Source of the DNA: Nocardioides sp. YR527
GTDB lineage: Bacteria > Actinomycetota > Actinomycetes > Propionibacteriales > Nocardioidaceae
Length of the DNA stretch: 64,000 nucleotides
NCBI RefSeq assembly: GCF_900101045.1
Contig: NZ_FNFN01000001.1
Span: 682,001 to 746,000, forward strand
Direction: 5' to 3'
Of this stretch, positions 1-64,000 are shown piece after piece (the first letter of the stretch is position 1; each line of letters starts with the position of its first letter). The notes under the pieces are model-generated. The model ran no database searches. It worked only from the letters and a program-made list of their open reading frames with translations, and was not told the DNA's origin. Both the position numbers and the translations under genes were made by a program.

Positions 1-140
1 TCGCGACCGTCAACAAGGCGCACGCCGAAGGCCGTTCGGTCACCGACGCCGACATCGACGAGATCCGCAACATCTGCCGCTGCGGCACCTACGTACGGAT
101 CCGGGAGGCGATCAAGGCCGGCGCCGGGAAGATGGGCTGA
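1..140 (+). CDS. (2Fe-2S)-binding oxidoreductase small subunit, C-terminal end
   Basis: Only the last 45 residues are inside the window; the gene starts upstream. The visible end contains NICRCGTYVRIREAI, the CxC half of the second [2Fe-2S] site of the small iron-sulfur subunit of molybdenum hydroxylases (xanthine dehydrogenase / isoquinoline 1-oxidoreductase alpha type). These subunits pass electrons between the molybdenum cofactor of the large subunit and the acceptor. The stop is TGA at 138-140. The large subunit is not downstream, so it is probably upstream if the pair is intact. Family assignment is good; the substrate cannot be told. Confidence 0.8.
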   Translation, partial: ATVNKAHAEGRSVTDADIDEIRNICRCGTYVRIREAIKAGAGKMG

Positions 141-160
141 TCCTCCACGCCAGCCGATGG

Positions 161-622
161 ATGGGCGGCCGGAATGCTTGTCTACGGAAACGGTACGGGC
201 TTGTACGGGCAGCATCGTGTGGACGACCTCACTACCTTCTCAGGCTCCACCACCTCGGAGAAGGAGGTCCCAACGTCTGTCTCAAGAACGGCTCCTACAA
301 CGGCGGCACCAAGATCTGGCAGGACCGGACCCCGGGGTACCTGATCCTTCCCGAGGGCGATCGGAACGTGGCGGACTCCGTCATCAATACCAAGAACGAC
401 GACTCTGTCTGGCTTCTGGACACCGGCGTGAGCCCGGATCGCCATCTCTGCATTCCTGCTGACACCTACGTGAACCTGGGTTCCTATGCGCATCCGACGC
501 GCGGAGGCACCTGGGCCGGCGATGTCGATGTCGTGCAGATCTGGCCCAGCTCCGACGACTGCAAGTGCAGTGGCAGCACCCAAGTTCGGCAGGGTTGGGT
601 CGAGGACGGATGGAGGCCGTAA
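161..622 (+). pseudogene. Possible degraded secreted protein, peptidase inhibitor I36 / crystallin-like
   Basis: The reading frame ending at 622 has a convincing C-terminal part: CLKNGSYNGG, then ILPEGDRNVADSVINTK and NDDSVWLLD. That spacing resembles the beta/gamma-crystallin-like fold of I36 inhibitors (Cys near the start, a Gly-Gly turn, then 'S-V-x-N'). The first 30 codons of this frame look non-coding and have no signal peptide. A more natural start lies in another frame (ATG at 174, MLVYGNGTGLYGQH), so a frameshift near 275-290 is plausible. Either a broken gene or a chance long frame; the family call is tentative. Confidence 0.3.
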
Positions 623-637
623 CGGCGTGACCTCGCT

Positions 638-690
638 GTGACAGAGGGTCCGACCTTGTGATCACTTCACAAGGTCGGACCCTCTGTCAC
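638..690. terminator. Perfect 23-bp hairpin
   Basis: Arms 638-660 and 668-690 are exact reverse complements around a 7-nt loop (661-667). No T-run follows on either strand. It lies between the frame ending at 622 and the flavoprotein start at 716, so it most likely ends transcription from upstream. Confidence 0.7.
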
Positions 691-715
691 AGTCCACGTC
701 ACGTACGCTCGCGGG

Positions 716-1267
716 GTGGCCATCGTCGGAGTCATCGCCTGCGCCGCAGGCGGTGTGGAGCAACTCTGCGACGAGCTGGTCACCCCGTTGGTGGATGCCG
801 GCCATCAGGTCCCGGTGACCCTGACGCCGACAGCGTTCACCTGGCTCAGGGCGAACGGTGAGGCCGACCGGATCGAGGCCATCACCCGCTTCCCCGTGCG
901 GGGACCGAGCCGTCTCCCGTGGGAGCCGCGAACCCACCCGGCGCAGCTCGACGTGATCGTCGTGGCCCCCGCGACCTTCAACTCCACCGCCAAGATCGCC
1001 CTGGGCCTAGCCGACAACCAGGCCCTCACGGTAGTGACCGAGAGCCTCGCGACGGTCCCAGTCGTCCTCTTCCCGCTCATCAACGCCGCCCACGCCGAGC
1101 ACCCCGCCTGGCCCTCCCACATGGCAGCCCTACGCAGTGCCGGCGTCGAACTCATCGAAGGCCCCGACCTCTGGCCCCTCTACCCACCCCGCGAGCTGCC
1201 ACCGGACCAGAACCTGCCGTGGAAGGCGATCCTCGATGCCACTCAGCAGGCGGTAGCGCGGAGTTAG
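716..1267 (+). CDS. Flavoprotein (HFCD / DFP-like domain)
   Basis: 183 residues, GTG start. The N-terminus VGVIACAAGGVEQLCDELV and the central VIVVAPATFNSTAKIALGLADN match the flavoprotein fold shared by phosphopantothenoylcysteine decarboxylase and EpiD-type cysteine decarboxylases, in which FMN sits near the APAT(F/x)N loop. There is no CoaB synthetase domain, so this is not CoaBC. Small stand-alone flavoproteins of this type are common in actinobacteria and their substrates are unknown. It is monocistronic, preceded by the 638-690 hairpin and facing the minus-strand DUF433 region. Confidence 0.75.
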   Translation: MAIVGVIACAAGGVEQLCDELVTPLVDAGHQVPVTLTPTAFTWLRANGEADRIEAITRFPVRGPSRLPWEPRTHPAQLDVIVVAPATFNSTAKIALGLADNQALTVVTESLATVPVVLFPLINAAHAEHPAWPSHMAALRSAGVELIEGPDLWPLYPPRELPPDQNLPWKAILDATQQAVARS

Positions 1268-1447
1268 GGCCGGGTCGAGTCCACAGGTGGCTTCGAGCCG
1301 AGTTATCCACAAAGGCGGCCTGCGGTTAGCCCGCGGTGGAGGCTTTCCTACTTCTCGACAGTCGGCGTGACGCCGAGCGGCAGCCGCTGGACGCGGACCG
1401 GGCGGGCGCGATCGAGAAGACAGCGTCGCCCACCGCCCTCGATGGCC

Positions 1448-1549
1448 TCACCGATCTGCGACATCCTCGGTGTGGACGACGACATCGCATTCGTCGGCGA
1501 GCGCCGCGGTCACGGAGTAAGGCAGGTTCTGGTCCAGCAGCAGTCTCAC
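1448..1549 (-). pseudogene. DUF5615 PIN-like toxin, truncated after 33 residues
   Basis: The minus strand from a GTG at 1549 reads VRLLLDQNLPYSVTAALADE and then CDVVVHTEDVADR before a TGA at 1448-1450. This is the N-terminus of DUF5615 PIN-like toxins: the 'LLLDxNL' acidic start followed by a buried strand and 'H..D'. Full members run to roughly 100-120 residues and carry more acidic active-site residues, so the protein is cut to about a third. The start overlaps the DUF433 stop by GTGA (1546-1549), the usual layout of the pair. No obvious continuation is seen in the other two frames. It is too short to be toxic if read correctly. Confidence 0.7.
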
Positions 1550-1794
1550 GCAGATTCCGGCAGCGGAAGGTAGAAGTCACGCTGCGCCAGAGCGCCTGCG
1601 TATGCGAACCCTTGCTGGGCGTCCTCGGGCTCGAGGAACGGAAAGTCCTCGTGGATCTCCTCAAAGGTCATCCCGGCCGCGAATAGTTCCAGCAGCTGAT
1701 TGACGCTGAACCGGTAGCCGCGGATACACGGCCGACCACCGAGTTTTTCGGACTCAACGGTTAGCCGGTCGTATCCCGGAACTGTCTGCGTCAT
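1546..1794 (-). CDS. DUF433 antitoxin
   Basis: 82 residues. It contains the DUF433 hallmarks GGRPCIRGYRFSVNQLLELF, AAGMTFEEIHEDFPFLEPED and a C-terminal aromatic tail. DUF433 proteins have a winged-HTH-like fold and act as antitoxins of DUF5615 (VapC-like PIN) toxins, usually translated just before the toxin with overlapping codons. That arrangement is kept here, but the toxin frame is truncated (1448-1549), so this looks like an orphaned antitoxin. Such orphans can still bind their own promoter or neutralise toxins encoded elsewhere. Confidence 0.85.
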   Translation of the reverse strand: MTQTVPGYDRLTVESEKLGGRPCIRGYRFSVNQLLELFAAGMTFEEIHEDFPFLEPEDAQQGFAYAGALAQRDFYLPLPESA

Positions 1795-2343
1795 GCCTCG
1801 AGACTAAGCCTCCTAGACATATCCGCTGGCTGTCTGACTCGCTTGTTCGGGACGCAGAGGATGCCATGTGTGCAACGGAAAACGTAAGAACCCCGCTGGA
1901 GTCTCGGGTCACCAGCGGGGCAAGCACCATCATGCACGATACCCATGGGGGTTGTCCGAACTTCCAGGCGAGTCGCCCAAGAACTTTGAGCCGTAGGCCG
2001 TTGCCGCCGGTGCGTCAGGCGACACAGACCTCGTCGACTCCGGGTCGAGCATGACGACATGCCCAGGATCGAGCCGGTCTTCCAGGTACGGTGCTTGCCG
2101 GCCATCGACCAGACCACCGACGGTATCTGTCGGTGTGCGACGAGTACGACACATGGGCTCGGCAGTCAGGGGATGCGCCGTACGCGCATCCATGACGCGA
2201 CGCGATTGCCCCCGTTCGAGAGAGCGTCAGCCCGCGTACGGCTCCTCATCTCGCCTGCCGCACACGGGCGACCCTCGGCGTCGATCTACCGCCTGATTCA
2301 GTGATGACACCATCCGCCACCTCGCAGCGATCGCGCGGATCTG
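1795..2343. other. About 550 bases without a convincing gene
   Basis: Several overlapping frames exist, none with the strong third-position GC of the neighbours. The best is complement(1930..2193), 87 residues, whose middle (VGGLVDGRQAPYLEDRLDPG) looks protein-like but has no recognisable family, start context or partner. It may be a remnant of a decayed gene next to the broken toxin-antitoxin pair. Confidence 0.4.
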
Positions 2344-2712
2344 TCAGTGCGGTTTGTGAATCTCTTTAGTCTGCGGGTCATACAGCACCAACCCATGTCG
2401 CCGGGCGAGCCGGGCGATCAGGTTGACGACCCCGGGCGGACTCGCGAAGCTCATGCAGAGGTACGTCGACAAGCGCGTGTCAGGGCCAGGCGTGACGCTC
2501 CAGATGCTGCTCCCCAGCTCGTCGTCATTGAGCGATTCGAGCGGGGGATAGCTGGCGAAGATGTCGTGGAGGAAGGCTCGTACGCGGGGATCGACCTCGT
2601 CCTCCGGTGGCTCATGCCACTCCTCTCCATCCGCCTCGAGATCGAGGAGGCGCTCGGCGTCAGTAATCGAAGCAGGTCCGTCATTGGCGAAGACCATCAG
2701 GTCCAAACTCAT
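2344..2712 (-). CDS. Conserved small hypothetical protein
   Basis: 122 residues, starting MSLDLMVFAND and ending with LYDPQTKEIHKPH. The 'DLxVF' start, an acidic middle with an exposed 'YPPLE' segment, a 'S-x-W-S-V' strand and a closing 'hGLVLYDPQ' pattern recall small cytosolic actinobacterial proteins, some of which are found next to immunity-type genes. I cannot name a family with certainty. No signal peptide or membrane segment. The codon pattern supports a real gene, and 327 bases separate its start from the tRNA operon. Confidence 0.65.
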   Translation of the reverse strand: MSLDLMVFANDGPASITDAERLLDLEADGEEWHEPPEDEVDPRVRAFLHDIFASYPPLESLNDDELGSSIWSVTPGPDTRLSTYLCMSFASPPGVVNLIARLARRHGLVLYDPQTKEIHKPH

Positions 2713-2994
2713 TCGTCGCGTCCCGTCGTCCGGCCGACCAGATGCCTTGTCGGTTCGTTGCTTCTGCTACGCCCCGAGATTCCCGGATGTAAGCGACCCC
2801 CGGCAGTTGTCGATCTGCGTGTCACCTACATGTGGTACGTCGTGCGACCGGGTCGGTGCTGGCCCAGACCGCCCGGTGATGGAGATCGGCGCTCAGACCG
2901 TGGACGCCGCATTCGGCAAGCCCCACAAGGAAGATCGTCCCGAAGCCATGAGTCAGGCGCTTCGTCAGGAAACCCATTCGATACGGTGAAATTG

Positions 2995-3035
2995 AACCGG
3001 CCCCGATTTGCGTTTCCGCAGTTCAGGGGCCGGTT
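2995..3035 (-). terminator. Terminator of the tRNA operon
   Basis: Arms 2995-3004 and 3026-3035 are complementary over 10 bp (AACCGGCCCC with GGGGCCGGTT). On the minus strand the stem is followed by CAATTTC, a weak T-run. It sits five bases beyond the CCA end of tRNA-Val. The rest of 2713-2994 shows no gene. Confidence 0.75.
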
Positions 3036-3039
3036 TCTG

Positions 3040-3114
3040 TGGTGGACGATACTGGGTTTGAACCAGTGACCTCTTCCGTGTCAAGGAAGCGCGCTACCGC
3101 TGCGCCAATCGTCC
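3040..3114 (-). tRNA. tRNA-Val (GAC)
   Basis: Cloverleaf on the minus strand with acceptor stem GGACGAT/ATCGTCC, T-arm GGTTCAAACCC and anticodon loop TTGACAC (anticodon GAC, valine). The 3' CCA is encoded in the DNA (complement of 3040-3042), unlike the two tRNAs upstream of it. Confidence 0.95.
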
Positions 3115-3147
3115 GTGGTTATTCAGTTATATCAGGGTGGTGCTTCG

Positions 3148-3218
3148 AGGTGGGTACGGGATTTGAACCCGTGTACACGGATTTGCAGTCCGTTGCCTCG
3201 CCTCTCGGCCAACCCACC
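3148..3218 (-). tRNA. tRNA-Cys (GCA)
   Basis: 71 nt on the minus strand. Acceptor stem GGTGGGT/ACCCACC, anticodon loop CTGCAAA (anticodon GCA, cysteine), T-loop GTTCAAAT, and U at the discriminator position as expected for tRNA-Cys. CCA is not encoded. Middle gene of a Gly-Cys-Val cluster. Confidence 0.95.
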
Positions 3219-3253
3219 GCTGGAGGCAATGCCTCCGGTGGAGACCTACTCCG

Positions 3254-3326
3254 AGCGGACGACGAGGCTCGAACTCGCGACCTCAACCTTGGCAAGGTTG
3301 CGCTCTACCAACTGAGCTACGTCCGC
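3254..3326 (-). tRNA. tRNA-Gly (GCC)
   Basis: 73 nt on the minus strand. Acceptor stem GCGGACG/CGTCCGC, D-arm AGCTCAGTTGGTAGAGC, anticodon loop TTGCCAA (anticodon GCC, glycine), T-loop GTTCGAGC, discriminator U. CCA is not encoded. First gene of the tRNA operon, behind the promoter at 3371-3399. Confidence 0.95.
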
Positions 3327-3370
3327 TTGTGCTTCCGGCCCGGTTTCCCGTGCCCTTGGCGACGAGAAGA

Positions 3371-3399
3371 ACATTAACGGAGCCGCTGTCGGGGGACAA
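3371..3399 (-). promoter_or_regulatory. Housekeeping promoter of the tRNA operon
   Basis: On the minus strand TTGTCC (3399-3394) and TAATGT (3376-3371) are separated by 17 bases, close to the -35/-10 consensus of the main sigma factor. The predicted start is about 40 bases before tRNA-Gly. Confidence 0.6.
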
Positions 3400-3493
3400 A
3401 TCGGGGGTCACCTCCGTGTCATTCGCTCGTCGTCTCGGAGGCCGCACCGGCGCGTATTCCGCCCTCTGACCAGGGACGTTTTAGAGTTGCCGC

Positions 3494-4315
3494 ATGCGCG
3501 CGTGGATCGATGGTCAGCTTCTCGACAACCCGGCCGCCCCGGCGGTCTCCATCAAGGACCACGGTCTGGTGGTCGGCGACGGCGTCTTCGAGACGCTCAA
3601 GGTGATCGAGGACCAGCCGTTCGCGCTCGCCCTCCACCTCGACCGCCTGGAGCGGTCGGCAACCGGCCTCGGTCTGCCCGCCCTCGACCGCGGGCTCGTC
3701 ACCAAGGGCGTCGAGGCCGTGCTGGGCGCGGCCCCGACGGCGTACGGGCGTCTTCGGATCACCGTCACGGGCGGACCGGCGCCGTTCGGGTCCGGCCGCG
3801 TGGAGGTCGCGCCGACGATCATCATCGGCCTCGAGGACGCGGCCCCCAACCCGGCCGAGACGAAGGTCGTCAGCGTGCCGTGGCGCCGCAACGAGCACGG
3901 CGCGACCACCGGCCTGAAGACGACGTCGTACGCCGAGAACGTCATCGGTCTCGCCGAGGCCCGCAAGCACGGGGCCAGCGAGGCGATCTTCGCCAACACC
4001 GTGGGCGACCTGTGCGAGGGCACCGGCAGCAACGTCTTCTACGTGCTCGACGGCACGCTCAAGACCCCGACGCTCTCCAGCGGCCCGCTGGCCGGGATCA
4101 CCCGTGCCCTGGTGCTGGAGTGGTTCGGCGCGGAGGAGACCGACGAGCCGCTGGCCGAGGTCGAGGAGTACGCCACGGAGGTCTTCCTGACCTCCAGCCT
4201 GCGTGATGTTCAGGCGGTGACCGAGTGGGGCACGCGCACGCTCCCGCACGGCCCGGTCACCCGGGCGGCGCAGGAGGCGTGGCGTACGAACGAGCCGAGC
4301 CTGCTCGGCCTCTAG
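3494..4315 (+). CDS. Class IV PLP aminotransferase / aminodeoxychorismate lyase-like
   Basis: 273 residues. The N-terminal strand IDGQLL, the motif HGLVVGDGVFETL, the RxxR-type HLDRLERSATGLGL and the catalytic lysine region GLKTTSYAENVIGLAEA are typical of fold-type IV PLP enzymes (branched-chain aminotransferase, D-amino acid aminotransferase, PabC). The central EAIFANTVGDLCEGTGSNVF carries the cofactor phosphate-binding Gly-Thr. Actinobacterial proteins of this length and neighbourhood are generally annotated as 4-amino-4-deoxychorismate lyase (folate synthesis). The sequence alone does not decide between that and a small-molecule transaminase. The last four bases overlap the convergent acetyltransferase. 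Confidence 0.8.
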   Translation: MRAWIDGQLLDNPAAPAVSIKDHGLVVGDGVFETLKVIEDQPFALALHLDRLERSATGLGLPALDRGLVTKGVEAVLGAAPTAYGRLRITVTGGPAPFGSGRVEVAPTIIIGLEDAAPNPAETKVVSVPWRRNEHGATTGLKTTSYAENVIGLAEARKHGASEAIFANTVGDLCEGTGSNVFYVLDGTLKTPTLSSGPLAGITRALVLEWFGAEETDEPLAEVEEYATEVFLTSSLRDVQAVTEWGTRTLPHGPVTRAAQEAWRTNEPSLLGL

Positions 4316-4836
4316 ACCTCCGAAGGCACCCCGCTCAGCTCGATCTCCATGAGCACCCGCCGCCCCTCCTGATCCAGGCCGAGCTGCCGTTCGGTCTCGA
4401 CGAGCCGATGTTCGTACGGCTCGGTCGGCTCGGTCTCGACGAACCCGAGATGGCGGTACAACGGCGCGTTCCAGGGCACGTCGGCGTAGGTCATGAGCGT
4501 CATCCTGCGTGCCCCGGTGGCCGCGGCTCGCCCCATCGCCGCCTCCACCAGGGCTCGCCCGTGCCCGCACCCCTGGAACACCGGATCGACCGCCAGCTGC
4601 TCCAGGTGCATGTGTCCGTCGAGCTCGAGAACGTGCGCGAAGCCGACCACGTCTGCGCCGTGCACCGCCACCAGCAGGAACCCCGGCTCGATGGCACGTA
4701 CCGCTCCTTCCGTCGGTGGTGGCCAGCCCGGGTCGTGCCCGAAGTGGTCGACGAACATCGCGTCCCCGGCCGCCTCGATCCTGCTCAGCAACGGAAGGTC
4801 GTCCGGCTCGGCCACCCGGGTCGTGTTCATGGTCAT
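4312..4836 (-). CDS. GNAT family N-acetyltransferase
   Basis: 174 residues. The acetyl-CoA pyrophosphate loop is visible as AVDPVFQGCGHGRALVEAAM, followed by the beta-bulge strand MTLMTYADVPWNAPLYRHLGF, the canonical last GNAT helix and strand. The substrate is unknown. It is convergent with the aminotransferase (4-bp overlap) and is separated from the MFS small subunit by about 75 bases on its upstream side. Confidence 0.85.
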   Translation of the reverse strand: MTMNTTRVAEPDDLPLLSRIEAAGDAMFVDHFGHDPGWPPPTEGAVRAIEPGFLLVAVHGADVVGFAHVLELDGHMHLEQLAVDPVFQGCGHGRALVEAAMGRAAATGARRMTLMTYADVPWNAPLYRHLGFVETEPTEPYEHRLVETERQLGLDQEGRRVLMEIELSGVPSEV

Positions 4837-4909
4837 GGGACGCTAGCAGCGTCTCGACGACGCTTCGTACGCCTTTTCGAGCGCGTACAACGCCGGCCGA
4901 CGAGAAGCG

Positions 4910-5011
4910 TCAGCCCGTGAAGAGCTGTGCCGCACGGCGCAGCGTCTCGATGACGCCGTAGGCCAGCGGGATCCCGACCAGGGCCCAGGCACCTGCGATC
5001 CTGGCTTTCAT
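4910..5011 (-). CDS. MFS (OFA family) transporter small subunit
   Basis: 33 residues: one hydrophobic helix (AWALVGIPLAYGVIETL) followed by a short amphipathic end (RRAAQLFTG). This pattern is that of the tiny 'MFS transporter small subunit' found after oxalate/formate-antiporter-type carriers in actinobacteria. The start ATG overlaps the carrier's stop by ATGA (5008-5011), so translation is coupled. It probably sits in the membrane against the carrier. Family known, exact role not. Confidence 0.75.
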   Translation of the reverse strand: MKARIAGAWALVGIPLAYGVIETLRRAAQLFTG

Positions 5012-6405
5012 GCTGCGCTCCTCTCGGTCTCGGTGGAGTCGGCGGACGTCGGTTCGTGGAACCGGTCGGGGACCTGGTGGACCAGGAGGTTGGCGATGAA
5101 GCCGACCGCGAGGACGCCGACCATGGTCAGCAGCGCCGGCTGGTAGGCGGCCGCGGTGAGCGTGCCTGGTTCACCCTGCGCGTCGAGGAAGGCGTTGATG
5201 ATGAGCGGTCCAGCGATGCCGGCGGCCGACCAGGCGGTCAGCAGCCGGCCATGGATGGCGCCGACCTGGAAGGTGCCGAAGAGGTCGCGCAGGTAGGCGG
5301 GGACGGTCGCGAAGCCGCCTCCGTAGAAGGACAGGATCACGACGGCGAGCAGCACGAACAGCGCCATCGAGGTGTCCCCGACGGTCGCCAGCAGGAGATA
5401 GAGCACCAGTCCGACCCCGAGATACATCATGTAGATCGGCTTGCGGCCGATGACATCGGAGGTCGAGGACCAGATGAACCGGCCGCTCATGTTGGCGATC
5501 GAGAGCAGACCGACGAAGCCGCCGGCCGCGACCGCGCTGACCGTGGAGACTCCGTCGGTGCGGAAGAAGTCCTGGATCATCGGGGCCGCCTGCTCGAGGA
5601 TGCCGATGCCTGCGGTGACGTTGCAGAAGAGGACGATCCACACCAGCCAGAACGACCGGGTCCTGATCGCGTTGTTGGCCGAGACGCTGGCCGTGGTGAC
5701 GAGCTTCTTCTGCATCACGCTGGCCGGATCCCAGCCCGCCGGCGTCCAGCCCTCCGGTGGAACGCGGACGGTGGCCGCACCGAAGGACATGAAGACCAGA
5801 TAGACCACGCCGAGGGTCACGAAGAGCATCATCACCGCGTGGCCGTCGGGCACGGTGCTGGCGTCACCGGTGTAGGACGGGTCGTAGAGCTCCAGCAGCC
5901 GACCGCTCAGCGGGCTGGCGATCATCGCGCCGCCGCCGAAGCCCATGATCGCCATGCCGGTGGCCAGACCCGGCCGGTCCGGGAACCATTTGATGAGCGT
6001 GGAGACGGGGGAGATGTAGCCGATCCCGAGTCCGATGCCGCCGATGACGCCGTAGCCGAGGTAGACCAGCCACAGCTGGCCGGTGCCGATGCCGAGCGCG
6101 CCGATGAAGAAGCCGGACGACCAGAAGATCGCGGCCGCGGTCATCGCGGCCCTCGGTCCGTTGCGGTCGACCCAGGTGCCCATCACCGCGGCCGAGAGGC
6201 CGAGCATCACGATCGCGATCGAGAAGATCACCCCGATCGCGGTCTGGCTGGTGTCGAAGTGCTCGACCAGGGCGGTCTTGTAGACGCTGGTGGCGTACAC
6301 CTGGCCGATGCAGAGATGGACGGCGAGGGCGGCGGGCGGGATGAGCCAGCGACTGTAGCCGGGACCGGCCACCGTTCGCTCGCGAGAAAGGAAAGCTGGC
6401 AGCAC
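5008..6405 (-). CDS. MFS transporter, oxalate/formate antiporter (OFA) family
   Basis: 465 residues with about 12 membrane helices. I chose the GTG at 6405 because GGAGG lies five bases upstream; the frame stays open to 6450 but without a ribosome site. Typical features are the N-terminal WLIPPAALAVHLCIGQVYATSVY, GTWVDRNGPRAAM (MFS motif A, loop 2-3), GIGLGIGYISPVSTLIKWFPDRPGLATG (characteristic of OFA) and a second motif-A-like loop SSTSDVIGRKPIY. OFA members exchange small mono- or dicarboxylates; the substrate here is not predictable. It forms a two-gene unit with the small subunit. Confidence 0.88.
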   Translation of the reverse strand: MLPAFLSRERTVAGPGYSRWLIPPAALAVHLCIGQVYATSVYKTALVEHFDTSQTAIGVIFSIAIVMLGLSAAVMGTWVDRNGPRAAMTAAAIFWSSGFFIGALGIGTGQLWLVYLGYGVIGGIGLGIGYISPVSTLIKWFPDRPGLATGMAIMGFGGGAMIASPLSGRLLELYDPSYTGDASTVPDGHAVMMLFVTLGVVYLVFMSFGAATVRVPPEGWTPAGWDPASVMQKKLVTTASVSANNAIRTRSFWLVWIVLFCNVTAGIGILEQAAPMIQDFFRTDGVSTVSAVAAGGFVGLLSIANMSGRFIWSSTSDVIGRKPIYMMYLGVGLVLYLLLATVGDTSMALFVLLAVVILSFYGGGFATVPAYLRDLFGTFQVGAIHGRLLTAWSAAGIAGPLIINAFLDAQGEPGTLTAAAYQPALLTMVGVLAVGFIANLLVHQVPDRFHEPTSADSTETERSAA

Positions 6406-6496
6406 TGTGACCTCCGAGGGGTGCATGCGGGTGACGCACATCACTACCACAGTTGACGTGGAAACGGCGAGGGATCGCTTCCGGCCAGCAAAAGCA

Positions 6497-6536
6497 CGAA
6501 CCCTCCCGTCCCGGGAATCCGGGACGGGAGGGTTCG
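6497..6536 (-). terminator. 18-bp perfect hairpin terminator
   Basis: Arms 6497-6514 and 6519-6536 pair perfectly around loop GAAT. On the minus strand the stem is followed by TGCTTTTGCT, so it is a fairly conventional terminator for the SsgA-like gene ending at 6565. Confidence 0.85.
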
Positions 6537-6564
6537 CAGACGAATGAGCAGGCGGACGGAGTGC

Positions 6565-7002
6565 CTACTCTGCGTCGAAGGACGAGCCCAGCAGGTCCGC
6601 GATCAACCCGTCGAGATCCATGTGCTGGCTCTCGGAGCCGACCGGAACGGCCGAGAAGGACTTGCCGAGGAACATCTGCACCTCGCGCGAGTCGGCGGTC
6701 GCGATCAGGCGGCCGTCGGGGGAGCTGAAGTCGAAGACCGCGACGGCCTTGGCGTCCTCGTCGATGCTGGGGTAGATCTTCACGTCACCCTCGCCGGCGG
6801 GGGCGGCCAGGCCCTGCAGCATCAGCGTGCGGGACACGACCCACTCGACGTCACCGGTGCTGGAGTGGAAGGTCAGGCTCACTGCGTACGGGTCGTTCTC
6901 GCGGTAGCCGAGGGTCGTCGGCACCTCCACGGTCCGGCCCCACGGGTCGAGGCAGGAGATCTTGATGTCTTGCTGCACTGCCGGGTGCTTGATGTCGCTC
7001 AT
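6565..7002 (-). CDS. SsgA/SsgB-like sporulation and cell-division regulator
   Basis: 145 residues. Starts MSDIKHPAVQQDIKISCLDP and has the SALP pattern: YRENDPYAVSLTFHSSTGDV with VEWVVSRTLMLQGL, then a GEGDVKIYP strand and a 'SREVQMFLGKSF' segment. SsgA-like proteins are actinobacterial; in streptomycetes they position FtsZ and control spore wall synthesis (SsgB recruits FtsZ). The C-terminal acidic tail is normal. It has its own terminator and a 101-base upstream gap. In a non-sporulating genus it would probably act in septum placement; that is inference. Confidence 0.85.
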   Translation of the reverse strand: MSDIKHPAVQQDIKISCLDPWGRTVEVPTTLGYRENDPYAVSLTFHSSTGDVEWVVSRTLMLQGLAAPAGEGDVKIYPSIDEDAKAVAVFDFSSPDGRLIATADSREVQMFLGKSFSAVPVGSESQHMDLDGLIADLLGSSFDAE

Positions 7003-7103
7003 TCGTCCGCTCCTTGTTCGTGGTCTTGCCAAGGAGACGGAGCGGTACGCGGAGTCTGATGCTGTTTCTACAAACTTTCTGAACGAAGTTGTGGAGACCC
7101 CGA

Positions 7104-8027
7104 TCACACCCGCGCGAGCGCGGCTTCCAGGCGGGCGACGGGGGAAGCGAGGTTGTAGGTCGCGGCCAGCTCGTGCAGGCGTGCCGGGTCGGCCGGAGCG
7201 CCAGGCAGAGCGGTGCCGCTGCGGTCCAGCGGGAGGTCCCGGGCGACCGCCACGACCTTCGGTGCGACCGCCAGATACGGGGCCGCGTCGATGAACTTCT
7301 GCCGTTGCGCCTTGGTGATCGGGGTGCTCGGGTCGGCGACCGCGGCGATGATCCCCTCCAGGTCTCCGAACTGCTCGAGGAGCTTGGCGGCGGTCTTCTC
7401 GCCGACGCCCTTCACCCCCGGCAGCCCGTCGGAGGTGTCGCCACGCATCGTTGCGAAGTCGGCGTACTGCGCGGCGCTGATCCCGTACTTGGCGAGCACC
7501 CACTTCTCGTCGACCAGATCCGGGTCGCTCACGCCCCGGGTCGGGTAGAGGATGCGTACGCCGGCAGCGTCGTCGACCAGCTGGAACAGGTCGCGGTCGC
7601 CGGTGACGACGTCGACCGGCATCCCCGCGCGGGTCGCGAGGGTGCCGATCACGTCGTCGGCCTCGTAGCCGTCGGCTCCGATGACACGGATCCCGGCCGC
7701 GGCCAGCACCTCGCGGATGATCGGCACCTGTACCTGCAGCGGGTCCGGGACCTCCTCGACGTCGGGAGCGGTCTCGACCTCCTCCACCACCCGGTGCGCC
7801 TTGTAGGAGGGGATCAGGTCGACGCGCCACTGCGGTCGCCAGTCGTTGTCCCAGCAGCACACCAGGTCGGTGGGGGAGTAGTCGTTGACGAGCCGGGTGA
7901 TGAACTCCAGCAGGCCGCGCACGGCGTTGACCGGAGTGCCGTCCTCGGCTCGGATGTCGGGCACGCCGAAGAAGGCGCGGAAGTAGAGCGAGGCGGTGTC
8001 CAGCAGGAGCATTCGAGGTTCGGCCAC
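7104..8027 (-). CDS. 5'-3' exonuclease (FEN/Taq polymerase N-terminal type)
   Basis: 307 residues, GTG start (an ATG follows five codons later). Metal-ligand segments of the PIN-like 5' nuclease are clear: MLLLDTASLYFRAFFGVP, CCWDNDWRPQWRVDLIPSYKAHR, GADGYEADDVIGTLA, VVTGDRDLFQLVD. The helix-3-turn domain GLPGVKGVGEKTAAKLLEQFG follows. This is the stand-alone actinobacterial exonuclease, separate from PolA, that acts on flaps and RNA primers. It begins nine bases after the permease gene at 8037, so it may be read from the transporter transcript. Confidence 0.92.
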   Translation of the reverse strand: MAEPRMLLLDTASLYFRAFFGVPDIRAEDGTPVNAVRGLLEFITRLVNDYSPTDLVCCWDNDWRPQWRVDLIPSYKAHRVVEEVETAPDVEEVPDPLQVQVPIIREVLAAAGIRVIGADGYEADDVIGTLATRAGMPVDVVTGDRDLFQLVDDAAGVRILYPTRGVSDPDLVDEKWVLAKYGISAAQYADFATMRGDTSDGLPGVKGVGEKTAAKLLEQFGDLEGIIAAVADPSTPITKAQRQKFIDAAPYLAVAPKVVAVARDLPLDRSGTALPGAPADPARLHELAATYNLASPVARLEAALARV

Positions 8028-8036
8028 GAGTGAAGC

Positions 8037-8849
8037 CTAGTGAATCGCCCTCGTCGTGTCGGTCGGGTCGGACGAAAGTCGCTGGGCGAGCCAGATCGGC
8101 GCGACCGAGACGACGATCATGACGACCGCGACCACGTTGACGATCGGCGCCTGACCGGGCCGGAACAGGTTGGTCAGGATCCAGACCGGCAGCGTGGTGA
8201 CACCCGGGCCGGCGGCGAAGGTCGTCACGATGATCTCGTCGAAGCTGAGCGCGAACGCCAGCAGCCCGCCGGCCAGCAGCGCCGAGCGCAGCTGGGGGAG
8301 CGTGATCAGCCGGAAGGTGGTCCACATCCTCGCGCCCAGGTCGGCGGAGGCCTCCTCGAGGTTGCCGCCCATCCGCCGCAACCGCGCCTGCACGTTGTTG
8401 AAGACGGTCACGATGCAGAACGTCGCGTGGGCCACCACGAGCGTGAAGAACCCCAGACGTACGCCGAGGATCGAGGAGAACGCGTTGGACAGCGCGATCC
8501 CGGTGACGATGCCGGGCAGGGCGATCGGGAGCACGACCAGCAGGTTGACCGTCTCCTTCCCGAAGAAGGCGTAGCGCTGCATCGCCAGGCCGAGCAGGGT
8601 GCCGAGGGCGAGAGCCATCACGGTCGCGCACGCGGCCACGGTCAGCGAGGTGAGGATCGCGTCGTGGGCTCCCGGGTTGACCGCCGCGCGCTGCCACCAC
8701 TGGGTGGTGAAGCCGCTGGGCGGCCAGGTCAGCGCCTGGGAGGTGTTGAACGAGTTCACCACGACCAGGGCAAGTGGTGCGTAGAGCATGGCGAGCACCA
8801 GAGCGGTGATCACGGCCAGCAGGCGCCGGGTCGATCTCGAGATGGTCAT
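8037..8849 (-). CDS. ABC transporter permease, PotC type
   Basis: 270 residues, about six membrane helices, with the inner-membrane coupling loop EEASADLGARMWTTFRLITLPQLRSALLAGG that docks on the ATPase. It resembles PotC/YdcV permeases of spermidine/putrescine- or opine-type importers. The start overlaps the stop of the partner permease by ATGA at 8846-8849. Last transporter gene of the minus-strand operon. Confidence 0.9.
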   Translation of the reverse strand: MTISRSTRRLLAVITALVLAMLYAPLALVVVNSFNTSQALTWPPSGFTTQWWQRAAVNPGAHDAILTSLTVAACATVMALALGTLLGLAMQRYAFFGKETVNLLVVLPIALPGIVTGIALSNAFSSILGVRLGFFTLVVAHATFCIVTVFNNVQARLRRMGGNLEEASADLGARMWTTFRLITLPQLRSALLAGGLLAFALSFDEIIVTTFAAGPGVTTLPVWILTNLFRPGQAPIVNVVAVVMIVVSVAPIWLAQRLSSDPTDTTRAIH

Positions 8850-9706
8850 AGGTTCTCCAGAGCTCCGGTACGGCGGACCAGCGCCAGGTAGATCATGATC
8901 ACGAAGATCGGGATCAGTGCGATCGCGGCGGCCAGCGGCAGGTTGGACCCCGAGTTGATGTAGACGAGGTTGCCGAGCATCTGGTTCGCGCCGCCGACGA
9001 TGTTGACCGTGATGTAGTCGCCCATGGTCAGCGAGAACGCGAAGATCGAGCCCGCGACCAGGCCCGGGACCACGAGCGGCAGCACCACCGTGCGGAACGT
9101 CAGCGCCGGCCGGGCGCCGAGGTCGCCGGCGGCGTCGAGCAGCGAGTCCGGGACACGTTCGTAGGCCGCGTAGACCGGCAGGATGACGTACGGAAGCCAG
9201 ATGTACGCCTGGGTGAGCACGATCGCGGTGAGCCCGAATCCCGGTGTGCCGAGACCGAACAGGCCGCCGGCCCAGTCCAGCAGCCCGCCGTTGGACAGCA
9301 GCGAGCGCCAGGCGAGCGCCTTGACGAGGTAGGACGCCCACAGCGGCATCAGGAACGCGATCACCAGCAGATGGCGAGAGCGCCGCGAGGCGACCTTGGC
9401 CATGTAGAAGCCGACCGGGAGCGCGATCAGGCAGTCGATGAGCGTCACCAGGAGAGCCACCCCGATGGTGCGCAGGGTGACGGTCCGGTAGAGCGCCTGA
9501 CCGGTGATCTCGCGGATGTTGTCGAGGGTGAAGGTGCGCTCGAGCTCGTTGGTGAAGGAGTCGATCGTCCAGAAGGCCGTCACCAGCAACGCGGCGAGGG
9601 CGACGACGTAGACGAGCACCAGCCAGGTGAGGGGTGCGGCCAGCAGGAGGCCGAGGCGGATCCCCGGCCTCCTGCTGAGCGTGCTGCTGACAGAGCTCAA
9701 GGTCAC
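8846..9706 (-). CDS. ABC transporter permease, PotB type
   Basis: 286 residues. The GTG at 9706 overlaps the binding-protein stop by GTGA (9703-9706), which fixes the start although the frame stays open further upstream. Six or so membrane helices and the coupling loop DSLLDAAGDLGARPALTFRTVVLPLVVPG are visible. With the 8037 permease it forms the heterodimeric channel of the importer. Confidence 0.9.
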   Translation of the reverse strand: MTLSSVSSTLSRRPGIRLGLLLAAPLTWLVLVYVVALAALLVTAFWTIDSFTNELERTFTLDNIREITGQALYRTVTLRTIGVALLVTLIDCLIALPVGFYMAKVASRRSRHLLVIAFLMPLWASYLVKALAWRSLLSNGGLLDWAGGLFGLGTPGFGLTAIVLTQAYIWLPYVILPVYAAYERVPDSLLDAAGDLGARPALTFRTVVLPLVVPGLVAGSIFAFSLTMGDYITVNIVGGANQMLGNLVYINSGSNLPLAAAIALIPIFVIMIYLALVRRTGALENL

Positions 9707-10890
9707 CCCTTGATCTCTGCCCAGGCCTTGGTCCAGTCCTGGTAGTCGGTGCACTTCACGTCGGTCCGGCCGTCCAGGCACTTCTCGATCGGCGTGTTCC
9801 AGAACCAGATCTGCTCGGCGTACTCCTCATCGCCGGCGTGGTAGGTCTCGCAGTGACCCTCGGAGGCGAACTCGCAGGCCTTGTCCGAGTTGGGGGCCTC
9901 ACCGAAGTACTCCGTCGCCTGGGCGTTGATCTCCGGGTCGGCGATGTGGTTGAGCCAGGCGTAGGCGCAGTTGGGCGACTTCGCGTTCGAGGAGATCATC
10001 CAGGTGTCGTTCCACCCGGTCGCGCCCTCGGACGGGAGGATCGCCTCGACCTTGGCCTTCTTCGGGTCGATCAGGTTGGCGATCACCTGCCAGGTGGTGC
10101 CGACCACGGTGTCGCCGGTCTCGAAGGAGGCCTGCGTCTTGGTGTAGTCGGACCAGTACTCACCGACCGAGGCCCGCTGCGACTTGAGCAGGTCGACGGC
10201 CGCGGCGAGCTGCTTCTCGTCGAGGGAGTAGGGGTTCTCGATGCCCAGGTCGGGCTGGTGCGCCATCAGGTAGACCGCGGCGTCGGCGATGTAGATCGGC
10301 GAGTCGTACGCGGTGACCTGGCCCTTGTGCTGGGGCCCGTCCTCGAAGACCGCCTTCCACGAGGTCGGGGCCGGGGTGACGTCCTCGGTGTTGTACATCA
10401 GCAGGTTGGCGCCGTAGCCGTGCGGGATGCCGTAGTTCTTGCCGTCCACGGTGTTCCACTCGCGGTCCTTGAGGAAGTCGTAGATGCCCTCGTAGTTCGG
10501 GATCAGGTCGGTGTTGACCTCGGCCGCCTCGCCCGCCGCGACCATGCGCAGGGTGAGGTCGCCGGAGGCGGCCACGACGTCGTACTCGCCCGACTTGGTC
10601 AGGTTGAAGGCCTCGTCGGAGGTGCCGTAGACCTTCGAGGTGACCTGACAGCCGGTCTCCTCCTCGAAGCTGGAGACCCAGTCGACCTCGGGGTCGGTCG
10701 AGCCGTCCTCGACGTAGCCGGGCCAGGCCAGGATCGAGACCTCGCCCTCGTTCTCGCCGAGCTCCTCGACCGCTCCGGTCGAGGAGTCGCCGTCGTCACC
10801 GCCGCAGGCGCTGAGCGTGATCAGGGACAGGGCCGCGAGAGCGCCGCCGATGGTGCGCCTGGCGGCGCTTGTGGTTGGGATGTTTCGCAT
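9703..10890 (-). CDS. Extracellular solute-binding lipoprotein, PotD/spermidine-putrescine type
   Basis: 395 residues. A Sec signal ends in a lipobox (LSACGGD), so the mature protein is anchored outside the membrane. The mature part starts VSILAWPGYVEDGSTDPEVDW and contains YGIPHGYGANLLMYN, the PotD-like ligand cleft region. GAGAGGTT precedes the ATG. The ligand is probably a cationic amine. Because the kam lysine locus and a GntR/Cache pair sit on the other side of the promoter region, lysine, beta-lysine or a diamine are reasonable candidates (inference). Confidence 0.88.
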   Translation of the reverse strand: MRNIPTTSAARRTIGGALAALSLITLSACGGDDGDSSTGAVEELGENEGEVSILAWPGYVEDGSTDPEVDWVSSFEEETGCQVTSKVYGTSDEAFNLTKSGEYDVVAASGDLTLRMVAAGEAAEVNTDLIPNYEGIYDFLKDREWNTVDGKNYGIPHGYGANLLMYNTEDVTPAPTSWKAVFEDGPQHKGQVTAYDSPIYIADAAVYLMAHQPDLGIENPYSLDEKQLAAAVDLLKSQRASVGEYWSDYTKTQASFETGDTVVGTTWQVIANLIDPKKAKVEAILPSEGATGWNDTWMISSNAKSPNCAYAWLNHIADPEINAQATEYFGEAPNSDKACEFASEGHCETYHAGDEEYAEQIWFWNTPIEKCLDGRTDVKCTDYQDWTKAWAEIKG

Positions 10891-10915
10891 GGTCAACCTC
10901 TCTGGTTTCGTTGGC

Positions 10916-11986
10916 TCATCGGTGTTGCACGGCACGGGACGAATCGGTGCCCAGGGGGACCAGGTCGCCCGGCGACCAGGAGGCGACCACGCGGTCGCCC
11001 CGAGACTCCGGTTCGGCGGCATCGGGGTGCAGCGAGCCACGGCTCTGCTCGAGGGCGACCAGCCTGGTGCCGTCCTCGAGCTCGATGTGGACCCGATGCC
11101 CGGTGCCGATGTAGATGGACTCGGTGATCACCCCGGCGGCGGTCATCGCGCCGACCGGGGCGCCCGCGGCCTCCTTCGACAGCAGGATCTTCTCGGGCCG
11201 CAGCGCGAACGCGCCGTCCATCTTCAGCATTCGCTTCGACGCCTGCTCGTCGAAGACGTTCGAGGTGCCGACGAAGTCGGCGACGTATTGCGAGGTGGGC
11301 CGCTCGTAGATCTCCTTCGGCGTGCCCAGCTGCACGATCTGGCCGCTGTCGAAGACCGCGATCCGGTCGCTGAGGGTGAGCGCCTCCTCCTGGTCGTGGG
11401 TGACGAAGACGAAGGTGATCCCCAGCTCGCGCTGGATCTGCTTGAGCTCGACCTGCATCTGCTCGCGGAGCTTGAGGTCGAGCGCGCCGAGCGGCTCGTC
11501 GAGGAGGAGCACCCGAGGACGTACGACGATGGCGCGGGCGAGCGCCACCCGCTGCCGCTGCCCACCGGAGAGCTCGGTCGGCTTCCGGTTCGCGACGTGC
11601 CCCAGGCGCACCATCTCCAGGGCCTCGCGTGCCCGGGAGCTGCGCTCGGCCTTCGGAACGCCACGCACGCGCAGGCCGTACGCCACGTTCTCGAGCACGT
11701 TGAAGTGCGGGAAGAGGGCGTAGTCCTGGAAGACGGTGGTGACATCGCGGTCGAAGGGCGCCAGGGCGGTGACGTCCTCGCTGCCGAGGCGGATGGTGCC
11801 GGAGTCGGCGTGCTCGAATCCGGCGATCAGGCGCAGCACCGTCGTCTTCCCGGAGCCGGACGGTCCGAGCATCGAGAAGAACTCACCATCGCCGATGGTC
11901 AGGTCGAGGGCGTCGACAGCCATCACGTCGCCGTAGGCCTTGGTCACGGCTTCGAGCTGGATCTGCGGAGATTCGGTCGGTCCCAT
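10916..11986 (-). CDS. ABC transporter ATP-binding protein, PotA type
   Basis: 356 residues. Walker A GPSGSGKTTVLR, Q-loop VFQDYALFPH, signature LSGGQRQR, Walker B VLLLDEPLGALD and switch His FVTHDQEEA are all present. The C-terminal ~110 residues form the TOBE-like regulatory domain (ALRPEKILL, VHIELEDGTRLVALEQS). First gene of the importer operon; order ATPase, binding protein, two permeases. It diverges from the GntR regulator across 86 bases. Confidence 0.92.
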   Translation of the reverse strand: MGPTESPQIQLEAVTKAYGDVMAVDALDLTIGDGEFFSMLGPSGSGKTTVLRLIAGFEHADSGTIRLGSEDVTALAPFDRDVTTVFQDYALFPHFNVLENVAYGLRVRGVPKAERSSRAREALEMVRLGHVANRKPTELSGGQRQRVALARAIVVRPRVLLLDEPLGALDLKLREQMQVELKQIQRELGITFVFVTHDQEEALTLSDRIAVFDSGQIVQLGTPKEIYERPTSQYVADFVGTSNVFDEQASKRMLKMDGAFALRPEKILLSKEAAGAPVGAMTAAGVITESIYIGTGHRVHIELEDGTRLVALEQSRGSLHPDAAEPESRGDRVVASWSPGDLVPLGTDSSRAVQHR

Positions 11987-12072
11987 TGTTGAATCATATG
12001 GAACCAGATCTTAGATTTTAAAGGGTATCTCCGTAAGTTCTTTGTAAACCCACTCGAAGGAGGAGCCCGATC
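11987..12072. promoter_or_regulatory. Shared divergent promoter region, importer operon / GntR
   Basis: This is locally AT-rich (CTTAGATTTTAAAGGG) against high-GC flanks, as expected for back-to-back promoters. TGGAACCA near 12000 and TTTGTAAACCCA near 12042 are small GT/AC-type inverted elements of the kind FadR-subfamily GntR proteins bind. AAGGAGG stands ahead of the GTG at 12073. The operator assignment is a guess from position and symmetry. Confidence 0.4.
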
Positions 12073-12813
12073 GTGGCCAACGCCCGTGCGACGACCTCGC
12101 GCGCCCGGTCGGCGATCTTCGCGCCGATCGGCGACGAAGGCAGAGCCGTACGTGTCGAGAACCGTCTGGCGGAGGCGATCCGCTCGGGCGTGCTCGCCGA
12201 CGGTGACCGGCTCCCGAGCGAGCTCGAGCTCGCCCAGATGCTGGGCGTGGCGACGGTGACCGCCCGGGAGGCCCTGGTCTCCCTGCGGGCACAGGGCCTG
12301 GTGGTGACGACCCGTGGACGTGGGGGTGGCTCCTTCGTGCGCGCTCCCGATCCCGGCGACGTCGTGAAGGGGCGGCTGGCGACCATGTCGCGCGTGGAGC
12401 TGCGCGACCGGGCCAGTCTCTATCAGGTGGTGCTGACCGGCTGTGCCGAGCTCGCGGCCGAACGAGCGGCCCCCGACGAGGTCGAGGACCTCCAGGACCT
12501 GCTGATCCCGCTTGATGGGGACGACGTCGGCCGGTGGCGCGACGCCGAGAGCGAGCTCTATCTCTCCGTGGCGGCGCTGACCCAGTCGGCGCGGCTCACC
12601 CGGGAGGTGGTGCGACAGGAGGCCGACTTCGGTACGTTGCTGCGAGTGCCGCTGAGCGAGTCGGACTTCCGTCACGCCTCCGCTGCGCGGCACCGGGCGC
12701 TCGTCGCCGCGCTGGAGGGGGGAGATGTCGCCGCGGCGCGGGGGAGCGTACGCGACCACGTGACCCACGCCGTTGAACGTCTGACCGAGATCCATGAGGT
12801 GGTACGACCATGA
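12073..12813 (+). CDS. GntR-family regulator, FadR subfamily (FCD domain)
   Basis: 246 residues, GTG start behind AAGGAGG. The N-terminal winged helix is clear: VENRLAEAIRSGVLADGDRLPSELELAQMLGV followed by ATVTAREALVSLRAQGLVVT and RGRGGGSFV. The C-terminal helical domain carries FCD-type metal/ligand histidines (DFRHASAARHRALVAAL). It is divergent from the importer and its stop overlaps the Cache gene (ATGA, 12810-12813), so it probably controls both units in response to a small acid or amino acid. Confidence 0.88.
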   Translation: MANARATTSRARSAIFAPIGDEGRAVRVENRLAEAIRSGVLADGDRLPSELELAQMLGVATVTAREALVSLRAQGLVVTTRGRGGGSFVRAPDPGDVVKGRLATMSRVELRDRASLYQVVLTGCAELAAERAAPDEVEDLQDLLIPLDGDDVGRWRDAESELYLSVAALTQSARLTREVVRQEADFGTLLRVPLSESDFRHASAARHRALVAALEGGDVAAARGSVRDHVTHAVERLTEIHEVVRP

Positions 12814-13511
12814 ACATCGATGTGTCGGCCGCCTGTGCTGCCCGGATCGAGCAGCACTTCGGTTCCATCCTCGCCGAGCTCGAGCGGGTGCGCGCCGAGG
12901 TCGGTGCCCTCTTCGCCGCGGGACCGGTAACCTCGGACGCGCTGATCGCGCAGGTCGAGACGGGGACGCTGGCCTTTCTCCAGGACCCGAACCTCCTGGG
13001 CGGCGGGTTCGTCGTCGCACCGGACGCGCTCGCCGACCGGCGGCTCTATCTGGCCTGGTGGCAGGGCCCGGGCCGGGACTTTCTCGGCGAGGCCGAGGTG
13101 CCGGCGACGGGGGAGGCCATCGACTACACGCGTCAGCCGTGGTTCCGGGTGCCGGAGCGCACCGGCGAGCTCTACGTCGCCGGCCCCTACGTCGACTTCA
13201 TCTGCGCCGACGAGTACGTCCTGACGACCACGCTGCCGGTCTACGCGGGCGGCCGGATGGTCGGCGTCGCGGGCGCCGACAGCTCGGTCGAGACCCTGGA
13301 GACGATGTTGCTGCCCGGCCTGCGCGAGGTCGGCGCGACGTTGGTCAACTCGCACGGCCGGGTCGTCGTCTCCGCCGACCCGCACCTGGCCACCGGCGAG
13401 GCACTGAACGACGTCCCCGCCGAGGCCCGTGCCGGGCGGCTGCTGTCGGTGGTCCGGCGCTCCGCGGACGGTCCTGGCGAGCAGATGACACTCGCCGGCT
13501 GGCCCTCCTGA
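12810..13511 (+). CDS. Soluble Cache-domain protein
   Basis: 233 residues, no signal peptide or membrane helix. An amphipathic N-terminal helix (IEQHFGSILAELERVRAEV) leads to a Cache/PDC-like core: GGGFVVAPDAL, YLAWWQGPG, AIDYTRQPWFRVPERTGELYVAGPYVD and VLTTTLPVYAGGRMVGVAGADSS. PDC Cache domains usually sit outside the membrane in chemoreceptors and kinases and bind amino acids or carboxylates. A free cytosolic copy translated with a GntR regulator suggests an intracellular ligand sensor or co-regulator. No output domain is present. Confidence 0.8.
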   Translation: MNIDVSAACAARIEQHFGSILAELERVRAEVGALFAAGPVTSDALIAQVETGTLAFLQDPNLLGGGFVVAPDALADRRLYLAWWQGPGRDFLGEAEVPATGEAIDYTRQPWFRVPERTGELYVAGPYVDFICADEYVLTTTLPVYAGGRMVGVAGADSSVETLETMLLPGLREVGATLVNSHGRVVVSADPHLATGEALNDVPAEARAGRLLSVVRRSADGPGEQMTLAGWPS

Positions 13512-13549
13512 GGCTCTCCCGTCCCGACGGCGTGGCCGGAAATCTTTCG

Positions 13550-13572
13550 ACGTCAACTAGTTTCGTGGACGT
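13550..13572. promoter_or_regulatory. Inverted-repeat operator candidate before the Lrp gene
   Basis: ACGTC (13550-13554) and GACGT (13568-13572) flank the 8-bp palindrome AACTAGTT (13555-13562), about 40 bases before the Lrp start. Lrp-type proteins commonly repress their own genes. Symmetry and position only. Confidence 0.3.
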
Positions 13573-13610
13573 TGCGGCGGAGATATTGCTGTTGTGGGTA
13601 CGCTGTCGCC

Positions 13611-14069
13611 GTGACTGCACCTGAGATCGAGGCCACGGACCGTAAAATCCTCCAGCTTCTTGCGGAGGACGGCCGGATGTCCTACACAGACCTGGGCAAG
13701 GCGACCGGCCTGTCGACCTCCGCGGTGCACCAGCGCGTCAAGCGGCTCGAGCAGCGTGGCCTCATCACCGGCTACGGCGCCACCGTCAACTACGCGGCGA
13801 TCGGCGTGCCGCTGACCGCGTTCGTCGCGGTGCAGCCGATGGACCCCTCACAGCCCGACGACTGCCCCGAGCGCGTCGCCGACCTCAACGAGGTCGAGGC
13901 CTGCTGGTCGATCGCAGGCGTCGAGTCCTACATGCTCAAGGTGCGCGTCGCCACGCCCGAGGCGCTCGAGGAGCTGCTCGGCCGGATCCGCTCGGTCGCC
14001 AACGTGTCCACGCGCACCACGATCGCGATGTACACCTACTACGAGCACCGCCCGACCATGACGCACTGA
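13611..14069 (+). CDS. Lrp/AsnC-family transcriptional regulator
   Basis: 152 residues from the GTG at 13611; the frame opens upstream but the first residues there (RRRYCCCGYAV) are not Lrp-like. The winged helix is TDRKILQLLAEDGRMSYTDL then GLSTSAVHQRVKRLEQRGLI, followed by the RAM ligand domain (FVAVQPMD, EVEACWSIAGVESYMLKVRV). It converges on kamA and lies between the GntR unit and the lysine genes, so a lysine-responsive control of kam genes is likely by position. Confidence 0.9.
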   Translation: MTAPEIEATDRKILQLLAEDGRMSYTDLGKATGLSTSAVHQRVKRLEQRGLITGYGATVNYAAIGVPLTAFVAVQPMDPSQPDDCPERVADLNEVEACWSIAGVESYMLKVRVATPEALEELLGRIRSVANVSTRTTIAMYTYYEHRPTMTH

Positions 14070-14092
14070 GACCCGGCGACCAGCGCCGGGTC
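14070..14092. terminator. Short hairpin between convergent lrp and kamA
   Basis: Arms 14070-14078 and 14084-14092 (GACCCGGCG with CGCCGGGTC) around a 5-base loop. No T-run. It lies in the 37-base gap between two converging genes, so it probably serves both. Confidence 0.6.
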
Positions 14093-14106
14093 CCAGTCGC
14101 TCGGGG

Positions 14107-15486
14107 TCACTCCCCGTGCGTACGCCACCACTCCTGGCCCGACTCGGGCAGGGTGTGGATCGGGTCGTAGTACTCGTAGGTCCTGGTCAGCGCCTCGGAG
14201 TCCGACGCCTCGATCGAGGTGCGGTAGTTCTTGGTCCAGTAGGAGATGCCGCGCTCGGTGTCGTAGTCGGCGATCTGGTGGACCCAGCGCTTGCCGACGA
14301 AAGGTACGTCGCAGACGATGCGCGGAGTGGCGAACCCGGGCAGATAACCCATGATGTCGTGCTGCATCCGCTGGGCCTCGGCGACCGAGACCCGCCAGTG
14401 CTCGCTGAACGGGATCATGTCGCACATGTAGAAGTAGTAGGGCATGATCTGCGCGCCGTCGAGCAGGCGGAAGCTCAGGTCGAGCAGGCTGTGGCTGTCG
14501 GCGTTGACGCCGGCGAGCAGCACTCCCTGGTTGCGTACGTCGCGCACGCCGGCCGCCAGCAGCGCCTTGGACGCCTCGGCGACCAGGGGAGTGACCGAGT
14601 TGGCGTGGTTGGCGTGGGTGTGGATCGCCAGGGAGACACCGCGCTCGCGGGCGATGGTCGTCACCCGGTTCATCCCCTCCAGGAGCGGCTCCTGGAGCCA
14701 GTGCTGGGGGAGACCGATCAGGCCCTTGGTTGCCAGCCGGATGTCGCGGATGTTGTCGATCGCCATCAGCTTGGTGAGGAAGTCCTCCAGCCGCGGCCAG
14801 GGCAGGTTGGCGACGTCGCCGCCGGAGACCACCACGTCGCGCACCTGCGGGGTGTTGCGAAGGTATTCGAGCATCGCCTCGTGGCGGTCGACCGGCTTGC
14901 CGGTGAGCTTGAGCTTGTCGATGACCGGGGTCGAGTTCCCGACCAGGTCCATCCGGGTGCAGTGGCCGCAGTACTGCGGGCAGGTGGAGAGCAGCTCGGC
15001 GAGCACCTTGGTCGGGTAACGGTGGGTCAGCCCCTCGGCGACCCACATGTCGTGCTCGTGCAGCGAGTCGCGGCTCGCCTGCGGGTGTGAGGGCCAGTCG
15101 GTGCGGCGGTCGGAGAAGACCGGGATCATATAGTGACGGATCGGGTCGGCGTAGAAAGCGGCGGTGAACTCCTCGCCCGCCGAGGCGCCGGAGGGGACCA
15201 TCGTGTTGACCATCTGGGGCGGCACCAGCATCGACATCGTCGCCCGCTCCGCCATGTCGCGCTCGAGGTCGGCGTAGAAACGCTCGTCGAGAAGATCGCC
15301 CATCAGGGCGCGCATCTGGCGGACGTTCTTGATGCAGTTGACCCGCTGCCACTGCACGTCGCGCCACTGCTCCTCGGTCACGTCGGCCCACCCCGGGAAC
15401 CGGGTCCAGTCGGGCTCGACCAGCTCGACGCGCTGGTAGGCGTAGGGCTGTCCGTCTCGGGTCGTGGGCTCGATGGTTGCCGTCAT
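14107..15486 (-). CDS. kamA: L-lysine 2,3-aminomutase-type radical SAM enzyme
   Basis: 459 residues, longer than the ~416-residue clostridial enzyme. The radical SAM cluster is CPQYCGHC (C169, C173, C176), followed by DLVGNSTPVIDKLKLTG and the DVVVSGGDVANLPWPRLEDFL segment typical of KamA. In clostridial KamA the PLP lysine follows a Gly-rich loop; here the equivalent region reads VPFVGKRWVHQ, so the loop differs. The expected reaction is L-lysine to L-beta-lysine. ATG at 15486 follows GGTGGAG; an ATG at 15498 behind GGAGG is an alternative. Divergent from kdd and next to kamDE/kal, which supports lysine as substrate. Confidence 0.85.
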   Translation of the reverse strand: MTATIEPTTRDGQPYAYQRVELVEPDWTRFPGWADVTEEQWRDVQWQRVNCIKNVRQMRALMGDLLDERFYADLERDMAERATMSMLVPPQMVNTMVPSGASAGEEFTAAFYADPIRHYMIPVFSDRRTDWPSHPQASRDSLHEHDMWVAEGLTHRYPTKVLAELLSTCPQYCGHCTRMDLVGNSTPVIDKLKLTGKPVDRHEAMLEYLRNTPQVRDVVVSGGDVANLPWPRLEDFLTKLMAIDNIRDIRLATKGLIGLPQHWLQEPLLEGMNRVTTIARERGVSLAIHTHANHANSVTPLVAEASKALLAAGVRDVRNQGVLLAGVNADSHSLLDLSFRLLDGAQIMPYYFYMCDMIPFSEHWRVSVAEAQRMQHDIMGYLPGFATPRIVCDVPFVGKRWVHQIADYDTERGISYWTKNYRTSIEASDSEALTRTYEYYDPIHTLPESGQEWWRTHGE

Positions 15487-15518
15487 GTTCTCCACCATAG
15501 CGGGAGATCCTCCGGTGG

Positions 15519-15537
15519 TTGCAAGCCTAGGCCGCAA
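15519..15537. promoter_or_regulatory. TTGC-N11-GCAA element between kamA and kdd
   Basis: TTGC (15519-15522) and GCAA (15534-15537) bracket an AT-poor core in the 110-base divergent region. Lrp-family dimers bind elements of about this size. A candidate site for the neighbouring Lrp protein; inferred only. Confidence 0.3.
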
Positions 15538-15596
15538 TTCTTCCATCAGCCGCTGGTAGGGTCCGGCGTGAGATGCACGCAAGGAGGCGTACGACG

Positions 15597-16643
15597 ATGA
15601 CCACTTCTGACCCGACAGGCCTGCACCGGGTGCTCGACGAGCCGGTGAACGGCTCGTTGCCGCTGCCCCAGGCAGCCCGCAGACTCGAGACACGAAAGAC
15701 GTTGTGGCCCGACGAGGTGCGGATCCGGGTGGAGCGGCTGAACCTGGACGCCGCCTCGTTCCGGCAGCTGGAGTCCGCACACGACGGCGACGGAGTGGCC
15801 GTACGCCGCGAGGTTCTCGACATCGTCGCCGATCGCGGCAAGATGCAGAACCCGGTGACCGGGTCGGGCGGCATGCTCGTCGGTGTCGTCGAGGAGGTCG
15901 GCGCCGAGTCGCCTCTGGGGCTGAAGGTCGGGGACAAGGTCGCGACGCTGGTGTCGCTGACCCTGACGCCGTTGGTGATCGAGGACGGCCTCGCGCGTTG
16001 GACCGGCGAGGACGAGCAGGTGCCGTGCGACGGCTACGCCATCCTGTTCGGCCGCTCGATCGCCGCGGTTCTTCCCGACGACCTCGCTCCCGAGCTCGCG
16101 CTGTCGGTGATGGACGTGTGCGGCGCACCGGCGCTGACCCGGCGGGTCGTCGCCGAGCGCTACACCGGTGGAGTGGTCGCCGTGATCGGTGGCGGCGGCA
16201 AGTCCGGCTCGCTCTCGCTGGCCGCGGCCCGCGACGCGGGTGCCGGCCACCTGATCGGCATCGTCCCGACAGAGGCCGAGGCGTCGCGACTTCGTGAGGC
16301 GGACCTCGCCGACGAGGTCGTGGTGGCCGACGCCCGCAACCCGGTGGCGCTGCGTGACGCGGTCGCCAAGGCCGGCGGCCCCGCCGACGTCACCGTGGTG
16401 TGCGTGGACGTGCCAGGCTGCGAGGGCGGCGCCATTCTGGCCACCGCCGACCGGGGCACGGTCGTCTTCTTCTCGATGGCGACCTCCTTCTCCGCCGCCG
16501 CGCTCGGCGCCGAGGGTCTGGCCGCCGACGTCACGATGCTCGTCGGCAACGGGTACGTCCCCGGGCATGCCGCGTACGCCCTGGATCTTCTCCGGGCGAA
16601 CCCGGGCGTCCGGACGCTCTTCGAGGGCAGACTGGCGCCGTGA
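15597..16643 (+). CDS. kdd: L-erythro-3,5-diaminohexanoate dehydrogenase
   Basis: 348 residues from the ATG at 15597, which has AAGGAGG nine bases upstream (an ATG at 15573 has none). The nucleotide-binding loop is VVAVIGGGGKSGSLSLAAAR; PVTGSGGMLVGVVEEVG and VMDVCGAPALTRR are typical of Kdd. It oxidises 3,5-diaminohexanoate to 5-amino-3-oxohexanoate with loss of ammonia, using NAD(P)+. First gene of a five-gene operon, with its stop overlapping the next start by GTGA. Confidence 0.92.
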   Translation: MTTSDPTGLHRVLDEPVNGSLPLPQAARRLETRKTLWPDEVRIRVERLNLDAASFRQLESAHDGDGVAVRREVLDIVADRGKMQNPVTGSGGMLVGVVEEVGAESPLGLKVGDKVATLVSLTLTPLVIEDGLARWTGEDEQVPCDGYAILFGRSIAAVLPDDLAPELALSVMDVCGAPALTRRVVAERYTGGVVAVIGGGGKSGSLSLAAARDAGAGHLIGIVPTEAEASRLREADLADEVVVADARNPVALRDAVAKAGGPADVTVVCVDVPGCEGGAILATADRGTVVFFSMATSFSAAALGAEGLAADVTMLVGNGYVPGHAAYALDLLRANPGVRTLFEGRLAP

Positions 16644-18208
16644 CCCGCATCCTGCTGCGCAACGGTGTGATCCACACCGGCCTGGCCACGGGCGGACCGG
16701 CCTCGGCGATGGCCGTCGAGGACGGGCGCATCGTCTGGACCGGCACCGACCCCACTGTGTTCATGAGAGCTGGTTTCGCGAGTCCCGACGAGGTGGTCGA
16801 CCTCGACGGGCGGCTGATCACGCCGGCCTTCGTCGACAGCCATGTCCACGTTGTCGAGACCGGTGAGCAGATCCTCGGCCTCGACCTCGTCGGCGCGCCC
16901 AGCCGGGATGCGGTGCTCGAGAAGCTCGCCACCTACGTCACGGGCCTGACCCCCGACGCCCTGGTCATCGCCCAGGGCTGGGACGAGTCGCTCTGGCCCG
17001 ACCCGACCCTGCCGACCGCAGCCGAGCTCGACCGCGCCTCGGGCGGGCGCAAGGTCTATCTCAACCGCATCGACGGCCACTCCGCTGTGGTGTCCAGTGC
17101 ACTGATGACCGAGGTGCCCGGGATCACCGGGCTCGTGGGCTGGACGCCGGACGGACGAGTGGAGCGGGAGGCGTTGCGTGCGCTGCTGCCGCTGCTGACC
17201 GACCTCACACCCGCCGGCGACGCCGAGCGTGGTGCTCGTGCGGCGTTGCAGAGCATGGCCGCCCTGGGCATCGGTGCCTTCCACGACAACGCGGGGCCCG
17301 ACATCGGCCCCGAGTCGGACCTGACGGCCGTCCAGTCCGAAGCCGCGGCGATCGGCCTGCACGGCACCTACTACTGGGGCGCCCACCTCGGCTTCGACGA
17401 CCTGGACCGACTCGACGACCTCTCCGGCCTCGCCGGCGACCTCAGCGCGGACGGCTCGATCGGGTCCCGAAGCGCGGCCATGACCAGCGACTACGCCGAC
17501 CTGGCCGGCCACCGTGGCCACGCCTACCTCGCCCCGGAGCAGATGGCCGAGCACATCATCGGCTGCACCCGGCGCGGCGTACAGGCCGGCTTCCACTGCA
17601 TCGGCGACCAGGCGATCGACAACATCGCCCGGGCGTTCCGGCTCGCCGCCCGAACGCTCGGCCGCGAGGTGGTGAGAGCCCGTCGCCACCGGCTCGAGCA
17701 CTGCGAGCTGCCCTCGCCGGCCGCGATCGAGACCTTCGCCGACCTGGGCGTGATCGCGAGCGTGCAGCCGATGTTCGACGGTCTGTGGGGCGGCCCCGAC
17801 CGGATGTACGCCGCCCGGCTGGGGGAGCGCTGGCAGGAGATGAACCCGTTCCGGACCCTGCTCGACGCCGGCGTACGCCTCGCCTTCGGCTCCGACTCGC
17901 CGGTCACGCCGCTGGACCCGTGGGCCGCCGTCCACGCGGCCGTTCACCACCGCACGCCCGGCCAGGGCATCACCCCGGCCGAGGCGTTCGCGGCCCACAC
18001 CGCCGGCGGCTGGTACGCGGCCGGCATCGACGACACCGGCACGCTCGCCGTCGGCCAGCGGGCGACGTACGCCGTGTGGGACCGCACCGCGTTCCCCGAC
18101 CTGACCGCACCCGACGTCGCCGACGTCACCACTGCCTGCCTGCAGACCGTCGTCGACGGCAGGACCGTATTCGAGAAGGACCGATCCGAGAAGGAGGGTG
18201 TCCGGTGA
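16640..18208 (+). CDS. Amidohydrolase family protein (YtcJ-like) inside the kam operon
   Basis: 522 residues, GTG start fixed by the GTGA overlap with kdd. Metal-dependent amidohydrolase fold: ITPAFVDSHVHVVETGEQ (HxH), GFHCIGDQAIDNIARAF, HRLEHCELPSPAAI and LAFGSDSPVTPLDPWAAV (catalytic Asp). The small beta-sandwich at both ends (MAVEDGRIVWTG; VGQRATYAVWD) is present. YtcJ-like enzymes hydrolyse amide or imine bonds of varied small molecules. It occupies a slot not filled this way in clostridial kam clusters and overlaps kamD by GTGA. A role on an acylated or cyclised amino intermediate is inference. Confidence 0.85.
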   Translation: MTRILLRNGVIHTGLATGGPASAMAVEDGRIVWTGTDPTVFMRAGFASPDEVVDLDGRLITPAFVDSHVHVVETGEQILGLDLVGAPSRDAVLEKLATYVTGLTPDALVIAQGWDESLWPDPTLPTAAELDRASGGRKVYLNRIDGHSAVVSSALMTEVPGITGLVGWTPDGRVEREALRALLPLLTDLTPAGDAERGARAALQSMAALGIGAFHDNAGPDIGPESDLTAVQSEAAAIGLHGTYYWGAHLGFDDLDRLDDLSGLAGDLSADGSIGSRSAAMTSDYADLAGHRGHAYLAPEQMAEHIIGCTRRGVQAGFHCIGDQAIDNIARAFRLAARTLGREVVRARRHRLEHCELPSPAAIETFADLGVIASVQPMFDGLWGGPDRMYAARLGERWQEMNPFRTLLDAGVRLAFGSDSPVTPLDPWAAVHAAVHHRTPGQGITPAEAFAAHTAGGWYAAGIDDTGTLAVGQRATYAVWDRTAFPDLTAPDVADVTTACLQTVVDGRTVFEKDRSEKEGVR

Positions 18209-19758
18209 GACTGGATCTGGACCCACGCACGATCGCCCAGGCCCGCGCGCTGGCCGCGAAGGTCGGCGACCCGATCGTCGAGATGGCCACCAAGCACACC
18301 ACCGTCGCCGTCGAGCGGGCCACGCTACGGCTGGCCGGGCTCGCCGGTGCCGACCCGGACGGCACCCCGTGGGTCAACCGCCTGGTCGACGCGGTGCGCG
18401 CCGACATCGGGCTGGAACACGGGGTCGCGCTGCCGGTCTGGCAGGCGCTGGCCAGCTATGGCAACGACCTCTCGCGCCTCGCCGAGGAGGCCGCCGCCGG
18501 CCAGGTGACGTTCCGCCTGCCCGAGGGCGCCGAGGCCGAGCTGGCCGCGAAGCACGCCCGAGAGGCGGTCGGGGTCGGCATCGCCCGGCTCGACGCCAGC
18601 CGGGTGGCGCGCGAGCGGATGATCGCCGAGATCGGCGACGCGCCCCGCAAGCCGTGGATCTACCTGATCGTGGCCACCGGCGACATCTACGAGGACATCC
18701 CGCAGGCGCAGGCGGCCGCGCGCGAGGGCGCCGACATCATCGCGGTCATCCGCTCAACCGGCCAGTCGCTCCTCGACTACGTGCCCGAGGGCGCCACCCG
18801 AGAGGGGTTCGCCGGGACGTACGCGACTCAGGAGAACTTCCGGCTGATGCGCGCGGCCCTCGACGAGACCAGCCGTGAGCTCGGCCGCTACGTCCGGCTC
18901 ACCAACTACGCGAGCGGGCTGTGCATGCCCGAGATCGCGGCGCTGGCGGGCATGGAGCGTCTCGACATGATGCTCAACGACTCGATGTACGGGATCCTGT
19001 TCCGCGACATCAACCCGGTGCGTACGTTCGTCGACCAACGGCTCTCGCGCCAGATCCACGCGCGGGCGGGGATCATCATCAACACCGGCGAGGACAACTA
19101 CCTCACCACCGCTGACGCGGTGGAGGCGGCGCACACCGTCACCACGAGCCAGCTGCTCAACGAGTACTTCGCCAAGGAGGCCGGCCTCGAGGACTGGCAG
19201 CTGGGTCTGGGCCACGCCTTCGAGATCAACCCCGACGTGCCGGACTCGTTCCGCCTCGAGCTCGCCCACGCGCTGCTGGCGAAGACGATCTTCCCCGACG
19301 CCCCGCTGAAGTGGATGCCCCCGACCCGGCACATGACCGGCGACATCTTCAAGGGCTACCTGCTCGACGGGTTCTTCAACCTGGCGGGCGCGATGACCGA
19401 CCAGGGCATCCTGCTGGTCGGGATGATGACCGAGGCGGTCGTGACCCCCTGGCTCTCCGACCGCGACCTGGCCCTGCAGAACGTCCGGTACGTGATGGAT
19501 GCGGCCGGGCGCCTCGGCGAGGACTTCCACCCGGCTCCCGACGGGTTCATCGCCAACCGGGCCCGCGAGGTCCTGGGGGAGTCGATCGACCTGCTCGGGA
19601 AGATCATCGACGAGCCCAACGGGCTGCTCGACGCGATCGCGGACGGCACCTTCGGCCTGATGAAGCGCCCCGCCGACGCCGGCAAGGGCCTCGAGGGCGT
19701 GGCCGAGAAGTCCTCGGCCTACTACAACCCGGCTAGCGACATCCTGGAGGGAAAGTGA
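18205..19758 (+). CDS. kamD: Lysine 5,6-aminomutase, alpha subunit
   Basis: 517 residues; the GTG at 18205 overlaps the amidohydrolase stop. KamD hallmarks: an N-terminal helix ending KVGDPIVEMATKHTTVAVER, then KPWIYLIVATGDIYEDIPQA, AREGADIIAVIRSTGQSLLDYVPEG, TYATQENFRLMRAALDE and LNDSMYGILFRDINPVRTFVDQ. It is the TIM-barrel subunit that binds adenosylcobalamin on its open face and moves the terminal amino group of beta-lysine to C5. The reactivase genes found in some anaerobes are not nearby. Overlaps kamE by GTGA. Confidence 0.93.
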   Translation: MRLDLDPRTIAQARALAAKVGDPIVEMATKHTTVAVERATLRLAGLAGADPDGTPWVNRLVDAVRADIGLEHGVALPVWQALASYGNDLSRLAEEAAAGQVTFRLPEGAEAELAAKHAREAVGVGIARLDASRVARERMIAEIGDAPRKPWIYLIVATGDIYEDIPQAQAAAREGADIIAVIRSTGQSLLDYVPEGATREGFAGTYATQENFRLMRAALDETSRELGRYVRLTNYASGLCMPEIAALAGMERLDMMLNDSMYGILFRDINPVRTFVDQRLSRQIHARAGIIINTGEDNYLTTADAVEAAHTVTTSQLLNEYFAKEAGLEDWQLGLGHAFEINPDVPDSFRLELAHALLAKTIFPDAPLKWMPPTRHMTGDIFKGYLLDGFFNLAGAMTDQGILLVGMMTEAVVTPWLSDRDLALQNVRYVMDAAGRLGEDFHPAPDGFIANRAREVLGESIDLLGKIIDEPNGLLDAIADGTFGLMKRPADAGKGLEGVAEKSSAYYNPASDILEGK

Positions 19759-20495
19759 GCATCATCAGGCCGTACGGCGACACCACGGGCGACGGGATGG
19801 TGCAGGTCTCCTTCACGCTGCCGATCAAGCACAGCAAGGTCGCCGACGGCGCCGCGCTGCAGCTGGCCAACAAGATGGGCATGGAGCCGGCGATGGTCGT
19901 CCACTCCAAGCCGATGGGCGACGACTTCACCTTCTTCGTCGTCTACGGACAGGTGAACCACCTCGTCGACACCGACAAGGTGCAGGTCGTCGAGCGTGAC
20001 TTCCCGCTGCTGACGCCGAAGGAGGCCAACGCGGTGATCAAGGAGACGCTGCGGCGTCCGATGGTCGTCGTCGGCGCCTGCATCGGCACCGACGCCCACA
20101 CGGTCGGGATCGACGCGATCCTCAACATCAAGGGCTTCGCGGGGGAGAAGGGCCTGGAGTACTACAAGGAGATCGAGGTCGTGAACCTCGGCGCCCAGGT
20201 CTCGGTGCCCTCCCTTGTCGAGGCCGCCGTCACCCGAGGTGCCGACGCCGTTCTCGTCTCCCAGGTCGTCACCCAGCGCGACGCGCACCTGCTCAACACC
20301 CGGGAGATGTCGGCGGCGTTCCGCGAGGCCTATCCGGCGGGGGAGCGGCCGCTCCTGGTCGCCGGTGGTCCACGATTCGACGAGTCGATGACCACCGAGC
20401 TCGGCGTCGACCGCATCTTCGGCCGCGGCACCACCCCCGCCGAGGTCGCCTCCTACCTCGTCCACCGCACCACCTCGAAGGAGCCCGCCGCATGA
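19755..20495 (+). CDS. kamE: Lysine 5,6-aminomutase, beta (B12-binding) subunit
   Basis: 246 residues. The DxHxxG cobalamin motif is D113-A-H115-T-V-G118, with H115 as the lower axial ligand to cobalt. NIKGFAGEKGLEYY just after it contains the lysine (K126) expected to hold PLP in this subunit. The C-terminal GADAVLVSQVVTQRDAHLLN and GGPRFD..DRIFGRGTTP complete the Rossmann-like B12 domain. It pairs with KamD. Its stop overlaps kal by ATGA. Confidence 0.93.
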   Translation: MSIIRPYGDTTGDGMVQVSFTLPIKHSKVADGAALQLANKMGMEPAMVVHSKPMGDDFTFFVVYGQVNHLVDTDKVQVVERDFPLLTPKEANAVIKETLRRPMVVVGACIGTDAHTVGIDAILNIKGFAGEKGLEYYKEIEVVNLGAQVSVPSLVEAAVTRGADAVLVSQVVTQRDAHLLNTREMSAAFREAYPAGERPLLVAGGPRFDESMTTELGVDRIFGRGTTPAEVASYLVHRTTSKEPAA

Positions 20496-20878
20496 CGTCA
20501 CCGGAGATCGGTACGAAGGTCGTCCACCGCCGCTACGTCCCCTACTCGCACGCCCACTACGCCGGGAACCTGGTCGACGGGGCCTACAGCCTCGGTCTCT
20601 TCGGCGACGTCGCGACCGAGATGTGCATCCTCACCGACGGTGACGAAGGTCTGTTCGCCTCCTACGACGACGTGCAGTTCAAGGCACCCGTGCGTGCCGG
20701 CGACGTCCTGGAGATCACCTGCGAGCTGATCAAGGCCGGGACCCGGTCGCGGGTGATGGCGTTTGCGGTGCACGTCGTGGCCCGAGGAGCCGCGACCGAG
20801 GCTCGTCCAGGGGCTGCTGAGGTACTGGGGGAGCCGCTGCTCGCGACCTCCGCGCGAGGTACTGTCGTCGTTCCCTGA
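20492..20878 (+). CDS. kal: 3-aminobutyryl-CoA ammonia lyase
   Basis: 128 residues, a hotdog-fold protein. RRYVPYSHAHYAGNLVDGAY, VQFKAPVRAGDVLEITCELI and the closing strands match Kal, which removes ammonia from (S)-3-aminobutyryl-CoA to give crotonyl-CoA, the last step of the kam route. Final gene of the operon, followed by the hairpin at 20958. Confidence 0.92.
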   Translation: MTSPEIGTKVVHRRYVPYSHAHYAGNLVDGAYSLGLFGDVATEMCILTDGDEGLFASYDDVQFKAPVRAGDVLEITCELIKAGTRSRVMAFAVHVVARGAATEARPGAAEVLGEPLLATSARGTVVVP

Positions 20879-20957
20879 GTGCCGTAACGAGTACGTGAAG
20901 ACGACACGCCGAGGATCCTCGCGAATTCTTCACTTTCTCGCGCCCGACAGGCTGTGG

Positions 20958-20991
20958 CTGACCTGCGAAAACATCTGTTTCCGCAGGTCAG
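20958..20991 (+). terminator. Terminator after the kam operon
   Basis: A 15-bp stem with one mismatch (20958-20972 with 20977-20991) around loop ATCT; the arms read CTGACCTGCG and CGCAGGTCAG at the base. It is 80 bases after the kal stop. A shorter palindrome, CGAGGATCCTCG, lies at 20910-20921. Confidence 0.7.
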
Positions 20992-21330
20992 GGCCGTGTT
21001 GACTTCCGCAGAGTCATCGGGTGATGGTGGCAGCGTTCGCCCATGCAGAGTTGCGGCCGGCGGACCGGCGCTCGACGAATCGGGTCGGGGGGTGTCGAGC
21101 CAGGCATGCCTTCGACACGTTTTCGTGGGCGCGGTCAACGGCCGCGAGGGCAACGCGGGAGGGCCGAGGCGCCCTTAGACAACGATCGTCCCCTTGCCTC
21201 CAGCAGGGATCGGAACGGCCCGAAGATCGTCTTGGTGCTCCCGCGACTCTGCTGATTGGCATTCGAGCATGTGACCAACGGCCGGATATCCTGTGATCTC
21301 CACCCCCATTCCTTGACAAGGCCGGCGTAC
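20992..21330. other. About 340 bases without a gene, upstream of ppm
   Basis: No frame here has coding character. The stretch ends with the small repeat CCTTG-A-CAAGG (21311-21321) just ahead of the ppm start, and AAGG in it can serve as the ribosome site. It probably holds the ppm promoter, which I cannot place with confidence. Confidence 0.4.
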
Positions 21331-22131
21331 GTGACGAACGAGCAGCTTCCTCCCTGGACCGAGATCGGTCGGGCGGTGATGGTCATCCCGACCTACAACG
21401 AGGCGGACAACCTCGCCTGGATCGTCGGGCGGCTACGCAAGGCGCAGCCACGTCTCGATGTCCTGGTCGTCGACGACGGCTCACCCGACGGCACCGGCAC
21501 GATCGCCAACGAGCTGGCCGACAACGACGACCAGATCCACGTGCTGCACCGCACCGAGAAGGCCGGGCTGGGGGCTGCCTACCTGCACGGGTTCGGATGG
21601 GCCCTGGAGCAGGGCTACGACGTCGTGGGGGAGATGGACGCCGACGGCTCGCACCAGCCCGAGGAGCTCCACCTGCTGCTGGAGGCGCTCACCTCTGCCG
21701 ACCTGGTGATCGGCGCTCGCTGGATTCGCGGCGGCTCGGTGGTCAACTGGCCGATGTCGCGGCGCCTGCTCTCGGTCGGCGGCAACTTCTACGTCCGGCT
21801 CCTGCTCGGCATCGGCGTCCACGACGCCACCGCGGGCTACCGCCTCTTCCGGCGTACGACGCTGGAGAAGCTGCAGCTGAACAGCGTCGAGTCGACCGGC
21901 TATGTCTTCCAGACCGAGATGGTGACGCGTACGCTGCGGGCCGGCCTCACCGTCAAGGAGGTCCCGATCCAGTTCATCGAGCGGGTCCGGGGCGAGTCGA
22001 AGATGAGCCCCGGGGTCGCCGCCGAGTCGATGCGCCGGGTGACCCGCTGGGGCCTGGCCGAACGCCGCGACCAGCTGCTCCGCCTGCTGCGCCGCTTCGG
22101 CCTGGACCGTCTCGCGGGAGGCCGTCGATGA
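21331..22131 (+). CDS. ppm: Polyprenol monophosphomannose synthase
   Basis: 266 residues from the GTG at 21331; the frame opens at 21256 but those residues are not family-like. GT2 glycosyltransferase with VMVIPTYNEADNLAWIV, VVDDGSPDGTG, the metal-binding GEMDADGSHQPEEL, and DATAGYRLFRRTTLEKL. It makes polyprenyl-phosphate mannose for lipoglycan and protein mannosylation at the membrane. The neighbourhood ppm next to rbpA is the same as in mycobacteria (Rv2051c-Rv2050). There is no apolipoprotein N-acyltransferase fusion. fxsA overlaps the stop by ATGA. Confidence 0.92.
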   Translation: MTNEQLPPWTEIGRAVMVIPTYNEADNLAWIVGRLRKAQPRLDVLVVDDGSPDGTGTIANELADNDDQIHVLHRTEKAGLGAAYLHGFGWALEQGYDVVGEMDADGSHQPEELHLLLEALTSADLVIGARWIRGGSVVNWPMSRRLLSVGGNFYVRLLLGIGVHDATAGYRLFRRTTLEKLQLNSVESTGYVFQTEMVTRTLRAGLTVKEVPIQFIERVRGESKMSPGVAAESMRRVTRWGLAERRDQLLRLLRRFGLDRLAGGRR

Positions 22132-22604
22132 CCACGCGACGCCGCCGGTTCTCCTGGGTGCTGGTGCTTCTGTTCCTGGTGATGCCGCTGGCCGAGCTGT
22201 TCGTGCTCATCCAGGTCGGCCAGGTCATCGGCGTGTGGTGGACGATCCTGCTGCTGATCGCCGACTCGATCTTCGGTGCCTGGCTGATGCGCCGCGAAGG
22301 CTCCCGTGCCTGGTCCGCGCTGTCGACGGCGCTGTCCACCGGCAAGCTACCGTCCAACGAGATCGCCGACGGCGCGCTGATCCTGCTCGGTGGCGCGATG
22401 ATGCTCAGCCCCGGTTTCGTGACCGACATCTTCGGCATCGTGCTGATCCTGCCGTTCACCCGGCCGTTCTTCCGCCGCATCCTGGCCACCATCGTGCAGA
22501 AGCGCCTGGTCACCGCGACGATGCCCTCCACGTTCGGGCCCGGAGCCCGGCCCCGTAACGATGACATCGTCACCGGCGAGGTCATCGACAGGGACAAGGC
22601 CTGA
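22128..22604 (+). CDS. fxsA: FxsA family membrane protein
   Basis: 158 residues. The FxsA core is clear: VLLFLVMPLAELFVLIQVGQ, a second helix, then MRREGSRAWSALSTALSTGK, DGALILLGGAMMLSPGFVTD and the exit helix ILPFTRPFFRRIL. In E. coli FxsA lowers phage T7 exclusion by F plasmids; the general role is unknown. It is translated right behind ppm. Confidence 0.9.
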   Translation: MTTRRRRFSWVLVLLFLVMPLAELFVLIQVGQVIGVWWTILLLIADSIFGAWLMRREGSRAWSALSTALSTGKLPSNEIADGALILLGGAMMLSPGFVTDIFGIVLILPFTRPFFRRILATIVQKRLVTATMPSTFGPGARPRNDDIVTGEVIDRDKA

Positions 22605-22654
22605 GATACGCCGACGGCGGCCCTCCGTGATGGAAGGCCGCCGTCGGCGTATCT
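22604..22654. terminator. 19-bp perfect hairpin between convergent fxsA and rbpA
   Basis: Arms 22604-22622 and 22636-22654 are exact complements with a 13-base loop. The left arm begins inside the fxsA stop codon. No T-run on either side; the position indicates a bidirectional terminator. Confidence 0.8.
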
Positions 22655-22668
22655 GGCTGTGTCAGAAG

Positions 22669-23055
22669 TCAGGCGTTCGCCTTCTTCTTCCCCGGTCCCT
22701 TGCGGTGCAGGTGAGCCGGGCCGATCTCGCCACCACGAAGCAGGTCGAGGCGCTCCTTGAGGATGTCCTCGAGCTCCTTCTCCGAGCGCCGCTCCAGGAG
22801 CATGTCCCAGTGCGTACGCGCCGGCTTCTCGGCCTTCTCCTCCGGCTTGGCGCCGGAGAGGTTGAGAGCCTCCATGCCGCAGCGCGGGCACTCCCAGATG
22901 GCCGGAACCTCGGCCTCGTCCGACATCGTGATCTCGAAGTCGTGACCCTGCGGGCAGCGGTACGCCACCTGCTGACGACCCGCGAACTCGATCCCGCGTT
23001 CGTCCTCAAAACTTTGTCCGCCCAGTCGGGCGCCGCGCAACGTGCGCTCGGCCAT
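22669..23055 (-). CDS. rbpA: RNA polymerase-binding protein RbpA
   Basis: 128 residues. RGARLGGQSFEDERG (N-terminal tail), a zinc-ribbon-like core with YRCPQGHDFEITM and WECPRCG, basic linker, and the sigma-interaction domain THWDMLLERRSEKELEDILKERL. RbpA binds the main sigma factor and RNA polymerase and stabilises open complexes in actinobacteria; it is essential in mycobacteria. AGGAGGTG precedes the ATG, and a sigma-R-type promoter lies 99 bases upstream of it. Confidence 0.96.
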   Translation of the reverse strand: MAERTLRGARLGGQSFEDERGIEFAGRQQVAYRCPQGHDFEITMSDEAEVPAIWECPRCGMEALNLSGAKPEEKAEKPARTHWDMLLERRSEKELEDILKERLDLLRGGEIGPAHLHRKGPGKKKANA

Positions 23056-23153
23056 GAAGCACCTCCTGAGTCGATCGTCCCCCGTTGAATGAGCTGAAGA
23101 GCGAGGCGGTCTGCGGACTCATGACGCAGGCCGTCTGGCCTCTTCACATCGTC

Positions 23154-23179
23154 AACGGTACAGAGGAGGTGATGATTCC
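23154..23179 (-). promoter_or_regulatory. Sigma-R (SigR/SigH) promoter of rbpA
   Basis: On the minus strand GGAAT (23179-23175) and GTT (23156-23154) are exactly 18 bases apart, the GGAAT-N18-GTT consensus of the thiol-stress sigma factor. In Streptomyces coelicolor rbpA is a known sigma-R target. It implies a 5' leader of about 90 bases. Confidence 0.75.
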
Positions 23180-23296
23180 GTGAAATGTAGAGATCGTCGC
23201 CGTGTTGTTCGACACAGGACCCGCCTGACCTGCGAATCTCCCTGAGAAAGTCCTGAGCGGCCGATGTCTCGAAACCGCCAGCCGCTGAGCACGCTC

Positions 23297-24649
23297 TCAC
23301 ACGCGCTGAGGCGCTCGGTTGCCCGCCTGCTCGATGCCCTTCGCGGTGTTCACCAGTGCCAGCAGGCCGCCACCGACGACGAAGAACGCGATCAGTGCCA
23401 GGATCGCCGGCCGGTAGGAGTCGGTGAGCTGGTAGACGAGTCCGAAGACCAGGGTGCCCATCCAGGAGGTGCCGCGGTCCATGGCGTGGTAGAGGCTGAA
23501 GTACTCCGCCTCCTTGCCTGCCGGGATGAACAGCGAGAAGTAGGACCGGGCCAGCGCCTGGGTGCCGCCCATGACCAATCCGATCCCGACCGCGACGACC
23601 AGGAGCGGCACCAGGGTCTGCTCCGGTACGAAGTAGGCCGCGACGACGATGACCATCCAGCCGCCCAGACCGCCGAGGATCACCCGCTTGGCGCCGAAGC
23701 TCTTGGCCAGCCGGCCGAAGAAGACCGCCCCGCCGACCGCCACGAACTGCACCAGCAGATAGATGCCGAGCATCGTGCCGGTCTCGAACCCGAGCTCCTC
23801 GACCCCGTAGATCGACGCCGAGCTGATCACCGTCTGGATGCCGTCGTTGAAGAAGAGGTACGCCAGCAGGAAGGTCAGCGCGACCGGATACTGCGGCAGC
23901 TCGCGCAGCGTCACGAACAGCTGGCCGAAGGAGCGCGCCACGACACCGCCGGAGACGTCCTCGACGTCGGCGGGCTCGCGCCGGCGGATCCGGCGCCACG
24001 GGATGATGATGAACCCCGCCCACCACAGCCCGGCCGAGAGCATCGAGATCCGCACCGCCAGCGCCGTCCCGAGCCCGAGGGGATCGGCGAAGGTGACCAG
24101 GAGGAAGTTGACGGCGAGCAGGAGCCCACCACCGGCGTACCCGTAGGCCCAGCCGATCGAGGAGACCCGGTCGCGCTCGTCCTCGGTCGAGATCAGCGGA
24201 AGGATCGAGTCGCTGACCACCACCGCCGCACCCGCGCACAGGTTGGCGATGATGAACATGATCGAGCCGAACCACCAGTTGTCCCCGGTCATGAAGAACA
24301 ACAGCGCCGCGCAGAGCGCGCCGGCCCAGGCGAACCCGGCCATCAGGTCCGGCTTGCGCGAGGTGCGGTCGGCGATCGCGCCGACCAGCGGGTAGATGAT
24401 CGCCGACAGGATCGTCGAGAACGTGATCACGAACGACGGCAGCGCGCCGGGCGCAATCGAGAGCCCGAGCACGTCGATGCGGTTGTCGACGGCGGCGGCC
24501 TTCGCGATCTCGATCAGGTAGGGCGCGAACAGGACACCGGCCACCGTCGTCTGGAAGGCGGAGACGGCCCAGTCGGTGAAGAACCAGCCCTTCTGCTCCC
24601 GCGCCCGCTCGACCGGCGTGAAGTCGCCGATCCCGGCTGATGTGGTCAC
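23297..24649 (-). CDS. MFS transporter, UMF1 / Atg22-like
   Basis: 450 residues, about 12 helices. WFFTDWAVSAFQTTVAGVLFAPYL at the start, SAIIYPLVGAIADRTSRKPDLM (motif A), SDSILPLISTEDERDRVSS and LARSYFSLFIPAGKEAEYFSLY are typical of Atg22-like carriers, some of which export amino acids from vacuoles in fungi. Bacterial substrates are unknown. GTG start overlapping the GDPD stop (GTGA, 24646-24649), so it is translated together with the phosphodiesterase. Confidence 0.87.
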   Translation of the reverse strand: MTTSAGIGDFTPVERAREQKGWFFTDWAVSAFQTTVAGVLFAPYLIEIAKAAAVDNRIDVLGLSIAPGALPSFVITFSTILSAIIYPLVGAIADRTSRKPDLMAGFAWAGALCAALLFFMTGDNWWFGSIMFIIANLCAGAAVVVSDSILPLISTEDERDRVSSIGWAYGYAGGGLLLAVNFLLVTFADPLGLGTALAVRISMLSAGLWWAGFIIIPWRRIRRREPADVEDVSGGVVARSFGQLFVTLRELPQYPVALTFLLAYLFFNDGIQTVISSASIYGVEELGFETGTMLGIYLLVQFVAVGGAVFFGRLAKSFGAKRVILGGLGGWMVIVVAAYFVPEQTLVPLLVVAVGIGLVMGGTQALARSYFSLFIPAGKEAEYFSLYHAMDRGTSWMGTLVFGLVYQLTDSYRPAILALIAFFVVGGGLLALVNTAKGIEQAGNRAPQRV

Positions 24650-25479
24650 TTCTCGGGCTCCTCATCGTTCGGTCTCGCTCCGGTCGGAGCAGCCTCCCAC
24701 AGGCCACGCTCTTCCAGGAACGCTTTCAGGACGTCGGTTCGGTCGGTCATCAGCCCGTCGACGTCGCGATCGAGCAAACGCTCCATCTCAGCCGGATCGT
24801 CGACGGTCCAGACGTGGACCTCCTTGCCGGCCTTGTGGGCGCGGCGGACGAAACCGCGCGACGCGACCCGGATCGAGAGCGGGCCACGGAGATGCTGGTG
24901 GTGCGGGATCTGGAAGGCGTCGAAGCGCGACCCGACGAGGCGCTTGGCGATCCCGGTGGTCGGCGCCAGCAGGTAGGCGAGCACCTCACGTGGATGCGCC
25001 GAGGTTCGCACCCGCCCCTCGGTCAGGCGGCGGAACGCCTTCAGCCGCCTGACCGAGAACGAGCCGACGATGACCTTGTCCTCGTGGTCGGTCGCGGCGA
25101 GCAGCTCGGCCACCGCGCCGACCGAGCCGTCGGACTTGAGATCGATGTTGAAGGTGACCTCCGGGAACGCCTCGAAGAGCTCAGCCAGCGTCGGCACCCC
25201 GTGGACACCGCCGATCCGGGCGGCCTTCACCTCGGCGTACGTCATCTCCGCGATCAGCCCGCTGACGTCTGTCACCCGGTCGAGCGCCTCGTCGTGGAAG
25301 GCGAGCAGCACACCGTCGCGGGTGACGTGGACGTCGGTCTCGAGATGGGTGTAGCCGAGCTCCACCGCATGCCGGAACGCCTCCATGGTGTTCTCCATCC
25401 CGACCAGGTCGGGATGGAGCGCTCCACCACGGTGCGCATAGGCGCGTACGCGTCGTTGCTGCTCCCTCACGGGGAGCAT
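24646..25479 (-). CDS. Glycerophosphodiester phosphodiesterase
   Basis: 277 residues. AYAHRGG (first catalytic His, Arg), GMENTMEAFRHAVELGYTHLETDVHVTRDGVLLAFHDEALDRVT (Glu/Asp metal ligands and second catalytic His), FNIDLK and VWTVDDPAEMERLLDRDVDGLMTDRTDVLKA are the GDPD motifs. No signal peptide, so it is a cytosolic UgpQ-type enzyme that releases glycerol 3-phosphate from glycerophosphodiesters. Coupled with the downstream Atg22-like carrier. Confidence 0.92.
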   Translation of the reverse strand: MLPVREQQRRVRAYAHRGGALHPDLVGMENTMEAFRHAVELGYTHLETDVHVTRDGVLLAFHDEALDRVTDVSGLIAEMTYAEVKAARIGGVHGVPTLAELFEAFPEVTFNIDLKSDGSVGAVAELLAATDHEDKVIVGSFSVRRLKAFRRLTEGRVRTSAHPREVLAYLLAPTTGIAKRLVGSRFDAFQIPHHQHLRGPLSIRVASRGFVRRAHKAGKEVHVWTVDDPAEMERLLDRDVDGLMTDRTDVLKAFLEERGLWEAAPTGARPNDEEPEK

Positions 25480-25500
25480 CTAACCACCCGTGAGGGCTGC

Positions 25501-25528
25501 TTCACATGAGCACTGGTGCTCATGTGAA
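25501..25528. repeat. 28-bp inverted repeat near the GDPD start
   Basis: Arms TTCACATGAGCAC (25501-25513) and GTGCTCATGTGAA (25516-25528) pair perfectly around TG. The base composition is lower in GC than terminators here, and it is only 21 bases upstream of the GDPD start, so an operator is as likely as a terminator. A further 9-bp hairpin lies at 25557-25586. Confidence 0.6.
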
Positions 25529-25610
25529 CTCACAGCGTAGATCTCGACACGCCCGTCGCGTCTGCTTGCTTCGCGGCGCAGACGCGGGGCTGCTCGATCT
25601 CTTCGCCGAC

Positions 25611-25638
25611 GGTGCTCGCGGCTTCGCACGCGAGCACC
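25611..25638 (-). terminator. 10-bp hairpin after murA
   Basis: GGTGCTCGCG (25611-25620) pairs with CGCGAGCACC (25629-25638), loop of 8. It is five bases beyond the murA stop, on the side expected for its terminator. Confidence 0.6.
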
Positions 25639-25642
25639 TGGC

Positions 25643-27169
25643 TCAGATGTCGCGGAAGGCGGTGATGTTCGCGCCGAGCTGGTTGAGCCGCTCGGCGAGA
25701 TCCTCGTAGCCGCGGGCGATGACGTAGGTCGAGCGGAGCACCGAAGTGCCCTTCGAGGCGAGCATCGCGAGCAGCACGACGACGGCGGGACGCAGCGCCG
25801 GCGGGCAGACGATCTCGGTGCCGGAGAAGTGGGTCGGCCCCTCGATCATCACCCGGTGCGGGTCCATCAGCGTGACGTTGCCGCCGAGCTTGTTGAGCTC
25901 GGTCAGGTAGATCGCCCGGTTCTCGTAGACCCAGTCGTGCAGCAGCGTCTGACCCTGCGCCACCGCCGCGATCGCGGCGAAGAACGGCAGGTTGTCGATG
26001 TTGAGGCCGGGGAAGGGGAGCGGGTGGATCTTGTCCAGCGGCGCGTGCAGGACCGAGTGCTTGGTGGTGATGTCGACCAGGCGGGTCTTACCGTTGAGCG
26101 CCAGGTACTCCTCGGAGAGGGTGTAGTTGAAGCCCATCTCCTCCAGCGTCGCCAGCTCGATCTCCATGAACTCGATCGGGACCCGCTTGATGGTGATCTC
26201 GGAGTCGGTCACGATCGCGGCGGTCAGCAGCGACATCGCCTCGATCGGGTCCTCGCTCGGCGCGTAGTCGACGTCGACGTCGATGACCTCGCGGCCGGTG
26301 ACACGCAGCGTGGTGGTGCCGATGCCCTCGACCTCGACACCCAGCTTCTGCAGGTAGAAGCAGAGGTCCTGGACCATGTAGTTGGACGAGGCGTTGCGGA
26401 TCACCGTGGTGCCCGGGTGCAGCGCGGCGGCCATCAGGGCGTTCTCGGTGACGGTGTCGCCACGCTCGGTCAGCACGATCGGGCGGCCCGGCTGGATCTC
26501 CCGGTTGACGCTGGCGTGGTAGGCGCCGTCGGTGGCCTTGACCTCGAGGCCGAAGGGACGCAGGGCCGACAGGTGCGGCTCGACGGTGCGGGTGCCGAGG
26601 TTGCAGCCGCCGGCGTAGGGCAGCTCGAAGACGTCGAGGCGGTGCAGCAGCGGGCCGAGGAACATGATCACCGAGCGCGTACGGCGCGCGGCGGCCTCGT
26701 CCACGGCGTCCAGGCGCAGCTCCTTCGGCGGCACGATCTCGAGGTCGTTGTCGTCGTTGAGCCAGCGGGTCTGCACGCCGATCGAGTTGAGCACCTCGAT
26801 GATGCGGTTGACCTCTTCGATGCGTGCGACCTTGCGCAGCGTCGTACGGCCCCGGTTGAGGAGCGAGCCGACCAGGAGGGCGACCCCGGCGTTCTTCGAG
26901 GTCTTGACCGTGATCTCACCCGAGAGTGTCGTCGGGCCGGTGACGCGCAGGTGCGTCGGGCCGGCCCCGATGTCCACGAGGGAGGAGTCCAGAGCGGCAC
27001 CCACCCGGGCGATCATCTCAAGCGACAGGTTCTGTTGCCCCTGCTCGATGCGGTTGATCGCGCTCTGACTGGTGTTGAGAAGGTCGGCGAGCTGTGCCTG
27101 GGTGAGGCCCTTGTGCTTGCGCGCATCGCGAATCAGATTCCCGATACGACCTTTGTATCCGTCGGTCAT
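25643..27169 (-). CDS. murA: HTH-fused UDP-N-acetylglucosamine 1-carboxyvinyltransferase (MurA-like)
   Basis: 508 residues from the ATG at 27169. Residues 9-62 are a Cro/CI-type HTH (IRDARKHKGLTQAQLADLLN, TSQSAINRIEQGQQNLS). From ~72 it is an EPSP/MurA two-domain enzyme: TVKTSKNAG (K92/N93), GGCNLGTRTVEPHL with the PEP-attacking Cys189, PSEDPIEAMSLLTAAIVT and NIDNLPFFAAIAAV. MurA adds enolpyruvate to UDP-GlcNAc, the first step of peptidoglycan synthesis. The usual enzyme is ~420 residues; the extra 70 are the HTH. Whether it is active, regulatory or both cannot be told. A palindrome stands right upstream. Confidence 0.9.
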   Translation of the reverse strand: MTDGYKGRIGNLIRDARKHKGLTQAQLADLLNTSQSAINRIEQGQQNLSLEMIARVGAALDSSLVDIGAGPTHLRVTGPTTLSGEITVKTSKNAGVALLVGSLLNRGRTTLRKVARIEEVNRIIEVLNSIGVQTRWLNDDNDLEIVPPKELRLDAVDEAAARRTRSVIMFLGPLLHRLDVFELPYAGGCNLGTRTVEPHLSALRPFGLEVKATDGAYHASVNREIQPGRPIVLTERGDTVTENALMAAALHPGTTVIRNASSNYMVQDLCFYLQKLGVEVEGIGTTTLRVTGREVIDVDVDYAPSEDPIEAMSLLTAAIVTDSEITIKRVPIEFMEIELATLEEMGFNYTLSEEYLALNGKTRLVDITTKHSVLHAPLDKIHPLPFPGLNIDNLPFFAAIAAVAQGQTLLHDWVYENRAIYLTELNKLGGNVTLMDPHRVMIEGPTHFSGTEIVCPPALRPAVVVLLAMLASKGTSVLRSTYVIARGYEDLAERLNQLGANITAFRDI

Positions 27170-27181
27170 GGTGCACCACCG

Positions 27182-27199
27182 TAACTCATATATGAGATA
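27182..27199. promoter_or_regulatory. Palindromic operator / promoter of the HTH-MurA gene
   Basis: CTCATATATGAG (27185-27196) is a perfect 12-bp palindrome, extended to 18 bp (27182-27199) with little mismatch. It is strikingly AT-rich in this genome and lies 13 bases before the start codon, so it can block the promoter or ribosome site. The N-terminal HTH of the gene product is the natural candidate to bind it. Confidence 0.55.
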
Positions 27200-27306
27200 A
27201 GCCTGGATTCCCCGCGAAGTGTCGGCGTTTCGTTTCATCTCTGTTGCCTGCGGCTCCAAGGGCCACCATGTGCAACATCTCGTACGCCGGGTGACAGGAT
27301 GCCACC

Positions 27307-28335
27307 ATGCGCGCGACGACTATCCATGGGGTGGGCGACATCCGCTTCACCCAGGTACCCGATCCTGCCCTGACGAAGCCCACGGACGCCATAGTCAAGG
27401 TCGTGGGCTCCTGCATCTGCGGCTCCGATCTGTGGAACTACCGCGGCTCCAACGGTGACATCGACGAGCCGCGCACCATCGGCCACGAGTGCATCGGCGT
27501 GATCGAGGAGGTCGGTGCCGACGTACGCGACTTCAGGGCCGGCGACTTCGTGATCGTCCCCTTCGACCACTGCGACAACACCTGCCCGCACTGCCTGGCC
27601 GGTGTCCAGTCGGTCTGCGTGAACCTCGGCTTCACGGTCAGCGGTCAGAGCGAGTACGCGTTGGTCACCCAGGCCGACGGCTCGCTGGTCAAGCTCGACG
27701 AGACTCCCGACCCGTCGATGTACCCCGACCTGCTCGCGCTCACCGACGTGATGGCCACCGGCTGGCACGCGGCGGTCATGTCGGGCCTCGGTGCCGGAGC
27801 CAAGGGCGGCACCGCGGTCGTGGTCGGTGACGGCGCGGTCGGCCTGTGCGGCGTGCTGGCTGCTGCTCAGCTCGGCGCCGAGCGGGTCGTGGCGATGTCG
27901 CGCCACGAGGCCCGCCAGGAGATCGCCAAGAAGTTCGGCGCCACCGACATCGTCGCCGCCCGCGGCAAGGAGGGCGAGGCGGCCGTACGCGAGCTCACCG
28001 GCGGCGTCGGGGCCGACTACGTCCTGGAGTGCGTCGGCACCGACCAGTCCTTCAAGACGGCCTCCAAGGTGGCCCGCCCGGGGGCGACCGTCGGGTTCGT
28101 CGGCGTCCCGCACGACGTCAACCTTCCGGTCAACGCGCTCTTCCGCACCAACGTCGGTCTCAAGGGTGGGATGGCGCCGGTGCGCCGCTACCTCCCCGAC
28201 CTCCTGCGCCTGACGCTGGAGGGCACGATCAACCCCGGTCTGGTCTTCGACAAGGCGCTGCCGTTCGCGGAGGCCGCGGAGGGCTACCGCCTCATGGACG
28301 AGCGGCTCGCGACCAAGGTCCAGCTCACCTACTGA
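27307..28335 (+). CDS. Zinc-dependent alcohol dehydrogenase (MDR family)
   Basis: 342 residues. Catalytic zinc ligands in VGSCICGSDLWNYRG and TIGHECIGVIEEVG; structural zinc loop DHCDNTCPHCLAGVQSVC; NAD(P) loop AVVVGDGAVGLCGVLAAAQLGAE. The C-terminal part includes GMAPVRRYLPDLLRLTLEG. It is the ADH-type seen widely in actinobacteria, which act on aldehydes or secondary alcohols. Single gene, divergent from murA over about 140 bases that contain the 27182 palindrome. Confidence 0.9.
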   Translation: MRATTIHGVGDIRFTQVPDPALTKPTDAIVKVVGSCICGSDLWNYRGSNGDIDEPRTIGHECIGVIEEVGADVRDFRAGDFVIVPFDHCDNTCPHCLAGVQSVCVNLGFTVSGQSEYALVTQADGSLVKLDETPDPSMYPDLLALTDVMATGWHAAVMSGLGAGAKGGTAVVVGDGAVGLCGVLAAAQLGAERVVAMSRHEARQEIAKKFGATDIVAARGKEGEAAVRELTGGVGADYVLECVGTDQSFKTASKVARPGATVGFVGVPHDVNLPVNALFRTNVGLKGGMAPVRRYLPDLLRLTLEGTINPGLVFDKALPFAEAAEGYRLMDERLATKVQLTY

Positions 28336-28392
28336 GCCACGCTGATCCCGGGCAGGGGATCGGCCGGGCGCCTCATCTGCAAGACTCGGTCG

Positions 28393-28896
28393 ATGCCCCG
28401 CACCGACACCATGCGCCTGCGCCCGCTGTCACCGGGCGACGAACACGTCTTCGCCGACTGGGCACACGATGAGGAGTTCCGGGTGGCCAACGGCTGGCCG
28501 GAGCGCGACCGTGACGGTCACCTCCGCCACTGGCGCCGCTTGATCGATTCCCCACCGCCCGAGCTCATCAGGCTCGCGGTGGAGCTCGACGAGGAGGTCG
28601 TCGGCTACGCCGATATCCACGGCCTGGCCCCCGACACCCGCGAGCTCGGTATCGCCATCGGCCCCAGCTCACGCTGGGGCCGTGGCCTCGGCCAGCGGGC
28701 CATCAAGACCGCGCTCACCTACGGCTTCTCCGTGCTCGACCTGACCCGGATCTGGGCCGAGACGCACGAGACCAACACTCGCGCCAAGAAGCTCTTCGGC
28801 ACGACCGGCTTCATCGAGACCGGCCGCCACGGCTCCGACACCTACCGCGGCGAGGACGTCAGCCTCGTCCAGTACGCCGTCGAGCGCCCCTACTGA
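28393..28896 (+). CDS. GNAT family N-acetyltransferase (RimJ/RimL-like)
   Basis: 167 residues. LRPLSPGDEHVFADWA at the start, ELGIAIGPSSRWGRGLGQRAIKTALTYGF (acetyl-CoA loop) and AETHETNTRAKKLFGTTGFIETG near the end are typical of ribosomal-protein/Ala-type acetyltransferases and their antibiotic-modifying relatives. Substrate unknown. It may follow the dehydrogenase in one transcript (57-base gap) and is followed by the 28902 repeat block. Confidence 0.85.
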   Translation: MPRTDTMRLRPLSPGDEHVFADWAHDEEFRVANGWPERDRDGHLRHWRRLIDSPPPELIRLAVELDEEVVGYADIHGLAPDTRELGIAIGPSSRWGRGLGQRAIKTALTYGFSVLDLTRIWAETHETNTRAKKLFGTTGFIETGRHGSDTYRGEDVSLVQYAVERPY

Positions 28897-28901
28897 CCCC
28901 A

Positions 28902-28993
28902 GCCGAGACGTCACAGGCGTCGGCCGAGACGTCACCTAGGACGGCCGAGACGTCATGCCCTGACGCTTCGGCCGACGTAGCTGACGTCTCGGC
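28902..28993. repeat. Three 21-nt-period repeats plus one inverted copy
   Basis: GCCGAGACGTCA occurs at 28902, 28923 and 28944, each 21 bases apart, with diverged spacers, and its complement TGACGTCTCGGC is at 28982-28993. Any of the three direct copies can pair with the inverted copy to make a hairpin between the convergent GNAT and transglycosylase genes. AGACGTC/GACGTCT is itself near-palindromic, so protein binding is possible too. Confidence 0.8.
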
Positions 28994-29012
28994 TGATGGG
29001 GGTGACGGCTGT

Positions 29013-29903
29013 TCAACCGCTGATGCGTACGGGCTTCTCCTCGGGATAGCCCTCGGGCAGGAGCATGGTGCCGTCCTGGTGGCGGTAGAGGACCTGCCAG
29101 TGCCAGTAGAGGTCGTACGCAGCGGGGGACCGCTTCATCTGCTCGGCGTAGGCGCTGACGGCCGCCACGTAGCGGTCGGAGTGGTTGTAGGACCACAGCG
29201 CGCCGGCCATGTCGCCGGGTGCGCCGTTGTTGGCGAGCATGCGTCCGGCGGCCATGATCGCGTCGGCGGGGTCGTTGATGTCGCCGCCTGCGCCGTACTG
29301 GGCGAAGGTCGAGGGCAGGAACTGCATCGGGCCCTGGGCACCCGCGGTGCTCGTGCCGCGGATGCGGCCCATGCGGGTCTCGACCAGGTGGACGGCCGCG
29401 AGGTACTGCCACGGCGTTCCAGTCTCCCGCTGCGCCTTGCGGTAGAGCGGGTGCAGATCGTCCGGCATCGGCGGTGTCAGGATCCGCCAGTCCGGGAGCT
29501 CGGGCTGAGGGTCGGTCATGACCATGAGCTCTCGGGCCGCGGCGATGTCCGCCGTGAGCTGGGCCCGGTCGGCGCGGCCGAGCGCGCTCAGCACGGCGTC
29601 AGCCTTCGCCTTCGACCCGCGGGCGAGGTCGCGGGCGGTCGTCTGCTCGAACAGCGCGGCCTCACGTACGTCCTCGGCTCCTGGCTTCCCGGCGGCGACC
29701 GTCGCCATCGCCTGGGTGAGGCGATCTGCCAGCGGTACCGACGCATCGTCGAGCGGGACCGTCTCCGGTGACGGGGCAGGCGTCGACGGGACGGGCGAGG
29801 ACGCCGACGGCGTGCCGGCCGGATCCGAAGACGGCTCACCGCCACAGCCGGCGACGAGCGCCAGGGCTGTGGCGGTGGCCAGAGCAACGAGCCGGGTGCG
29901 CAC
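29013..29903 (-). CDS. Secreted lytic transglycosylase lipoprotein
   Basis: 296 residues, GTG start. Signal peptide with lipobox LVAGCGG, then a Ser/Pro/Thr-rich spacer (~residues 24-48), a helical part, and an SLT-type catalytic domain: WQYLAAVHLVETRMGRIRG (catalytic Glu), STAGAQGPMQFLPSTFAQYG and the Gly/Asn-rich GGDINDPADAIMAAGRML. It cleaves peptidoglycan glycan strands outside the membrane. Similar actinobacterial proteins are growth- or spore-related hydrolases. It overlaps nothing; the hydrolase gene is 21 bases upstream. Confidence 0.9.
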   Translation of the reverse strand: MRTRLVALATATALALVAGCGGEPSSDPAGTPSASSPVPSTPAPSPETVPLDDASVPLADRLTQAMATVAAGKPGAEDVREAALFEQTTARDLARGSKAKADAVLSALGRADRAQLTADIAAARELMVMTDPQPELPDWRILTPPMPDDLHPLYRKAQRETGTPWQYLAAVHLVETRMGRIRGTSTAGAQGPMQFLPSTFAQYGAGGDINDPADAIMAAGRMLANNGAPGDMAGALWSYNHSDRYVAAVSAYAEQMKRSPAAYDLYWHWQVLYRHQDGTMLLPEGYPEEKPVRISG

Positions 29904-29924
29904 GCGTTCGACGCTACCCGACGG

Positions 29925-30614
29925 TCACTGCGAGCCGCTCTGCCCGATGATGGCCGCGAGCTCGGCCGGCTTGGTCAGCTGCGGCCAGTGTCCCGTGGGC
30001 AGGTCGACGAAGGTCGCGTCCTTGTGCTTCGGGATGGCGGCGATCGACTCGGTGCCGTCGGCGATCCACTCCTTCAGATCCGCGGCCGTGTATTCGGGGC
30101 AGACGAAGACCGCCGGGACCGAGTAGCGCCGTTCGTCGCCGAGCTCGAAAGGCTCGGAGGTCAGGTTGGCGGGGGAGGGCCGCAGGAGTGCCTCGAAGGC
30201 GGCGCGGTCGAGGTCGCGCACGTCGGCCTCGTCGAACTCCTCCCATGGCACCGGCGGCAGGTCGGCGCCGTCTGTCGGGAAGTTCTTGGCCGGGATCATC
30301 CCCGGCTCCGCCGGCCAGCCGCCGACGTAGACCACGGCGGCGACCTTGTCGACGCGCGCATCGAGAGCCGCACCGGCCACGGCACAGCCCATCGAGTGAC
30401 CGACGAGGATCACCGGCGCTGCCGACTCGTCGATGGCAGCCACGACGGCGGCGACCTGGTCGGCGACGTGCACGCCGGATCGGTCGGTCTCGGCCGACTC
30501 GAGGCCGGGCAGGGTGAGCGGCCGTGGGGTGTGGCCGGCGTCGGTCAGATGGGGGACGACGAGGTCCCATGAGGAGGCATCCAGCCAGAGGCCGGGTACG
30601 AGAACGATGTCCAT
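29925..30614 (-). CDS. Alpha/beta hydrolase
   Basis: 229 residues. VLVPGLWLDASSWDLVVPHL, nucleophile elbow VGHSMGCAVAG (Ser), and a final TGHWPQLTKPAELA (His) mark the fold. No signal peptide. Similar proteins are annotated as esterases without known substrate. It precedes the transglycosylase with a 21-base gap and probably shares its transcript. Confidence 0.85.
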   Translation of the reverse strand: MDIVLVPGLWLDASSWDLVVPHLTDAGHTPRPLTLPGLESAETDRSGVHVADQVAAVVAAIDESAAPVILVGHSMGCAVAGAALDARVDKVAAVVYVGGWPAEPGMIPAKNFPTDGADLPPVPWEEFDEADVRDLDRAAFEALLRPSPANLTSEPFELGDERRYSVPAVFVCPEYTAADLKEWIADGTESIAAIPKHKDATFVDLPTGHWPQLTKPAELAAIIGQSGSQ

Positions 30615-30694
30615 GAAGCGATCCTCTGCCTGGTTGCGGACGATCTACTTCCGCCACCCGTACCAATCTGAAATTCCCGGCTTTCGAACACAAG

Positions 30695-30728
30695 AACGGT
30701 GACCACCGCAATTGCGGTGGTCACCGTT
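30695..30728 (-). terminator. 34-bp perfect palindrome
   Basis: AACGGTGACCACCGCAA (30695-30711) is followed directly by its complement (30712-30728) with no loop bases, so at least four must open. It lies 33 bases past the stop of the Cys-rich gene at 30762 and ahead of the hydrolase. Most likely a terminator; a dimeric operator cannot be excluded. Confidence 0.7.
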
Positions 30729-30761
30729 TCCGGACGCCCGAGACAGCTGACGTCAGGTCGT

Positions 30762-30920
30762 TCAGCGAGCGCCGGCGACCTCCAGTAGCTCCGCGACCTC
30801 GTGGGCGCGGCAGTCGCAGTCGGAGTCGCACGGCAAGAAGCGGTGACGAGCGTGACCGCAGTCGCGGCACGGCATGTCGTGAGAAAGCGTGAAGCTCTGC
30901 ACCTCAACGGTGTCCCACAT
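30762..30920 (-). CDS. MWDT-type small Cys-rich protein 1
   Basis: 52 residues starting MWDTVEVQSFTLSHDMPCR, with C..CGH..H.FLPC...C.C, so five cysteines and several histidines in about 30 residues, then an acidic helix (HEVAELLEV). GGGGGAT precedes the ATG. It is clearly related to the protein at 41595-41759: MWDT, SFxxSH, CxxCGHxxH, L-x-C-xxx-C-x-C all line up. The spacing suggests a small zinc- or metal-binding fold. No signal peptide. Function unknown; no family name comes to mind. Confidence 0.75.
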   Translation of the reverse strand: MWDTVEVQSFTLSHDMPCRDCGHARHRFLPCDSDCDCRAHEVAELLEVAGAR

Positions 30921-31355
30921 AATTAATTCATCCCCCAGAGAATGTTGGTTGGTCCTATATCGGTGAAACTGCATCGGTGAAGCTGCCTGATATGTAACAC
31001 GATAATCCGCGACTTCGGAAGAGCTCGGACAACACGCCGAGACATTGTTGTCCCTGGTCAGTCGACCGATATGCTTATTCGGTCGACCGATAGATAAACT
31101 CATAAGGGGCAGTTGTTGATGCCGTGTGGACGTCCGCTTTACCGGGCGCACGAAGGCGCTCTCGCGTGTTGATCGAATGAGAACAGAACGCAGAACTGCA
31201 GGTCACCACCGACAAGGTGGTGTCAGTTCGAGGGCGGTTCCGGAGGGCAGAACGCCCAGAGGCGAAGGTCCCAGCCGCCCTGGCTGACCCGAGGGGGTCG
31301 GTGTCCGGGACCTCTTGCAGGGAATCTCGCGGGACTGTTGAGAGTTCTACTAGTC
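30921..31355. promoter_or_regulatory. Repeat-rich divergent region, Cys-rich gene / LLM oxidoreductase
   Basis: 435 bases without a gene and with lower GC. ATCGGTGAAACTGC and ATCGGTGAAGCTGC form a direct repeat (30959-30987). GTCGACCGATA occurs at 31061 and again at 31082, exactly 21 bases apart, each with the palindrome GTCGAC, and the second extends to CGGTCGACCG. That spacing puts both on one face of the helix, as for a dimer-pair operator. Which gene they serve is open. Confidence 0.5.
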
Positions 31356-32378
31356 GTGAAGAACATCGGATTCTTGTCTTTCGGCCACTGGACACCGTCG
31401 CCCTACTCGCAGACGCAGTCGGCACGGGACGCGCTGATCCAGGGGATCGACCTCGCGGTCGCAGCCGAGGAGCTGGGTGTGGACGGTGCGTACTTCCGGG
31501 TCCACCACTTCGCCCGCCAGTACGCCTCGCCCTTCCCGCTGCTGTCCGCGGTCGGCGCCCGCACCTCGAGGATCGAGATCGGCACCGGTGTCATCGACAT
31601 GCGCTACGAGAACCCCCTCTACATGGCCGAGGACTCGGCGGCCGCCGACCTCATCTCCGGCGAGCGCCTGCAGCTCGGGATCAGCCGCGGCTCACCCGAG
31701 CAGGTCATCGACGGATGGCGCTACTTCGGCTACGACCCCGGCGAGAGTGCCTCCGAGGCCGACATGGCCCGTGCTCACACCGAGACGTACCTCAAGATCA
31801 TCGAGGGGGCGCAGTTCGCCGAGCCCAACCCGCGGCCGATGTTCCCCAACCCACCGGGCAAGCTCCGGGTCGAGCCCTACTCCGAGACCTTGCGCGACCG
31901 GATCTGGTGGGGTTCGAGCTCGCTGGCGACCGCCCGCTGGGCGGCGGGTCTCGGGATGAACCTGCAGAGCTCGACCCTGAAGAACGACGAGAACGGCAAG
32001 CCGTTCCACATCCAGCAGCGCGAGCAGATCGAGGCCTACCGCGAAGCGTGGAGGGAGGCCGGACACGAGCGTGAGCCACGCGTCTCGGTCTCGCGCTCCA
32101 TCTTCGCCCTCGTCAACGACGAGGACCGTCGCTACTTCGGTCTCGACCGGCAGACCAAGGACCAGATCGGCAACATCGACGACCAGACCCGCGCGATCTT
32201 CGGGCGTTCGTACGCCGCCGAGCCCGACGTCCTGGTCAAGGAGCTCGCCGAGGACGAGGCGATCCAGGCCGCCGACACGCTGCTGCTCACGGTGCCGAAC
32301 CAGCTCGGCGTCGACTACAACGCACATGCCCTGGAGAGCATCCTGACCCAGGTCGCCCCTGACCTCGGCTGGCGATAG
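31356..32378 (+). CDS. LLM-class flavin-dependent oxidoreductase
   Basis: 340 residues from the GTG at 31356; the frame opens at 31338 but homologous proteins begin at this 'KNIGFLSFGHW' point. Luciferase-like TIM barrel: AAEELGVDGAYFRVHHFA, RIEIGTGVIDMRYENPLYMAED, LQLGISRGSPEQVIDGW and VSVSRSIFALV. It would use FMN or F420 to oxidise an unknown organic substrate. Single gene with a large regulatory-looking upstream region. Confidence 0.88.
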   Translation: MKNIGFLSFGHWTPSPYSQTQSARDALIQGIDLAVAAEELGVDGAYFRVHHFARQYASPFPLLSAVGARTSRIEIGTGVIDMRYENPLYMAEDSAAADLISGERLQLGISRGSPEQVIDGWRYFGYDPGESASEADMARAHTETYLKIIEGAQFAEPNPRPMFPNPPGKLRVEPYSETLRDRIWWGSSSLATARWAAGLGMNLQSSTLKNDENGKPFHIQQREQIEAYREAWREAGHEREPRVSVSRSIFALVNDEDRRYFGLDRQTKDQIGNIDDQTRAIFGRSYAAEPDVLVKELAEDEAIQAADTLLLTVPNQLGVDYNAHALESILTQVAPDLGWR

Positions 32379-32497
32379 AAACCTGGGGACCGCGCAACTT
32401 CCGAGTCACAATAGGGCGCATAATCGTTGTCAACCGCCCCACGTGGCCGCGCCATTGGCTACCGTGCAGGGCGACCGTTATTCAAGGGGGACCCCTG

Positions 32498-32995
32498 TTG
32501 GCCACGTACGCTGAGCTGCTCGACGTCTATCTTCGCGACCCGGGTCCGGAGTCGCTGAGAGCCCTCCGTGAGGCGATCCTGGAAGCTCCGAACTTCCGGC
32601 CCGATCTCGAGATCACCGAGATGGTCGCCCCGATGATGTCGGTCGGCGACTACGCCGGCGCGATCGCCGCCGTCCACGTGCTGATGCCTGGCGCGATCTT
32701 CAGCCCGTCGGCCCACGCCGCCCTCGCCGACGCACAGCGCGGCCTCGGCAACCTCGAGCAGGCCCAGCGCGAGTCGATCCTGGCCCAGTCCGCGCTCGAC
32801 AGCATCATCAGCACGGGAGAGGGCACCGAGTCCGAGCCGTGGTCGGTGCTGCGGACCAGCGACGCCTACGACGTGGTGCTGGCCTCGGGCAAGACGCCGC
32901 GATCACAGGTCGCTGTCGGCAAGCTCGACCGGATCGTCTGCACCGACTCGACGGTCTGGTTCTTCGACACCAGCAACGACTTCGCCAGAGCCTGA
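32498..32995 (+). CDS. Conserved hypothetical protein, TPR-like helical
   Basis: 165 residues from a TTG preceded by AAGGGGG. The N-terminal two thirds are helical with repeat-like spacing (LRDPGPESLRALREAIL, VGDYAGAIAAVHVLMPGAI, AALADAQRGLGNLEQAQRE), then a beta part (SDAYDVVLASGKTPRSQVAV, DRIVCTDSTVWFF). No signal or membrane segment. I cannot assign a function. It ends eight bases before the dehydrogenase and may be co-transcribed with it. Confidence 0.65.
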   Translation: MATYAELLDVYLRDPGPESLRALREAILEAPNFRPDLEITEMVAPMMSVGDYAGAIAAVHVLMPGAIFSPSAHAALADAQRGLGNLEQAQRESILAQSALDSIISTGEGTESEPWSVLRTSDAYDVVLASGKTPRSQVAVGKLDRIVCTDSTVWFFDTSNDFARA

Positions 32996-33002
32996 CGACA
33001 GC

Positions 33003-33779
33003 GTGCCCAGATCCGCACTGATCACCGGCGCCGCCGCCGGCATCGGCCGGGCGACCGCGCTCCGCTTCGCCCGCGCGGGGTGGCTGGTCGGCGCCTACGA
33101 CATCGACCTCGACGGCCTGGAGTCCCTGGCGGCCGAGGTCGAGCCGCTCGCCGGCGAGCTGGTCACCGGCACCCTGGACGTACGTGACTCCGCGTCCTGG
33201 CAGGCGGCCCTGGACGGGTTCGTCGCCGTGAGCGGCGGCAGTCTCGACGTACTCGTCAACAACGCCGGCATCATCGCGATCGGCAAGTTCGCCGACCTGC
33301 CGCTGGATCGGCAGCAGGCGATCATCGACGTCAACGTCAAGGGCATGGTCAACGGCTGCCACCTCGCGCGACCGTTCCTGCGGCCCGGCTCCCACGTCGT
33401 CAACCTCGCCTCCGCCTCGGCCATCTACGGCCAGCCGGGCATGGCGATCTACTCCGCCACGAAGTTCGCCGTACGCGGTCTCTCCGAGGCCCTCGACCTG
33501 GAGTGGGCCGCCGACGGGATCACGGTGACCGCGCTGTGGCCGCTGTTCGCGGACACCTCGATGGTGTGGGGTCACGACTTCCCGGCGCTGCGGCGGCTCA
33601 AGGTCTCGCTCACCCCCGACGATGTCGCCGAGTCCGTCTACGCGGCCGCGACCAGCGGCCACGGCCTGCTCGGCGGCGTCCATCGCGGCGTCGGCACCAA
33701 GGCGAGATTCCTGCTCGGCCTCTCCGGAGTAACCCCGAGCTGGGCCAATCGGATGTTCAACCGGCTCATCTCCACCTGA
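33003..33779 (+). CDS. Short-chain dehydrogenase/reductase
   Basis: 258 residues, GTG start. Rossmann loop ALITGAAAGIGRATALRFARAG, adenine-site LDVRDSASW, NNAGI at the core, catalytic Ser in NLASASAIYGQP and YSATKFAVRGLSEALDLEW (Tyr, Lys). Classical SDR with NAD(P); substrate unknown. The C-terminal extension SGVTPSWANRMFNRL suggests a membrane-near end as in some lipid- or steroid-related SDRs. Confidence 0.9.
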   Translation: MPRSALITGAAAGIGRATALRFARAGWLVGAYDIDLDGLESLAAEVEPLAGELVTGTLDVRDSASWQAALDGFVAVSGGSLDVLVNNAGIIAIGKFADLPLDRQQAIIDVNVKGMVNGCHLARPFLRPGSHVVNLASASAIYGQPGMAIYSATKFAVRGLSEALDLEWAADGITVTALWPLFADTSMVWGHDFPALRRLKVSLTPDDVAESVYAAATSGHGLLGGVHRGVGTKARFLLGLSGVTPSWANRMFNRLIST

Positions 33780-33868
33780 CCGGCTCCTCCTGATTGTTCA
33801 CCGGGTTGTTGCCGGTAGGGACGGTGTGCGTCGGGTTCTTGACGGGACCGGGGCTCACGCTCGGGAGC

Positions 33869-34168
33869 ATGATGAGTCGCACCTTGCGGATTCTGCTCGC
33901 CGGGATGGTTGCCGTCGTCCTCGCCTCCGCGGCGTTGAGTGCAGCGACGGCCGACGAGCCCCAGGCCTCTGGTCAGGGGCAGGTGGTGTTCGACCGGCAT
34001 GAGGTCGCACCCGAGGATGCACGACCGGGTGGTGGCGCGGCGCCGTTCGAGACCGGTGTGGTGATCGTGCTCAACACGCTGCTTCTCGGCGGGCTCGTGG
34101 GCGGGATCCTCTGGGGCAGGCGGCGTCTCGGCTGCACCGACTCCGCACTGCCTCGACTGTCCGCATAG
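33869..34168 (+). CDS. Small exported membrane-anchored protein
   Basis: 99 residues from the ATG at 33869. N-terminal signal (ILLAGMVAVVLASAALSAATA), a short acidic/polar external part, then one membrane helix (TGVVIVLNTLLLGGLVGGIL) with positive residues GRRR on the inner side. Looks like a small cell-surface protein with one anchor. No family recognised. Confidence 0.6.
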   Translation: MMSRTLRILLAGMVAVVLASAALSAATADEPQASGQGQVVFDRHEVAPEDARPGGGAAPFETGVVIVLNTLLLGGLVGGILWGRRRLGCTDSALPRLSA

Positions 34169-34215
34169 CGAGAATTGCGTCTCACTTTTCGGGATTCTGC
34201 GCGTACAGTCGATGC

Positions 34216-35007
34216 ATGTCGACCTACACGCATGGCCATCACGAGTCGGTGCTGCGCTCGCACAGGTGGCGTACGGCGGAGAACTCCGCCGCCTACCTGC
34301 TGCCGCACCTGAGCCCTGAGCAGCGACTGCTCGACGTGGGTGCCGGGCCGGGGACGATCACGCTCGATCTTGCCGGCCGGGTCGCTCACGTGACCGCGAC
34401 GGAGATCGGGGAGTCGGAGCTCGAGCTGTCTCGGCGGGCCGCCGAGGCCGGGGGAGTCGCGAACGTCGACTTCCGGGTCGAGGACGTGCACGCGCTGAGC
34501 ATCGAGGACGATGCCTACGACGTCGTGCACGCGCATCAGGTGCTGCAGCACGTGGCGGACCCGGTGCAGGCGCTGCGGGAGATGCGGCGGGTGACGAAGG
34601 CCGGGGGAGTCGTGGCCGTGCGTGACAGTGACTACGCGGCCTTCGTCTGGTGGCCGGAGTCGGCCGAGCTGACCGAGTGGCTGCGCCTCTACCGGCAGGC
34701 TGCCCGGGCCAACGGCGCTCAGCCCGACGCGGGCCGGCGGCTGGTCTCCTGGGCACGCGCGGCCGGGTTCGACGATATCGAGGCCACCTCGAGCACCTGG
34801 TGCTTCTCCACCCCCGAGGACCGGGCCTGGTGGGGCGGGATGTGGGCGGACAGGTTCACCGATTCTGCGGTCGCCCGGCAGATCGTCGACTCCGGGGACG
34901 CCACGACCGCCGACCTCGCCCGGATTGCGGACGGGTGGCGGTCGTGGGCTGAGGCGGATGACGGCTGGTTCTCCGTCCTCCACGGCGAGATCCTGGCGCG
35001 CGCCTGA
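34216..35007 (+). CDS. SAM-dependent methyltransferase, class I (UbiE-like)
   Basis: 263 residues. Motif I is RLLDVGAGPGTITLDLA, then VTATEIGESELELSRR, DFRVEDVHALSIEDDAYDVVHAHQVLQHVADP and LREMRRVTKAGGVVAVRD. The middle part (FVWWPESAELTEWLRLYRQ) is a lid with many aromatic residues. UbiE/Coq5-like fold, but no quinone genes are nearby, so it may act on a secondary metabolite or drug. Single gene, convergent with metI. Confidence 0.88.
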   Translation: MSTYTHGHHESVLRSHRWRTAENSAAYLLPHLSPEQRLLDVGAGPGTITLDLAGRVAHVTATEIGESELELSRRAAEAGGVANVDFRVEDVHALSIEDDAYDVVHAHQVLQHVADPVQALREMRRVTKAGGVVAVRDSDYAAFVWWPESAELTEWLRLYRQAARANGAQPDAGRRLVSWARAAGFDDIEATSSTWCFSTPEDRAWWGGMWADRFTDSAVARQIVDSGDATTADLARIADGWRSWAEADDGWFSVLHGEILARA

Positions 35008-35022
35008 GGGTCGAGCCGAGCC

Positions 35023-35700
35023 TCAGCGCCGCAGGATCCGCGCCGAGAGCGTGTTGCCGAGCAGCTGGATGACCTGCACGAGCGCGACCAGGATGAGCAC
35101 GCAGACCCAGGTGACGGTCGGGTCGTACTGGCGGTAGCCGAAGGTCTGGGCGAAGCTGCCCAGACCGCCGCCGGCGATCAGGCCGGCGACCGCCGACATG
35201 TCGACGACCGCGACGAAGGCGAAGGTGTAGCCCAGGATGATCGGCGCCAGCGCCTCGGGGAGGACGACGGTGGCGGCGATCCGGGCTCGGCTCGCGCCCA
35301 TCGCCCGGGCGGCCTCGATGACTCCTGGCGGGACCGTCACGAGGTTCTGCTCGATGATCCGGGCGATGCCGAACATCGCGGCGAGGATCAGCGAGAACAC
35401 CACCGCCGGCATCCCGATCCCGGTGCCGACGACCAGCCGCGCGGCCGGCTGGACGGCGGCGATGAAGATGATGAACGGGATCGGCCGGAAGAAGTTGACC
35501 AAGACGTTGAGGACGACCGATATGACTGCGTTCTCATACAGCCCACCCTTGCGGGTCAGGTAGAGCCCGAGCGCGAGCAGCAGGCCCAGGGTGCCGCCGA
35601 TCAGCATCGTCAGCGCCACCATGAGCAGCGTCTCGCCGGTGGCCTGCCAGATGTCGGGCCACAGCTCTCCGAGGCGGGTGTCAGTGGGGAGAAGCATCAC
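35023..35700 (-). CDS. metI: Methionine ABC transporter permease
   Basis: 225 residues, GTG start overlapping metN (GTGA). Five or six membrane helices; the coupling loop VPPGVIEAARAMGASRARIAATVVLPEALAP is typical of MetI. FFRPIPFIIFIAAVQPAARLVVGTGIG is strongly conserved in the family. Last gene of the metQNI operon. Confidence 0.93.
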   Translation of the reverse strand: MMLLPTDTRLGELWPDIWQATGETLLMVALTMLIGGTLGLLLALGLYLTRKGGLYENAVISVVLNVLVNFFRPIPFIIFIAAVQPAARLVVGTGIGMPAVVFSLILAAMFGIARIIEQNLVTVPPGVIEAARAMGASRARIAATVVLPEALAPIILGYTFAFVAVVDMSAVAGLIAGGGLGSFAQTFGYRQYDPTVTWVCVLILVALVQVIQLLGNTLSARILRR

Positions 35701-36743
35701 AGCTCCTTGGCGGGGACGAGGGCGGACAGCTCGCGTACGGCCTCGTCGACCGAGGTCGCAGGACCGTCGAGCGCGAGCGTCAGGTTGCCGAAGGTGGCGC
35801 CCTGGATCTCCTCGATGCCGCCGAAGACGAGCTCGAAGGCGACCCCGCGCTCGAGGAGGACCGCGAAGAGGTCGGCCTGGCGGGGACCACCCTCGCGCAG
35901 CTCGAGCTTCACGAACCGGCCGGGATGGCGGGACCTCAGCGCGGCCAGCGCGTCGGGGGCGGGCTCGTCGTCGACGACGGTGCCGACGAAGCGCCGGGTC
36001 ACCGGTTGCCGCGGCGCCGAGAAGACGTCGTAGACCGCTCCGGACTCAACGATCCGCCCGTTCTCCATGACCGCGACGTGGTCGGCGAGCTCGCGGACGA
36101 CCTCCATCTCGTGGGTGATCGCCACGATGGTGGTGCCGAACTCCTCGTTGACCCGCTTCAGGAGCCGCAGCACCTCGTGGGTGGTCTCCGGGTCGAGCGC
36201 GCTGGTCGCCTCGTCGGCGAGGAGGAGGGAGGGGTTGGTGGTCAGCGCGCGGGCGATGCCGACGCGCTGCTTCTGGCCGCCGGAGAGGTTGCGCGGGTAG
36301 GTGTGGGCCTTGTCGGGGAGCCCGACGAAGTGGAGCAGCTCGGAGATCCGGCGCTGCTGCTCGGCCTTGGCGACGCCGGCGATCTGCAGCGGGTAGGCCA
36401 GGTTGCCCCAGACCGTACGCGACTCGAAGAGGTTGAACTGCTGGAAGATCATCCCGATGCCCAGCCGGATCCGCCGCAGCTGCCGCTCGTGCAGGCCGAC
36501 CAGCTCGGTGCCCCCGATCTGGATCGAGCCCGAGGTGGCGGGCTCGAGGCCGTTGAGCAGGCGTACCAGCGTGGACTTGCCGGCACCGGAGTAGCCGACG
36601 ATCGCCTGTACGTCACCAGCGGCGATGTCGAGGTCGACGTCGGCCACGGCGGGCACCTCGTTGCGACCCTTCGCTGCCGGGTAGGTCTTGGTGAGGTTGC
36701 GGAGCCGCACCAGCGGCTCCGCAACGGTGGCCGGGTGCGTCAC
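35697..36743 (-). CDS. metN: Methionine ABC transporter ATP-binding protein
   Basis: 348 residues, GTG start overlapping metQ (GTGA). Walker A GYSGAGKSTLVR, Q-loop MIFQQFNLFESRTV, signature LSGGQKQRVGIARAL, Walker B SLLLADEATSALDPETT. The C-terminal ~90 residues are a NIL (ACT-like) domain that in E. coli MetN binds methionine and inhibits transport (RFVKLELREGGPRQADLF and onward). First part of the importer engine. Confidence 0.94.
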   Translation of the reverse strand: MTHPATVAEPLVRLRNLTKTYPAAKGRNEVPAVADVDLDIAAGDVQAIVGYSGAGKSTLVRLLNGLEPATSGSIQIGGTELVGLHERQLRRIRLGIGMIFQQFNLFESRTVWGNLAYPLQIAGVAKAEQQRRISELLHFVGLPDKAHTYPRNLSGGQKQRVGIARALTTNPSLLLADEATSALDPETTHEVLRLLKRVNEEFGTTIVAITHEMEVVRELADHVAVMENGRIVESGAVYDVFSAPRQPVTRRFVGTVVDDEPAPDALAALRSRHPGRFVKLELREGGPRQADLFAVLLERGVAFELVFGGIEEIQGATFGNLTLALDGPATSVDEAVRELSALVPAKEL

Positions 36744-37678
36744 TGACGCTCCTTGACCTGCTTCTCGGTGTCCTCGAGCGACTTCTGCAGGTCCTCGACC
36801 GGGATCTTGACGAGCTCGGCGGTGTTGCCGGAGGTCTCGTAGACCCCCTGCTGCACGTCCTCGTTGGTCTGGAAGATCTCGACGAGCTTCTTGTAGGTCG
36901 TGTTGTCCTTGTCCTCGGCGCGCGCGGCGAAGATGTTGACGTAGGGGAGCGCCTTGGGGTCGGTGGGGTCGTCGGTGGCGAGCGCGTCCTCGAACTTCAG
37001 GCCGGCGTCCTCGACGAAGTCGTTGTTGATGATCGCCGCGGCGACGTCGGGGAGCGAGGAGGCGGTGATCGAGGCCTGGACCGCCCGGACCTTCACCTTG
37101 GACGCGGCCGTGTCGACCTCCTTGACGGTGCTGAAGGGCGTGCCGCCGTCGGTCAGCTCGATCAGGCCCTTGGACTGGAGCAGCACCAGGCCGCGGGCCT
37201 GGTTGGTCTCGTCGTCGGGGACGATCACGGTCTCGCCGGCCTTGATGTCCTCGAGGCTCTTGTACTTGGAGGAGTAGAGGCCCAGGGGATAGGTCGCGGT
37301 CGACCCGAGCGCGATCAGGTCGTCGTCGTTGTTCACGTTGTAGTCGGCCAGGAAGATGATGTGCTGGAACTGGTTGAGGTCCAGCTCGCCCTCCGAGAGC
37401 GCCGGGTTGGGCTGGTTGTAGTCCCCGAAGTTCTTGACCTCGAGGTCGATGCCCTCCTCGCGAGCGGCGTCCTGGAAGGTCTTCCAGTAGGGGTCGTCGG
37501 CGCCGACGACGCCGAGGGTGACCTTGGTCAGCTCGCTGCCGGAGTCGTCGTCGCGGGTGAGGAAGAAGGCGAGGCCGCCGATCACGACCGCGGCGGCGAC
37601 GACGATCCCGATGATCAGCGGGAGCTTGGACTTGGGAGCCTCGATGAGCGGGGTGGGCTCAGGCGTGTTGGAGGACAC
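36740..37678 (-). CDS. metQ: Methionine-binding protein MetQ, membrane-anchored
   Basis: 312 residues. NlpA-family ligand domain: VTLGVVGADDPYWKTFQDAA, LDLNQFQHIIFLADYN and VPDDETNQARGLVLLQSKGLI. The N-terminus is unusual: no lipobox, but a Pro-rich cytosolic start (TPEPTPLIEAPK), one membrane helix (LPLIIGIVVAAAVVIGGLAFFL) and TRDDD outside. It is therefore held by an uncleaved helix rather than a lipid. First gene of the operon. Confidence 0.92.
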   Translation of the reverse strand: MSSNTPEPTPLIEAPKSKLPLIIGIVVAAAVVIGGLAFFLTRDDDSGSELTKVTLGVVGADDPYWKTFQDAAREEGIDLEVKNFGDYNQPNPALSEGELDLNQFQHIIFLADYNVNNDDDLIALGSTATYPLGLYSSKYKSLEDIKAGETVIVPDDETNQARGLVLLQSKGLIELTDGGTPFSTVKEVDTAASKVKVRAVQASITASSLPDVAAAIINNDFVEDAGLKFEDALATDDPTDPKALPYVNIFAARAEDKDNTTYKKLVEIFQTNEDVQQGVYETSGNTAELVKIPVEDLQKSLEDTEKQVKERQ

Positions 37679-37694
37679 GGGTGGGAACCTCTTC

Positions 37695-37745
37695 TAGACG
37701 GGGATGTCTCGACGATGAGAGTGGACAGCCTGGTTGTTGTCCACT
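37695..37745 (-). promoter_or_regulatory. Candidate sulfur-regulator sites before metQ
   Basis: TAGAC-N6-GTCTC (37695-37710) is one base off TAGAC-N6-GTCTA, the McbR-type methionine/cysteine repressor site of corynebacteria. A second inverted repeat, AGTGGACA/TGTCCACT, spans 37720-37745. Both lie within 70 bases of the metQ start. No SAM riboswitch fold is apparent. Confidence 0.4.
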
Positions 37746-37786
37746 GAAACAGTAGACTTAACGAGGATCACACTCGGATTGTCGGT

Positions 37787-37825
37787 CACACGCCGAGACG
37801 TGTCACGGACCCGTCCCGGCGTGTG
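37787..37825 (-). terminator. Hairpin after the ABC exporter genes
   Basis: CACACGCCG (37787-37795) pairs with CGGCGTGTG (37817-37825). It lies 22 bases past the permease stop on the minus strand; the loop is long (21 bases) and itself can fold. Confidence 0.5.
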
Positions 37826-37847
37826 TTAAAAGAAGTGTTTTCCGAGG

Positions 37848-38708
37848 TCAGGCGAGGTCCCGTCGCCTCATCACGACCACCGCGGCGATCGCTGCGACCA
37901 GGACGTACGCGGCGACGGTGATCAGCGCCCGCTCGCCCGAGATCGCGTCGAGGACTCCCGGAGTGCCGTTGGGTCCGCCGATGATCGCGCCCGCCAACGA
38001 GCCTCCGGCCGTTCCCGGGAGGGCCTCGGTGACGGTCTCGATGCCCGCGAGCAGGCTGCCGACGCCGCGGAGCAGGTTCTCGACCACCAGCGACCAGACC
38101 AGGCCCAGACCGACGGCGAGCGCCGGCCCCTTGGCGAGCACGCCGACCAGGAACCCGAGCAGCGCCCACATCTCCAGCACCAGGAACCCTGCGCCGAAGG
38201 ACTGCGCCAGATCGCTCAGGGCGGGCATGGTGATCGACTGCCCCTCGGTCGCCGCGATCGCCACCGAGACGCCGGCGCACAGGACCAGGGTCGCGGTCAT
38301 CATCGCGAAGATGAAGATCGAGACCGCGGCCAGCGAGCCGCCGACGGCGGCGGATCGGCTCGGCCCCTGGGTGAAGACGGTCTTCCAGGTGCCCCAGCCG
38401 AACCCGTTGCCGGCCACCAGCGCACCGACCACCATCGCCAGAGCACCGCCGAACATCGGCAGGCCGCTGACGATCACGTCGGGGATCGCGTTCGGCATCA
38501 GCTCGGCCAGGAGCTGGGCGTTGCCGGCGCCGTCACCGGCGAAGTTGTCGTCGCCGGTCTTGTAAGCGACATAGTTGAAGACGTACCCGAAGGAGAGCGA
38601 CAGCGCCAGCCAGGCGCCGACGATCACCCAGATCGCCGACCACTTGCGCAGGCGCAGCAGCTCGGCCGCGGTGCTGTTGCCCAGTGCTTTCAAGTTCAGC
38701 GCGTTCAT
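37848..38708 (-). CDS. ABC-2 type exporter permease
   Basis: 286 residues, six membrane helices: WSAIWVIVGAWLALSLSFGY, MFGGALAMVVGALVAGNGFGWGTWKTV, AVSIFIFAMMTATLVLCAGVSVAI, FLVLEMWALLGFLVGVLAKGPALAVGLGLV and the last IAAVVVMRRRDLA. 'GWGTWKT..TQGPSRSA' is the conserved ABC-2 gating loop. It overlaps the ATPase gene by ATGA. Likely an exporter of a hydrophobic compound, under the divergent two-component system. Confidence 0.88.
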   Translation of the reverse strand: MNALNLKALGNSTAAELLRLRKWSAIWVIVGAWLALSLSFGYVFNYVAYKTGDDNFAGDGAGNAQLLAELMPNAIPDVIVSGLPMFGGALAMVVGALVAGNGFGWGTWKTVFTQGPSRSAAVGGSLAAVSIFIFAMMTATLVLCAGVSVAIAATEGQSITMPALSDLAQSFGAGFLVLEMWALLGFLVGVLAKGPALAVGLGLVWSLVVENLLRGVGSLLAGIETVTEALPGTAGGSLAGAIIGGPNGTPGVLDAISGERALITVAAYVLVAAIAAVVVMRRRDLA

Positions 38709-39616
38709 GACACGAGCTCCTTGTTGTTGCCGGTCATCTCGAAGAAGACGTCCTCCAGGGAACGCTCCGCGACGGTGACCTCGTGGACATCGATGGAGTG
38801 AGCGACCAGATGACGTACGACCTCGGGGGCCGCGGTGACCGGCAGGTCGACCTCGAGGGTCTCGTTGCCGATGCGGCGTACGCCTTCATCGCCGGCCAGC
38901 TGCATGACGGCGGCCAGAGCGGCGTCCTCAGGGGTCGCCCGGACCCGCAGGGTCGCGCCACCGCGCAGCTCGGCCACGGTCGACTCGCGCAGCAGGCGGC
39001 CGTCGTTGATGACCCCGACGCGGTCGCAGATCTCCTGCACCTCCGCCAGGATGTGGCTCGACAGGATCACGGTCTGGCCGGCCTCGGCGAGGGAGACGAC
39101 CAGCGCCCGCATGTCGGCCATGCCTGCCGGGTCGAGCCCGTTGGTGGGCTCGTCGAGCACCAGCAGGTCCGGTGAGCCGAGCATCGCGGCGGCGACGCCG
39201 AGGCGCTGCTTCATCCCCAGCGAATAGCCCTTGAAGGCGTCCTTCGCCCGGTCGGCGAGGTCGACCATCTCGAGCACCCGGTCGACCTCGGTGGCCGGCA
39301 GTCCCTGGTAGCGAGCCATCGTGCGCAGGTTGTCGCGGCCGCTCAGGTAGGGGTAGAAGCCGGGACCCTCGATCAGGGCGCCGATGCGGGCGGTGACCTC
39401 GGGTCCTCCGGCGGGACGACCCAGGACGCTGGCCGATCCGGCGGTGGGCCGGATCAGGCCGAGCATCATCCGCAAGGTGGTCGTCTTGCCGGCCCCGTTG
39501 GGGCCGAGGAAGCCGTACACCTCGCCACGCATGACGGTCATGCTGACCCGGTCGACGGCGAGCCTGTCGCCGTACCGCTTGGTCAGCCCGTCGGTCTCAA
39601 CCACGAGTTCATTCAT
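38705..39616 (-). CDS. ABC exporter ATP-binding protein (DrrA/CcmA type)
   Basis: 303 residues. Walker A GFLGPNGAGKTTTLRMM, signature YSLGMKQRLGVAAAML, Walker B LLVLDEPTNGLDPAGM, switch ILSSHILAEVQE. The C-terminal part has the usual 'TLRVRATPEDAALAAVM' regulatory fold and ends SLEDVFFEMTG, a hallmark of ABC-2 drug-export ATPases. Start at 39616; the longer upstream frame is not real. Divergent from the kinase at 39749. Confidence 0.93.
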   Translation of the reverse strand: MNELVVETDGLTKRYGDRLAVDRVSMTVMRGEVYGFLGPNGAGKTTTLRMMLGLIRPTAGSASVLGRPAGGPEVTARIGALIEGPGFYPYLSGRDNLRTMARYQGLPATEVDRVLEMVDLADRAKDAFKGYSLGMKQRLGVAAAMLGSPDLLVLDEPTNGLDPAGMADMRALVVSLAEAGQTVILSSHILAEVQEICDRVGVINDGRLLRESTVAELRGGATLRVRATPEDAALAAVMQLAGDEGVRRIGNETLEVDLPVTAAPEVVRHLVAHSIDVHEVTVAERSLEDVFFEMTGNNKELVS

Positions 39617-39748
39617 GCCTCCCACGCTCTCGCGGCGGCCCCCTGCTCGGCGTCGGCGCCGTGGAGGCTCCGGGTTACGCAGATCTGCGTAGGCGACCGG
39701 CCGCTTTTGTCGTACGTCCCGAACGCCCGCGCGAACTACGGTGGGTCC

Positions 39749-40930
39749 ATGTCCCGGATCCGTCGCCACTGGCTGCCGTGGCTGGTCGTCGTGGTGGAGC
39801 TGGTCGGCTCGCTGGGAAGCAACGCCCAGGCCGACACCCGCGGGCCGGCCGTGCTCGCCGCGCTGCTCGCTCTCGTCGCCGTCCTCCCGGTGCTGCTGCG
39901 GGAACCGCCCGGCTGGGTGCTCGCGGTCAGCGGGCTCTGTGTCGGCGTCTACTTCACCGCGGGCTACGCCGACGGGCCGATCTTCATGGCGCTGCCCGCG
40001 GTCACCTTCGCGGTGGCGTGGTCGCTGCCCCCGCGGAAGTGGGTCGGTTGGGCGGTCGTGGGCGCGGCCCTCGTGGCCACCGGGATCATGCTGAACCCGG
40101 CGGAGAGCCCCCGGTTCGACGGTGGCCGCGGTCCCTGGGGGCCCGACGGTGGACCGGAGGGCGATCTGTCGCAGTGGCAGGCCTTCGGGCAGGTCGCCCT
40201 GATCGCCGCGAGCGGTGCGATCGCCAGCGCGCTGCGCTCCCGTAACGAGGCCCGCGCCCAGCGGCAGCGCCGGGTGGTCAGCGACGAGCGGGTGCGGATG
40301 GCCACCGACCTGCACGACGGTGTCGGTCACGGGCTCGCGGTCATCGCGATGCAGGCCGGCGCCGCGCTGCACGTGCTCGACCGCGACCCAGCCGCCGCCC
40401 GCCGCAACCTGGAGGCGATCCGTGCCGAGAGCAAGGAGTCGCTCGACCTGCTGCGCAGCCAGCTGGCCCGTCTGACCGACACCGAGAGCGGCGCCGGTCC
40501 GGCGCCGCGGGCACCTGAGCACGGGCTTGCCGATCTGCCTGCTCTGGTCGAGCGGGTGCGCACCGGGGGACTGGAGGTCGCGCTTCGTGTCGAGGTGGAC
40601 TCGGCCTCGGTGGAAGCGGAACGGGCCGCGTACGCCGTGGTCCAGGAGGGGCTCACCAACGTCCTGCGGCATGCCGGGGCAACGCGGGCCGAGGTGTCGA
40701 TCGTCTCGACCTCCGCGGCCGAGATGGTCGTGACGGTCCACGACGACGGGCGGGGATCGGACATGTTGAGCGGGGAAAGGCATCCCGGGATGGGAATTGT
40801 GGGAATGCGGTCGCGCGTGGAGGCACTTGGGGGCACCCTAGATGCGGGGCCGGAGGTACGGGGCTTCCGGCTGCGGGCTTCCCTCCCGCTTTCAGGGTCC
40901 TCGGCGGGTGGCGCGGAGGGGCTGGCATGA
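39749..40930 (+). CDS. Sensor histidine kinase, NarL/DesK type
   Basis: 393 residues. N-terminal five or so membrane helices (LPWLVVVVELVGSLG, AVLAALLALVAVLPVLL and others) with almost no outside domain, so it probably senses within the membrane. HisKA_3 motif: DERVRMATDLHDGVGHGLA with His189. HATPase: VVQEGLTNVLRHAGATRAEV and HPGMGIVGMRSRVEALGG. Stop overlaps the regulator (ATGA). Its partner and the divergent exporter suggest a membrane-stress or drug-sensing module like LnrJK. Confidence 0.9.
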   Translation: MSRIRRHWLPWLVVVVELVGSLGSNAQADTRGPAVLAALLALVAVLPVLLREPPGWVLAVSGLCVGVYFTAGYADGPIFMALPAVTFAVAWSLPPRKWVGWAVVGAALVATGIMLNPAESPRFDGGRGPWGPDGGPEGDLSQWQAFGQVALIAASGAIASALRSRNEARAQRQRRVVSDERVRMATDLHDGVGHGLAVIAMQAGAALHVLDRDPAAARRNLEAIRAESKESLDLLRSQLARLTDTESGAGPAPRAPEHGLADLPALVERVRTGGLEVALRVEVDSASVEAERAAYAVVQEGLTNVLRHAGATRAEVSIVSTSAAEMVVTVHDDGRGSDMLSGERHPGMGIVGMRSRVEALGGTLDAGPEVRGFRLRASLPLSGSSAGGAEGLA

Positions 40931-41598
40931 GCATCACCGATCACACGCTGATCCGGGTTGCTCTGGTCGATGACCAGCCCCTCGTTCGCATGGGCCTGGC
41001 GACGATGATCGGCGCCGAACCCGACCTGGAGGTCGTCGGCGAGGCCTCCGACGGCAGCGCCGCCCTGCCGATGCTGCGCCGCACCCACCCCGATGTGGTC
41101 CTGTGCGACATCCGGATGCCGGTCCTCGACGGCCTCGGCATGCTGGAGCAGGTCACCCGCGACCCTGCGCTCGAGGACGTACGGGTGGTGATGCTGACGA
41201 CCTTCGAGCTCGACGAGTACGTCTTCGAGGCACTCCGGCTGGGCGCGAGCGGGTTCCTGCTCAAGGACGCCGAGCCGGTCGCGCTGCTGGACGCGATCCG
41301 GGTGGTCGCCGACGGTGGTTCGCTGCTCGCGCCGACGGTGACCAAGCGGGTGATCGAGGAGTTCGGTTCCTCGCGCCGGGCGGCGAACCCGCACCCACGT
41401 CTGGGCGACCTGACCGAGCGTGAGCGCGAGATGGTCGCCTGGGTGGCCACCGGCCGCTCCAACGCCGAGATCGCCGCCGAGCTCGTGGTCAGCCCGGACA
41501 CGGTCCGCACGCACGTGTCCCGGGCGATGGTGAAGCTGCATGCGCGTGATCGCGCTCAGCTCGTCGTCTTCGCGATCGAGTCGGGCCTGAAGATCTAG
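40927..41598 (+). CDS. Response regulator, NarL/LuxR type
   Basis: 223 residues. Receiver domain with VALVDDQPLVRMG (acidic pair), phospho-acceptor Asp61 in VVLCDIRMPVLDGL and Lys in GFLLKDAEPVALLDAI; C-terminal LuxR HTH LTEREREMVAWVATGRSNAEI, AAELVVSPDTVRTHVSRAMV. Translated behind the kinase. Its last bases overlap the end of the convergent Cys-rich gene. Confidence 0.94.
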   Translation: MSITDHTLIRVALVDDQPLVRMGLATMIGAEPDLEVVGEASDGSAALPMLRRTHPDVVLCDIRMPVLDGLGMLEQVTRDPALEDVRVVMLTTFELDEYVFEALRLGASGFLLKDAEPVALLDAIRVVADGGSLLAPTVTKRVIEEFGSSRRAANPHPRLGDLTEREREMVAWVATGRSNAEIAAELVVSPDTVRTHVSRAMVKLHARDRAQLVVFAIESGLKI

Positions 41599-41759
41599 GC
41601 GGCGAGCGGGACGCTGCCGGGCATGATCACCGGGGCGCAGGCGCAGTTGTCGCTGCAGGCGAGGTAGGTGTGCACCTCGTGGCCACACCGCTGGCACGTC
41701 AGGAAGTGCGACATCGGGAAGCTGTGTACGTTTTCGGGGTTCTGGGCTGTGTCCCACAT
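41595..41759 (-). CDS. MWDT-type small Cys-rich protein 2
   Basis: 54 residues, MWDTAQNPENVHSFPMSHFL then TCQRCGHEVHTYLACSDNC and ACAPVI. GGAGAAAGTC precedes the ATG. It shares MWDT, SFxxSH, CxxCGHxxH and C-xxx-C-x-C with the protein at 30762-30920, while the C-terminal dozen residues differ. It ends in a 4-base overlap with the response regulator and diverges from the AraC gene over 110 bases. Likely metal-binding; function unknown. Confidence 0.75.
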   Translation of the reverse strand: MWDTAQNPENVHSFPMSHFLTCQRCGHEVHTYLACSDNCACAPVIMPGSVPLAA

Positions 41760-41869
41760 GACTTTCTCCTATCCGTGTTGTTCCTTCACCTACTCCACGA
41801 GTGTGCGCGCCCGAATTCGACAACTTTTCTTCGACACGCGGCAGATTCATCAAATGGGAGGATCGGAGA

Positions 41870-42328
41870 GTGACGACCGACCAGGAGCAACGGCTGCGCG
41901 ACCTGAAACTGCTGCGGCAGGTCAAGGACCGGATCGACCGTGAGTACGCACAGCCGCTCGACGTGGAGGCATTGGCCAGTGGCGTACACATGTCGGCCGG
42001 CCACCTGAGCAGGGAGTTCCGCAAGGCGTACGGGGAGCCGCCCTACTCCTACCTGATGACCCGCCGGGTGGAGCGGGCCATGACCCTGCTGCGGCGCGGC
42101 GACCTCAGCGTGACCGACATCTGCTTCGCGGTCGGCTTCGGGTCGCTGGGCACGTTCTCGACCCGGTTCAGCGAGCTCGTCGGGATGTCGCCGAGCCTCT
42201 ACCGCGAGAAGGCCACCGAGGGTGGCGGTGGGATCCCGCCGTGCGTCTCCAAACAGGTCACCCGGCCGATCCGGCGCAGTTCGGTCAGGAATGAAGAAGC
42301 GAAGGTGCCGGACCCCTACATAGGTTGA
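41870..42328 (+). CDS. AraC-family regulator, DNA-binding domain only
   Basis: 152 residues from the GTG at 41870. Both HTH parts are present: YAQPLDVEALASGVHMSAGHLSREFRKAYGEPPYSYL and RRGDLSVTDICFAVGFGSLGTFSTRFSELVGMSPSLYRE. No ligand-binding domain, as in the MarA/SoxS-like group that responds through its own level. It precedes the VOC and UvrA-like genes by a few bases, suggesting it drives them. Confidence 0.9.
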   Translation: MTTDQEQRLRDLKLLRQVKDRIDREYAQPLDVEALASGVHMSAGHLSREFRKAYGEPPYSYLMTRRVERAMTLLRRGDLSVTDICFAVGFGSLGTFSTRFSELVGMSPSLYREKATEGGGGIPPCVSKQVTRPIRRSSVRNEEAKVPDPYIG

Positions 42329-42333
42329 GGTCC

Positions 42334-42756
42334 ATGGACATCAACATCTGCCACAGCTACCTCCCGCACACCGACCCCGAGGCCTCGCTGAGGTTCTACC
42401 GCGACCTGCTGGGATTCGAGGTGAGGAAGGACGTCGGGTACGAGGCGATGCGCTGGCTCACGATCGGGCCGCCGGCGCAGCCCGCTGTAAGCGTCGTGCT
42501 CTACCCGCCGCTCGCCGACCCGAACATCAGCGAGGAGGAGGGCCGCGTCATCCAGGAGATGATGGCCAAGGGCACCTTCGCCAGCCTGATGCTCTCCTCC
42601 ACCGACGTCGACGCCGCCTTCGAGAAGGTCCAGGCCGGCATCGAGGCCAGCGGCGGCGAGATCATGTCGGAGCCGACCGACCAGGACTGGGGCATGCGGG
42701 ACTGCTCCTTCCGCGACCCGGCCGGCAACACCATCCGGCTGCAGCAGGTCAAGTGA
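42334..42756 (+). CDS. VOC family (glyoxalase/bleomycin resistance-like) protein
   Basis: 140 residues, ATG at 42334 with GAGG upstream. SYLPHTDPEASLRFYRDLLGFEVRKDVGY and the closing WGMRDCSFRDPAGNTIRLQQ are the two halves of the beta-alpha-beta-beta-beta fold, with likely metal ligands His and Glu/Gln in place. Such proteins catalyse conversions or bind and shield drugs. Five bases after the AraC stop, so in the same unit. Confidence 0.85.
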   Translation: MDINICHSYLPHTDPEASLRFYRDLLGFEVRKDVGYEAMRWLTIGPPAQPAVSVVLYPPLADPNISEEEGRVIQEMMAKGTFASLMLSSTDVDAAFEKVQAGIEASGGEIMSEPTDQDWGMRDCSFRDPAGNTIRLQQVK

Positions 42757-42805
42757 GGCGGAAATGTGCAGGCCTGGATTCACGCCTCCGACTAGCCTGA
42801 TCGCC

Positions 42806-45178
<2,373 letters not shown>

Positions 45179-45293
45179 CCGTAGCGCAGCGGGTGGCACG
45201 AATCACGTCCGTTTGCGGCTATCTGGATGCGGTGGCGGTAGAGGGTCGCACTTAGTGTGAATTGGTTGCAGTATCAATCAAGGAGCTCCTGAG

Positions 45294-45773
45294 ATGACCC
45301 TCTACCTTCCAGAGCACAGGCAGGCCCCGGCGGTGGAGATGACGCCCGAACGCGATCGGCCCGCGCCGGTGTGGCCGCGTGGGCTGGTGGCCACGGCCAT
45401 CGCTGCGGTCGTCACGACACTGATGGCCGTGGTTGCCAAGGCGGCAGGGGTCGACTTCGGGAGCAGCGTGGGCGACGTACCGATCTCGGCGTTCCCGATG
45501 CTCACCGTCTACTGCTCGCTGATCGGCGTGATCATCGCCGAGGTGATGATCCGGCTGGCCAAGATGCCCCGTTCGACCTTCCAGATCACCGCGATCGTGC
45601 TCACCGGGCTCTCGCTGATCCCCGACGTCGTGCCCTTCTTCGAGTTCGATCTGACCTTCGTCGGCGTGCTGTGCCTGACCCATCTCGTCGCCGCGGCGAT
45701 CGTGATCCCGATGGTCGCCCTGCGGATGGAGGAGCGCCGCGGTCTCGGGCTGCCCGGTAGCCACCGCCGATAG
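45294..45773 (+). CDS. Four-helix membrane protein (DUF6069-like)
   Basis: 159 residues. After a ~27-residue cytosolic start there are four helices: GLVATAIAAVVTTLMAVVAKA, AFPMLTVYCSLIGVIIAEVM, FQITAIVLTGLSLIPDVVPF and LCLTHLVAAAIVIPMVALRM. The pattern and the 'LSxxPD' in helix 3 fit the DUF6069 family of actinobacteria, of unknown function. GGAGCTCCTGAG precedes the ATG. Single gene. Confidence 0.8.
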   Translation: MTLYLPEHRQAPAVEMTPERDRPAPVWPRGLVATAIAAVVTTLMAVVAKAAGVDFGSSVGDVPISAFPMLTVYCSLIGVIIAEVMIRLAKMPRSTFQITAIVLTGLSLIPDVVPFFEFDLTFVGVLCLTHLVAAAIVIPMVALRMEERRGLGLPGSHRR

Positions 45774-45812
45774 CGGACGCCTACCGTCCTGAATCGGTGC
45801 CAGGGTGGGGTC

Positions 45813-46283
45813 ATGCCTCTTGAGACCCGCACCTTCCAGGTCACCTTCGACGCGCACGACCCGCGCACGCTCTCCACGTTCTGGCGTGACGTCCTCGGCT
45901 ACGTCCACCCGGGCCCTCCGGGTGTCGAGGTCCCCGAGGGCACCGATCCGCTGGACGCCTGGGACACCTTCCTCGAGCAGGTCGGGGTGCCCACCGACCA
46001 GCGCAACAACGCCTCGGCGATCGAGGATCCCGCCGGCACCGGTCCGCGCGTCTTCTTCCAGCGCGTGCCAGAGTCCAAGACCGCCAAGAACCGCGTCCAT
46101 CTCGACGTCCGGGCCGCTCCCGGCATGCAGGGCGAGGAGCGGATGGCCGCACTCGAGGCGGAGTGCGAGCGCGTCGTCGCACTCGGCGCCACCCGGGTCC
46201 GCCGCTTCGAGCCCGACCCGCCGATGAGCCACGGCTTCATCGTGATGCAGGACCCCGAAGGAAACGAGTGGTGTCTCGACTGA
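45813..46283 (+). CDS. VOC family protein
   Basis: 156 residues. QVTFDAHDPRTLSTFWRDVLGY at the start, RVFFQRVPESKTAKNRVHLDVRAAPG in the middle and FIVMQDPEGNEWCLD at the end (Glu) are the typical actinobacterial 'glyoxalase-like' VOC pattern with the 'K-x-x-K-N-R-x-H-L-D' signature. Role unknown. Followed by the GNAT gene after 21 bases. Confidence 0.88.
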   Translation: MPLETRTFQVTFDAHDPRTLSTFWRDVLGYVHPGPPGVEVPEGTDPLDAWDTFLEQVGVPTDQRNNASAIEDPAGTGPRVFFQRVPESKTAKNRVHLDVRAAPGMQGEERMAALEAECERVVALGATRVRRFEPDPPMSHGFIVMQDPEGNEWCLD

Positions 46284-46304
46284 CCTCCTCCCTATCCTCC
46301 GAGC

Positions 46305-46787
46305 ATGAAGATCAGACCGGCCGTCGTCGATGACGCCGAGGCGTTGACCGACCTCCATCTCGACGTGTGGGAGGAGGCGTACGCAGGGCTGATCCCCGAC
46401 GAGATCCTCACCGAGCGCCGATCCCAGCGCACAGCGAGGGTCGAGCGGTGGCGTACCAACCTCGGGATGAGCCCGATCGCCAACCTGGTCGTGGAGGCCG
46501 ACGAGCCGGGGCTGCTGCTGGGCTTCGCGAGCTCCGGGCCGGCCCGCGACGAGGATCCCGGGCTACCGCCGCTCGAGCTCTCCGCGCTCTACGTCCGCAC
46601 CGAGAGGTACGGCACCGGCCTCGGCCATGAGTTGCTCCAGTCCGCGATCGGGGACTCCGCGGCGTACCTCTGGGTTCTCGACGGCAACCAGCGCGCCACG
46701 GCGTTCTACGAACGTCAGGGCTTCCGGTTCGACGGCGAGACCAAGACCGACCCGGTCGGCACCGAGCTCCGGATGGTCCGCGTCTAG
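46305..46787 (+). CDS. GNAT family N-acetyltransferase
   Basis: 160 residues. IRPAVVDDAEALTDLHLDVWEEAYAGLIP at the start, ALYVRTERYGTGLGHELLQSAIG (acetyl-CoA loop) and LWVLDGNQRATAFYERQGFRFDG at the end. This N-terminal signature is common in acetyltransferases of the YjaB/PhinothricinAT-like group. Overlaps the convergent methyltransferase by four bases. Confidence 0.88.
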   Translation: MKIRPAVVDDAEALTDLHLDVWEEAYAGLIPDEILTERRSQRTARVERWRTNLGMSPIANLVVEADEPGLLLGFASSGPARDEDPGLPPLELSALYVRTERYGTGLGHELLQSAIGDSAAYLWVLDGNQRATAFYERQGFRFDGETKTDPVGTELRMVRV

Positions 46788-47413
46788 GTTCTGGCTCGGC
46801 GGGCGAGCAGGGTCGAGTCGTCGATCTGGACCGGGACGCCGTCGCGGATGGTCAAGCGCGGGCGCTGCTCGACGACGACCGGCTCGAACCCGTCGGGCAG
46901 GCCGGGAAGCAGGTCGGAGGCGAGGAACATCGCGTTGTGGTGCCCGTGGCGCGCGAACACCTCCGAGGGCGCGTGGCCGACGACGAGCAGATGACCGCCC
47001 GGCGAGACCGCGGTGGCCAGGCGGCCGGCGACCTCGACCATGCTCCCGTCGGGGGTGTGCAGGAAGTGGCAGGTGACCAGGTCGAACCGCCTGTCTCCGG
47101 CGTCGAAGGTGCGGGCGTCGACCTGCCACCAGGACGTACGCGCCGCAACTCCGGCCTCCTCGGCATGCCGCCTCGCCCTGGCCAGCCCGTTGGCCGAGAA
47201 GTCGGCGCCGGTCATGGTCCAGCCCTGCTGCGCGAGCCAGATGACGTCGCCACCCTCGCCGCAGCCGACGTCGAGCGCCGTGCCCGGCGTCAGCTCGGAG
47301 ACCTCAGCCACAAGCTGAGGGTTAGGGTTGCCGCTCCAGACCTTCTCCTCACCGGCGTAACGCTCCTCCCACGACTCCGGCTCGAACATGCTGCGTCCCT
47401 CGTCCTCGCTCAT
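46784..47413 (-). CDS. Class I SAM-dependent methyltransferase
   Basis: 209 residues (an ATG at residue 9, MFEPESWEERY, may be the true start). Motif I ALDVGCGEGGDVIWLAQQGW, then MTGADFSANGLARARRH, FDLVTCHFLHTPDG and TAVSPGGHLLVVGHAP. It resembles thiopurine/tellurite-resistance-type methyltransferases by length and the 'VGCGEGG..LA..GW' motif. Substrate unknown. Divergent from the GNAT gene at 47487. Confidence 0.88.
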   Translation of the reverse strand: MSEDEGRSMFEPESWEERYAGEEKVWSGNPNPQLVAEVSELTPGTALDVGCGEGGDVIWLAQQGWTMTGADFSANGLARARRHAEEAGVAARTSWWQVDARTFDAGDRRFDLVTCHFLHTPDGSMVEVAGRLATAVSPGGHLLVVGHAPSEVFARHGHHNAMFLASDLLPGLPDGFEPVVVEQRPRLTIRDGVPVQIDDSTLLARRART

Positions 47414-47486
47414 GGGCTCAATCTAGCCGTCGTCCCCAGGTAAACCCGGTGCGTTCGGAGCGGCTCGTGTGATTGCCTGACCGGCG

Positions 47487-47981
47487 ATGATCACCCTGAA
47501 CGAAGCACCGCGCCTGATCCGCCCGACGACGGCCGTACGCACCTCCTACCTCACCGGGGAGCAGGCCGACTGCCTCCTGCGGGGCACCGACACAGACTGG
47601 CTCGGACCGGCCAGCGAGGACTTCGACTCCTTCGTCGCCGCCCGGGACCATGACAAGGAGCGCTGGGAGGTGATGTCGACGGTCTACTGGTACGTCTCCG
47701 GCGAGCACTATCTCGGCTCCCTCGTCGTGCGCCACTCACTGACCCCGGAGCTCGCCTCCGAGGGCGGTCACATCGGCTACCACGTCGTCGCGCCGTGGCG
47801 GCGCCAGGGCCATGCGACCCGCATGCTCGAGCTCGGCCTCGAGAAGGCCCGCGAGCGCGGCATCTCGCGCGCCCTGCTCACCTGCGCGCCCTCGAACGAG
47901 GCATCGCGCCGGGTGATCGAGCGCAACGGCGGCGTGCCCGACGAACAGCTCGGCGGCGAGCTCCGGTTCTGGATCGGGTAG
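47487..47981 (+). CDS. GNAT family N-acetyltransferase
   Basis: 164 residues. HIGYHVVAPWRRQGHATRMLELGLEKARERG is the acetyl-CoA loop and RVIERNGGVPDEQLGGELRFWI the C-terminal strand. Similar to YedL-like single-domain acetyltransferases with unknown substrate. It ends 13 bases before the DDAH gene and is probably co-transcribed. Confidence 0.87.
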   Translation: MITLNEAPRLIRPTTAVRTSYLTGEQADCLLRGTDTDWLGPASEDFDSFVAARDHDKERWEVMSTVYWYVSGEHYLGSLVVRHSLTPELASEGGHIGYHVVAPWRRQGHATRMLELGLEKARERGISRALLTCAPSNEASRRVIERNGGVPDEQLGGELRFWIG

Positions 47982-47994
47982 GGATACTTCACCC

Positions 47995-48765
47995 ATGCAC
48001 GCTCTCGTACGCCGCCCCTCGCCCCGCCTCGCCGAGGGGCTCGTCACCCACATCGAGCGGCGCCCGGTCGACGTCGGCCTCGCCGGCAGGCAGTGGGACG
48101 CGTACGTCGCCGCGATGCGTACCGCCGGCTGGACCACCCACGAGGTCGATCCCGCCGACGACTGCCCGGACTCGGTCTTCGTCGAGGACACGATGGTCGT
48201 CCTCGCGGACCTGGCCGTGATCAGCCGACCGGGTGCGCTGGAACGGCGCCCGGAGATCGACGCGGCCGAGGACGCGGTCCGCGAGCGGGGCTACCGGGTC
48301 GCCCACATCGAGGCGCCCGGGACCCTAGACGGTGGCGACGTGCTCAAGCACGGCGACATCGTGTGGGTGGGGGAGGGCGGGCGTACGAACGCGGAGGGCA
48401 TCGCGCAGCTCCGGGCGCTGCTCGGACCACTGGGCGCCGAGGTGGTCGCCGTCCCCCTGACGAAGGTGCTCCATCTCAAGTCGGCCGTCACCGCGCTCCC
48501 CGACGGCACCGTCATCGGCCACGAGCCGCTGGTCGACGACCCGAGCGTGTGGGGAGCCCGGTTCCTGCCGGTCCCGGAGGAATCGGGCTCCCACGTGGTC
48601 GTCCTCGACGACCGCACGCTGCTGATGGCCGCCTCGGCACCGCTGAGCAGAGCGATGTTCGAGGAGCGCGGCTACACGGTCGTCGCGGTCGACATCTCCG
48701 AGTTCGAGAAGCTCGAAGGCTGCGTGACCTGTCTGTCCGTGCGGCTACGAGCAGCTCAGGGCTGA
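47995..48765 (+). CDS. Dimethylarginine dimethylaminohydrolase (DDAH)
   Basis: 256 residues. Guanidino-group modifying fold: DSVFVEDTMVVL (substrate-binding acidic pair), DGGDVLKHGDIVWVG, catalytic His in KVLHLKSAVTALP and nucleophile Cys246 in CVTCLSVRL. The reaction would be hydrolysis of dimethylarginine or a related guanidine to citrulline and an amine. The stop lies within a 12-nt tandem repeat (48755-48788). Confidence 0.9.
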   Translation: MHALVRRPSPRLAEGLVTHIERRPVDVGLAGRQWDAYVAAMRTAGWTTHEVDPADDCPDSVFVEDTMVVLADLAVISRPGALERRPEIDAAEDAVRERGYRVAHIEAPGTLDGGDVLKHGDIVWVGEGGRTNAEGIAQLRALLGPLGAEVVAVPLTKVLHLKSAVTALPDGTVIGHEPLVDDPSVWGARFLPVPEESGSHVVVLDDRTLLMAASAPLSRAMFEERGYTVVAVDISEFEKLEGCVTCLSVRLRAAQG

Positions 48766-48788
48766 CCTCAGGGCTGACCTCAGGGCTG
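48755..48788. repeat. 12-nt tandem repeat across two convergent gene ends
   Basis: CTCAGGGCTGAC at 48755 and 48767, and CTCAGGGCTG at 48779. The repeat carries TGA on the plus strand (stop of DDAH at 48763) and TCA for the minus strand (stop of the lipase at 48780), so extra copies move stop codons without hurting either protein. Confidence 0.8.
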
Positions 48789-50120
48789 GATCGGCATCGT
48801 CGCGCAGTTGGATCCGGCAGCGACGCCCTTGACCCGGTCGGTGACCCAGTTGATCGCGGCGGTCTGGTCGACGAGCAACGGGGTCACGTGGTTGGTGACC
48901 AGCCCGTCGCCGAGGTTGGGCAGGATGACCGCCTGGTAGGTCACCTTCGCTCCTCGGCCGCACCAGTCGACGGCCAGCTGACGGGACTGCGCGTGCGGGA
49001 CGATGTCGTCCTCGGTGCCGGTGGCCAGGCGTACCGGGATCCGCGGCTTCACGTGCCCGAGCTTCTGCTCGGCGATGATCGCTTCCACCGCGGGCTCGCG
49101 CTCGATGATGTCGTCGAGGCTCTCCCCGGACTTCGTCCAGCTGGTGCTGCGCTGGAACGGGTAGCCGATGATCCCGTCCGCCACGCACGCGGTCGACAGG
49201 TCCTCGAGCGCCGCCTGGCCTGCCTCGTTGAGGTTCTCGTCCAGGATCGGCCGCAGCTCCGGGTTGGACTGGGCCAGACCGTTGATGGTCCAGCCGAGAG
49301 CGGCGACGAGCGCGGAGCCGTCGATGCCCTCTGCGGTCGCCCGGAGGTCTGCGGGCGGCGCGCCGACGTAGGCGCCGACGAGGTTGATCTCGGGAGCGTA
49401 CGTCGCGGCGAGCTCCGAGGCCGATCCGGTCGCCCCGCCGCCCTGGCTGTAGCCGTAGAGCGCGACTCGCGACCCGGCGGTCACCGATGCCTCCGGCACC
49501 TCGCGCGCTGCCCGCGCGGCGTCGAGGACGGCGTGACCGCCGTCGACACGGTCGACGTAGGTGTGGAGCCGGTCGGTGGCGCCCAGGCCGACGTAGTCGG
49601 TGACCATCACCGCCACGCCGCGCGCCAGGAGACGGTAGATCCCGATGTCCTCGTAGCCCACCGAGACCGTCTTGCCGTTGAAGAGGATCGGACGCTCCAG
49701 ACCCAGTGAGGCGGAGCACTGGTCGCCCTGGCCCATGGTGCCGGGCGCAACGACCACGAGCGGCCGGTCGCCGGCACCGCTCCAGGCCGCGAACGGCTCG
49801 ATGTAGGCGCCGGTCACCGCGGCCGGGGCGCCGTTGTTGTCGGTGGTCTTGTACATGACCCGGGTCGCGGTGCCGGGCAGCGAGCCGATGCCCGGGATCG
49901 AGAGGCCGACGCCGAGGGGGAGCGGCTCGGTGCGTACGAGCGCTCCGTTCGCGCCCGGCAGCGTCGCCGGCGGGTTGTAGAACTCCGGGATCTCGACGCC
50001 GCGGGAGACGACGGTGGTGCCGGTGTCAGCGGCGACGGCAGGGGCAGCCAGGGCGGCCGGAGCGACCGCAGCGACGGCCAGGGCGGTGGCAAACAACATC
50101 CGTGGTGCGTGCTGAGACAT
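48780..50120 (-). CDS. Secreted lipase (LIP family)
   Basis: 446 residues. Sec signal peptide (FATALAVAAVAPAALAAPAVAA), then an alpha/beta-hydrolase of the secretory-lipase (Candida LIP-like) group: MYKTTDNNGAPAAVTGAYIEP, GVAVMVTDYVGLGATDRLH, nucleophile Ser in ALYGYSQGGGATGSA, acid Asp in LATGTEDDIVPHAQSRQLA, His in NLGDGLVTNHVTPLLV. Six cysteines are in positions typical of disulfides. Likely hydrolyses acylglycerols outside the cell. A promoter-like gap of 87 bases lies upstream. Confidence 0.9.
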   Translation of the reverse strand: MSQHAPRMLFATALAVAAVAPAALAAPAVAADTGTTVVSRGVEIPEFYNPPATLPGANGALVRTEPLPLGVGLSIPGIGSLPGTATRVMYKTTDNNGAPAAVTGAYIEPFAAWSGAGDRPLVVVAPGTMGQGDQCSASLGLERPILFNGKTVSVGYEDIGIYRLLARGVAVMVTDYVGLGATDRLHTYVDRVDGGHAVLDAARAAREVPEASVTAGSRVALYGYSQGGGATGSASELAATYAPEINLVGAYVGAPPADLRATAEGIDGSALVAALGWTINGLAQSNPELRPILDENLNEAGQAALEDLSTACVADGIIGYPFQRSTSWTKSGESLDDIIEREPAVEAIIAEQKLGHVKPRIPVRLATGTEDDIVPHAQSRQLAVDWCGRGAKVTYQAVILPNLGDGLVTNHVTPLLVDQTAAINWVTDRVKGVAAGSNCATMPIQP

Positions 50121-50207
50121 GGGGGACTCTCCTCACGTGAGCGGGACCACTTCGTCCCGAGTTACTGAAGAGTAATGTGATCGCCGTCACGACGACAAGG
50201 GTTTCAG

Positions 50208-50831
50208 TCAACATTCGTACACCGAAACCGGCTGACGCAGGATCGTCCTCAGCCTGGCGGGCTCCACCCGCCGCGGATCACCGAGATAGATCTCGTGATG
50301 CTTCCCGGTCATCCGCAGCCCGCGCTCCGGGATGAACCGCTCGTGCATCTCCTCGAGGACCGGGCCCTCCGCGTCGTACGGACCGATGTGCAGGGTCTGC
50401 ACACAGGAGCCCTCCGCGAGCGTCTCCCGCCGGACCTTGTCCAGGCTTGCGGGACGGTCCTTGGCGGAGACCTTGGCCACGGCATCCTCGAACATCTGTT
50501 CGGTGATCCAGTCGGGCGTCATGATCATCGCCGTCCAGTCCCACTGCGACTTGTCCCGCGTCCGGGTGAACGCGTCCATGTCCTCGGCCCACCACAGCGC
50601 CTCCAGCGGCGGCACCACATAGTCACGGCCATCCGTCTTGCTGGCGAACTTCAGCGTGTACGCCACCGGATAGAGCGCCGCCAGCGCGTCCGCGTACTCC
50701 TGGGCGGTGTTGGGGTCGCCGTGCCCGTCGACCATCAGGTAGGGGAGTGGTGGCATCTCGAGGACCCGGAACTCACCCTGTCGCGCCCGATAGCCGTCGA
50801 TCGTCTTCTTCAGATCCACCTTCGCCGCCAT
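50208..50831 (-). CDS. GyrI-like / AraC effector-binding domain protein
   Basis: 207 residues from the ATG at 50831. FRVLEMPPLPYLMVDGHGDPNTAQEYADALAALYPVAYTLKF, VPPLEALWW and VQTLHIGPYDAEGPVLEEMHERFIPE match the stand-alone GyrI-like small-molecule binding domains (pseudo-duplicated SHS2 fold) often linked to drug binding. No DNA-binding domain. Divergent from the YjbR gene over 60 bases. Confidence 0.88.
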   Translation of the reverse strand: MAAKVDLKKTIDGYRARQGEFRVLEMPPLPYLMVDGHGDPNTAQEYADALAALYPVAYTLKFASKTDGRDYVVPPLEALWWAEDMDAFTRTRDKSQWDWTAMIMTPDWITEQMFEDAVAKVSAKDRPASLDKVRRETLAEGSCVQTLHIGPYDAEGPVLEEMHERFIPERGLRMTGKHHEIYLGDPRRVEPARLRTILRQPVSVYEC

Positions 50832-50891
50832 GGGCCCATGATGCCGCGAAACTCGGGTGCCGTCGGCGGAGTCTGCGCCTACGCTCCGGAC

Positions 50892-51305
50892 ATGGCAACC
50901 GTGGAGGACGTGCGCTGGCTCGGCTCGAGCCTCGAGCGGTCCTACGAGGTCTTCGTACGCGGTCGGCTCAAGTTCCGGGTCGGCTCGATCGTCTATGTCG
51001 CCTTCTCCCTGGACGAGACCGAGATGGGGTTCGGCTTCCCGAAGGAGGAGCGTGCCGCCCTGGTCGCCAGCACGCCCGAGAAGTTCCATCTGCCCCGCGA
51101 GTCGGAGATGCGGTTCAACTGGGTGGAGTCGTCCCTGGCCGAGCTCGACCCGGTCGAGGCGTGCGAGTTCGTGGTGGACGCCTGGCGCCTGTGCGTACCG
51201 AAGAAGGTCTCCGCCGCCTACGACCTCACCCATCCCGGCGGCCCGGGACCGGACCGTCCCGAGACCGGGCCAGCAGACGGGCCGGCGAACGGGGGAGAGC
51301 GATGA
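50892..51305 (+). CDS. MmcQ/YjbR family DNA-binding-like protein
   Basis: 137 residues. A CyaY-like fold: RWLGSSLERSYEVFVRGRLKFRVG, YVAFSLDETEMGFGFPKEER, and HLPRESEMRFNWVESSLAELDPVEACEFVVDAWR with the usual 'W..V......d..e......AW' ending. The last 20 residues are a Gly/Pro/Asp tail. Function unknown. Overlaps the next gene by ATGA. Confidence 0.87.
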   Translation: MATVEDVRWLGSSLERSYEVFVRGRLKFRVGSIVYVAFSLDETEMGFGFPKEERAALVASTPEKFHLPRESEMRFNWVESSLAELDPVEACEFVVDAWRLCVPKKVSAAYDLTHPGGPGPDRPETGPADGPANGGER

Positions 51306-51817
51306 TCCTGGCCAAGGAGCGCGACCCGCGCCTGATCACCGTCCGCCGCGGCGGGACGCTCACCGACACCGACCACCACCTGCTCGCCCTATGGGCGGCG
51401 ACCTGCGCCGAGCACGTCCTCCCGCTCTTCGAGGCGGAGTGTCCCGACGACCCGCGGCCGCGAGAGGCCATCGAGGCGGCCCGGGCCTGGACCCGCGGTG
51501 AGCTGAAGATGATGGAGGCTCGCGCTCTCGGCGGTCACGCCATGGGTGCGGCCCGGCCGTTGAGCGGAGCCGCCCGCAATGCCGCCTACGCCGCCGGCCA
51601 GGCCGGCGTGGTCGCCCATGTCGCGGCCCACGACCTGGGCGCGGCGGCGTACGCCATCAAGGCCGTGCGCGACGCCGCCCCACCTGGCGAGGCCGTCGAG
51701 GCCGGGCGCCGGGAGTGCCACTGGCAGCGCGCGCAGCTCCCGGATCCCGTCCGCGACCTCGTCCTCGACGACCAGCGGATCCGCAACGACATCTGCTGGT
51801 CGGTCTTCGACTGCTGA
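51302..51817 (+). CDS. Putative immunity protein (Imm5-like)
   Basis: 171 residues. DPRLITVRRGGTLTDTDHHLLALWAATCAEHVLPLFE at the start, an alanine-rich helical middle (AARNAAYAAGQAGVVAHVAAHDLGAAAYAIKAV) and the end CHWQRAQLPDPVRDLVLDDQRIRNDICWSVF match proteins annotated as 'putative immunity protein' related to Imm5. In polymorphic-toxin systems these neutralise a partner toxin; no toxin gene is in the window. Translated together with the YjbR-like gene. Confidence 0.8.
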   Translation: MILAKERDPRLITVRRGGTLTDTDHHLLALWAATCAEHVLPLFEAECPDDPRPREAIEAARAWTRGELKMMEARALGGHAMGAARPLSGAARNAAYAAGQAGVVAHVAAHDLGAAAYAIKAVRDAAPPGEAVEAGRRECHWQRAQLPDPVRDLVLDDQRIRNDICWSVFDC

Positions 51818-51828
51818 GGTCAAGCCGT

Positions 51829-53061
51829 TCAGATGGCCTCGACATCGGCGGCGACGTGGCGATAGCCCCACGTTTCGTAGACGACGACCGTCACGAAGGG
51901 CGCGGCGGCAACGATCAGCAGCGACCAGCCGAGCGAGACACCGGTCGCCGCCGCGACCACGCCGAGCGCCAGGACCGCGAGCATGCCGACGGCCAGGTTG
52001 ACGTGCAGCATGTCGATGCGCCTCATCAGTGCTGAGTAGATGCCGAAGTACGCGATCGTGAAGACTGCCAGCGGGATCACGACCGACAGCACCGCTCCGA
52101 GGACGCCGATGGTCGCCTCGCCCTCCATGACGTACGCCGCCACATGGATGCCACCGCCGAAGGCTGCCACCGAGGCGAAGATGAGGATATGGCCGTAGGC
52201 GAAGACCCAGGCCCGTTCTCGATGGCGCTCGATGAAGTGCGCAAACGGAATGATGTAGTAGTCCCACCAGATCCCGAATGCCAACAGCGTGCCGGCGACC
52301 ACGAGCAGGATCGACTCCTGTGACCAGCCGACGTGCTCGACGGCCGAGGCCACTGCCGCGACCGTTCCGAGGATGACCTCGCCCAGCGTGATGATGAGCA
52401 GCAGCCCGTAGCGCTCAGCGATGTGTTCGGCATTCCAGGGCATGCCCCAGCGGCGTTTGGCGTAGATCGGGCCGATCATCTCGATGCCGTAGAAGATGAC
52501 CGACGCGAGCACCACCAGTGCCACAGAGCTCGTCTGAGCCACCGCAAGGCCCACCCAGCCGACCTGCGCGACAAGGATCGAACCGGCATAGGTGAGCGCG
52601 GTGTTGCGGTAGGCGGGGGACTGTGACGCAGCCCGGAGCCATTGGGCGACCATCGCGACGCGCATCACGATGTAGCCCCCGACCAGGACGCGGTTGTCGA
52701 GCACTCCACCGTGGTCGATCGACTCGAACAACGGCGCGACGCCGAGGGCCACGACGATGGCGCCGGCCATCTGCACGATCGTCAGCGCGCGGAAGACCCA
52801 GTCGTCGGTGTCGAACCCGGAGGCGAACCACGCGAAGTTGATCCATGCCCAGCAGATCGCCACGACGGTGAACAGGAACCCGCCGATCGCGGGCCCCAGG
52901 TGCTCCTCGGCCACCAGGTGAGCGAACGCGTTGCCGGCTTGCGCGAACGCGACGACGAACGCAAGGTCGAACAGCAGCTCCAGGGGAGTGGCGGAGCGAC
53001 CCACCTCGTTGGGGTCGCGTCCGCTCATCCGCATCAGCCGATGAGGTCGCACCACGGTCAT
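51829..53061 (-). CDS. ltrA: Low temperature requirement protein A (LtrA)
   Basis: 410 residues with about 12 membrane helices. RSATPLELLFDLAFVVAFAQ at the start, FTVVAICWAWINFAWFASGFDTDDW, AEHIAERYGLLLIITLGEVILG and GIWWDYYIIPFAHFIERH are the LtrA hallmarks. The family, first seen in Listeria mutants unable to grow in the cold, has no known activity. Single gene. Confidence 0.93.
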   Translation of the reverse strand: MTVVRPHRLMRMSGRDPNEVGRSATPLELLFDLAFVVAFAQAGNAFAHLVAEEHLGPAIGGFLFTVVAICWAWINFAWFASGFDTDDWVFRALTIVQMAGAIVVALGVAPLFESIDHGGVLDNRVLVGGYIVMRVAMVAQWLRAASQSPAYRNTALTYAGSILVAQVGWVGLAVAQTSSVALVVLASVIFYGIEMIGPIYAKRRWGMPWNAEHIAERYGLLLIITLGEVILGTVAAVASAVEHVGWSQESILLVVAGTLLAFGIWWDYYIIPFAHFIERHRERAWVFAYGHILIFASVAAFGGGIHVAAYVMEGEATIGVLGAVLSVVIPLAVFTIAYFGIYSALMRRIDMLHVNLAVGMLAVLALGVVAAATGVSLGWSLLIVAAAPFVTVVVYETWGYRHVAADVEAI

Positions 53062-53164
53062 GGCGAAGATCCTGCCACCACCGCGCCGTCGCGGCGAGAG
53101 GAGTTTTCAGGACGCCAGGCGACGTCGGAGCACCTGCGGTGACCATCGAGTTAACGTCGACCAC

Positions 53165-53521
53165 ATGGATCAGGCGCGCGAACGGCTCGAGGCGGAGCGC
53201 CGCCAGACGCTCGCGCGCCTGGCAGACCTCAGCGACGACTTCGACGCCGTGGTCGCGGCCTCGCGCGACACCAACGCCGATGACGAGCACGATCCCGAGG
53301 GCGCGACGATCGCCTTCGAACGGTCCCAGGTCCAAGCGCTCGTACGTCAGGCGCGTGAGCATCTCGACGAGATCGAGGCTGCACTGGAGCGCCTGGGTGC
53401 GGGTACGTACGGGACCTGTGAGGAATGCGGGCTGCCGATCGGCGAGGGCCGGCTCGAGGCGCGCCCGGTGGCGCGCACCTGCATCAGCTGCGCCGGGAAG
53501 CCGAGGACACGGCTCCGCTAG
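53165..53521 (+). CDS. DksA/TraR C4-type zinc finger protein
   Basis: 118 residues from the ATG at 53165. Helical N-terminal part RERLEAERRQTLARLADLSDDFDAVV, a second helix RQAREHLDEIEAALERLGAGTYGTC, then the zinc finger C-EEC...C-ISC (GTCEECGLPIGEGRLEARP; ARTCISCAG). DksA/TraR proteins insert in the RNA polymerase channel; actinobacterial versions are less studied. Convergent with the small membrane protein, overlapping by four bases. Confidence 0.9.
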   Translation: MDQARERLEAERRQTLARLADLSDDFDAVVAASRDTNADDEHDPEGATIAFERSQVQALVRQAREHLDEIEAALERLGAGTYGTCEECGLPIGEGRLEARPVARTCISCAGKPRTRLR

Positions 53522-53730
53522 CCGCGATGACGGCGATGGCGGCCGGGCTGGTGACGCATCTCGACGAGATCGTCGTTGATCCGGCGTGCGCGCCGTCTCT
53601 CCAGCCTCGCCAGCAGGAAACCGACGGCAGCCGCGAGCACCATCAGGACGAGGAGCACCACGACCGTGGCTCCCACCATGTCCAGAACGTGGCTCATGGC
53701 GAGCAGGTACCCGATGTCGGCAGCGCCCAT
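53518..53730 (-). CDS. Small single-helix membrane protein
   Basis: 70 residues (ATG at 53730; a GTG two codons earlier is possible). One long helix VGATVVVLLVLMVLAAAVGFLLARLERRRARR, then a basic, His/Arg-rich tail (RHQPGRHRRHRG) on the inner side. No family recognised. Its end overlaps the zinc-finger gene by four bases. Confidence 0.55.
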   Translation of the reverse strand: MGAADIGYLLAMSHVLDMVGATVVVLLVLMVLAAAVGFLLARLERRRARRINDDLVEMRHQPGRHRRHRG

Positions 53731-53754
53731 GCGCACTCCGATACGTTGACTCTC

Positions 53755-54057
53755 ATGTCAGATGCACCCGAAGGTCCGATCCGCCTGTGCTGCCTCCTGT
53801 GGGCACACGGGGGAGAGGCCGAGGCCCTCCATGCCTACGAGGACCGTGTCCTGAAGCTGATCTCGGAGCACGGCGGGGAAGTGGTGCACCGTGCGTTCGC
53901 CGACGACGCACCCGGGCAGCCCGACGAGGTCCAGCTCTTCCGGTTCCCGGACCAGGCCTCGCTGGACGCCTACCTGAGCGACGAGCGGCGTACGGCACTC
54001 AGCGCCGAGCGCGACGCGGCCGTCGCACGCACCGAGCTGTTCCCGGTCCGGTTCTGA
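53755..54057 (+). CDS. Conserved hypothetical, DUF1330-like dimeric alpha/beta barrel
   Basis: 100 residues. The beta-alpha-beta order IRLCCLLWAHGGEAEALHAYEDRVLKLISEHGGEVVHRAF, then VQLFRFPDQASLDAYLSDERRTAL and RTELFPVRF is that of ferredoxin-like ABM/DUF1330 proteins. Function unknown. Its stop falls in a 13-bp tandem duplication. Confidence 0.75.
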   Translation: MSDAPEGPIRLCCLLWAHGGEAEALHAYEDRVLKLISEHGGEVVHRAFADDAPGQPDEVQLFRFPDQASLDAYLSDERRTALSAERDAAVARTELFPVRF

Positions 54058-54075
54058 GGATCGGTTCTGAGGATC
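54050..54075. repeat. 13-bp tandem duplication at a stop codon
   Basis: GGTTCTGAGGATC occurs at 54050-54062 and again at 54063-54075. The first copy holds the stop of the DUF1330-like gene (TGA at 54055), so the second copy repeats it. The duplicate adds nothing to the protein and looks recent. Confidence 0.8.
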
Positions 54076-54129
54076 GGTTACTGTCAGCCTCAGCCGGTGC
54101 TCGAGCACCCAACCCGGAAGAGGTCTGTG

Positions 54130-54519
54130 ATGGTCGTTGCTGGATTGGTGCTCGCCGCGCTGGCCGCCCTGGTGCACGTCTACATCTTCGTCATGGAGTC
54201 GTTGACCTGGACGAGCCCGAAGACGCGCGCCGTGTTCGGGCTGGGCGCCGAGGAGGCCGAGGCGACCAAGGAACTGGCCTTCAATCAGGGCTTCTACAAC
54301 CTCTTCCTCGCCATCGTCACCGGGGTCGGTATCGTCCTGTTCCCGGTGTGCTCCGAGGCGGTCGGCGCCGCGCTGGTCTTCGCGGGAGCAGGTTCGATGG
54401 CGGCCGCGGCGGCGGTGCTGTTCGTCTCCTCGCCCGACAAGCGCGGCGCGGCCCTCAAGCAGGGCGTGATCCCGCTGCTCGCCGTCGTCACCCTGGCGAT
54501 CAGCGTGGCTGTGAGCTAG
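54130..54519 (+). CDS. DUF1304 membrane protein
   Basis: 129 residues, four helices: VAGLVLAALAALVHVYIFVMESLTW, ELAFNQGFYNLFLAIVTGVGIVLF, AALVFAGAGSMAAAAAVLFVSS and LLAVVTLAIS. The His-Val-Tyr and Glu in helix 1 and 'AxNQGFYN' in helix 2 are DUF1304 signatures. Function unknown. AAGAGG lies upstream of the start. Its last 20 bases overlap the convergent epoxide-hydrolase gene. Confidence 0.9.
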   Translation: MVVAGLVLAALAALVHVYIFVMESLTWTSPKTRAVFGLGAEEAEATKELAFNQGFYNLFLAIVTGVGIVLFPVCSEAVGAALVFAGAGSMAAAAAVLFVSSPDKRGAALKQGVIPLLAVVTLAISVAVS

Positions 54520-55498
54520 CCAGGAACTCGAGCAGGAGCCGGTTGGTCTCTTCGGGGCGCTCCTGCTGGACCCAGTGACCGCACCGGGGGAGCACCGCCG
54601 ACCGAGTGAGTCCCGGCAGGGTCTGGTCGAAGCGCTCGATCTGGCGGCGGCCGGTGATCGCGGGACCGTCGTACTCACCGGCTACGAAGAGCGAGGGCAC
54701 CGTGATCGGCACGTCTCCGAAGGCCGCGAGATCCTCCCAGTCGCGGTCGATGTTGCGGTAGCGCGCCAGCGGACCGAAGAAGTCGGACTCGGCGAACTCG
54801 CGGGCGTAGAAGTCCATATCGGCATCGGTCAGCCATGCAGGCATCTCGGCGGGATGGATGAACTGGTCCGAGAGCCGGTCGCCGCGTGGCACCAGCCCGA
54901 GCGCCCCACGCGGATCCCCACCGGCGGCGAGGACGCCGTCGCCCGAGATCGAGTAGTAGATGCCGAGCAGCCAGCGGCGTACGTCGGGCAGGATCTCGGC
55001 CTCGACGACACCCGGGGCCTGGAAGTAGGAGATGTAGAAGTCTTCGTCCTCACCGCCGGCCTGGGCCATCGCCTCGGTGGGCCGACGGCGTCCGGAGGGG
55101 CTGAACGGCACCGACAGACCGGCTACAGCGGTGAAGACGTCGGGCCTCAGCTGAGCCGACGTCCAGGCGATGGGAGCGCCCCAGTCGTGGCCGACGATGG
55201 TGGCGGTCTCCGCGCCCAGGGCGTGCACCAGAGCGACGTTGTCGCCGACATGGCGCAGCATCCGGTAGTCCTCGATGGCGGTCGGCTTCGAGGAACCGCC
55301 ATATCCGCGGACGTCCATCGCGACCGCCCGGTAGCCCGCATCGGCGAGCGCGGCGATCTGGTGGCGCCACGAGTACCACGACTCCGGAAACCCGTGCACC
55401 AGGATCACGAGCCGGCCGGCCGCCGGCCCTGACTCCACCCAGTGCAGGTCGATTCCGTTGACGTGTTCGGTGCGGTGAGTTATAGCGGTGTCGGCCAC
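54500..55498 (-). CDS. Alpha/beta hydrolase, epoxide hydrolase-like
   Basis: 332 residues, GTG at 55498. HGFPESWYSWRHQIAALADAGYRAVAMDVRGYGGSSKP, nucleophile Asp in IVGHDWGAPIAWTSA, cap tyrosines (DFYISYFQAPG, IYYSISG), acid Asp in VAGEYDGPA and His in LPRCGHWVQQERPEETN match soluble epoxide hydrolases; the nucleophile is Asp, not Ser, supporting epoxide rather than ester hydrolysis. Ends 20 bases inside the DUF1304 gene. Confidence 0.9.
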   Translation of the reverse strand: MADTAITHRTEHVNGIDLHWVESGPAAGRLVILVHGFPESWYSWRHQIAALADAGYRAVAMDVRGYGGSSKPTAIEDYRMLRHVGDNVALVHALGAETATIVGHDWGAPIAWTSAQLRPDVFTAVAGLSVPFSPSGRRRPTEAMAQAGGEDEDFYISYFQAPGVVEAEILPDVRRWLLGIYYSISGDGVLAAGGDPRGALGLVPRGDRLSDQFIHPAEMPAWLTDADMDFYAREFAESDFFGPLARYRNIDRDWEDLAAFGDVPITVPSLFVAGEYDGPAITGRRQIERFDQTLPGLTRSAVLPRCGHWVQQERPEETNRLLLEFLASSQPR

Positions 55499-55528
55499 GG
55501 CCGGAGTCTGCCATCTCACCCAAATTCC

Positions 55529-55582
55529 GCGATAGTACCCCCTATCGCAGAAATGTTCGAAAAGACTGTAATATCGGGGGAT
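55529..55582 (+). promoter_or_regulatory. Promoter and operator candidate of the recombinase, possible leaderless start
   Basis: TAATAT at 55569-55574 is a good -10. GTG at 55583 lies where the transcript would start, so the mRNA may be leaderless. The inverted repeat GCGATAG (55529-55535) with CTATCGC (55542-55548) lies just upstream of the -35 zone and could be an operator. Confidence 0.45.
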
Positions 55583-56596
55583 GTGAGCGTACCTGACGAT
55601 GGTGTGATGTTCGGCGATGTCGTCGAGGACTTCCTGACCGACCGGGCGACTCTCACGCGCCGCGGGCTCAACGACAAGTCTCGCAGCGCCTACCGCCAGG
55701 ACATCACCGCCTGGGCACGGCAGCTGCATCTCGACGCCGGCAGCGAGCCTGACACCGAGGTCCTGGCGCTGGTCCCGATCTCGGCGCTGACCGACCAGAA
55801 CGTACGCATCGCCTACAGGTCGCTGCGGGAGAGCTCGGCCGCGGCGACCTGTCAGCGTCGCGTCGGCACGCTGCGGCTCTTCACCCACTGGCTGCAGCTC
55901 GAGGGACACCTGCTGGTGGATCCCACGCTGCGCATCGAGGCGCCCGAGCGGCCCAGCCGGCTGCCGGCCGGCTGGAGCGTCGACGAGCTCCGTCGCCTGG
56001 CGCGGGTGGCTTCGACGCCACGCGAAGGCGCCGACCGGCGCCGCTGGCCGGCTCGTGACCGGGCGATCTTCGCGGTCCTGGTCACCACCGGCGTACGCGC
56101 CGCGGAGCTGTGCGGTCTCACCGTCGGCGCCATCCGGCGCGAGCCCGACGGCGAGACGCTGGTGCGGGTCATCGGCAAGGGTGACAAGCAGCGCAACCTG
56201 CCACTGCCGCCCGAGGCCGTGGATGCGGTCGACGTCTACCTGGCCGAGCTGGAGGCCCGTTTCGGGGCGCGCGACACCGCCGACCACCTGTTCGTACTGA
56301 CCTCGGGCAAACAGCTGCGTCCCGGCGCGCTCAACCATCTGGTCGAGACCTGGATCCGCCTCGCCGGCGTCCCGAAACAGCCTGGCGAGGCCGCGCACGC
56401 GTTTCGACACAGCGCCGCCAAGGGGCTGATCCGTTCCGGCGTACCGGTGCCGGCGGTGCAGGGGCTGCTCGGCCACGAAGACCTCAAGACGACCGGGATC
56501 TACGTCAAGGCGACTGCCGCCGACACGCGCGACGCCGTCCTGCTCTCACCGGCGCGCGAAGTCCTGCGGGAGACGGCTGTGCCGCCATCGGACTGA
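55583..56596 (+). CDS. Tyrosine recombinase / integrase (XerC-D-like)
   Basis: 337 residues from the GTG at 55583 (ATG at 55553 gives 347). N-terminal SAM-like core-binding domain (VVEDFLTDRATLTRRGLND..SAYRQDITAW); catalytic domain with Arg in VLVTTGVRAAELCGL, Lys in IGKGDKQRNLPLP, HAFRHSAAKGL (His, Arg), LLGHEDLKTTGIYVKA (His and Tyr). All residues are intact. No phage or transposon genes, att repeats or tRNA are next to it, so it looks like a stand-alone, Xer-like enzyme or the remnant of an element. Confidence 0.9.
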   Translation: MSVPDDGVMFGDVVEDFLTDRATLTRRGLNDKSRSAYRQDITAWARQLHLDAGSEPDTEVLALVPISALTDQNVRIAYRSLRESSAAATCQRRVGTLRLFTHWLQLEGHLLVDPTLRIEAPERPSRLPAGWSVDELRRLARVASTPREGADRRRWPARDRAIFAVLVTTGVRAAELCGLTVGAIRREPDGETLVRVIGKGDKQRNLPLPPEAVDAVDVYLAELEARFGARDTADHLFVLTSGKQLRPGALNHLVETWIRLAGVPKQPGEAAHAFRHSAAKGLIRSGVPVPAVQGLLGHEDLKTTGIYVKATAADTRDAVLLSPAREVLRETAVPPSD

Positions 56597-56605
56597 ACGT
56601 GGTGA

Positions 56606-57388
56606 TCACGCGTGCGGCTTTACCGCACGGGTTGCGATGTAGGCGGACAGGTGCTGGGCCGTGGCGTCGGCGTGGTGTGGCGCTTCGCTGAGGTGGGTCA
56701 GGATGAATCCTGCCGCCAACTGCCCACCGATCTGTTCGGTCAGCGAGTGGCTGTACTCGATCGGGCCGCTTCCGTAGGCGCGCATCCGGTCGTCCTCGGA
56801 GAGGTCGAGCGAGCTGAACGGCAGCCGGTGACGTACGACCAGCTCCTGCCGGTCGAGCGCCACCTCGTCGAAGATGTAGACGTCCGGGTTCATGAATCCG
56901 ACCATGAGCGTGCCACCGGGACGCAGCACCCGAGATGCTTCCTGCCAGACCGGCGTCAGATCGGGACAGAACACGTTCGACACCGGGTTCACGATCACGT
57001 CGAAGCTGGCATCGTCGAAGACACCGAGGTCGCGCATGTCGCCGAGCACGGTGCGAAGCTGCAGCCCGTCACGAGCGGCCACCTCGTCGTCACGGGCCAG
57101 CTGCTTGGGCGAGTTGTCGAAGACGGTCACCGTGGCGCCTGCAGCCGCGAGGACGGGTCCTTGCTGGCCACCGCCTGACGCCAGGCAGAGCACCCGAGCA
57201 CCCGCCAGTTCGGACGGAAACCAATCACGCGGAATCGGCTCGTGACCGATCAGCACCACCGACCAGTCGCCCTGACGTGCCTTCGCGATCACCTCGGGGC
57301 CGACCGGCCGGGACCATTCGTTGTCATTGTCGACCAGTTCGTCCCACGCGACGCGGTTGTGTGCGGTCGGGTCGAAGTCTTCTGCCAC
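56606..57388 (-). CDS. Class I SAM-dependent methyltransferase
   Basis: 260 residues. DPTAHNRVAWDELVDNDNEWSRPV at the start, motif I ARVLCLASGGGQQGPVLAAAG, then VTVFDNSPKQLARDDEVAA, FDVIVNPVSNVFCPDLTPVW and LRPGGTLMVGFMNPDVYIF. 'LASGGGQQ' in motif I is characteristic of a family of actinobacterial and firmicute methyltransferases of unknown substrate. Convergent with the recombinase. Confidence 0.9.
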   Translation of the reverse strand: MAEDFDPTAHNRVAWDELVDNDNEWSRPVGPEVIAKARQGDWSVVLIGHEPIPRDWFPSELAGARVLCLASGGGQQGPVLAAAGATVTVFDNSPKQLARDDEVAARDGLQLRTVLGDMRDLGVFDDASFDVIVNPVSNVFCPDLTPVWQEASRVLRPGGTLMVGFMNPDVYIFDEVALDRQELVVRHRLPFSSLDLSEDDRMRAYGSGPIEYSHSLTEQIGGQLAAGFILTHLSEAPHHADATAQHLSAYIATRAVKPHA

Positions 57389-57470
57389 AACAGCGAACCC
57401 TAACGCTCCAGCCCTGCTTTCGACCGGTGGATAATTCGCCGATAATGCACATTATGTCAAGTGAAGCAGG

Positions 57471-57500
57471 AGTGCCCGGGTCGAGAACGACCCGGGCACT
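57471..57500 (-). terminator. 13-bp perfect hairpin after the subtilase
   Basis: AGTGCCCGGGTCG (57471-57483) and its exact complement (57488-57500) around AGAA. It starts seven bases beyond the subtilase stop. No T-run follows. Confidence 0.8.
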
Positions 57501-57507
57501 CCCCTTC

Positions 57508-60500
57508 CTACTGGAAGCGGTACGCGCGGATGATGGTCTGCCGCACGCTGTTGCCGGCGGAGTCGGTCGCCTGAGCCCGCAGGGAGACGAAGCCGCTGCC
57601 GCTCGGATGCCGCACCCAGGTTGCCGCCTTCTCGTCGTGCCGGTCGACGTCCAGCTTCCGCCAGGTCTTGCCGTCGTCGAACGACGCCTCGACGCTCAGG
57701 CTCCGGGTCTTCGCGGGCGCCGCGCCGATCTGCCGGTCCAGCGAGATCGGCACCCTGAGCGACCGGCCCGCGGGCGCGGTGCTCTCGATGTCGAGATCCG
57801 GAGAGAACCGGACCGCCGTCATCGGAAGATGCACCAGCTCGCCCTCGGGCACGTGCGCCGACCTGAAGGTCCATTCCGCCTCGACCAGTGTCGACAGCGT
57901 GAACGCGGGGTCGCTCTCGAACCTCGCGTGGATCCGGTAGCTGCCGGGCTCGGCGGGGACGTCGATGGCGTCCCTGATCCACGATGACCGACCGACCAGC
58001 GTCTCGTTCCGATGGACGGTGACGTCAACCTTTCCGCTCCGCGGGAAGCGGAAGCCCTCGTGCCCGCTGCCGTCTCCGTGCAGCGGCCCCGGGACGCCCA
58101 TCGTGTCGCCCCAGTAGCGGGTCGCGTACTGCTGGTCGAACTCCGGTTCCGGGAACACCGGACCCTCGACACCACTCGCCCACTCCTCCTCGTAGACCCG
58201 TCCGGGCTTGTACGAGGTCCAGTTCGACTCGTAGTGGGTGTAGCCCTGCTGGCTGTTCGAGATCAGCCATTCGGCTTCCTGGTCCCGGTTGTAGTGCTCG
58301 ACGATGGTGCGCGGCGCGTCGTACCTGAGCGTCAGCGGCCTGGTCCTGCCGTCCAGGCTGCTCATGATCGGCGAGTTGCCGGGTGCCCGGGCCACCGCGA
58401 CCCGGTCCACCGGTACGTCGGGGACGTCCGCCCCGACCCGCGACCGCACCGTGGCGAAGTCGCCGGGACGCAGAGTCTTCGTCTTCCCGGCCATCATCCG
58501 ACCGCGCTCGTAGAAGTAGACCTGGTAGACCGAGTCGCTGTTGATCTGCGCCTGGGCCCAGGTCCCCGAGATGTAGGAGACGAAGCCCGCCGCCTTCTTG
58601 CTGCCGCTCGCCCGACCGGTCCGGAGATCGGCGAGGTTCACGTTCATCAGCGTCGTGTAGGGGTCGTTGGAGCCCCAGATCTGTGGTGCCTGGGTGCGGA
58701 TCGTCCAGCCGACCTCGGTGTGCCGGAGGACGGCCGACCTGTCCGGGACCGTGATCGCCACGGCCTTGGCGGAGCGTGCGTCCATCGTGACGGACCGATC
58801 CGCGTCGAGCCTCACCCCCGGGTCGACCAGCGAGGTGATCGCGGGGGCCTCCTCCGAGCCGGTGAGCAGGTAGGACTGGGCGACATAACGACCCGCCGGC
58901 AATCGCACCGAAGCGGTGTCGCCGGTGTGCGCGATCGACCGGATCGTCTGCCGGTCGACGTCGGTCAGGATCGTGACCCACCGCGGGTTGTCGCCGGTGG
59001 CGCCCGGCGTACGCACGGTCAGCGTGTGTCGTGCCTTGTCCAGCGCTATCGGCGTCTGCACGCGCGCGGCGCCCGAGGTGGCGGTGATCTGGCCGCCGTA
59101 GGGCTCGTCCGGCAGGTCCTCCCCCGGCGCGACGGTGACCTTCACCGACGCCTCTCCCCCAGCCGGCACGGTGAGGGTCGAAGCACTCAGGGTGAACAGC
59201 CCGGCCGGCGCGTTCGAGCGCAGGCTCAGGTCGAGCCTCACCTCCGACTCGCCGCTGTTGGCGTAGGTGACGGTGCCGTCCTGGCCCGTCGTCGCACGGT
59301 CGAAACCGAGACTGACCGGCTCGGCGGTGACCTTCTGGTCGATGGCGCGCGCGACGTCGACGAAGCCCGCACCCTGCTCGTACGAGGTGTGGTCGGCGTC
59401 CGGTGCGGCCGCCGACATCAGCGTGGCCTTGAGCTGTCGCGCGGTCCACTCGGGATGCTCCTGGGCCAGCAGGGCGGCGGCGCCGGCCACGTGCGGCGTG
59501 GCCATCGAGGTGCCGTTCAGGCTGGCGTACGCCCCGTCCTCGGTGAACGGCGGCAGGTCGCTCGCCGAGGAACGGGCCGCCGCGATCGCCACGCCGGGCG
59601 CGGTGATGTCCGGCTTGACGTCCGCGTCGGTCGTCGTCGGGCCACGGCTGGAGAACTCCGCGAGCTCCTTGGTCTTGGAGACCGCGCCCACGGTGAGAGC
59701 TTCCTCGGCGCTGCCCGGCGAGTTGATGGTGCCCTCGTCGGGCCCGCTGTTGCCCGCGGCGATCACGAAGAGGGTCCCGTACTGCGCCGTCAGGTCGTGG
59801 ACGGCGGCCTCGAGCGGATCGACGCCCGGGGTGTCCTCGCCGCCCAGACTCAGGTTGGCGACGGCCGCACCCTGCTCGGCCGCCCACTGCATGCCCGCCA
59901 GGATCGACGACTCGGGGCAACCCTCGACCAGACACACCTTCGCGCTGAGCAGCTTCGCGTCCGGGGCGACGCCCTTGTACCGGCCCTCGGAGGCGACGCC
60001 GGTCCCGACAATCGTCGAGGCGACGTGCGTGCCGTGTCCGGCGTAGTCGGTGAGGTCATCGGAGCCGGTGAAGTCGACCGCCTCGGCGACCCTGCCGGCC
60101 AGATCCGGATGCTGCAGATCCACGCCGGAGTCGATCACGGCGACCTTCACGCCCGTCCCGGTCAGCCCGGACTCCCAGGCCGTGGTGGCGCCGGTCAGCG
60201 GCACGCTCACGTCCAACGTCGGCTTGCGGAGCCCGTCGAGCCACACCTTGGTGACGCCGGAGCGCAGCTCCCCCGCGTCGGTGAGACTCTTCCAGAGGTC
60301 GGCGGGCTCGTCGCGGTCCTGCTCGTACGCCGTCACCCCATCGAGCCGTTGCGTCGATCGAGCGCCGTCGAGCCTGGCGTGGCCCTGGATCAGCAGGGGA
60401 AGGGTCCGGCGGGTGTCGTCGTAGCCGAAGTCCAGGAGCGTCGAGACGTCGAACAGGCGTTCGTCGAGTCGACCGCCGGCGAGGAGGCCGGCTGCGTCTG

Positions 60501-60795
60501 CCGGGATCACGCGTACGTCCTCTCCCGCGCTCGCGGTGACGAACGGGATGTTCTCGCGGCCCTCGCCCGGCTCCACGTCCACAACGGCCTGCCCGTTGCG
60601 CCTGCCCACCCGCACCGTGTCACCGGTGATCAACGTGACCGCACGCGTCTTCGTCTCGCCGGGCGGGGCGGATCCCACGGCGGCAGATACGGCGGCGAGC
60701 TCTGGGGGCTGCCCGACGGCGACGCCGCCTGGTAGCGCGGTCCACACCGCGGCGCTCGCCGCCGCCAGTGTCGCCGTGATACGGACAAATCGCAT
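57508..60795 (-). CDS. Large secreted S8 family serine peptidase (subtilase)
   Basis: 1095 residues from the ATG at 60795. Signal peptide ending near residue 28 (WTALPGGVAVG), a propeptide-like region to about 200, then the subtilisin domain with Asp222 (VAVIDSGVDLQHP), His254 (YAGHGTHVAS), Asn349 (IAAGNSGP) and Ser430 (NGTSMATPHVAG). Beyond ~470 are beta-rich domains of several hundred residues, likely for substrate binding. No LPXTG or membrane anchor, so it is released. Regulated probably by the LAL protein encoded upstream on the same strand. Confidence 0.94.
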   Translation of the reverse strand: MRFVRITATLAAASAAVWTALPGGVAVGQPPELAAVSAAVGSAPPGETKTRAVTLITGDTVRVGRRNGQAVVDVEPGEGRENIPFVTASAGEDVRVIPADAAGLLAGGRLDERLFDVSTLLDFGYDDTRRTLPLLIQGHARLDGARSTQRLDGVTAYEQDRDEPADLWKSLTDAGELRSGVTKVWLDGLRKPTLDVSVPLTGATTAWESGLTGTGVKVAVIDSGVDLQHPDLAGRVAEAVDFTGSDDLTDYAGHGTHVASTIVGTGVASEGRYKGVAPDAKLLSAKVCLVEGCPESSILAGMQWAAEQGAAVANLSLGGEDTPGVDPLEAAVHDLTAQYGTLFVIAAGNSGPDEGTINSPGSAEEALTVGAVSKTKELAEFSSRGPTTTDADVKPDITAPGVAIAAARSSASDLPPFTEDGAYASLNGTSMATPHVAGAAALLAQEHPEWTARQLKATLMSAAAPDADHTSYEQGAGFVDVARAIDQKVTAEPVSLGFDRATTGQDGTVTYANSGESEVRLDLSLRSNAPAGLFTLSASTLTVPAGGEASVKVTVAPGEDLPDEPYGGQITATSGAARVQTPIALDKARHTLTVRTPGATGDNPRWVTILTDVDRQTIRSIAHTGDTASVRLPAGRYVAQSYLLTGSEEAPAITSLVDPGVRLDADRSVTMDARSAKAVAITVPDRSAVLRHTEVGWTIRTQAPQIWGSNDPYTTLMNVNLADLRTGRASGSKKAAGFVSYISGTWAQAQINSDSVYQVYFYERGRMMAGKTKTLRPGDFATVRSRVGADVPDVPVDRVAVARAPGNSPIMSSLDGRTRPLTLRYDAPRTIVEHYNRDQEAEWLISNSQQGYTHYESNWTSYKPGRVYEEEWASGVEGPVFPEPEFDQQYATRYWGDTMGVPGPLHGDGSGHEGFRFPRSGKVDVTVHRNETLVGRSSWIRDAIDVPAEPGSYRIHARFESDPAFTLSTLVEAEWTFRSAHVPEGELVHLPMTAVRFSPDLDIESTAPAGRSLRVPISLDRQIGAAPAKTRSLSVEASFDDGKTWRKLDVDRHDEKAATWVRHPSGSGFVSLRAQATDSAGNSVRQTIIRAYRFQ

Positions 60796-60897
60796 GGCTC
60801 TCCTAGTCTCATTCCACCTACGGAGAGTCACCATCCACCCGACCGAGCACTGTCGCGAGTGTCCACATGGACCATTCTTTATCGGCGCTGTGGACGC

Positions 60898-63825
60898 TCA
60901 CCGGCCGGATTCGGACGCCAACATGCCGGCAGCGCTCGCTGCCATGGCGAGCGCCGTACGCGAGGAGACCTCCAGCTTCCGCATCGCCGACGACAGGTGG
61001 CGGTGGACGGTCCGAGGACTGATGAACAGTGTGGCCGCGACTTCCTTGTTGGTCATCCCGCGAGCGACCAGCTGGATCACCTCCACCTCACGAGGGGACA
61101 GCTGCTCGCCGTATCCGCGCCGTCCGCGACGCCACGTTCGGGTGACCTCGACACCGTGTTGCCGAAGGACGCGAGCCACCCGATCGGCGTCCCATCGCAC
61201 CCCCAGCCCGGCGAGACGCTGCTGAGCGTCCGAGAGCACCTGCACCCCCTGGTCGTGCTCCCGCGCCGCCAGCAGGCATCGGCCATGCCGCTCGAGGGCC
61301 AACAGCTCGTCGTACGGTCGTGGCAGGTCCGCCCAGGCGAGGGCCGCGTCAGCGAACAGGTCCGCCGCCACGACCAGGTCCCCGTTCGCCTCGGCGAGGA
61401 TCGCCCGGCAGGTCAGCAGCGCAGCGTCCGCAGCGGGTGCTGCGCGGCCAGCCGTCCAGGTCGCGAAGTCGTCGACCACGTCCGTGGCGCGGCTCAGCTC
61501 GCCGTCGGCGACGAGGGCATCGACGTGGACCGGCGCCACGTCGCTTGCCTGGAGCCAGATCCCTTTCCGCCTGATCGCTTCCATCGGAGCTGCCGTCACC
61601 CGCACGGCCTCCTGGACGGCGCCATCGGCCAGCAGCAACCTGCCCAGCGCTACTGCTGACAAGGTCGTCGGATCGTCCAGGGTGCCGGTGGCGTGCTCCA
61701 AGACCTGTCGGGAACGCCGCTCGGCGGCGTCGCGGTTGCCGACCGCGACCTCCTGCATCGCCCGAACCGACGAGGCCGCCAACCGAAGGAGCGGGTGAGT
61801 CTCTTCGTCATCGCCCATCACGGACAGGGTCTCGGCCAGACCGTCCCACCTGCCCGTGTACCAGTCGAGCAGGGCGATGTGGAATCGCGCGTACTCCCCC
61901 ACGCGCTCGAACCCGGCGTGATGGGCGGACTCGGCGGCCTCTTCCAGTCGTCGGCGCGCCTCGGCGTAGCGGCCCCAGTGGACGGCGCGGTGGGCGACGT
62001 TGAAGACGACCTTCACCAGCTGTCGGCGCTCGCCCAAGGTGTCAGCGGACCGTGGAATCTCCTCGGCAGCCCGCCATCCGGTTTCCTCGCCCAGGCTGAG
62101 CAGACCTGTCACGCGGTCGAGCGACAGCGCCCGCCGCTCCGCGGGTGACTGGATCTGCGGAATCAGGCGTGTCGCCTGCTCCATCCACTGCAGATGTCGT
62201 TCCGCCGGCCAGGAACGTTTCGACTCCGGATCGGCGAGGAACAGCATCGCCCTGGCCGCACGTGCTGGTCGTGACCTCAGCTCACCGACGGCGGTCTCGA
62301 ACTCGGCATGGCCTGCCTCGAACTCGCCCGCCTGGAACTGCATCCAGCCCAGCAGGAGCCGTACCTCTCCTCGTTCCGCCTCAGGCACATCAGTCACGTC
62401 GGGGTCGGCGAGGATTCCCGCGAGGGTCTCCTGGACCACGCTCTCCATCCCGCCCAAGGGAGTGAGCCGGTTGACGGCGACATCGCCCAACCGACGGGCC
62501 AGGCGCACCCGCCGAACGGGTGGGTGGGCGATGCTGGTCAGCAGCTCGTGCAGGAGCGTCACTGCCGTGCGCTCGTCACCGGACTCGAGTGCCAGCTCCG
62601 CGGCGGCTTCGGCGTAGTGGCTCCACTGCTCGGTCTCGCCGGCCTCGTGGAAGTGGTGGGCCAGACGTACGACGGGCTGTGGCTCCTGTCGCAGCAGGCG
62701 ATCGGCCGCCCGGCGGTGCAAGGCCCACCGCTCGGAGGCTGGGATCGCGGCGCCGATCGCGAGGGCATCCAGCACGTGCCGGAACGCCAGCCAACCGTTG
62801 CCGGCTTCGCGCAGCAGCCCCGAGCCGAGCGCGGCAGCCACCCCGCGCCTGGCCGCGGGCTCATCCAGATCGGCGACGCCGGTCAGGAGAGCCTCATCGG
62901 TGGGCTCGGCCAAGATCGCCGCCGCCTGCAGGACCATCCGTCCTTCAGGGGGAAGCCTGCCGGCGCGCTCGAGGACGGAGTCGCGCAGCGTCGGAGGTAC
63001 GTTCAGTCCCTCGAGCGCTCCTCGGGTCCACCCACCGTCTTGGCGGACGATGTCGTGCCGGTCCCGGAGCATCCAGATCGTCTCCTCCACCGCGAGGGGA
63101 AGCCCATCGGTGCGTTCGTGCAGGACGACCGCGAACTGCTCCGACACGGCGTCGGTCTCCAGCATCGACCCCACCAGCTCACGGGTGTCGGCGATGGTCA
63201 ACGGCGTGAGCTCGATCCGGACCCGTGCGGCGGTCAGCGGGCGTGATGTCAACCGCAGCAGGAGCGACCCCGGCGGAACCTCGGTCGCCCGGTACGTCAC
63301 CACGACCGACGTCTCCAGGTGGCCCGACGCGGTGAGCAGGAGCCACTCCAGCGTCGCCGCGTCGGCCCAATGAGCATCTTCGACCACCATCACATCGACG
63401 CCGAGCCGGTCGACCAGCTCGGACAACGCTGCCAGCAACCGGTGCCGGGTCTCGGCCGGATCGTCCAACGGCTCCGGTGCGGGAGGAAGCCGGGCTGCCC
63501 ATTCCGGGAACAACGGCCGCAGCGCGCCGGCCAACGGACTCAGCTCGAGGTCGCCCAGCCCGGGTCGCAACCGCCGCAGCCCGTCCACCACCGGTCCCAG
63601 CGGGAAGGGTTCGATCATCGGCGGACAGGTCACCATCAGGACCCTGCGGTCGGCCAGGTCCGGCGCCTGCAGGCACTCCCGTACCAGCCGGCTCTTCCCG
63701 ATCCCCGCCTCTCCCTCGATGAAGGCGACGGTCGGCGGATCGGCCAGCGAGCCGACGAGGAGCGCGAGCTCGGCGGACCGCCCCACGAGAGCGGGCGCCG
63801 CCGCCAGCCTCCCGGGTCGAGCCAT
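60898..63825 (-). CDS. LuxR-family ATP-binding regulator (LAL type)
   Basis: 975 residues from the ATG at 63825; the frame runs to 63915 (TTG) but homologues start at a point like 'ALVGRSAELALL'. Walker A EGEAGIGKSRLVREC, Walker B-like VMVVEDAHWADAATLEWLL, then a long TPR-like helical region and a C-terminal LuxR HTH (LSPREVEVIQLVARGMTNKEV, AATLFISPRTVHRHLSSAMRKL). LAL proteins such as MalT or the narbomycin regulator PikD sense a ligand with ATP and switch on target genes. The adjacent subtilase 102 bases downstream is the obvious candidate. 63826-64000 shows no other gene. Confidence 0.92.
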   Translation of the reverse strand: MARPGRLAAAPALVGRSAELALLVGSLADPPTVAFIEGEAGIGKSRLVRECLQAPDLADRRVLMVTCPPMIEPFPLGPVVDGLRRLRPGLGDLELSPLAGALRPLFPEWAARLPPAPEPLDDPAETRHRLLAALSELVDRLGVDVMVVEDAHWADAATLEWLLLTASGHLETSVVVTYRATEVPPGSLLLRLTSRPLTAARVRIELTPLTIADTRELVGSMLETDAVSEQFAVVLHERTDGLPLAVEETIWMLRDRHDIVRQDGGWTRGALEGLNVPPTLRDSVLERAGRLPPEGRMVLQAAAILAEPTDEALLTGVADLDEPAARRGVAAALGSGLLREAGNGWLAFRHVLDALAIGAAIPASERWALHRRAADRLLRQEPQPVVRLAHHFHEAGETEQWSHYAEAAAELALESGDERTAVTLLHELLTSIAHPPVRRVRLARRLGDVAVNRLTPLGGMESVVQETLAGILADPDVTDVPEAERGEVRLLLGWMQFQAGEFEAGHAEFETAVGELRSRPARAARAMLFLADPESKRSWPAERHLQWMEQATRLIPQIQSPAERRALSLDRVTGLLSLGEETGWRAAEEIPRSADTLGERRQLVKVVFNVAHRAVHWGRYAEARRRLEEAAESAHHAGFERVGEYARFHIALLDWYTGRWDGLAETLSVMGDDEETHPLLRLAASSVRAMQEVAVGNRDAAERRSRQVLEHATGTLDDPTTLSAVALGRLLLADGAVQEAVRVTAAPMEAIRRKGIWLQASDVAPVHVDALVADGELSRATDVVDDFATWTAGRAAPAADAALLTCRAILAEANGDLVVAADLFADAALAWADLPRPYDELLALERHGRCLLAAREHDQGVQVLSDAQQRLAGLGVRWDADRVARVLRQHGVEVTRTWRRGRRGYGEQLSPREVEVIQLVARGMTNKEVAATLFISPRTVHRHLSSAMRKLEVSSRTALAMAASAAGMLASESGR

Positions 63826-64000
63826 TCCTGAACCGCCGTGTTCGTCATCGGCGCCGAGACAGGTCGGCGCCTGGGGTGAGGAGATGGTCTCACCCGAGCC
63901 TGTGAACCGATTCAAAGGGGCGCGATCTTCGGCTCCCTGTACCGGAACTCGATGACGTCGCGTCTCCGGACAGATCGCCGCGACCTCGGCGGATGACGCT

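Follow-up and report, generated by a model that had tools for sequence, protein, structure and literature searches.

The 64,000-nucleotide stretch of Nocardioides sp. YR527 DNA analysed here (the window; contig NZ_FNFN01000001.1, positions 682,001 to 746,000) contains two short cysteine-rich open reading frames, both starting with MWDT and separated by 10.7 kb. Both ORFs lie where a first-pass annotation of the DNA had placed them; the strand, which it left unstated, is the minus strand for both, and the plus-strand reading of 30762-30920 meets a stop after 8 codons. Copy 1 (30762..30920, minus strand) encodes 52 amino acids (MWDTVEVQSFTLSHDMPCRDCGHARHRFLPCDSDCDCRAHEVAELLEVAGAR) and ends in the tail RAHEVAELLEVAGAR, while copy 2 (41595..41759, minus strand) encodes 54 amino acids (MWDTAQNPENVHSFPMSHFLTCQRCGHEVHTYLACSDNCACAPVIMPGSVPLAA) and ends in the tail APVIMPGSVPLAA. 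A Shine-Dalgarno-like GGGGG precedes copy 1 (30932..30936, minus strand) and is also found in six relatives; a Shine-Dalgarno AGGAG precedes copy 2 (41766..41770, minus strand), whose stop codon overlaps the end of a convergent response-regulator gene (40927-41598). From their sequences, both ORFs are likely to be translated.

Similarity searches indicate that the two ORFs are paralogues in a real, apparently unnamed and lineage-restricted family of Nocardioides proteins, mostly 43-60 amino acids long. In the own genome there are only two convincing copies among four matches at E<=1; the other two matches to copy 1 (L003 and L004, E 0.24 and 0.49) lie inside longer frames and were taken as chance. 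A search started from copy 1 matched 53 of 96 related genomes at E<=0.01. All 53, the own genome among them, belong to the genus of the window, which has 59 genomes in this set, and the 37 genomes from the rest of the order gave no match. A query made of a 26-row alignment gave matches in 4 of the 26 Nocardioidaceae genera, amounting to 189 of the 341 genomes searched, with 1 to 4 copies per genome among the matches listed; the absence of homologues from other genomes, named beforehand as an outcome that would refute the family, is thus not what was found. Apart from the own genome, a sample of 396 genomes of the phylum gave a single match, a weak one over 18 positions (E 8.4e-4). The pattern HD[LM]PCxxCGH, too narrow to catch members like copy 2, was also run over genome contigs: 138 of 142 stretches encode relatives, and 77 of the 80 stretches kept are titled Nocardioides or Nocardioidaceae, the others being Tetrasphaera, a 'Frankiales' MAG and an Actinomycetota MAG. 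Nocardioides albus holds a copy 100% identical to copy 1, and 94-98% identical copies are present in 4 other genomes among the 96 related ones.

The family is under purifying selection. Indeed, seven copy-1 rows gave pN values from 0 to 0.041 and pS values from 0.09 to 0.26, with pN below pS in 21 of 21 pairs; for four copy-2 orthologues, window copy 2 being left out for its different length, pN ranged from 0.053 to 0.12 and pS from 0.16 to 0.29, with pN below pS in 6 of 6 pairs. The two tails had been described as unrelated, which is correct when copy 1 is compared with copy 2; however, each tail is conserved among its own orthologues, as RAHEVAELLE[VG]AGAR in 7 of 7 copy-1 rows and as APV[IV]MPGS[IV][PS]LAA in 5 of 5 copy-2 rows, window included in both cases. 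In the copy-2 rows the N-terminal linker varies and the tail is kept.

No accepted match for the family exists in Pfam or NCBIfam, where nothing exceeded a curated cut-off, in agreement with the earlier remark that no named family was known for it. Three profile matches were rejected as due to the cysteine pattern: Pfam Bunya_G2 in 19 of 26 members (best E 0.0099; copy 1 scores 14.4 bits against a cut-off of 25), PHROG 13972 in 8 of 26 (best E 0.0018) and Zn_ribbon_bTOP1 in 1 of 26 (E 0.0046). PADLOC gave nothing at E<=0.1 and a plasmid search gave zero matches.

The residues shared by the two copies point to metal binding. MWDT, CxxCGHxxH and CxxxCxC, noticed in both ORFs by the first-pass annotation, recur through the family; SFxxSH, listed with them, holds in the lineages of both window copies but not family-wide, where the consensus is xHLSHDLPC. 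Of the 61 loci that similarity searches had returned, 60 contain, near the match, the string H-x3-C-x2-C-G-H-x2-H-x4-C-x3-C-x-C with its eight Cys/His residues; the exception, L134, is at a contig end and failed the position test. In a 62-row alignment M, H, C, C, G, H, H, L, C, C and C are invariant and W, D, T, L, S, D and P are conserved in at least 90% of the rows, most of which were found by patterns already demanding some of these residues, so that the 61-locus count is the less biased one. The suggestion of a real small metal-binding family is therefore upheld at the level of sequence, given the genus-wide occurrence, the purifying selection and the eight conserved Cys/His. CCHC zinc knuckles have the pattern C-x2-C-x4-H-x4-C, and this spacing is present inside the eight-ligand string; the leftover His, His, Cys and Cys could form a second metal site, interleaved with the knuckle-like one. 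Metal, probably in the form of two zinc ions, is most likely at the centre of the fold of the core. An AlphaFold2 model built from the 62-row alignment (mean pLDDT 60.7, pTM 0.21) was too poor to use, and comparison of the profile with solved proteins gave no significant match, the best being RPB9 (E 0.41), with nucleocapsid chains at E 0.47 to 5.

The composition of these proteins is also distinctive, with 10% Cys and 9% His. For 99 unique members of full length, net charge (His uncounted) has a median of -3 and spans -6 to +1, and no Lys is present in 92 of the 99, compared with 2268 of 5213 control windows of 50 residues, a count that overstates independence because the rows share ancestry. 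Given this acidity, their most likely partner is another protein and not nucleic acid. A RiPP precursor would fit the conserved N-terminal part followed by a variable tail; this candidate was rejected, as no maturase-like gene was noticed by eye in the adjoining DNA.

The genes of the family are mostly free-standing. Gene calls made with our own script around 89 copies, which include both window copies and omit L101, gave a divergent gene as the closest one upstream for 63 of the 89, at a distance of 100-300 bases in 52 of these 63; downstream, the closest gene is convergent for 60 of the 89, and within 100 bases in 55 of these 60. A same-strand gene lies within 60 bases upstream of 2 copies only, both viral, and within 200 bases downstream of 23 copies, being absent there in 66. 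In the window, copy 1 is divergent from a gene for a luciferase-like monooxygenase (31356..32378, plus strand; Bac_luciferase), which is a neighbour and not a claimed partner, and copy 2 from a small AraC-type regulator gene (41870..42328, plus strand; HTH_18 and HTH_AraC when scanned from a longer start at 41801), whose cluster occurs in 16 loci, window included. The commonest locus contains UvrA-like, VOC, AraC or YcaQ-like, peptide, PhoD-like and alcohol dehydrogenase-like genes, in clusters found in 16 to 55 loci; these names were given by reading, and only AraC and VOC were checked with Pfam, on the window proteins. Operon partnership was considered and discarded, since the genes that recur nearby come with an inherited locus, and the gene directly beside a copy is not the same from one genome to the next. 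Two or three copies stand close together in several genomes (L056, L070, L072, L073, L078, L079 and L081). In the window, copy 2 is on the AraC-VOC-UvrA side of the locus and copy 1 on the dehydrogenase side; this opposite placement suggests an old tandem pair that was split by about 10 kb of inserted genes.

The first-pass annotation had placed each copy beside a regulatory-looking region. At the level of sequence this holds for copy 2, which is preceded by a promoter-like element of the ECF42 type (TGTCGAATTCGGGCGCGCACACTCGT, 41797..41822, minus strand), but no ECF42-type element was found for copy 1. The first base of the element is 63 bases upstream of the copy 2 start codon, and its -35 and -10 parts are present in 5 of 5 copy-2 rows; TGTCG and TTCGT separated by a fixed gap are common to the upstream regions of several copies. 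ECF42 sigma factors reportedly use promoters of this type, with TGTCGA at -35. Conserved YCII-related neighbour genes are described for ECF42 genes in two papers (PMC8999054, PMC8103513). A YCII search of the own genome gave 13 matches. Six of these are each preceded by a distinct site, at a distance of 70-83 bases; L188 comes second in a tandem whose site precedes L186, and 5 matches have no such site; the site of L187, 138 bases upstream and a poorer match, was excluded from matrix training. The promoter matrix was trained on those six YCII-gene sites of the own genome only, and copy 2, which was not in the training set, scores 21.8 bits.

At a threshold of at least 13 bits the matrix recognised 11 of 87 family upstreams and 2 of 800 control upstreams, which belong to further genes of these loci, whereas at 8 bits the counts were 13 of 87 and 25 of 800; shared ancestry makes these family counts, too, overstate independence. 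The 87 upstreams exclude L101 (same peptide as L100) and L102 and L118 (no MW/MY start found), as well as L086 and L099, which gave no row. The element is missing from 76 of the 87, and copy 1, not among the 11, fails this YCII-promoter test. A strict pattern, written after both sets had been seen, gave 13 sites in the own genome, five of which are YCII training sites, and 0 in a reversed control. Eleven of the 13 lie upstream of a same-strand gene: 5 YCII genes, 2 MFS transporters, 1 PNPOx, 1 DUF4287, 1 DUF6069 and copy 2, a set with genes of drug-pump and detoxification type; one of the remaining sites is inside an opposite-strand ORF and the other has no same-strand gene in its stretch. A similar G-rich stretch was seen by eye just downstream of the -10 part in the sites of this apparent regulon (L196-L207). 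As for the sigma factors, two genes beside YCII genes were scanned and both contain sigma-70 r2, sigma-70 r4 and DUF6596, the last of which we take to be a mark of ECF42, while TPR matches below the cut-off were found in one of the two; these domains indicate that ECF42-type sigma factors are present in the own genome. The link between one class of the family and the YCII-gene promoter type is new and, as a similarity between sequences, well supported.

A different element precedes other members. The 18-base palindrome ATGGCCCGAACGGGTCAT, with at most 4 mismatches, is present in 37 of 87 family upstreams, compared with 0 of 87 and 2 of 1740 in shuffles, and it also passes in 34 of 799 upstreams of other genes, a count made on both strands in which some genes share the intergenic region. 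Its 16-base form has no exact copy in the own genome; it was found in 18 of 39 genomes, and 3 of 27 fetched loci hold a family member. Gene pairs of other kinds, whiB-like with fbiA-like and hpf-like with response-regulator (named by eye), also have related 16-base sites between them (L150, L151, L162-L165, L168). In the window, a palindrome (TCGGTCGACCGA) and a second, partial copy (GTCGACCGATA) lie at 31058-31100, between copy 1 and the luciferase-like gene, and this region looks like an operator. ACCGAT half-sites are repeated nearer copy 1, their number varying between relatives.

Promoter type is associated with tail type. All 11 ECF42-type copies have a tail containing PG and 8 of them end in AA; of the 37 palindrome-type copies 4 have PG and 2 an AA end, and among the remaining 39 copies these numbers are 18 and 11. 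Since 22 of 33 PG-tailed copies, like the 76 upstreams mentioned above, are without the ECF42-type element, this element cannot define the general role of the family. An AA end is found in 24 of 99 unique family proteins (thus lacking in 75) and in 10 of 856 controls, and an LAA end in 11 of 99 and in 1 of 856, with the reservations that locus ends may have truncated some of the control proteins, that the Fisher tests on tail counts ignore shared ancestry and that tail counts overstate independence for the same reason. In a tree built on 51 columns, where 18 of 96 inner branches were starred, the ECF42 and AA labels did not cluster beyond shuffles. The end of copy 2, SVPLAA, has the same LAA as the end of the tmRNA tag of its own genome (ANAKRSSFALAA, ending FALAA). 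In mycobacteria, the C-terminal residues of WhiB1 are sufficient for turnover by Clp, and the same source mentions C-terminal di-alanines for E. coli substrates and no consensus among its own substrates (PMC3946367). The LAA end of copy 2 may thus act as a degron, copy 2 being then a candidate ClpXP substrate.

The reading that we prefer, even if taken as a whole it falls somewhat short of an even chance, is that of a short-lived zinc adaptor induced by stress. The small, acidic and almost lysine-free core would fold around probably two zinc ions, by means of the CCHC-knuckle-like site interleaved with the second site made of the remaining His, His, Cys and Cys, and would bind a partner protein and not nucleic acid. 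Copy 2 and ten PG-tailed relatives in other genomes share the promoter of the YCII genes, so they would probably be transcribed by ECF42-type sigma factors; the set transcribed with them, namely YCII proteins, MFS pumps and PNPOx, suggests a response to stress or drug exposure. If copy 2 is a ClpXP substrate, as its LAA end suggests, the signal would be short-lived. Copy 1 would be a diverged paralogue without the ECF42-type element. Family membership, conserved ligands, purifying selection, promoter match and tail statistics are computed results, while translation, the identity and number of the metal ions, action through protein contacts, ClpXP turnover and sigma dependence in the cell are what this reading would predict. 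A bolder form of it, which we consider improbable, sees a two-class micro-regulator of about 50 residues with two zinc ions, in which an ECF42-induced class with an LAA degron and a class governed by a palindrome regulator would both supply an adaptor that senses zinc or redox state, acts back on the transcription of stress genes, is removed by ClpXP and offers almost no lysine for pupylation.

Among the other explanations, a metallothionein-like buffer, storing or buffering zinc or copper with no specific partner, would account for the high Cys and His content and for small genes sometimes found in tandem. However, residues other than ligands are also conserved, M, G and L being invariant and W, D, T, L, S, D and P nearly so, which counts against a mere chelator, since this needs no such conservation; moreover, no recurring metal-transport gene was noticed in the adjoining clusters, read by eye, and the promoter type of copy 2 accompanies YCII, MFS and PNPOx genes. 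Metallothio_5, the only metallothionein model listed, matched 4 of 26 members with a best E of 0.085 and was rejected as a cysteine-pattern match, so the family failed this test and the buffer appears unlikely. The proteins might instead be redox or zinc switches on a sigma factor, that is miniature analogues of zinc anti-sigma factors, in which oxidation of H-x3-C-x2-C releases or binds a regulator, possibly as ECF42 feedback. The motif, equal to the zinc anti-sigma (ZAS) signature, is conserved, and one class of the family has an ECF-type promoter; yet no anti-sigma family appeared among Pfam matches at E<=1 for the 26 members, in the rows listed the His has no more than 13-19 residues in front of it, no adjoining sigma gene was noticed by eye, and ECF42 sigma factors are thought to be governed by their own TPR extension (PMC8999054). 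We regard such a switch as decidedly unlikely.

An origin as a phage protein domesticated by Nocardioides draws on two IMG/VR contigs, on each of which a member immediately precedes a lysin-like gene, assigned to GH25 by Pfam in L118 and by reading alone, with no Pfam match, in L117. These viral copies (L117:5531-6717, L118:5482-7951) have the lysin-like gene on one side and, on the other, small genes whose products look by eye like membrane or coiled-coil proteins. Against the two viral loci stand 138 chromosomal stretches, although the collections differ in size, and the third match in the phage library, MT839095.1, is Nocardioides chromosome; many chromosomal copies occupy one inherited locus. 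Capture by phages from the host is the simpler explanation, and domestication is very improbable. That third record (L191, 1-4585, 'Bacteriophage sp. clone scaffold_9657', from human stool), a chromosome piece filed as phage, carries a family member and is 92% identical over 4.3 kb to the Nocardioides locus L042. Finally, short ORFs with no library family, 23 of 89 of them followed by a same-strand gene within 200 bases, could be spurious, or leader peptides whose sequence is immaterial. This view, already disfavoured, is hardly credible in face of the conserved ligands, pN below pS in 27 of 27 pairs, the Shine-Dalgarno-like sites and the 66 of 89 copies without such a downstream gene.

If the zinc adaptor reading is correct, a conserved zinc micro-protein with an ECF42 promoter type would represent a small, testable effector for sigma factors whose role appears poorly understood in reviews. 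More generally, a small-protein family present in 189 of 341 Nocardioidaceae genomes has been overlooked, with no accepted Pfam or NCBIfam match, and one of its classes pairs its own promoter type with an apparent built-in degradation signal.

With regard to known systems, one-domain zinc-finger micro-proteins of less than 70 amino acids have been described in Haloferax volcanii, where their deletion gives stress, swarming and biofilm phenotypes (PMC6562870). The MWDT family is similar in size and in having a single zinc-finger-like domain, a likeness of description; differently from the Haloferax proteins, which have two C(P)XCG motifs (PMC10716476), it has one CxxCGH, a CxxxCxC and three His. 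Indeed, all 62 rows of the alignment taken together, the family fails the two-C(P)XCG test for a micro-protein of this type. CCHC knuckles of the retroviral nucleocapsid type share the C-x2-C-x4-H-x4-C spacing and the Gly after the second Cys, while the MWDT family is acidic, almost lysine-free and bacterial and has four extra conserved ligands; zf-CCHC was absent from the Pfam matches at E<=1 for 26 members. The ZAS signature of the RsrA type is H-x3-C-x2-C, which is kept in the family; however, its proteins are much smaller, with no Pfam anti-sigma match and no sigma gene noticed nearby. As for ECF42/YCII systems, no zinc micro-protein has, to our knowledge, been reported for an ECF42 regulon, and none appears among the papers listed by literature searches. 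It is with these systems that copy 2 is connected through its promoter-like element, shared with the YCII genes of its own genome.
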